Positions 1 to 24,466 of a stretch of 24,466 bases of DNA are shown piece by piece. The stretch covers positions 1 through 24,466 of the IMG/VR virus record IMGVR_UViG_3300004369_000716; one strand, written 5' to 3'. Made by a program: the position numbers and the translations under genes. The notes under the pieces were generated by a model that was given only the letters and a program-made list of their open reading frames with translations, searched no databases and was not told where the DNA came from. The DNA is from a virus. Numbering within the stretch: the first letter of the stretch is position 1; every line of letters begins with the position of its first letter.

Positions 1-72
1 GAGGACTATGATCGCCGTCGTGCCCAGCGTGACGGTTGGGGAACTGCCTACGGTGACCGCTGGTGCCGCTGA
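1..72 (+). CDS. C-terminal end of an unidentified protein (partial)
   Basis: The frame is open from base 1 and stops at TGA 70-72, leaving 23 residues rich in Asp and Arg and ending WCR. The start lies outside the window. It runs in the same direction as the following genes and its stop is about 40 bases before the next ATG. The fragment is too short to assign a family or function. Its reality rests on position and on the compact spacing typical of phage genes. Confidence 0.5.
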   Translation, partial: EDYDRRRAQRDGWGTAYGDRWCR

Positions 73-80
73 GCACCGTC

Positions 81-86
81 TACAAT
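81..86 (+). promoter_or_regulatory. Possible -10 promoter box (TACAAT)
   Basis: TACAAT starts 33 bases before the ATG at 114, in the gap after the preceding stop. It follows CACCGTC, close to the GACCGTC before the box at 982. The leader after it is A/C-rich and looks unstructured. No good -35 hexamer sits 16-18 bases upstream, so this is a weak call supported mainly by the repeated arrangement at 535, 982, 1290 and 3208. Confidence 0.35.
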
Positions 87-113
87 ACACACAACACACA
101 AACGGAGACACAC

Positions 114-365
114 ATGAACGGATGGGCAAACTACGAAACCTGGAACGCTGCCCTCTGGGTTCAGAACGATGAGTTCCTGTACAACACCGCCAAGGCATGT
201 GTGGTCTACCGTGAGGTGGGCATTGAGACTGCCTGGGAGAAGTTCGTTCGCTGCATGATGGAAGGGCAGATTGGTCGCTACCTGGGTGCCACTGGTGACG
301 GGGTGCGCTGGGATGACCCCGCCATCGATGCCCAGGAGATGGAGGAGATGATCTGGGATCTATGA
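114..365 (+). CDS. Small NYETW-type phage protein (DUF7249-like)
   Basis: An 83-residue protein. Its N-terminal segment, NGWANYETWNAALWVQND, is the hallmark of a family of small conserved proteins common in phages, which I recall as DUF7249; that assignment is from memory. The function of the family is unknown. I chose ATG 114 over an upstream GTG at 63 because GGAG at 104-107 lies 6 bases before it and because the GTG would overlap the previous gene. The rest is soluble-looking, with Trp residues, an acidic C-terminus (EMEEMIWDL) and no membrane segment. Its TGA overlaps the next ATG by four bases (ATGA), so the two genes are probably translationally coupled. Likely an early or accessory gene. 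Confidence 0.75.
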   Translation: MNGWANYETWNAALWVQNDEFLYNTAKACVVYREVGIETAWEKFVRCMMEGQIGRYLGATGDGVRWDDPAIDAQEMEEMIWDL

Positions 366-529
366 TCAAATCCCTCACTCGCTCACGTTCTGCATCCTAC
401 CATCGCCAAACCATGCTTAAACTGATTCTAGGCGTAGGTCTCCTCTATCTGCTTTGGGAACCGATCCGCCCCGTCCGTCTTGTGACAGCAGAGGCACTGT
501 ACACCGCAGGCGACCTGATCCGCCGCTGA
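362..529 (+). CDS. Small single-span membrane protein, unknown function
   Basis: A 55-residue protein starting at ATG 362 inside the ATGA overlap with the previous gene. Residues 1-20 are basic (several Arg, Lys and His, no acidic residues). Residues 19-32 (LKLILGVGLLYLLW) form one short hydrophobic segment. A polar tail with several Arg follows. The positive-inside rule would place the N-terminus in the cytoplasm. It resembles the many small membrane peptides of phage early regions, but I recognise no family. Overlap coupling and the matching direction support it as real. A spurious short frame is the alternative. Confidence 0.5.
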   Translation: MIKSLTRSRSASYHRQTMLKLILGVGLLYLLWEPIRPVRLVTAEALYTAGDLIRR

Positions 530-534
530 CCCTG

Positions 535-540
535 TAGAAT
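535..540 (+). promoter_or_regulatory. Possible -10 promoter box (TAGAAT)
   Basis: TAGAAT follows GACCCTG directly after the stop of the small membrane protein. It lies 28 bases before the ATG at 563. No TTGACA-like -35 is visible at 16-18 bases. The same hexamer with GACCGTC before it occurs at 982, where a good -35 is present. If it is used, an ATG at 539 would sit inside the box and could not be the start of translation from this promoter. Confidence 0.4.
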
Positions 541-562
541 GACTTCAGTTCAAACCAAGCAC

Positions 563-757
563 ATGACCTTCGCTGTTCAACCCGCCGCCTTCGGTTCCTT
601 CGATCAGTGGGGGTGCCAGTGGGCAACCGACATTGACCACGCCTACCGCATCGCCCGCCAAGAGGCAACGGACGGAAATGATCAGATCATCTGGCGCTGC
701 CCCCCTCAGGGCAACCCCATCAAATGGGTGACCGTTGCAGGTGAGGGCATCGCCTGA
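563..757 (+). CDS. 64-residue protein of unknown family, overlaps HicA-like gene
   Basis: A soluble-looking protein with two Trp and one Cys near WGCQW (residues about 17-21), a helix-like stretch around HAYRIARQEA, and a C-terminal IIWRCPPQG segment that reads as a beta hairpin. I place the start at ATG 563 rather than ATG 539 because the latter lies inside the TAGAAT box; neither has a clear Shine-Dalgarno sequence. Its TGA overlaps the ATG of the HicA-like toxin by one base. A partner gene in this position would normally encode a HicB antitoxin, but I do not see the HicB pattern of a partial RNase H fold plus a DNA-binding domain. It may be an unrelated neighbour or a new kind of partner. 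Function unknown. Confidence 0.6.
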   Translation: MTFAVQPAAFGSFDQWGCQWATDIDHAYRIARQEATDGNDQIIWRCPPQGNPIKWVTVAGEGIA

Positions 758-975
758 TGCAACCGCTCAAGATCCGAGACGCTCGCCGCATGATCGCCAA
801 GGCAGGCGGCAGCATCCTAGAGGGAAAGGGAGGACATGCAAAGGTCACCCATCCTAGCATGTCTGAGACCTTCCCTCTCCCTGCCCATGGCAGCAGAGGC
901 AGGCAGACCCTCTCCCCTGGGGTGACCCACCAGTTCCACAAGTTCTACGCTCGCATGGTTGACGCCAAGGCGTAG
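757..975 (+). CDS. HicA-like mRNA interferase (toxin family)
   Basis: A 72-residue protein with the HicA layout. An N-terminal helix (residues about 6-16, RDARRMIAKAG) is followed by KGGHAKVTHP at 24-33, which holds the position of the catalytic His (H27). Then come a short strand (ETFPLPAHG) and a C-terminal helix around 52-69. HicA proteins have a double-stranded-RNA-binding fold, usually 60-80 residues, and cleave mRNA or tmRNA until bound by HicB. In this family member His follows two Gly. It overlaps the upstream 64-residue gene by one base. No recognisable HicB lies next to it on either side. In a phage it could act on host RNA or on competing phages, which is inference. The downstream promoter overlaps its last codons. 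Confidence 0.7.
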   Translation: MQPLKIRDARRMIAKAGGSILEGKGGHAKVTHPSMSETFPLPAHGSRGRQTLSPGVTHQFHKFYARMVDAKA

Positions 976-987
976 ACCGTCTAGAAT
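959..987 (+). promoter_or_regulatory. sigma70-type promoter (TTGACG-17-TAGAAT)
   Basis: TTGACG at 959-964 and TAGAAT at 982-987 are separated by 17 bases, one mismatch and two mismatches from consensus respectively. The element overlaps the last codons and stop of the HicA-like gene and lies 30 bases before the ATG at 1012. This is the form expected of promoters read by the host RNA polymerase early in infection. It points only at the 62-residue gene, since hairpins follow that gene. Confidence 0.7.
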
Positions 988-1011
988 TCCAAAGCACACA
1001 GGCAACCGACA

Positions 1012-1200
1012 ATGGCAATCTTCTCCATGGCATCCGACCTCACCACCCGTGAGATCCGCTACGTTCCTCGCAAGACTGAGACCGCACCCCAGAGCGTGTT
1101 CGCTGGTCAGATTCAGTGCCACGAGGGATGGTGGTTCGCAGGGTGCTACGCCGACCGCTACCACGATGAGGCAATCGCCGCCATCCCCACCTTTGAATGA
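1012..1200 (+). CDS. 62-residue protein, unknown function
   Basis: ATG 1012 gives a short soluble-looking protein. It has a basic stretch RYVPRKTE (about 16-23) and an aromatic and Cys/His-containing centre, QCHEGWWFAGCYADRYHDEA (about 35-54), whose two Cys and two His could suit metal binding. That is only a suggestion. I recognise no family. The gene has its own promoter (959-987) and is followed within 31 bases by a strong hairpin, so it looks like a one-gene transcription unit. A frame starting at 959 on the same strand is an overlapping shadow. No clear Shine-Dalgarno sequence precedes the start. Confidence 0.6.
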   Translation: MAIFSMASDLTTREIRYVPRKTETAPQSVFAGQIQCHEGWWFAGCYADRYHDEAIAAIPTFE

Positions 1201-1202
1201 CT

Positions 1203-1222
1203 CTATGCGCCTAGACGCATAG
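1203..1222 (+). repeat. Perfect 7-bp inverted repeat (hairpin)
   Basis: CTATGCG at 1203-1209 and CGCATAG at 1216-1222 are perfect complements around a six-base loop. It starts three bases after the stop of the 62-residue gene and stands eight bases before a second hairpin. It could protect the 3' end of the transcript, add to termination, or be a protein-binding palindrome. Confidence 0.55.
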
Positions 1223-1230
1223 GACAGTTG

Positions 1231-1248
1231 CCGCCCCTTCGGGGGCGG
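1231..1248 (+). terminator. Terminator-like hairpin with TTCG loop
   Basis: CCGCCCC (1231-1237) and GGGGCGG (1242-1248) form a perfect 7-bp G+C stem closed by a TTCG tetraloop, a very stable RNA hairpin. No run of T follows (the sequence continues TGGGGCGTAG), so classic intrinsic termination is uncertain. It lies at the change from G+C-rich to A+T-richer sequence and just before the next transcription unit. Confidence 0.6.
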
Positions 1249-1289
1249 TGGGGCGTAGCCCGTGTTATATGGGACCCAAAGTCCTAATC

Positions 1290-1295
1290 TATAAA
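1290..1295 (+). promoter_or_regulatory. Possible -10 box (TATAAA) before the transferase gene
   Basis: TATAAA starts 31 bases before the ATG at 1321, the same distance as the boxes at 982 and 3208. No -35 hexamer is visible at 16-18 bases upstream. The longer match CTATAAAG also resembles a degenerate T4-type late box. The gap 1201-1320 holds only the two hairpins and this element. Confidence 0.4.
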
Positions 1296-1320
1296 GTCTT
1301 GCATTCGCGTCCGTACTATC

Positions 1321-1782
1321 ATGTTCGTTGAAAAACTTAGGATCCCTATTTCAGAAATTTTTTTGGGGGAAAATTTTCTCGTATACCTTTTCGAGTCTCC
1401 CCAGATCGCCCATTCCAAGATTATCCGAGCCTGCATCGCAGACTTCCTAGAGGGTCGTCTGTCCTGCAAATCGCCCGCCACAGTGCATTGGAGTAAATCC
1501 GACAGTGCCGACTACGTGGCAATCGCGGTTGGTTCCATGCCAATTGGCATAGATATTGAGTATATGCGTGAACGCCCATTTGAAAAAATTTCTCGCAGAT
1601 TTTTCGCTCCCTCAGAGGTTACTGCAGAAAAGGAATTATTCTATGAAACGTGGACACGGAAGGAAGCATCCGTGAAACGTGACAAGTTAACAATTGCAAA
1701 GAATCTTGCAAAAGTAGCAGAGGGCACTATAATTAGTCTGAGGAACATTCCACCTGACTTGAAGGGAGCCGTCGCTCTATGA
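1321..1782 (+). CDS. 4'-phosphopantetheinyl transferase, compact Sfp type
   Basis: A 153-residue protein. It is predicted to transfer 4'-phosphopantetheine from coenzyme A to a serine of a carrier protein, turning apo-ACP or a synthase carrier domain into its active form. The core motifs are present in order: HWSKSDSADYVAIAV (56-70), the counterpart of the Sfp SHS region; PIGIDIE (74-80), with D78 and E80 as Mg2+ ligands; RRFFAPSE (92-99); and ETWTRKEASVK (109-119), with E115 and K119. In the first motif the usual His is Lys59. At 153 residues it is shorter than Sfp or HetI enzymes (about 220-240), with less before the first motif and a shorter stretch after WTRKEA. The start is the first ATG after the hairpins. 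It overlaps the next gene by four bases. No substrate carrier protein is visible nearby. Confidence 0.85.
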   Translation: MFVEKLRIPISEIFLGENFLVYLFESPQIAHSKIIRACIADFLEGRLSCKSPATVHWSKSDSADYVAIAVGSMPIGIDIEYMRERPFEKISRRFFAPSEVTAEKELFYETWTRKEASVKRDKLTIAKNLAKVAEGTIISLRNIPPDLKGAVAL

Positions 1783-1991
1783 TAAACTTGCATCAGAAGT
1801 ACAACCACTACCTACACACAAACAAACTGCTGGACCATCAAGATGTCCACGAGAAGGTGACGAGCTATGGTTGGACTGATAATGGGAAAGATCTGACAGG
1901 ATATTACATTATCACTGAAAATTGGGTCATGCATTTCGATCTCTCAGAACAATTCATTAGCAAGGAGAAACTAACCAGTGGAATTAGATGA
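1779..1991 (+). CDS. 70-residue protein, unknown function
   Basis: It starts at ATG 1779 within an ATGA overlap with the transferase stop, and AAGGGAG lies about 11 bases upstream inside that gene, so it is probably translated with the transferase. The protein is rich in His, Tyr and Asn near the N-terminus (HQKYNHYLHTNK) and has a mixed beta-like centre (GYYIITENWVMHFDL). It has no membrane segment and no DSL motif, so it is not a carrier protein substrate. I recognise no family. It overlaps the next gene by 14 bases. Confidence 0.6.
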   Translation: MINLHQKYNHYLHTNKLLDHQDVHEKVTSYGWTDNGKDLTGYYIITENWVMHFDLSEQFISKEKLTSGIR

Positions 1992-2172
1992 CAGTCACTA
2001 TACTGCTTACAGGGATGCAGAAATAGAACTTCTATGGGCACGATTGAATGCCTTAGAAAAGCGTGTGAATGAATCTAAGCTAATGATCAGGCGTCCAGGT
2101 GAAGATCACTATGAGAGGCTTGTAGATGTTGTTTGTGACCATGAAGAACGTTTAAATAGTCTTGGTGGGTAA
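1978..2172 (+). CDS. 64-residue helical, coiled-coil-like protein (GTG start)
   Basis: The start is a GTG at 1978, ten bases after a good Shine-Dalgarno sequence (GGAG at 1964-1967, within AAGGAGAAA). No ATG occurs in this frame until codon 37, so GTG is the best choice. The first residue would be Met. The start overlaps the previous gene by 14 bases. Residues about 14-34 (AEIELLWARLNALEKRVNES) show heptad-like Leu, Ile and Val spacing consistent with a short coiled coil, and a second charged helix follows (YERLVDVVCDHEERLNSL). It may oligomerise or act as a scaffold or adaptor. Family and function are unknown. Confidence 0.6.
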   Translation: MELDDSHYTAYRDAEIELLWARLNALEKRVNESKLMIRRPGEDHYERLVDVVCDHEERLNSLGG

Positions 2173-2212
2173 AAAACCGCGTAAACCCTTTTGGCGCGAA
2201 GGTCTCTAAGGT

Positions 2213-2866
2213 ATGGCACAGTTGTCTAAGTATACTTTTAATGACGCTACGATTGGTGTAGCGTTTAGTGATACGATTACAGTAATTCTAGATCCATGCC
2301 CTCCTCCATTGGGACCTTTAGAAGTTCTTGTAAGCGTTACTATGACAGCAGTGGATCCTGCTCTTCCTACAGGTATTCTTCCTGGTCTTGATCCTGGTTA
2401 TCCTAACACAGGAGATATTGTCTACATTCCCACCGCCACGCCATCAACAAGTCTGACGATCTCGATGATTGGTACTTTGAATGAGACTTATTTTGATGAG
2501 CGTGAGTGGGAATACAGAGACGATACTACAGGAAAGACTTATCATACACCTGTCACTGAACTAGAGAGTTCTATTAGTGATGGTGGGCGTATCTTTACAG
2601 TCAGTAAAAACACTGTACAACCTGATGCGTATACCACAGGTGGCGAATATGAAGCAGACCTCCCAAACCCCGTCGATACTCTAATTCGCTATAAGCCTGA
2701 TTTTAGAGCATCTAGGACAGTTACATACACTTATACGATTCAAACCATTTGTGCAGGTGTTCCAACTACATACGTTTATGACGTAACTCAGAATATCCTG
2801 AACAATTGGGATCTGGGTCGAGATAAGATGAACGATATTGTCACAAATAAAGTTAGGTATACCTGA
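2213..2866 (+). CDS. Putative virion structural protein upstream of PAAR gene
   Basis: A 217-residue protein with a strongly beta-like composition: many Thr, Val, Ile and Ser in alternation, Pro/Gly-rich turns (DPCPPPLGPLE, LPGLDPGYPNTGD), and no signal peptide or membrane helix. Its stop overlaps the ATG of the PAAR spike-tip gene by one base (TGATG), which suggests co-translation and a role near the central spike or hub. The start ATG 2213 follows CTAAGG. I do not recognise a family; the structural call is inference from context and composition. A minor tail or baseplate component is the most likely identity. Confidence 0.6.
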   Translation: MAQLSKYTFNDATIGVAFSDTITVILDPCPPPLGPLEVLVSVTMTAVDPALPTGILPGLDPGYPNTGDIVYIPTATPSTSLTISMIGTLNETYFDEREWEYRDDTTGKTYHTPVTELESSISDGGRIFTVSKNTVQPDAYTTGGEYEADLPNPVDTLIRYKPDFRASRTVTYTYTIQTICAGVPTTYVYDVTQNILNNWDLGRDKMNDIVTNKVRYT

Positions 2867-3183
2867 TGGCAAAGACTACACCAGCAGTATTGGATGCATA
2901 CAGTACAGGAGAAGGGTGTTTCCCTCCTACACAACTCGTACAAGCGTCTACAAACGTCTTTGCGGGCAATAAGGGGGTAGGTAGACTGGACGACCAGTAC
3001 GCACCCCATACATGCGGTTCTACGACCCACTCAGGAGCTCAGCGAGCAATCGTCTCTGGGTCCGATACTGTGTTCGTAAACGGTAAAAAATGTGGAAAAT
3101 TGAACTCCGACATTGGAGATGGTGACAAAGTAGGCAACCATGGACTTCCCGAGGGAGCAAAAAAGGTCTACATCGGCGGTTGA
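2866..3183 (+). CDS. PAAR-domain spike-tip protein (gp5.4 type)
   Basis: A 105-residue PAAR protein. PAAR proteins form a small cone on the tip of the gp5/VgrG-type spike and sharpen it for puncturing the host envelope. The layout fits: an N-terminal strand, GCFPPTQ (17-23), NVFAGNKGVGRLDD (30-43), the turn HTCGSTTH (48-55), then SGSDTVFVNGKK (64-75), IGDGDKV (83-89) and H92. C18, H48, C50, H55 and H92 are candidate metal ligands near the tip. It has no C-terminal effector extension. It overlaps the upstream structural gene by one base and precedes the baseplate wedge block, as expected for a tail spike component. Confidence 0.85.
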   Translation: MAKTTPAVLDAYSTGEGCFPPTQLVQASTNVFAGNKGVGRLDDQYAPHTCGSTTHSGAQRAIVSGSDTVFVNGKKCGKLNSDIGDGDKVGNHGLPEGAKKVYIGG

Positions 3184-3184
3184 C

Positions 3185-3213
3185 TTGACAAAATCGCCAA
3201 AAACTCGTAAAAT
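3185..3213 (+). promoter_or_regulatory. Strong sigma70-type promoter (TTGACA-17-TAAAAT)
   Basis: A perfect TTGACA (3185-3190), a 17-base spacer and TAAAAT (3208-3213), one base from TATAAT. The ATG of the 48-residue basic protein is 30 bases from the start of the -10 box. The promoter sits just after the PAAR stop, within a late structural cluster where T4-type late boxes would be expected, so it may give early expression of the small gene or add transcription of the baseplate block. Confidence 0.8.
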
Positions 3214-3237
3214 TTGAAGGTAAAGCACTGATTTCTT

Positions 3238-3384
3238 ATGGCAAAAGCAAAAGGCGGTCTCGTAAAATCTGGTTACACCCCTGGAAAACCCAAACTGACC
3301 CGTCAAGGTCGTTCTCCTAACACCAAATATGCCGCTACTTCACGAAATAAGGCGAAAAAAGCGTACCGTGGACAAGGCAGATAA
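3238..3384 (+). CDS. 48-residue strongly basic protein, unknown function
   Basis: Starting at ATG 3238, the frame reads MAKAKGGLVKSGYTPGKPKL and continues to end KAYRGQGR. About a third of residues are Lys or Arg and none are acidic, and the sequence is rich in Gly, Pro, Ser and Thr. It has no hydrophobic core and is probably disordered until it binds something, most simply nucleic acid or an acidic protein surface such as the host polymerase or ribosome. The last is inference. It has its own near-consensus host-type promoter (3185-3213). No Shine-Dalgarno sequence stands at normal distance (GAAGG is about 17 bases upstream). The stop overlaps a late promoter box. Confidence 0.65.
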   Translation: MAKAKGGLVKSGYTPGKPKLTRQGRSPNTKYAATSRNKAKKAYRGQGR

Positions 3385-3387
3385 ATA
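3380..3387 (+). promoter_or_regulatory. T4-type late promoter box (GATAAATA)
   Basis: GATAAATA differs by one base from the T4 late consensus TATAAATA, which is read with phage sigma factor gp55. It overlaps the stop of the 48-residue gene and lies 66 bases before the ATG at 3446. The hairpin at 3404-3438 lies between box and gene. The same variant recurs at 3652. Confidence 0.6.
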
Positions 3388-3403
3388 ATTTTGGAGATAG
3401 CAA

Positions 3404-3445
3404 CCTCCCTAAAAGTTCTTTTTGGACTTTTTCGGAGGATTTTTT
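3404..3445 (+). promoter_or_regulatory. Hairpin hiding the ribosome binding site; terminator-like
   Basis: CCTCC (3404-3408) pairs with GGAGG (3434-3438), the Shine-Dalgarno sequence of the gene at 3446. Inside, AAAAGTTC (3411-3418) pairs with GGACTTTT (3424-3431) with one G-U pair around a five-T loop. The two stems are separated by a 2x2 mismatch, giving 13 pairs. ATTTTTT follows directly, as in an intrinsic terminator. The element could end transcription from upstream and, in reads that pass it, lower translation of the next gene. Confidence 0.6.
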
Positions 3446-3637
3446 ATGGCAAATTCGCCTGTAGATCTAGGAAACGAATTTATTGAGTCAGGTATGACAC
3501 TAATTACATCTCCCGCCAGCGACAAATACTTGGAAATGGCGAAAAAACAGAAAAATGACCCCCCAACTAATCGTTTATCACGTCCTTGCGGCGGAAAAGG
3601 CGGATTTGACGACTATGTTGAGCGTTGGCACGAGTGA
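3446..3637 (+). CDS. 63-residue protein, unknown function
   Basis: I take ATG 3446 as the start because GGAGG (3434-3438) precedes it by 7 bases; an upstream TTG at 3422 would put the Shine-Dalgarno sequence inside the gene. The protein has an acidic N-terminal part (PVDLGNEFIESG), a Lys-rich helix-like centre (YLEMAKKQKNDPP), and a C-terminus with one Cys and a Gly-rich turn (RPCGGKGGFDDY). It has no membrane segment. The family is unknown. It lies between the spike-tip and gp25 genes, under a late box and an unusual hairpin, so it is probably a late gene product, either a minor virion part or an assembly factor. Confidence 0.65.
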   Translation: MANSPVDLGNEFIESGMTLITSPASDKYLEMAKKQKNDPPTNRLSRPCGGKGGFDDYVERWHE

Positions 3638-3651
3638 CTTTCCGAAACCCT

Positions 3652-3659
3652 GATAAATA
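3652..3659 (+). promoter_or_regulatory. T4-type late promoter box (GATAAATA)
   Basis: GATAAATA lies 29 bases before the ATG of gp25 (3681), the normal distance for a late promoter, in the 43-base gap between genes. It probably drives the gp25-gp6-gp7 block. Confidence 0.7.
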
Positions 3660-3680
3660 AATCAAGGTCGAACTGTAAAA

Positions 3681-4070
3681 ATGGCGATTATCTCGAAGTC
3701 CTTTAGGGACTTTAGCCTAACTTTTGAAAAAAATCCAGTAACCAACGATGTTTTGTCGCTTAAAAACGAAAAAGCGATCAAAGAATCGGTGAAAAATATC
3801 GTTAGGTACAATTTTTTCGAAAAGCCATTTTATCCACAGTTCGGTGGGAACATCATTGGACAACTTTTTGAGAATTATACTCCTGGTTTGGAAAATGAAC
3901 TTTCCGATAACATCGAAAGGTGCATTAACTTGTATGAACCAAGAGTCGCTTGCTATGAAGTCGTAGTTCGATTTGACGAAGACTCAAATGAACTTGGCGC
4001 ACAAGTCAGTTACATTATTCTTGGATTGCAACCCACTGTTGATTCTATCGATTTAGTATTTAAACCATAA
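3681..4070 (+). CDS. 25: Baseplate wedge subunit gp25
   Basis: A 129-residue protein close to the 132 residues of T4 gp25. The gp25/GPW family forms the inner core of the contractile baseplate wedge, binds the gp6 dimer with gp53, and starts sheath polymerisation because its fold matches the sheath handshake domain. Seen here: the N-terminal strand SFRDFSLTFEKNP, DVLSLKNEKAIKESVKNIV (24-41), the conserved region FYPQFGGNIIGQLFENY (50-66), a helix to 84, then YEPRVACYEVVVRFDED (85-101) and the closing beta strands. It follows a late box at 3652. Its TAA shares one base with the ATG of gp6. Order and family are typical of T4-like cyanophages. Confidence 0.92.
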   Translation: MAIISKSFRDFSLTFEKNPVTNDVLSLKNEKAIKESVKNIVRYNFFEKPFYPQFGGNIIGQLFENYTPGLENELSDNIERCINLYEPRVACYEVVVRFDEDSNELGAQVSYIILGLQPTVDSIDLVFKP

Positions 4071-5920
4071 TGGCATTCAATCAGGTAAACTCGTTAGAAT
4101 TTAACGAGATTAAAGCACAGATCAAGAATTACCTCAAAGGTCAGTCCCAATTTTCGGACTATGACTTTGAGGGTTCTTCTTTGACGGTCCTTTTGGACAT
4201 TCTGGCATACAATACCTACTATTCTGCGGTCAATGCCAACCTGATTGTTAATGAAAACTTCTTAGAGACTGCTGTTCTCAGAGAAAACGTTGTAAAACTC
4301 GCAAGAATGATCGGATACACTCCTAAGAGTGCTCGTTCTTGTGTTGTTCCTGTTAATATTGACGTTCAAACAGCATTTCCCTATCCAAGAACGGTCACTC
4401 TCTTCAAGGGTCTCGTATTAAACTTCACTGGTCCCGATAATGAGAACTATGTTTTCTCTACAGACTCGGATCAAAGTGTTTCGGTCAATAGTCTGAGTGG
4501 TGTTGCGACTTTCTCGAACTTAAACGTTTATGAAGGTGTATTCTTAACAGATACCTTTGTTAGAGATACTTCGGAAAGACAAAGATTTATCTTAACTAAC
4601 GAAAATATTGATACTAACACTTTAAAAATCGAAGTTACTAGTGGTACTACTACAGAAGCATATTTGAAAGCAACTGACATCACTAAAATCAATGGTGAGT
4701 CGAAAGTATACTTCTTAGAAGAGTCTGAGTACGGTAGACCAGAAATTTTATTTGGAGATAACGTTCTCGGAAAAGCACTAATCAATGATGATGTAGTTTC
4801 TGTATCCTATACTACCAGTAGTGGTGCTGGAGCAAATGGATTGACCTCATTTGACTTCATTGGTACAGTGAAGGATAATGATTCAAACTCGATCACTAGT
4901 GGAATTACTGTAACTCTATTATCTGACCCAGATGGAGGTTCTGTTAGAGAATCTACTGAGGAAATCAAGTTCTCTGCACCTAAATTCTACTCTTCTTTTG
5001 GTAGAGCAGTATCGACAAGAGACTATGAAGTCCTACTGCCACAAATTTATCCAAATATTCAATCAATCGCCGCTTATGGTGGAGAAGAAGCAGATCCCCC
5101 AGAGTACGGTAAAGTTTTCTTAGCAATCAAACCAAAAAACGCAGATAAACTTTCTCTATCCGAGAAAAATAATATTCTCAAGAAGTTGAGAGATTATTCT
5201 GTTGCTGCAGTAGAACCAAAGATCATTGATCCATCCGTTCTCTACATCGACTTAACTACTTTTGTATATTTCAACCCAAACCTGACAAGAAGAACTCAAG
5301 CAGATCTCAAGAATATTGTTATTGGTGCATTTAACTTACTGAATACTGGATCTGAGTTTAATAAGTTCGGTGGTAAGTTTAAATATTCGAAATTGCAAAA
5401 AGTTATCGACGATTCTGATCCATCATTCACTTCAAACATCACGAAGTTGAAAATGAGGAAAAATGTTACCATTGAATTGAATGCAAGGGTAAACTATAAG
5501 ATTTGCTACGGAAATAAGATCTTTGCATCTACAAATAGTCCTTCTGTTACTACAACAGGGTTCAAACTTGCTGGAGATGTGATCAACACATATTATCTTG
5601 AAGACGATGGTTTAGGTCAATTGAAACTCTTCTATATTAAGGATACTGGAGAAAGAGAATACGTTGATGGTCTTTGGGGAACTGTAGATTATGCATTAGG
5701 AGAGATTGTAATTAACGATTTGATCATTACTTCTACTCCATATACAGTCAATCAGATCAGAATCAGCGCAGTTCCAAACAGTAATGATTTGATTTCCCTC
5801 AGAGAAACCTATTTGACAATTGGCATAGATAATACAGTCGTAAACGTCGTTGAAGACGTTATTAGCAGCGGTTCCAATGTTTCTGGAACTGGAGTTTCCT
5901 TAGAGTCCAGCTATAACTAA
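4070..5920 (+). CDS. 6: Baseplate wedge subunit gp6 (baseplate J-like)
   Basis: A 616-residue protein, against about 660 in T4. gp6 dimers join neighbouring wedges into the continuous ring of the inner baseplate and open like an iris on contraction. The N-terminal region has FNEIKAQIKNYLKGQSQFSD (11-30), DFEGSSLTVLLDILAYNTYY (32-51) and NENFLETAVLRENVVKLARM (61-80), typical of the cyanophage gp6/J family. The central J-like part runs about 298-356, including SSFGRAVSTRDYEVLLPQIY and the GGEE and PPEYGKVF motifs. A C-terminal beta domain (about 500-600) follows. It overlaps gp25 by one base and ends 8 bases before the giant gene, so these three probably share a transcript. Confidence 0.92.
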   Translation: MAFNQVNSLEFNEIKAQIKNYLKGQSQFSDYDFEGSSLTVLLDILAYNTYYSAVNANLIVNENFLETAVLRENVVKLARMIGYTPKSARSCVVPVNIDVQTAFPYPRTVTLFKGLVLNFTGPDNENYVFSTDSDQSVSVNSLSGVATFSNLNVYEGVFLTDTFVRDTSERQRFILTNENIDTNTLKIEVTSGTTTEAYLKATDITKINGESKVYFLEESEYGRPEILFGDNVLGKALINDDVVSVSYTTSSGAGANGLTSFDFIGTVKDNDSNSITSGITVTLLSDPDGGSVRESTEEIKFSAPKFYSSFGRAVSTRDYEVLLPQIYPNIQSIAAYGGEEADPPEYGKVFLAIKPKNADKLSLSEKNNILKKLRDYSVAAVEPKIIDPSVLYIDLTTFVYFNPNLTRRTQADLKNIVIGAFNLLNTGSEFNKFGGKFKYSKLQKVIDDSDPSFTSNITKLKMRKNVTIELNARVNYKICYGNKIFASTNSPSVTTTGFKLAGDVINTYYLEDDGLGQLKLFYIKDTGEREYVDGLWGTVDYALGEIVINDLIITSTPYTVNQIRISAVPNSNDLISLRETYLTIGIDNTVVNVVEDVISSGSNVSGTGVSLESSYN

Positions 5921-5928
5921 AATAGAAC

Positions 5929-8900
5929 ATGCCAACATCCTCCTGGAAAGTTAGTTCTTGGACTACACCTCCTACTCAGGTAACTGTACCACCAGTTCCC
6001 TCAGAGGTTAGTCCTGAGTCTAGATCGCAGATTTCAGATAGAGTCTTTTCTCAGTTTCCTTCCTTTGTCAGAGAGGATTACACGACTTTTGTCGATTTTA
6101 TAAAGGCATACTATAAATCTCAGGAATTAAAGGGCAATCCAATTGATATTGTCCAAAACTGGGATGAATACTACAATATCGATAGGTATGAGTCTCTGGT
6201 ACAAGAGACAACACTCATTTCTACACTTTCCGATACTTCGACTTCAGTTGATGTTACATCGACAACAGACTTTCCGAATGAAGGTCTGATTCAAATCGAT
6301 GATGAGATCATTTATTACAATGGTAAAAACTCTACATCATTTACTAACTGTGTAAGGGGATTTTCTGGAGTAAATGCAGTAGGAACTACTGCAGAATTTA
6401 ACTTCTCTCAAACTCAAGCCTCTTCTCATTCTACTGGAACTTCTGTTGTTAACCTCAACAATATTTTTCCACTCTATATCTTAGAAAAGTTTAAAGAGCA
6501 ATATCTTTCGACATTCCCTAAAGACTTTTACGAGTCAGTAAACCAGAATGTTGTTGTAAAGAGAATTAAGGACTTTTATTCCGCAAAAGGAACAACTAGG
6601 TCCTTCCAGTTCATTATGAGATCGATCTTTGGAGTAGAATCCGAAGTCAAATATCCAAGAGATCGTATTTTCAAACCATCTGACGCATTTTACGTTTCTA
6701 GAGAAGTTATCAGAGCACAAAAACTCTCTGGTAACCCAATGGAGCTTGTTGGAGAAGTTCTTTTCCAAGAAAATGACCCAACTGACCCAAATGTCAACTC
6801 TGCTAGAATTTATGTAAAGAGTGTTGTTGAAATCTACACAGAAGAAGGAATTATCTACGAAATTGACGTAGATACCAATAATTCTGATGGTACATTTGTT
6901 ACTCCATACAAAACAGTCTTGGCATATGGAGTTGGTGGCGATGTTGTTAACGATACCATTATTACGGTCGATTCTACGGTCGGTTGGCCAGAGTTAAATG
7001 GTAGAATTAGAATTGAAGATGAAATTATTAATTACCAGGAGAAAACCCTAACTCAATTCTTAGGATGTACAAGGGGAAGAGACAATACCACACCTACAGA
7101 GCATATTGCTGGTCAACCAGTAATTTCTGCGTTTAAAGTATATGGTTATTCTAACGTAGATGGATCTGAGATCACACTTTCTCTGTTTGGTGGAACTAGA
7201 GGAATTATTCTGAACAGTGGCGGTAAATACTACTTACCAAATAGTAAAATCACAACTCCAATCTCTCCAGGATTCGATAGTATCGATTCTGTCTGGGATA
7301 CCTTTGTATACAACGTAAGAAGAGCATTTAGGGGAACTTCTATTGCACTTTCTACTCCAAATGCAAATGGGAGTGTAACTGCTACGATTACAACTATCGA
7401 AGATCATGGATTAATCCGTGATGACGTTGTAGAAATTTTAAATTGTCCAGAAGACATCTACAATTCTAGTTTTACCGTAGATGGTATCGGATCTAAAAAA
7501 ACATTCAACATTACTATACCCTCAACTCCTCAACAGGGTGTAAATGTTGACTTTATCTGCACAAGAGAATTTTCTTTTGGTAAGAGTGATTATTCTAGCA
7601 TTAGATCTGGAATTGAGTCATATACCACTGATATTCAAAATACCTATAGAAGTGATGATAATATCATCGTTGCTTCCTCTGGTATCCCTAGTTATAAAAT
7701 TGGACCTTTTGGGGCAGAAGATATTCTTCCTGGAAATCAGAGATATCTAAAAAGAATTCCAAGAAATCCACAAACTAAGAGTACGAAGCAAGAAACTCCA
7801 GTTGGGCAAATTGGTATTGGTGTAAATGGAGTTCCATTTTTCTCATACAAAGGGGAAGAAGTCAAGAGATATGGTGGTGTCAGCGCGATTGAGCAAATTA
7901 CTGGTGGTGATGGATATGACATCACAAATCCACCTTTGGTTGAGTTTGAACCTGATTATGAATTAGATACCACATACCTCAGTGGAACTAGAGTTAAGTG
8001 GAATGGAAACCGCTATGTTGCTCTTGACACTGGATTAACATCTCCAGATGTATATCCCACCCATACCAGTGGTATTGTTACCTTAGGTCAAGTTCGTTGG
8101 CAGTATGAGGGAACTCCTGCTGAGGCTCTGGTTGCTATCAGTGGTAGAGTTATTAGTATCAACGTTACTAATGGTGGATCTGGATATACATCAGAACCTA
8201 TTATTGGTATTATTGGTGGTGGTGTTAATCCAACTGAAGCTGCCTCTGCAACCTGCAATATCACTAATGGAGTAGTTACCAACATTACAGTAACTTCATC
8301 TGGATCTGGGTATACTTCGATTCCTACAATTTCCATCACTGGTGGAGGTGGAAGTGGAGCAACTGGACAGGCAATTGTTAGAGGTCCAATCGAAGAGATT
8401 CATGTTACTAATGCAGGAACCAAGTATGATGTTCCACCAAACGTTAGATTGATTTCTGGTAACGGTGCTGTTGCTTATCCTTCTATTCTGAATGGGAAAA
8501 TTGAAAGTATCATCGTTACCTTTGGTGGCGAAAGATATTTTGGTCCACCCGACGTTGTTATTGTCGGTGATGGCGTTGGTGCAACTGCATTTGCCAATGT
8601 AGACAATAGTACCAATACAGTAACCAATATTGTAGTTACAAATAAAGGTATTGGTTATAGTGCAGGTAAGACTGAGATATTCATTGTTTATCCTGGAGAA
8701 GGGGCACAGTTCCAAACAAAACTCACAGAACTCACTTACAACGAAGCTGCAAGTAAGAGTGAATTGGGAATCGCTGCTAATGTTGCATACACTCCTAGAA
8801 AAGTTTTTGATTATGCTAACGGTGCGTCTTTCCAAGGGACAAACTATCTGATTTATGGTGGGGAGTATGGGCACATGTACAACCCCAAAGCACTTCGATT

Positions 8901-11900
8901 TATCCTCGAAGATAATATCAGTGACAGTTTCTCCGAATTGAATCCAACAAAACACTCACCTATTATTGGGTGGGCTTATGATGGACATCCAATTTACGGT
9001 CCTTATGGATATAAGGATTCCGAAAACAAAAATCCATTTAACGAATATAAACTTCTTTCATGTAGTTATAGAAAGAAATCGGGAAGAATTAGTCTTCTTG
9101 ATGGTTTGACAGATCCTCTTGGAACTTATATTGAAGATTTTGAGTATGTTGAAGGTCTTGGTGATCTTGATGAATATAATGGTAGATTCTGTGTTACTCC
9201 AGAGTTTCCAAATGGAACATATGCATACTTCTGTTCTATTGACGGTGTTACAGGAAAACCAAAGTTCCCATACTTCGTCGGACCAGAGTTCTACAGTCAG
9301 GCGAATGAAGTAAACTGGAATGGAAACGGTCTACAGAAGAATTTTACTGAAGATGCTATCCGTTACAAGGGACCATTCGTCAACGTTGATAATTTAACCG
9401 TCAAGAGAAAGCAACTTAAAGATATTGAGTTCTTCTATCTTGCATTGGAAGATACTACGACCATTATTACATTGGAAACTGGAGAATTTGTCCAGTTGGA
9501 TGAAGATGGTATTGGTTATTTTGCATACTTCCCACTAATCAAAGGAAGTCAAGCAGATTCTCTCTTTGTATCTTCTACTAATAAGTATTCCTCAAATGGA
9601 ATTGATCAATACCTAATTGAAGGTGGTGGTGTTGGGTATAAGGTAAATGATAGATTAACCTTTGATGAGACTGGAACTGAGGGTTCTGGTCTGAGTGGGG
9701 TTATTTCTGGAGTTACTGGAGTTCCAGTTAGTTCTATTGCTTACACAGTAGACGAAGATGACGTTTCGACAGTAACCATAACAACTACAGAAAATCATTA
9801 TGTAAAGCAAGATGATCTAATAACCGTTACTGTTAATAATAACTTATCGCAGAAAGAAATTGCTGTTCAAGTACACAATAGCAAATACTATTTCAAATAC
9901 TTCGATTTGCAAAGTGCCAAATTGATGCAGGAGTGGACCACTGCCACTTCTTATAGTCAAGGAGATTTGGTCTATAATGGAATTTATGTTTATAGGGCAA
10001 AAGCAGCAGGAACCTCTGGTGCAACTTCGCCAACTCATATTAGTGGTACTGTAATTGATGGTATTGGCGGCGTTGAGTGGGAATACCAAAGAATTAGAAC
10101 CGATGGCAATCTCTACCAGGACGGATGGGCATCCATTACTGGTGGTTCAAATTATCTGAATGGAACTTACACAGACGTTCCATTAACTACTAATGGTAAT
10201 GGAGTTGGCGGTAAAGCAACTATCGTTGTTTCTGGTGGATCTGTTTCTTCTGTTACGATCACTAATCCAGGGTACGGTTATGTTATCGGTGATACTATCT
10301 CTGCATTGAATCTTAACCTGGGTAACAATTTAACTCCTAGTGCTGGATCTGGTTTTACAATAACCCTCACTGAAGTAGAAACTGAAGTTGTCTTTAGGTC
10401 CAACTCGGCACACTACTTAAGTGTTGGAGATACCGTAAGAATTTCTGGTATCAATCCATCTGATTATGATAAAACTGATTACTCTGTCGTTAGAGTTGAC
10501 TCAAATAGACGCTTTGTATGTAAGAGAAACTTTGCTTCTGTTGGAACTGCTATTGTCACAAATGCAGAAGTATATGTAGAGGAAGCAAAGTATCAGTTTA
10601 TCAACGGTCACAGATATAAGTTTGATGTAACTGATGCCACTCATGATGGCAAGAGGTTGTCATTTACAAAGGATCAGAACAATACTGATATTTTCAGCTA
10701 TAAGAATATCTTTGAAGTTGAGAATGATATTATTACTGGAGAGCAAAACACAATTACAATTGATATTGAAGATCTCTCTAGTATCTTCTATTATTTTGAC
10801 ATTAATGGATCCATTTCTGGATCGTTCTTTACTATTATCAACGATCCTGTAAAAGGAACTAATACCGTAACGTCTACAACATCCACCACAATTTCGTATC
10901 AAGTAAATCTCGAACCTGAGTCTGGATACAATACTGGAAACGGTGTAAGTTATGTAACCAACTCCATCTATGCTAAAGGTGGTATTGGTCAAATTAGTAT
11001 TGGTGACCCTGGAAGAAACTACTCCTCTATTCCATCTCTTTCTGGAACTACGAGAGCTGGATTTGGTGCAACAGCAACATGTACTATTGCTGGATCTCTC
11101 CTTTCTACCTCTATCTCTAATCGTGGATCTGGTTATAACGGAGCATCTTTGCCAACCGCAGTAGTCACGATGCCAGACTTCGTGGATCTTGAAGTCACAA
11201 ATCTCCTTGGAACTTTCTTCCCTGGTGAAATCGTAACATCAGAGCAAACTATTTCCAATCAGACTGCAAGAGGAAGAGTTATTTCTTGGAATCCAGATAC
11301 ATCTGTACTCAGACTTCAACCAATCCAAAACATCAAGGTTGGTGCGGCAAATAAAGGGTATATCATGTTTACTTCTGGAAATGCATTCACTAATAAGGTA
11401 TATTCCTCAGACTCTCAGTGTTCTATCTCTAGCGTAAGTGGGACTCAAGCTACCGTTGCTGCTGTTGTCCCAGTGGCAGGTCCAAATGCAGGAAGTCTTG
11501 AAAGTTTGACGATTACTGGCATTGGATCTAACTATAGAGAAGCTCCAACTGTTATCTTGGACGATCCTTACTATGGATCCGTTAGTGAAGTTTCTATTAC
11601 AAGTCAAAATACATCGGCAAACTTTAGTGCTGGAACCTACACGGGAGTAACTCAAAAAGGGGTTGCTCCAACTGGAGGAACTGATGTAGAGTTCACAGTA
11701 ATTATTGACGCAGTAACGTTCGATGTAATTTCAGTAACAGTTACCAATGGTGGTGGAACCTATGCTTTAGGTGATGTTATTACTATATCTGGTGCTCAAA
11801 TCACTGGTGGTGCTGATGGTGCTGATGACTTTACTGTTACTGTAACCAAATTAAGTCATGCAAACCCAGCAATTATCGCAACAAAGATTACTGCTGCCAT

Positions 11901-14900
11901 TGATTCTGTAACAGTAACTAATGGTGGTTCTGGTTATCTATCATCTCCAGATGTTCTTGTCAGTGGTGGTAATGGTATCGATGCAATTTTGAATGCTGAG
12001 ATTACTAATGAGGGAGTATCAAGAATTACCATTGAGAATGGTGGAACTCAATTTGAGACTGCTCCAGTAATTAACATTTTACAATCAACTGGAATTGGTG
12101 CATCTATCCTCTTCAAGTCTTCCAATCTTGGCGAAATTGTTAAGATTGGCGGTGATAATATCACATACAACTACAGTCACGATAGAACACTCAAACCAGA
12201 ACTCAACACAACATATAATCTCCAACTGATCAGAACTCAGATTATCGATTACTTAGATGTAATTGATGGTGGGTATTCTTTTGTTGCTAAACCAAGAATT
12301 CTTCTTGAGGGTGGAAGTGGATCTGCATTTGTACTGAATCCAATCATCCAGAATGAGGTTATTCAAGAAGTTGAGGTAATTAATGCAGGTAAAGGATTCT
12401 TATCCGCACCCGTAGTAAAAGCACAACTCAGTCACTCTTTTGTTGCTCTACAGTCCAACAGCACTGTTAATTTCTCGTATGATGCAAAGATACCTACAGG
12501 CACTCAGGTAACCCTTAGAGAGGTGTATGGAACCCTCCCACAACCATTAGAGACTGGAATCGTTTACTATGCGATTGAGGATACTATTGCAAATGGACTG
12601 GCAAATAACCAGATCCGCCTTGCTACCAGCGAAGCAAATGCAATTGCAGGTACTTTCATCAATTTCACAACACCTCCAACCTTAGGAAACAACGGTCTCG
12701 CTACATTTGTTTTAGATACAACTGATTTGGGTGCAAACATTAATATCTACATGAAACCAGGAACGTTTGCGGTTGGTGAATTCATTTATCAAGGTGCTTC
12801 TGTAAGTTCCTTTACTGCAAAAGGTATCGTTAAGAACTGGGATGCAAAAGGTAGAGTTGTTAGTGTTGAGGCTCTTGAGGGAGAATTTAAGATTGGTGAA
12901 CCTGTATTTGGTGCAGAAACTTCGGCATTTGGTCAAATTCATGCATTTGACAGAGCGGATGCAGTATTCGAAGTATCTCCTATTAGTATTTCTGGAAATA
13001 AGTGGGAGAAAACAACTGGATTCCTCGATCTTAATGAGCAAAGACTATATGATAGTGATAGATTCCAAGAATTCTCATATGAAATTGCCTCTTCAATCAA
13101 TATTAATGATTGGAGAAGCCCAGTTAAGTTTGCTGCTCACCCTGCAGGATTTAAAGTATTTGGATCTCAAATTGTTGAGACCTCGGTATTCAAATCCTTC
13201 AGACCTATGCCAACTAGAGATTATGTAACATCTGATCTCTATAATTGGTGGGTTCCTGGTATTCCACCATCTAGCCTACAATCGATCAATGGCATAACCC
13301 TCTTTACACCAAAACCATCTGCAGAAAATACTGGAAAGCTTTCCAGAATTGATAATTTTGCTCTTGGTAAACCAGACTATACTGCTTCTGTACCAACTGA
13401 GGTTTTGATATTTGGTAGACAACTTCTCGACATTCAGAGGATTCTTACTTGTATTGTATACAAAACTGACTCTTTGAATACCAGATCGATTTCCTTTGAT
13501 GGAAGTTCTGCTTCTGTTGTTGATGTAAACAACAATCAGATTACACTCACTAATCATGGATTAGTTGCAGATCAAAGAATCGTATATAATGCTGGTGGAG
13601 ATAGATTCTTAGATGCTAGAGATCTTATCGCAGTAAACATTGACTTCATCACCGAAGAAGTTATCGGTTATTTGGAAGCGAATTATCCAGCATTGACAGA
13701 TGGATCCAAACCAGATTACGACAGATCTATTTGTGCAAGAGATACTAGATTAGTTCTTGCTGCTTGGGCAAATGATTTAAGATATGGTGGAAACTCTTTC
13801 ACCGTAGCAGCTGCCGAGTCTTATGTTGGCGAAACTGTACTGGTTGGTGACAGATATGGTGATGCTAGAGAACTTCTCAGAGCAAATAAAGAGTTCATCG
13901 CTGAAGAAGCAGTTGGTAGAATGCTGGCAGATCCAATTGTAGGTATTTCTGCAGGATTCCCAGGTGTTCCAGGTGGAGACCAAAATTGTATTGATGATAT
14001 CATTGATATTGTTGAAGTTGTTGCTTACAACGTTGCGTATGGCGGTAACAGTGAAGTATATGATGCAGCAAATCTTTATGTAACTGGTGCTCACGTATCT
14101 GGTGAAGAAAGTCAGACAACAAAGGCGTTCGAAATTGCTCTTGAACTCTGTGAAGATGTAATTCAAAATTATCCCATCACTGCACAATACACTCAAAGAA
14201 CCCAGTATATTGATAATAGCATCTCAACAGATCCAATCGGATTTGTTGCCGATAGAAATGGCGATGCCTACGATTTACTCCAAGCAAATAAAACTTTCAT
14301 CGCTAACGAAGCAGTAGAGCAATACTTAATTGCAAATCCTTCGTTTACAATCCCAACAGGTAATCAAAATTGTATTGACGATGTTGTTGATGTTGTCGAT
14401 GCAGTTTCTAAGAATGTTGGATATGGCGGAAACGATCATACCTATGATGCTGCTTCTTACTACGTAGGAACTTCCCACGTTGATGGTGAAGAAGCAGAGA
14501 CGATTGCAATCATGAATCTCGCAAGAGACATGGCACAAAAGGCAATCAACAATGAAACTATTACTGTTCAGGGATCTCATGGATTAACTCAAACCTTCGA
14601 CAATACAATTACGATTGATGTCGGCGGTTGTGCAGCAATTAAATCAACTATCTCCACTTTGTTTAGCATTGTAACCACTGCTGTTAATACCGACAGCATG
14701 GCACATGCAACTAGAACTGGTGGCGGTGGTTACATTAATTCCTGTCAGAATGTTGTTTCTTCGATGACAACACTCTTCAATATCCTGATTCAAGCAGTAG
14801 GAACTACTGGAGCGCCTGGAGATTTAACTGGAATCACTAGAACTACTCCAGCAAACGCAATCTTGCATGTTGGTGGCGAAGAAGAAGAGACTATTGCTGC

Positions 14901-17178
14901 ATATACTAGAGCAAGAGATCTTGCAATTTTGGCAATCAATAACAATCTTCCTGTTGGTCAATTCACAACCAGAAAACCAGTTAAGGATCTTTCGATTACT
15001 TATGATGCTGGTGGATGTGCAAACGTAGTTTCTGCAATTACCACACTTGCACAGATCATTACTGAGGCAATCGATAATCCAGGATCCTTACCAGACAAAG
15101 ACTTTGGATTCTATCCAAATGTTAGAACTGGAGATCCAATTGGAGGATTGGTCAGTGGAAATGCTTACTATGTTAATTACATTGATGCTGACACTATTGG
15201 TCTTTTAGATGCTCCAAGTGGAAGTTCTGTACCTCTTACTTCAGTTGGTACTGGACCAGCACACCAAATTAATATTTCTGTAGATGGAATCAACACGAAC
15301 TATAAAATTAGAACTAATGAAGTTGATCTCTCTACCCATATTGGTAAGACTGCACAAAAGAGTCAGTTCCTAGTTTCCATTAATGGAATTATTCAAAATC
15401 CCGCAGGATTTACTTTTACCAACGACATCCTCACCTTCTCAGAAGCACCATTGGAAAATTCTGAAGTAGTGGTTATGTATTTTGATAGAAAGACGTATTC
15501 TAACGACTTTGTTCTTGATACGTTTGGAGATGGCATCAAAGACTTCAATACTACAGATGGTCTGATTGCTGGTGCTGGATATACGGATGGAGTTTACAAT
15601 GCAGAACCTCTTATCAATAAGAGAGGAAGTGGAACTGGAGCAACTGCAAATATTTCTGTTGTCGGTGGCGAAGTTGTATCTGTCAGCATTGTAGATGGTG
15701 GAAGTGGATACACCAATAACGATATTGTTACTGCGACTCTTGCTGGATCTCCAACTCAGGAATTCCAAGTAGAAGTTAATGATGTTACCTTCGATGGTGT
15801 TGAGACAGTATTCACCGCTCAAGTTAGTGGATCTAACTATACTTTACCTGCAAGTGACAACTTCTTACTGTTCCTCAACAGCACTCTTCAGGTCAAGGGA
15901 AGTAATGAGTCCTACAACTACACTGGAAGCACTATTACCTTCAATGAAGCTCCACTTGGAAACATGGACTTCTATTGCTTCTACTTTGGTAAATTAAATC
16001 TTTTGGATGACATTTCTCCTTTCTGTGATAGTTTTTCCAAGACCTTTATCATCAAAGAAAATGCTTCCCCATTCTCTATTGAATCTGACGATCCATCTGT
16101 AGATGCATCTGGTAACCTTGTTATCTTCATCAATGGAGTATACCAAGAACCTGGAATTTCCTATACTCTCAATGGATCACAGTTAGAGTTTTCTGAAGCG
16201 CCAAGAGCAGGATCGAACGTTGTACTGTATGCTTATCTTGGATCTGATGATGACGTGTTAATTGAAAATACCTTCAACTCTTTAGATCCAGGTGATATTG
16301 TTGAAATTCAGAGTGAAGGGGACGATAGACTTCTTGCTAGCGTCAGCAGTTCGAATACCATTGATACTTACGAGTATGTTGGTTTGAGACCAAGAGTCGC
16401 GGAATTTAGTTCTGTTATCTTGAATGGTGAGGTAGTTTCTGTAACTATCGTTGATCCTGGAAGCAACTATGAAGTTTCACCGATCCTCGTCTTCACTGGC
16501 GGTGGCGGACAAGGAGCATTTGCAGAAACGGTTATTGATAGAAATACTGGATCTGTCATTGATGTAATTAATCTGAAACCAGGAAGAAACTACACAAGTC
16601 CTCCTATAGTAAATCCAACTCACCCAGTCTCCATCGAAAGAGCACAAAGAAATAGAATTATTTCTAACAGCAATGCTCTCGGCAATACATATCTGTCCGC
16701 ATCTATTACTGCCACAGATACTACTATTACTGCAGAGAACGTTTTCTGGAATTCCAGCGAAAGAATTGGATTCCCAGATGACGGTGAGATTTTGATCAAG
16801 GTATTTAATGGAACTGCATGGACAACTGAAAGAGTACAATATGGTTCTAGAGATACTTCGGCAAACACATTTACCGTTGCATCTAACGGTAGAGGATATA
16901 GAAATACTGGACCTTCTCTTGGAGTTGGATTGGAAAACGTAATTGTATCTGGAACTTATGTTTCTTCTGGTACAGCATGTACAGTAACCACCTCTGGCGA
17001 TCACAATCTCGTTACTGGAATGACAATTTATCTGAAACACACTAGTGGAGATGGATTTGATGGAGAATATTCCGTCACTGTCACATCACCCAATACCTTC
17101 GTGGTAACATACCCATTTGCAAGAAACGCAACGGGTAGTGTTTCTCTCCTCCCAGAGATCCGTCTAAGTTCCTTATAA
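5929..17178 (+). CDS. Giant gp7-position baseplate wedge and fibre-like mosaic protein
   Basis: A single uninterrupted frame of 3749 residues between gp6 and gp8, the gp7 position; T4 gp7 has about 1030. The N-terminus (about 30-75, FPSFVREDYTTFVDFIKAYY) is the cyanophage baseplate type. Visible modules: two 'FP..G.I.I.DE.I.Y' segments (about 110-148, 348-385); GxGY beta repeats (about 730-900 and many later); two W/Y modules (about 676-728, 1335-1390); a YHYH-type domain (about 965-1120, with WAYDGHPIYGPYG); 'HGL' modules; alpha-helical repeats (about 2562-3050); and three fibre-type 'NG..Q' modules (about 3147-3440). The core probably links wedge parts and the rest reaches outward to fibres or cell surface. 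The gp7 role comes from order, not sequence identity. There is no clear Shine-Dalgarno sequence and the spacing from gp6 is 8 bases. Confidence 0.85.
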   Translation: MPTSSWKVSSWTTPPTQVTVPPVPSEVSPESRSQISDRVFSQFPSFVREDYTTFVDFIKAYYKSQELKGNPIDIVQNWDEYYNIDRYESLVQETTLISTLSDTSTSVDVTSTTDFPNEGLIQIDDEIIYYNGKNSTSFTNCVRGFSGVNAVGTTAEFNFSQTQASSHSTGTSVVNLNNIFPLYILEKFKEQYLSTFPKDFYESVNQNVVVKRIKDFYSAKGTTRSFQFIMRSIFGVESEVKYPRDRIFKPSDAFYVSREVIRAQKLSGNPMELVGEVLFQENDPTDPNVNSARIYVKSVVEIYTEEGIIYEIDVDTNNSDGTFVTPYKTVLAYGVGGDVVNDTIITVDSTVGWPELNGRIRIEDEIINYQEKTLTQFLGCTRGRDNTTPTEHIAGQPVISAFKVYGYSNVDGSEITLSLFGGTRGIILNSGGKYYLPNSKITTPISPGFDSIDSVWDTFVYNVRRAFRGTSIALSTPNANGSVTATITTIEDHGLIRDDVVEILNCPEDIYNSSFTVDGIGSKKTFNITIPSTPQQGVNVDFICTREFSFGKSDYSSIRSGIESYTTDIQNTYRSDDNIIVASSGIPSYKIGPFGAEDILPGNQRYLKRIPRNPQTKSTKQETPVGQIGIGVNGVPFFSYKGEEVKRYGGVSAIEQITGGDGYDITNPPLVEFEPDYELDTTYLSGTRVKWNGNRYVALDTGLTSPDVYPTHTSGIVTLGQVRWQYEGTPAEALVAISGRVISINVTNGGSGYTSEPIIGIIGGGVNPTEAASATCNITNGVVTNITVTSSGSGYTSIPTISITGGGGSGATGQAIVRGPIEEIHVTNAGTKYDVPPNVRLISGNGAVAYPSILNGKIESIIVTFGGERYFGPPDVVIVGDGVGATAFANVDNSTNTVTNIVVTNKGIGYSAGKTEIFIVYPGEGAQFQTKLTELTYNEAASKSELGIAANVAYTPRKVFDYANGASFQGTNYLIYGGEYGHMYNPKALRFILEDNISDSFSELNPTKHSPIIGWAYDGHPIYGPYGYKDSENKNPFNEYKLLSCSYRKKSGRISLLDGLTDPLGTYIEDFEYVEGLGDLDEYNGRFCVTPEFPNGTYAYFCSIDGVTGKPKFPYFVGPEFYSQANEVNWNGNGLQKNFTEDAIRYKGPFVNVDNLTVKRKQLKDIEFFYLALEDTTTIITLETGEFVQLDEDGIGYFAYFPLIKGSQADSLFVSSTNKYSSNGIDQYLIEGGGVGYKVNDRLTFDETGTEGSGLSGVISGVTGVPVSSIAYTVDEDDVSTVTITTTENHYVKQDDLITVTVNNNLSQKEIAVQVHNSKYYFKYFDLQSAKLMQEWTTATSYSQGDLVYNGIYVYRAKAAGTSGATSPTHISGTVIDGIGGVEWEYQRIRTDGNLYQDGWASITGGSNYLNGTYTDVPLTTNGNGVGGKATIVVSGGSVSSVTITNPGYGYVIGDTISALNLNLGNNLTPSAGSGFTITLTEVETEVVFRSNSAHYLSVGDTVRISGINPSDYDKTDYSVVRVDSNRRFVCKRNFASVGTAIVTNAEVYVEEAKYQFINGHRYKFDVTDATHDGKRLSFTKDQNNTDIFSYKNIFEVENDIITGEQNTITIDIEDLSSIFYYFDINGSISGSFFTIINDPVKGTNTVTSTTSTTISYQVNLEPESGYNTGNGVSYVTNSIYAKGGIGQISIGDPGRNYSSIPSLSGTTRAGFGATATCTIAGSLLSTSISNRGSGYNGASLPTAVVTMPDFVDLEVTNLLGTFFPGEIVTSEQTISNQTARGRVISWNPDTSVLRLQPIQNIKVGAANKGYIMFTSGNAFTNKVYSSDSQCSISSVSGTQATVAAVVPVAGPNAGSLESLTITGIGSNYREAPTVILDDPYYGSVSEVSITSQNTSANFSAGTYTGVTQKGVAPTGGTDVEFTVIIDAVTFDVISVTVTNGGGTYALGDVITISGAQITGGADGADDFTVTVTKLSHANPAIIATKITAAIDSVTVTNGGSGYLSSPDVLVSGGNGIDAILNAEITNEGVSRITIENGGTQFETAPVINILQSTGIGASILFKSSNLGEIVKIGGDNITYNYSHDRTLKPELNTTYNLQLIRTQIIDYLDVIDGGYSFVAKPRILLEGGSGSAFVLNPIIQNEVIQEVEVINAGKGFLSAPVVKAQLSHSFVALQSNSTVNFSYDAKIPTGTQVTLREVYGTLPQPLETGIVYYAIEDTIANGLANNQIRLATSEANAIAGTFINFTTPPTLGNNGLATFVLDTTDLGANINIYMKPGTFAVGEFIYQGASVSSFTAKGIVKNWDAKGRVVSVEALEGEFKIGEPVFGAETSAFGQIHAFDRADAVFEVSPISISGNKWEKTTGFLDLNEQRLYDSDRFQEFSYEIASSININDWRSPVKFAAHPAGFKVFGSQIVETSVFKSFRPMPTRDYVTSDLYNWWVPGIPPSSLQSINGITLFTPKPSAENTGKLSRIDNFALGKPDYTASVPTEVLIFGRQLLDIQRILTCIVYKTDSLNTRSISFDGSSASVVDVNNNQITLTNHGLVADQRIVYNAGGDRFLDARDLIAVNIDFITEEVIGYLEANYPALTDGSKPDYDRSICARDTRLVLAAWANDLRYGGNSFTVAAAESYVGETVLVGDRYGDARELLRANKEFIAEEAVGRMLADPIVGISAGFPGVPGGDQNCIDDIIDIVEVVAYNVAYGGNSEVYDAANLYVTGAHVSGEESQTTKAFEIALELCEDVIQNYPITAQYTQRTQYIDNSISTDPIGFVADRNGDAYDLLQANKTFIANEAVEQYLIANPSFTIPTGNQNCIDDVVDVVDAVSKNVGYGGNDHTYDAASYYVGTSHVDGEEAETIAIMNLARDMAQKAINNETITVQGSHGLTQTFDNTITIDVGGCAAIKSTISTLFSIVTTAVNTDSMAHATRTGGGGYINSCQNVVSSMTTLFNILIQAVGTTGAPGDLTGITRTTPANAILHVGGEEEETIAAYTRARDLAILAINNNLPVGQFTTRKPVKDLSITYDAGGCANVVSAITTLAQIITEAIDNPGSLPDKDFGFYPNVRTGDPIGGLVSGNAYYVNYIDADTIGLLDAPSGSSVPLTSVGTGPAHQINISVDGINTNYKIRTNEVDLSTHIGKTAQKSQFLVSINGIIQNPAGFTFTNDILTFSEAPLENSEVVVMYFDRKTYSNDFVLDTFGDGIKDFNTTDGLIAGAGYTDGVYNAEPLINKRGSGTGATANISVVGGEVVSVSIVDGGSGYTNNDIVTATLAGSPTQEFQVEVNDVTFDGVETVFTAQVSGSNYTLPASDNFLLFLNSTLQVKGSNESYNYTGSTITFNEAPLGNMDFYCFYFGKLNLLDDISPFCDSFSKTFIIKENASPFSIESDDPSVDASGNLVIFINGVYQEPGISYTLNGSQLEFSEAPRAGSNVVLYAYLGSDDDVLIENTFNSLDPGDIVEIQSEGDDRLLASVSSSNTIDTYEYVGLRPRVAEFSSVILNGEVVSVTIVDPGSNYEVSPILVFTGGGGQGAFAETVIDRNTGSVIDVINLKPGRNYTSPPIVNPTHPVSIERAQRNRIISNSNALGNTYLSASITATDTTITAENVFWNSSERIGFPDDGEILIKVFNGTAWTTERVQYGSRDTSANTFTVASNGRGYRNTGPSLGVGLENVIVSGTYVSSGTACTVTTSGDHNLVTGMTIYLKHTSGDGFDGEYSVTVTSPNTFVVTYPFARNATGSVSLLPEIRLSSL
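7960..8118 (+). repeat. W/Y-rich module, copy 1 (in the giant protein)
   Basis: Residues about 678-730. The pattern is Y-x-x-G-x-x-V-K-W-N-G-x-x-Y-V-A, then PTHTSG, then VRWQYEG. This recalls small chitin-binding type 3 or CBM5/12-like modules found in phage fibres, which stack aromatic residues on polysaccharide. A second copy with the same order occurs at 9931-10098, about 660 residues later. The binding role is inference. Confidence 0.55.
8137..8690 (+). repeat. Run of GxGY beta repeats in the giant protein
   Basis: From residue about 737 to 920 a unit of roughly 40-60 residues repeats with the pattern 'I..I.VTNGGSGYTS.P.I.I.GGG..A.A'. Examples are TNGGSGYTSEP, SSGSGYTSIP, NAGTKYDVPP and FGGERYFGPP. 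Further scattered units occur around 10240, 11110, 11740, 11920, 12250, 15690 and 16450. Such repeats suit a beta-solenoid or a chain of small beta modules. Confidence 0.65.
8821..9288 (+). other. YHYH-type domain region within the giant protein
   Basis: Residues about 965-1120 contain the signature GWAYDGHPIYGPYG (1014-1027), then FEYVEG, a CVTPEFPNGTYAYFCSID segment (starting at Cys1088) and KFPYFVGPEFY. This matches my memory of the YHYH domain (PF14240), found in many cyanophage structural proteins. The function is not established; conserved His, Tyr and Cys residues are suited to metal or ligand binding. Confidence 0.7.
9931..10098 (+). repeat. W/Y-rich module, copy 2 (in the giant protein)
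   Basis: Residues about 1335-1390. EWTTATSYSQGDLVYNGIYV is followed by YRAKAAGTSGATSPTHISG and VEWEYQR. It has the same order of W, Y-x-x-G-x-x-V, PTHxSG and W-x-Y as copy 1 at 7960-8118. The Trp at the start (W1336) makes it closer to the classical binding module. Confidence 0.55.
13612..15081 (+). repeat. Alpha-helical repeat array in the giant protein
   Basis: Three related units begin at D2562, D2645 and D2779 with 'DA..LL.AN..FI.EEAV', then 'CI.DI.DIV.AVAYNV.YGG', then 'YDAA..YV......GEE..T'. Unit 1 is shorter (83 residues) than unit 2 (134). After unit 3 come four partial units of the type 'GGC..V.SAITTL..II..AI' (about 14617, 14734, 15004) and 'GGEEEETIAAYTRARDLAILAINN' (14866). This helical block stands out in a protein that is otherwise beta-rich. 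Confidence 0.8.
15367..16248 (+). repeat. Three fibre-type modules near the end of the giant protein
   Basis: The pattern 'F.VFINGV.Q.PG..YT..G..ITFSEAP..G..V.V.Y' appears at residues about 3147-3188, 3310-3355 and 3396-3440. Examples of its conserved end are LTFSEAPLEN, ITFNEAPLGN and LEFSEAPRAG. Modules of this kind are common in tail fibre proteins, where they form short beta-rich links. Confidence 0.65.
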
Positions 17179-17181
17179 ATA
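17174..17181 (+). promoter_or_regulatory. T4-type late promoter box (TATAAATA, perfect)
   Basis: A perfect TATAAATA overlaps the stop codon of the giant gene and lies 27 bases before the ATG of gp8. It would give gp8 and the following gene their own late transcription, independent of the 11-kb upstream message. Confidence 0.8.
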
Positions 17182-17200
17182 ACTAGAAAGCTCAATTGGC

Positions 17201-18712
17201 ATGGCATTAGTCACTGATAAATTTAGAATTTACGCTGCCGAAAGTTTCAGAAACACTCTGCTGAATACTAACAGAGTGTATATGTTCATCGGTCGCGCAA
17301 AATCATGGGGATCTCCCGATTCTCCACCCTCTAGTGAGCCCATTGATAGTTTTGAATACCACAGAGATTCGTATAGAGACTCTGTAGCATTCAAAAGAAT
17401 TGACATTGCCGATACAGCTTTGGTAATTCCCAGAATTGATTGGATTGACCCAGTGAATACTACTGGTGGAACTGGTAAAGTATACTCGATGTACAAACCA
17501 GATTATTCTCCATCTAAAACAGCATCAAACGGTTCTTCTAGACTTTTTGATTCCAACTATTATGTAATGAACAGTCAGTTCAACGTATATAAGTGTCTTT
17601 ATAATGGTCAGTCTCCAGATTTTCCAAGAGGTCGTCCTTCATTAGTCGAACCAACAGGAACTTCAACAACGGTTATTGAGACTGGAGATAGTCCTGGTGT
17701 ATATTCCTACAGATGGAAGTACATGTATACCATTGATGCTGATAACATTCTAAAATTCGTTACTTCTGAGTTTATCCCAGTATTGACCAATAATCTTGTT
17801 CAGTCTGCTGCAAGTGAAGGTTCGGTTGATACTATTGTAGTAGAAAATACTGGAACAGGTTACAACAACGGTACATACACAAACGTTCCTGTCCGTGGTG
17901 ACTGGGAAATTAATGGTGGTACTCAAGCTTTCTGTACCATTACCGTTGTTTCTGGATCTATCACTTCCGTCATCATGACTTCTGCTGGTTCTGGATATAC
18001 ATTCGGAACTGTTGATGTTGCACTTATTCCCAACATTGGAAGTGGTACTTCTGCAAATCTCGATGTTGTTATCCCACCTAACGGTGGACATGGTTCTGAT
18101 GCAGTTAGAGAATTGGGTTCTTATAGACTCATGTTCTCTACAAAATTGGAAACCACAAATGCATTTGTGGACTTCCCCAGTGATTTGACATATAGAAGAG
18201 TTGGTCTTGTATTGAATCCTTATGATTACAACACCACTAGTGTTGCAACCCAAAATACTAGATCTGCTGCAAGAGCAATCATTTTCCCACAATCGGGTGC
18301 TGGTGCTCCAACTGGAAACTTTGCTCCTGGTGATATTATCACTCAGGCAAACACAAATGCAAAAGGATTTGTCGTATCTTACAACTCAGTAACTAAAGTT
18401 CTGAAATACGTACAAGATTCTTCTGATGGTGTGTATCAAGGAAACATTATTGAATTCTCTGGGGCAAATGAAATTACCTCAGATTCCAATATTTCTGGAA
18501 CTCCAGATAGCACCTTTGGAACCAATATCATTCCACTTTCCCAAATCACCATTGGTGTTTCGGTATATGAGTTAGGTCTCTCCTTTATTGCTGGTTATGC
18601 AAACCAAGAAATCGAAATTAACTCTGGAGAAGTCCTCTACATAGATAATAGAAACCCGATCACCAGATCGGCAGACCAAAATGAAGAGCTCAAAGTAGTA
18701 ATAGAATTCTAA
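17201..18712 (+). CDS. 8: Baseplate wedge subunit gp8, with an inserted beta module
   Basis: A 503-residue protein against 334 in T4. gp8 dimers sit on the wedge next to gp7 and gp10. The N-terminus (FRIYAAESFRNTLLNTNRVY, then MFIGRAKSWG, about 8-37) and the SYRWKYMYTID segment (about 168-178) are typical of cyanophage gp8. Residues about 205-297 hold GxGY-type repeats (NTGTGYNNGTYTNVP, SAGSGYTFGTVD) like those of the giant protein. Residues about 373-420 hold a 'F.PGD.I.Q....A.G.V' module, also found there. The insertions explain the extra length. It is preceded by a perfect late box, and its TAA directly abuts the next ATG. No strong Shine-Dalgarno sequence. Confidence 0.88.
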   Translation: MALVTDKFRIYAAESFRNTLLNTNRVYMFIGRAKSWGSPDSPPSSEPIDSFEYHRDSYRDSVAFKRIDIADTALVIPRIDWIDPVNTTGGTGKVYSMYKPDYSPSKTASNGSSRLFDSNYYVMNSQFNVYKCLYNGQSPDFPRGRPSLVEPTGTSTTVIETGDSPGVYSYRWKYMYTIDADNILKFVTSEFIPVLTNNLVQSAASEGSVDTIVVENTGTGYNNGTYTNVPVRGDWEINGGTQAFCTITVVSGSITSVIMTSAGSGYTFGTVDVALIPNIGSGTSANLDVVIPPNGGHGSDAVRELGSYRLMFSTKLETTNAFVDFPSDLTYRRVGLVLNPYDYNTTSVATQNTRSAARAIIFPQSGAGAPTGNFAPGDIITQANTNAKGFVVSYNSVTKVLKYVQDSSDGVYQGNIIEFSGANEITSDSNISGTPDSTFGTNIIPLSQITIGVSVYELGLSFIAGYANQEIEINSGEVLYIDNRNPITRSADQNEELKVVIEF

Positions 18713-21700
18713 ATGGCACAGAATACTAACCTGAACATCGCCCCTTATTTTGACGACTTTGACTCAGATAAGGGGTTTCTAAAAGTTCTTTTTAAGCCAG
18801 GGTATCCAGTTCAAGCAAGAGAACTGACTACCTTGCAGAGTATTTTGCAAAATCAGATCGATTCTTTCGGTCAGGGTGTCTATAAAGAAGGTTCGATGGT
18901 GATCCCTGGTGGAATCACATTGAACACTGAATTGCCATCGGTTCTTATCCAGAACACATATCTTAATCTGGACGTTGAGTTGTATCGTACCGCACTTAAC
19001 GGTAAGATTGTTAAAGGTTCTACCTCTGGTGTTCGTGCTAGAGTCAATTTCTCTATCTCTGCTGCTACTTCTGATAGAGGAAACATTACTTTCTATCTGA
19101 CATATCTTCAGAAAGCAAACGATAACACAACGACAACTTTTACCAATGGTGAAGTTTTAACTTGTGAAGAAGATATCACATACCAATCTACAACTATTTC
19201 GGCAGGAACTCCTCTTGCCCAACTCTTAAATTCAAACTCCAACTCTGTTGGTTCGACTGCTAATATTTCTGCTGGTGTATATTTCGTTCGTGGATATTTT
19301 GTACCTGTTCTCGAACAGACTCTTATTCTTGATCAATATGGAACCACTCCAACTTATAAAGTTGGTCTCAAGGTAGAAGAAAGACTCATCACCGCAGACG
19401 AAGATGAGACCCTGTATGATAATGCTATTGGAAGCACCAACTTCTCTGCTCCTGGTGCAGATAGATTTAAGATCAATCTAACTCTTGTCAAAAAGAATGT
19501 CTCAGATCCCAACTCTGCTGACTTCATTGAACTTCTTAGAACTGACACTGGCAATGTAAAGAAAAAGGTCGTAAGAAGTGATTTAGGATTTATTAATGAA
19601 GTTCTTGCAAATAGAACAAAAGAAGAGTCTGGTGATTACTATGTCAAGAAATTCAGTGTTGATGTAAGAGAAAATCTTGACAATGGATTTAATAATGGAG
19701 TCTTCTCCGCTGGAACAACGACTCCAGATGGAAATGTTGCATCTGAAGAAAATGCTTCGATTCAACTTTCTTCTGGTGTTGCATATATTTCTGGTTTCAG
19801 AACAGAAAGACAATCTACATCATATAAAGATGTAGATAAACCAAGAACTTTTGTAGGTAAGGACAGTCAGGCAATTAGTTCTTCCTTCGGAAACTACATT
19901 ATCGTTGACAATGCTTATCAAGCACCATCTCTTTATGAGACAATCGAACTGAGAGATGAGAGAAATGCTACTCCTGGAACTGCTAGTGGTACTGTAATTG
20001 GTAAAACTAGAGTATATGGATTCTCTTATGAGGATGGAACTAGAGATACAACTACAACATTGTATCGAGTTAATGTTGCAGATACAACACTATACACCAA
20101 ACTGACAACGAATAGCGTAACCTGGACAGCAGGCAATCAGATCACTGGTGCTACTTCTGGAGCAAAAGGATATATTGCTTCTGGATCTGGAACAACTGGA
20201 TATGTTTATGGCGTAACTGGCACCTTTGCTCAGGCAGAAACTCTTCTGAATAGCAATGGTTCTACTTTTGCAACCAGTACAGCTGCATATGCTTACAACT
20301 TTACTGATGTTAAGCAACTTGCTGGTGGTGGATTTACCGCAGATGTTCAGTTAGATGTAAAAGTTGCTCTTCCTGGATCTGGTCCAATTCTCTCTGGGGT
20401 ATCTGGAGGAAATGCTACAATAACCGCAACTCTGTCCAACTTCCTGTCTCAATTGAGAATCAATGATATTATCGAATTCTCAAACAATAACGCAAGTCAT
20501 AAAGCAAAAGTTACTGCTATTACTGATAACTATAACTTTAATATCACTCGTCTTGGATCTACCACTCTTGCTAATGGTGCGGTTACTAGTGCCATTGTAA
20601 GAACTAGACCAGAAATCAAGGAAACAAATCGTCGTGCATTGCTGACTTCGATTGGTCAGTCTACGATTAAGAACACCAACAAGAACAATACAGTTGCTCC
20701 TTCTGGATTCTTCAGACAGAGTTATACTGGAATTGGTGTTTCCTCTGGTTCTTTCAGTTTGACTGCTGGAACTGGACTTACATTTAGAGATGCTACTGAT
20801 GCAGATGATTTTATTGTTGTTGTAACTGCTGGTGGTGGCACAATGCCAACTGGAACCATAGTTACTTATGGTGGATCTCCAACTTTCTCTGCTGCTTCTG
20901 GGTCTCAGTCTTCTGTTACCGTAAGTGGACTCGACAATGCAGTTACATCCGTAGAAGTTATTGCCACGGTATTCCAAAGCGATAGATCGGCAAAGGTAAA
21001 AACAACTGAAAGGATGAAGATCCTTAAGATTGATGATACCACTGGATCTGCGATCAATGGATTGACTCAATCTACTTCTGGGTATGGATACAGAGTAGAA
21101 GATAATGAAATCTCTTTAGGTTGTGCCGATGTATTCCGAGTAAAAGCAATTCTGGAAGCAAAAGACGATCAAGATCCAATTATTCCTAATTTCCAGTATA
21201 CAAATTTAACTGGAACATTACAAATTGATGAAATCATCACTGGTGTTATTTCTGGGTCGAGAGCAAGAGTAGTCTCCACAGACAGCAACTACGTTTACTT
21301 TATTCCTGTTGGAGATGACAAGTTCAGTGACGGTGAAAATATCACTGGTCCAAATTCGGCACTGAAGATCGTAACTGGAAGTGTCAATCTTGGATCCAAG
21401 GATATTACTGATAACTACACCTTAGATAATGGTCAAAGAGATCAGTATTATGATTATTCTAGACTCGTAAGAAAGCAGGGATACACTGCACCGACTCATA
21501 GAATCTTCGTGATCTTTGATAGGTTCCTGACCACTAGCGGAACTGGATTCTATAGTGTTGATTCTTATCCAGATTCCGAATATAAGGAAATTCCAAGTTA
21601 CAATGGAACTGAACTCAGGGATGTCATTGATTTCAGACCAATTGTACCAACAAATCTCACTGGATCTGGATCTAGAACTTCACCATTCACCTTAACTTCT

Positions 21701-24466
21701 GGTGGTAAATTTGATTTCAATAATCGTGTATTTACTGGAAACCTTGTAGGACTCCCAGGTCAGAGTGATAGTACGATTATCAGTTATGAGCATTATCTTG
21801 GAAGAATCGATAAAGTATTCCTCAACAAGGATAATGTCATCCAGATTGTAAAAGGTTCACCTTCCGAATCTCTCGTACAACCAGAAGACATTGATGATGC
21901 AATGCTCCTGGCAACAATTACATATCAACCATATGTATTTGATATCGATAGAGATGTAAGTATTGTTGAAACCAACTTCAGAAGATATACATTCAGAGAT
22001 ATCCAAAGACTTGATGAAAGAATCAAGAACCTTGAGTATTACACTCAACTTTCTCTGTTAGAAAGTGAAACTGCAACAATGACTATTAGAGACACTAATG
22101 GTCTCGATAGATTCAAGAATGGTTTCATTGTAGATAACTTTGCAAGTCTTTCTACAAGTGACACTCTGCACCCAGATTACAGAGTATCCCTTGACTTTGA
22201 AAGAGGAGAACTGAGACCTGCTCACTACACCACTCAAGTTCCTCTTGTATATTCGACTGGATCCCAGAACGTAAAGCAAACTGGAGATATTGTCACCCTT
22301 CCATATACAGATAAACTTCTCCTTGAGCAGTCTTATGCTTCTGGTGTAGAGAACGTTAACCCATTCAACGTATTCACATATATCGGTGATATTAAATTAT
22401 ATCCCGAATCTGATAACTGGGTTGACACCAAAACACTGTCTCCACTGAAAGGTCCAACCCTCGAAGGTAACTTCCTGACTACTGTTCGTGAGTATAACGC
22501 AGACCAGAATGGATTTGCACCTGTACAGTGGAATGCTTGGCAGACAACTTGGACTGGAACATCTACTTCTACTTCTGAATCTAGAAGTGGTGGCGGCGGT
22601 AAAGGTGGTGGCAGACAAGAAATCAGAACTACTACAACTACCACAACGACTACCAGACAGACCAGAACTGGTATCCGCTTCAGAGTTACTCCTGTTATTG
22701 AGCAGCAATCTCTTGGAAACAGAATTGTTTCTGTTGAGCACATCAACTTTATGCGCTCAAGAAACATTGAGTTTACTGTCAAGAAACTGAAGCCTAGAAC
22801 GAAGTTCTTTGCATTCTTCGATGGCATTGCAGTAGCAACTGCAAATATTACTCCAAAGGTAATTGGATTGACAAAGGACAGCGCACTGGATTCTAAGACC
22901 AATAACATTCCATTCCAGATTGGTGAAACTATTTCTGGAAAAGATGCAAATGGTAATTTTAGATTCAAAGCAAGAGTAGTAGCGCCAAACGAAGGTTATA
23001 ATATTAACCCCATCGATGGATCTGATATTTCTACTCTTAATGATTATACTTCCAACCTTGGATTTGTTAATATCGATACCAAAGCACTCGCAGATCAGGC
23101 AAAGGGATCTTACTACGGATCTCCCAAAATCAACGATTACATCGTTGGTGAAACCTCTGGAGCAATTGCAAAGGTTACAGATAAGTCTCTAATCACGGAC
23201 GGTTCAGGTAATCTCAGAGGTAGTTTCTTCATTGCAGATCCTAACGTATCTGGAAATCAGAAGTTTAAAACTGGAACTAGACTCTTTAGATTGACCGATC
23301 AAGGTGACGACACTAGAGTTTCTGGAGTATCTGATTCTTCTGGTGAAGCCGAATTTACCTCTTCTGGTATTCTTCAAACTCAACAGGAAACAATCATTTC
23401 TGTTAGAAATGCAAGAATTACCTCGGAAGAAATGAGACAAGAAAGAACTCTTGTCAGTACATCTTCCAGCACACAGACTCGATTCGTCGATCCACTTGCA
23501 CAAACCTTCTTGGTTGATGAAGCTGGATTAGAGGGTGGCGTATACTTAAGTAAGGTTGATCTTTTCTTCCAAACTAAGGATAGTGAAATTCCAGTTTCTC
23601 TTGATATTAGAGTTGTTGAAAATGGAACACCAACACAAATAATCGTTCCTTTCTCCAAGGTTATCAAGGAACCATCCGAAGTTTTCGTATCGGATAATGC
23701 TTCGACTCCAACTACATTTACCTTCGAGTCTCCAGTATACATCCCATACAGATCAGAATTCGCTCTCGTATTGACTTCTGATTCCAACAACTATAAGACG
23801 TTTATTTCTATTCTTGGTCAGGATGCTATTGATGCTGCTCACGCTGGTGAGAAGATCTCTGAGCAACCATACATCGGTGTACTCTTCAAGTCACAAAACG
23901 CTTCCACTTGGACACCTTCCCAGTTTGAAGATCTTATGTTCAAGATCTACAGATGTCAGTTTACTCTTCCAAACACATCTTCTCCATCCAGACTCATTCT
24001 GGAGAACTCTCAATTGGGTGAGGGTAATGGTGGATTCCTCCGTCTCCTGCCAAATACTTTCCAGTTGACTTCTGGTAGTGATCAGATTAGAGTGTTCCAT
24101 TCTAATCATGGAATGCAATCTGCTCTCAACTACGTCAAAGTATCTAACGTTATTTCTGAGGTTGCAGATACCGCAGTTAACATGCCAGGTGGTTTCGGTA
24201 CAACATCATCCCAGTTGACTGTTGATGATGCAAGTGACTTCCACACGACTATTGGTGGATCTGCAGTAAGTTCTGCAAATCCAGGATTCGTAAGAATCTT
24301 AGGCACAAATGAAGATGGAAGTGGTGATGAGATCATTGCATATGAAGCAATCAACGGAAACGTTCTGGATGTTGTTGGTCACGGTGTAGGAACTGTAACT
24401 GGTAGAAATTGGACCAACGGTTCTGGTAGTGCAACTGGATTAGCACATACAGATAACGCTGTTGTT
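18713..24466 (+). CDS. DUF4815-type virion structural protein (gp10-like position), partial
   Basis: The frame opens at ATG 18713, immediately after the gp8 stop, and is still open at the last base: 1918 codons, C-terminus missing. The N-terminus (NIAPYFDDFDSDKGFLKVLF, then KPGYPVQARELTTLQ, about 8-42) and GVYKEGSMVIPGG (about 54-66) match my memory of DUF4815, a cyanophage family of large structural proteins. Position after gp8 suggests a T4 gp9/gp10-like periphery or fibre-attachment role, which is inference. Other parts: 'L..DE.I.G...GA.A.V' modules (about 832-885 and later), DFRPI around residue 980, a helical stretch RDIQRLDERIKNLEYYTQLS (about 1095-1115), a Ser/Gly/Thr linker (1284-1314), and an 'IIAYEAINGN' module near the end of the window. 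Confidence 0.8.
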   Translation, partial: MAQNTNLNIAPYFDDFDSDKGFLKVLFKPGYPVQARELTTLQSILQNQIDSFGQGVYKEGSMVIPGGITLNTELPSVLIQNTYLNLDVELYRTALNGKIVKGSTSGVRARVNFSISAATSDRGNITFYLTYLQKANDNTTTTFTNGEVLTCEEDITYQSTTISAGTPLAQLLNSNSNSVGSTANISAGVYFVRGYFVPVLEQTLILDQYGTTPTYKVGLKVEERLITADEDETLYDNAIGSTNFSAPGADRFKINLTLVKKNVSDPNSADFIELLRTDTGNVKKKVVRSDLGFINEVLANRTKEESGDYYVKKFSVDVRENLDNGFNNGVFSAGTTTPDGNVASEENASIQLSSGVAYISGFRTERQSTSYKDVDKPRTFVGKDSQAISSSFGNYIIVDNAYQAPSLYETIELRDERNATPGTASGTVIGKTRVYGFSYEDGTRDTTTTLYRVNVADTTLYTKLTTNSVTWTAGNQITGATSGAKGYIASGSGTTGYVYGVTGTFAQAETLLNSNGSTFATSTAAYAYNFTDVKQLAGGGFTADVQLDVKVALPGSGPILSGVSGGNATITATLSNFLSQLRINDIIEFSNNNASHKAKVTAITDNYNFNITRLGSTTLANGAVTSAIVRTRPEIKETNRRALLTSIGQSTIKNTNKNNTVAPSGFFRQSYTGIGVSSGSFSLTAGTGLTFRDATDADDFIVVVTAGGGTMPTGTIVTYGGSPTFSAASGSQSSVTVSGLDNAVTSVEVIATVFQSDRSAKVKTTERMKILKIDDTTGSAINGLTQSTSGYGYRVEDNEISLGCADVFRVKAILEAKDDQDPIIPNFQYTNLTGTLQIDEIITGVISGSRARVVSTDSNYVYFIPVGDDKFSDGENITGPNSALKIVTGSVNLGSKDITDNYTLDNGQRDQYYDYSRLVRKQGYTAPTHRIFVIFDRFLTTSGTGFYSVDSYPDSEYKEIPSYNGTELRDVIDFRPIVPTNLTGSGSRTSPFTLTSGGKFDFNNRVFTGNLVGLPGQSDSTIISYEHYLGRIDKVFLNKDNVIQIVKGSPSESLVQPEDIDDAMLLATITYQPYVFDIDRDVSIVETNFRRYTFRDIQRLDERIKNLEYYTQLSLLESETATMTIRDTNGLDRFKNGFIVDNFASLSTSDTLHPDYRVSLDFERGELRPAHYTTQVPLVYSTGSQNVKQTGDIVTLPYTDKLLLEQSYASGVENVNPFNVFTYIGDIKLYPESDNWVDTKTLSPLKGPTLEGNFLTTVREYNADQNGFAPVQWNAWQTTWTGTSTSTSESRSGGGGKGGGRQEIRTTTTTTTTTRQTRTGIRFRVTPVIEQQSLGNRIVSVEHINFMRSRNIEFTVKKLKPRTKFFAFFDGIAVATANITPKVIGLTKDSALDSKTNNIPFQIGETISGKDANGNFRFKARVVAPNEGYNINPIDGSDISTLNDYTSNLGFVNIDTKALADQAKGSYYGSPKINDYIVGETSGAIAKVTDKSLITDGSGNLRGSFFIADPNVSGNQKFKTGTRLFRLTDQGDDTRVSGVSDSSGEAEFTSSGILQTQQETIISVRNARITSEEMRQERTLVSTSSSTQTRFVDPLAQTFLVDEAGLEGGVYLSKVDLFFQTKDSEIPVSLDIRVVENGTPTQIIVPFSKVIKEPSEVFVSDNASTPTTFTFESPVYIPYRSEFALVLTSDSNNYKTFISILGQDAIDAAHAGEKISEQPYIGVLFKSQNASTWTPSQFEDLMFKIYRCQFTLPNTSSPSRLILENSQLGEGNGGFLRLLPNTFQLTSGSDQIRVFHSNHGMQSALNYVKVSNVISEVADTAVNMPGGFGTTSSQLTVDDASDFHTTIGGSAVSSANPGFVRILGTNEDGSGDEIIAYEAINGNVLDVVGHGVGTVTGRNWTNGSGSATGLAHTDNAVV
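18741..18793 (+). repeat. Inverted repeat and T-rich tail inside the DUF4815 gene start
   Basis: CCCCTTAT (18741-18748) and ATAAGGGG (18768-18775) are perfect 8-base complements around a 19-base loop. They are followed by TTTCTAAAAGTTCTTTTT; the 15 bases CTAAAAGTTCTTTTT (18779-18793) are identical to 3409-3423 in the hairpin before the 63-residue gene. This codes for conserved protein sequence, so coincidence is possible. Confidence 0.4.
22562..22654 (+). repeat. Ser/Gly/Thr low-complexity linker with nine Thr in a row
   Basis: Residues 1284-1314 of the DUF4815 protein read a Ser/Thr stretch, then GGGGKGGG (1293-1300), then a short polar segment and nine consecutive Thr (1306-1314). The Thr run uses all four codons (ACT, ACA, ACC, ACG), so it is not a recent slippage product. 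It looks like a flexible hinge between two folded halves. Confidence 0.75.

Follow-up and report, generated by a model that had tools for sequence, protein, structure and literature searches.

A candidate riboswitch-like pseudoknot leader before a small baseplate-adjoining gene of T4-like cyanophages

Known leader RNAs and the cyanophage locus

Small riboswitches of the preQ1-I and SAM-II type are H-type pseudoknots with an A-rich loop that use interchangeable platforms and compete with terminator hairpins or with hairpins hiding the Shine-Dalgarno (SD) sequence. In phage T4, a leader pseudoknot controls translation of gene 32 and serves autogenous repression; it is located 67 nt upstream, and from it gp32 binding nucleates across an unstructured ribosome-binding site (PMC3014915). 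In the T4 genes e, soc, 49 and I-TevI, a hairpin close to a late promoter hides the ribosome-binding site, an arrangement that in gene e separates early from late transcripts (PMC3014915). Known leader RNAs of cyanobacteria and T4-like cyanophages comprise glnA/Downstream-peptide, wcaG, manA and PhotoRC-II (PMC2864571, PMC9964418), some of which stand before short ORFs (PMC2864571). A T4 review of 2010 stated that no T4 riboswitch had been functionally characterised and that T4-related genomes might suggest candidates (PMC3014915).

We analysed a viral DNA stretch of 24,466 nt, hereafter the window (positions 1 to 24,466 of IMG/VR record IMGVR_UViG_3300004369_000716). The window is part of a T4-like cyanophage with the baseplate genes gp25, gp6 and gp8 and a 3749-aa protein, and the Prochlorococcus phages P-HM2 and P-HM1 are its nearest records. 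All features described here lie on the plus strand. The leader under study separates a 48-aa gene (3238-3384; phrog_516, E 1e-19) from a 63-aa gene (3446-3637; phrog_1414), and neither PHROG has an assigned function. The baseplate wedge gene gp25 (3681-4070; PF04965/phrog_261) follows directly 3' of the 63-aa gene; it is the conserved downstream neighbour of the small gene, and this order is kept in most isolates examined. Searches of Pfam and of PDB sequences with the 63-aa protein returned no match. Elsewhere in the window, a 100-aa ORF with DUF7249 (63-365; PF23907) lies on DNA with 81.8% identity to a stretch of phages Sf-CH11 and Sf-CH1a, and a 72-aa ORF (757-975) belongs to a PHROG labelled toxin (phrog_18430, E 7e-12). 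A 153-aa ORF (1321-1782) matches the 4'-phosphopantetheinyl transferase superfamily (PF01648, E 2.7e-8), here in a cyanophage, and its PHROG has no assigned function. The 3749-aa ORF (5929-17178) occupies the gp7 position, and its similarly giant counterpart in P-HM2 is annotated gp7.

Positions 3393-3445 probably constitute a two-state cis-regulatory leader of the 63-aa gene, bistable in the manner of a riboswitch. The leader is like the preQ1-I and SAM-II type in its H-type pseudoknot of about 27 nt, its A-rich loop, its 5' position and its predicted competition with a hairpin. It differs in having no Rfam match and in being tied to one phage gene family. With gene 32 it shares the T4-type phage background and a leader pseudoknot; the cyanophage knot, however, shares strands with the SD-hiding hairpin and precedes a different gene. 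With e, soc, 49 and I-TevI it shares a hairpin that buries the ribosome-binding site close to a late promoter. Gene e has its late promoter within the 5' arm, and this arm is missing from the late mRNA, whereas the cyanophage late box lies upstream of both arms and the predicted late transcript keeps both of them together with the competing pseudoknot. Rfam 15 gave no match in the window at the gathering threshold. In a permissive search the best leader match had E 0.51 (mir-186, 16.6 bits against 70), the best among four isolate leaders had E 1.7, and the glnA/Downstream-peptide, wcaG, manA and PhotoRC-II models did not match the leader. The fluoride (crcB) riboswitch, with the pattern GGNG-AUGG-(4 nt)-CNCC-nUAAA, is similar to our element in stem 1, loop and linker and served as a lead only; crcB gave no match to the leader at E up to 5, and in the leader no further hairpin stands between stem 1 and the strand that closes the pseudoknot. 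We also rejected an abiF RNA (RF03085) or type III antitoxin-like pseudoknot, since the leader has no abiF match and precedes a different gene. An abiF RNA of 52 bits does occur in S-CREM1, in the tRNA cluster and thus elsewhere than the leader (S-CREM1 10531-10567, equivalent to L366 1032-1068), as already published (PMC9964418). The open-access literature yielded no description of such an element, an earlier account in subscription papers being possible, and a literature search with a 10-mer returned titles from unrelated fields only. By analogy, the leader would work like the small pseudoknot riboswitches and partly resembles the gene 32 and gene e leaders; we do not claim membership in any of these groups.

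A conserved predicted pseudoknot in the leader

A preliminary description of this region had centred on a hairpin over the ribosome-binding site of the 63-aa gene. Comparison of related leaders indicates that an overlapping element at 3393-3419, absent from that description, is far more conserved than the hairpin. The element is composed of GGAG-AUAGCAAC-CUCC-CUAAAA-GUUCU and reads as an H-type pseudoknot; the family pattern at these positions is R-R-R-G-AUAGnAAC-C-Y-Y-Y-linker-AAAAGUUCU. In stem 1, GGAG (3393-3396) pairs with CUCC (3405-3408). The two strands enclose the conserved 8-nt loop AUAGCAAC (3397-3404), in which AAC is kept in 119/119 family matches although loop bases had been left free. 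This loop contains the 5' strand of stem 2 (A3399, G3400, A3402, A3403 and C3404, with C3401 bulged), which pairs with GUUCU (3415-3419). The core alignment places the A-rich connecting loop CUAAAA at 3409-3414.

Stem 1 covaries strongly, and stem 2 is nearly invariant with weak covariation. Among 112 aligned cores, one stem 1 pair was intact in every case, with 42 double changes and four pair types (GC, AU, UA, CG). Another was intact in 98/112 with five pair types, and three stem 1 pairs in all showed double changes. Sliding the partner strand as a control lowered the proportion of paired cells from 91.8% to 26-59%. In stem 2 (AG(C)AAC/GUUCU), 98.9% of cells were paired. Six double changes fell at two of its five pairs, including the exchange of AG to GA with CU to UC in S-CRM01; we also counted 21 G-U wobbles at one pair and five G-C replacements of A-U. 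Since the other three pairs never vary and changes are few, support for stem 2 is thinner than for stem 1, and folding predicts its isolated duplex to be weak. Compensatory changes of the kind expected of an H-type pseudoknot are hence present in both stems, thinly in stem 2, and the sequence comparison supports stem 1 more firmly than stem 2. The 21 G-U pairs at a single stem 2 position and the sharing of strands with the SD pairing favour RNA, and a DNA-level inverted-repeat site is disfavoured. In a leader with GATAAAAACC (L559 / L556), both stem 2 and the leader's own SD hairpin (CUGUUU with AAUCAG) are broken, as if both halves had decayed together.

The element recurs in many related viruses. 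Homologous leaders of the 63-aa gene were collected by protein similarity alone, and 46 of 52 distinct ones carried it; five did not (L028, L030, L033, L042 and L068) and one was cut off. A pattern scan of viral contigs returned at least 120 stretches with the element, nearly all directly before the phrog_1414 small-protein family. A second scan with loop and tail bases free gave 119 matches with AAC and GUU, plus one chance match, and the bulged base varied among them (C 81, A 18, G 13, T 7). Because the pattern scans fixed part of the core, the apparent invariance is inflated in this larger set. Stem 1 was fully paired in 287/314 motif matches within the family versus 16/229 without the gene family downstream. 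One 200-kb contig (G004, the contig of L007; matches at 7097 and 111507; see also L569) has the element twice, together with the small gene. The copy at 7097 precedes a small gene copy and gp25, and the contig is possibly two phages joined in assembly.

We then used a covariance model of the pseudoknot built from the 112 cores. It detected one copy each in ten isolate genomes (S-CREM1, S-SSM4, ACG-2014d, S-CAM3, S-CRM01, S-SRM01, S-WAM2, S-H38, Syn9 and S-RSM4), with scores of 40-48 bits in phages, 37 in S-RSM4 and 31 in S-CRM01. In Syn9 the leader region lies at 58,103-58,154. The model found no element in S-PM2, S-ShM2, Syn1, P-HM2, P-SSM2 and S-SSM7, and matches in P-SSM4 and S-SM1 as well as second matches in Syn9 and S-RSM4 were too weak to count. 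In 388 cyanobacterial genomes the best score was 27 bits, with no convincing copy at phage-like scores. Pattern matches in bacterial and archaeal genomes were many, as chance predicts for so loose a gapped pattern in 257 Gb. A scan for the variant GATGAnAACC returned S-CRM01 as the sole real case. Judged by these sequence surveys, the element is common to many viruses of marine and freshwater cyanobacteria and is apparently phage-only.

The near-invariant core suggests specific recognition. Gene specificity, with one copy per carrying isolate genome and always the same gene family downstream, favours a protein operator. The pseudoknot would then bind a host RNA-binding protein or a phage protein, either the one that the gene itself encodes or another, and feedback would arise as it does for T4 gene 32, whose leader pseudoknot mediates autogenous repression (PMC3014915). 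Yet the RNA core is almost invariant, whereas the 63-aa family protein diverges to below 40% identity with swapped C-terminal modules; its AlphaFold model has low confidence (pLDDT 62), and no RNA-binding fold is recognisable in it. We regard an operator of this kind as possible but rather unlikely. That the RNA hardly varies while the protein diverges speaks for an external effector, for instance a metabolite, an ion or a host factor.

Predicted pairings that compete for the ribosome-binding site

The alternative hairpin (3404-3438), which we propose as the off state, comprises 13 pairs arranged as 5 + 8 (3404-3408/3434-3438 and 3411-3418/3424-3431), with a 2x2 internal mismatch and a UUUUU loop. 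Every base of the SD sequence GGAGG of the 63-aa gene (3434-3438) is paired in it. An A and six U follow directly (3439-3445; terminator-like U6 tract at 3440-3445), and the AUG stands at 3446. The hairpin followed by AUUUUUU thus has the shape of an intrinsic terminator, and its coordinates and composition are as first described. The predicted energy is -17.0 kcal/mol (z = -2.1), a modest argument only, since 6/200 shuffles fold as well.

The hairpin and the pseudoknot are mutually exclusive because both use CUCC (3405-3408) and GUUC (3415-3418); CUCC pairs with the SD in the hairpin, and GUUC enters its upper arm. In folds of growing prefixes, stem 1 appeared as soon as it was made, and the hairpin took over once GGAGG was complete at 3438. 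Stem 1 alone is predicted at -4 to -5 kcal/mol versus -17 for the hairpin, so the window leader should be mostly off without an effector. The hairpin would be the off state of a larger structure with which it competes; what most relatives conserve is the other half of that structure, GGAGAUAGCAACCUCC...AAAAGUUCU. The preliminary reading of the hairpin is thus partly supported: it hides the SD, is terminator-shaped and recurs in relatives, with the compensatory changes whose absence was to count against it; it is not free-standing, however, and competes with the pseudoknot upstream. A plain intrinsic terminator or SD hairpin with no upstream sensor would account for the hairpin and the U-tract; we consider it highly improbable, given that the upstream pseudoknot is the conserved part and that the hairpin takes at least three different forms among relatives.

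One of these forms is that of leaders in which the 3' strand of stem 1 pairs with the SD. Here three segments covary together, as in GGAG:CUCC:GGAG, AGAG:CUCU:AGAG and AGGG:CCCU:AGGG. A U-tract follows the hairpin in 15/30 of these leaders versus 1/213 of the others (Fisher p 8e-15), a near confinement that favours the combined terminator and SD-blocking reading for this subtype, whose isolates include S-CAM3, S-H38 and S-WAM2. Of 203 other leaders, 132 pair the SD with the GUUCU strand, versus 83 expected from shuffled linkers, the expectation being this high because GUUCU is partly complementary to any AGGA; the SD hairpins of these leaders also covary. When the pseudoknot was forced in silico, the SD opened by more than 0.3 in 117/203 leaders and closed by that much in none. 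For about 38 class B leaders, with CUGUUU/AAACAG beside the AUG, no shift in SD accessibility was predicted. Neither the window nor its relative L001, which is identical, appears in the leader listings for SD access and three-way covariation, most likely owing to a better-scoring upstream TTG start, and the window was folded separately. Two features of riboswitches are hence found, namely a conserved aptamer-like structure in a 5' leader and, computationally, an expression platform exclusive with it (shared strands, three-way covariation and SD opening). The alternative pairings and the 5'-leader position are supported by these comparisons.

Transcript origin and the proposed switch

Two promoters could feed the leader. 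The sigma-70-like (early) promoter at 3185-3213 (TTGACA-17-TAAAAT), noted earlier, matches 11/12 consensus positions; it is a consensus match only. It lies upstream of the 48-aa gene and could send read-through transcripts into the switch. A T4-type late promoter box GATAAATA (3380-3387) matches the consensus NATAAATA (PMC2984593). It stands 66 nt from the AUG of the 63-aa gene, compared with 29 nt for gp25 (box 3652-3659) and 27 nt for gp8. With 3 occurrences versus 5.4 expected, ATAAATA shows no enrichment in the window. TAAATA ends 4-7 nt upstream of stem 1 in 111/243 distinct homologous leaders, and 129/243 have no such box adjoining the element. On this sequence evidence, position rather than count appears to be the conserved property of the late box. 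Using T4 late-promoter geometry, we predict a late transcript start at about 3393, the first base of the pseudoknot. The preliminary description had taken the long spacing as leaving room for the hairpin; the spacing is correct, but the predicted start falls on the pseudoknot. The 48-aa gene ends with a stop codon at 3382-3384, 8 nt upstream of the element, and 58/99 scored late-promoter leaders have an upstream ORF that stops no more than 10 nt from stem 1; a ribosome upstream could thus also influence folding. In 13 leaders (L055, L065, L071, L080 and others) an intrinsic-terminator-like repeat with a T-tract lies shortly upstream of the element, and 11 of these have no TAAATA box.

This geometry would suit a temporal switch that needs no ligand and depends on where the transcript begins. 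On transcripts from the early promoter at 3185, ribosomes ending the 48-aa gene would cover GGAG, so that stem 1 does not form, the hairpin does and the gene is off. Late transcripts, beginning at about 3393, would have no ribosome upstream, so that stem 1 and the pseudoknot would form and the gene would be on. The late box spacing, the nearby stop codons and the SD-hiding structures of T4 e, soc, 49 and I-TevI (PMC3014915) point in this direction. The stop-to-stem distance is partly forced, however, because the late box itself contains TAA; more than half of the leaders lack an adjoining box, pure ribosome masking needs no near-invariant AUAGnAAC loop and GUUCU, and the late transcript would retain the complete hairpin, unlike that of gene e. 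We therefore think a purely temporal switch unlikely. Starts predicted at stem 1, which concern about half of the leaders, would also fit an mRNA stabiliser, a structured 5' end that shields the late transcript from ribonucleases without switching. Such a role leaves the strand sharing with SD hairpins, the three-way covariation and the U-tract association unexplained and would not need a near-invariant loop, and it seems very unlikely to us.

For the two-state leader that we prefer, we infer switching, termination, direction of control and effector from the sequences. In the on state, pairing of GGAG with CUCC and of AG(C)AAC with GUUCU would fold the start of the late transcript, or a stretch close to it, into a compact H-type pseudoknot and leave the SD free. 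In the off state, the CUCC and GUUC strands would pair downstream with GGAGG and GGAC and bury the SD, and in the U-tract subtype RNA polymerase would probably also be stopped. If an effector stabilised the pseudoknot, the gene would be switched on; candidates are a metabolite, an ion, a protein of the host or the phage, or ribosome traffic combined with co-transcriptional folding. Only tentatively do we suggest a more specific version, a riboswitch class that senses a metabolite or an ion and is confined to T4-like cyanophages, with one aptamer and at least three kinds of expression platform, which would time a small baseplate-adjoining gene by the state of the infected cell.

The leader is a concrete riboswitch candidate: it is compact, near-invariant and apparently phage-only, and it is present in cultured cyanophages including the laboratory phage Syn9, S-CREM1, S-SSM4 and S-RSM4. 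Should the proposed mechanism hold, the leader would offer a candidate aptamer whose effector can be sought directly, and a testable case of RNA-level control of a virion-region gene in abundant viruses of aquatic photosynthesisers.
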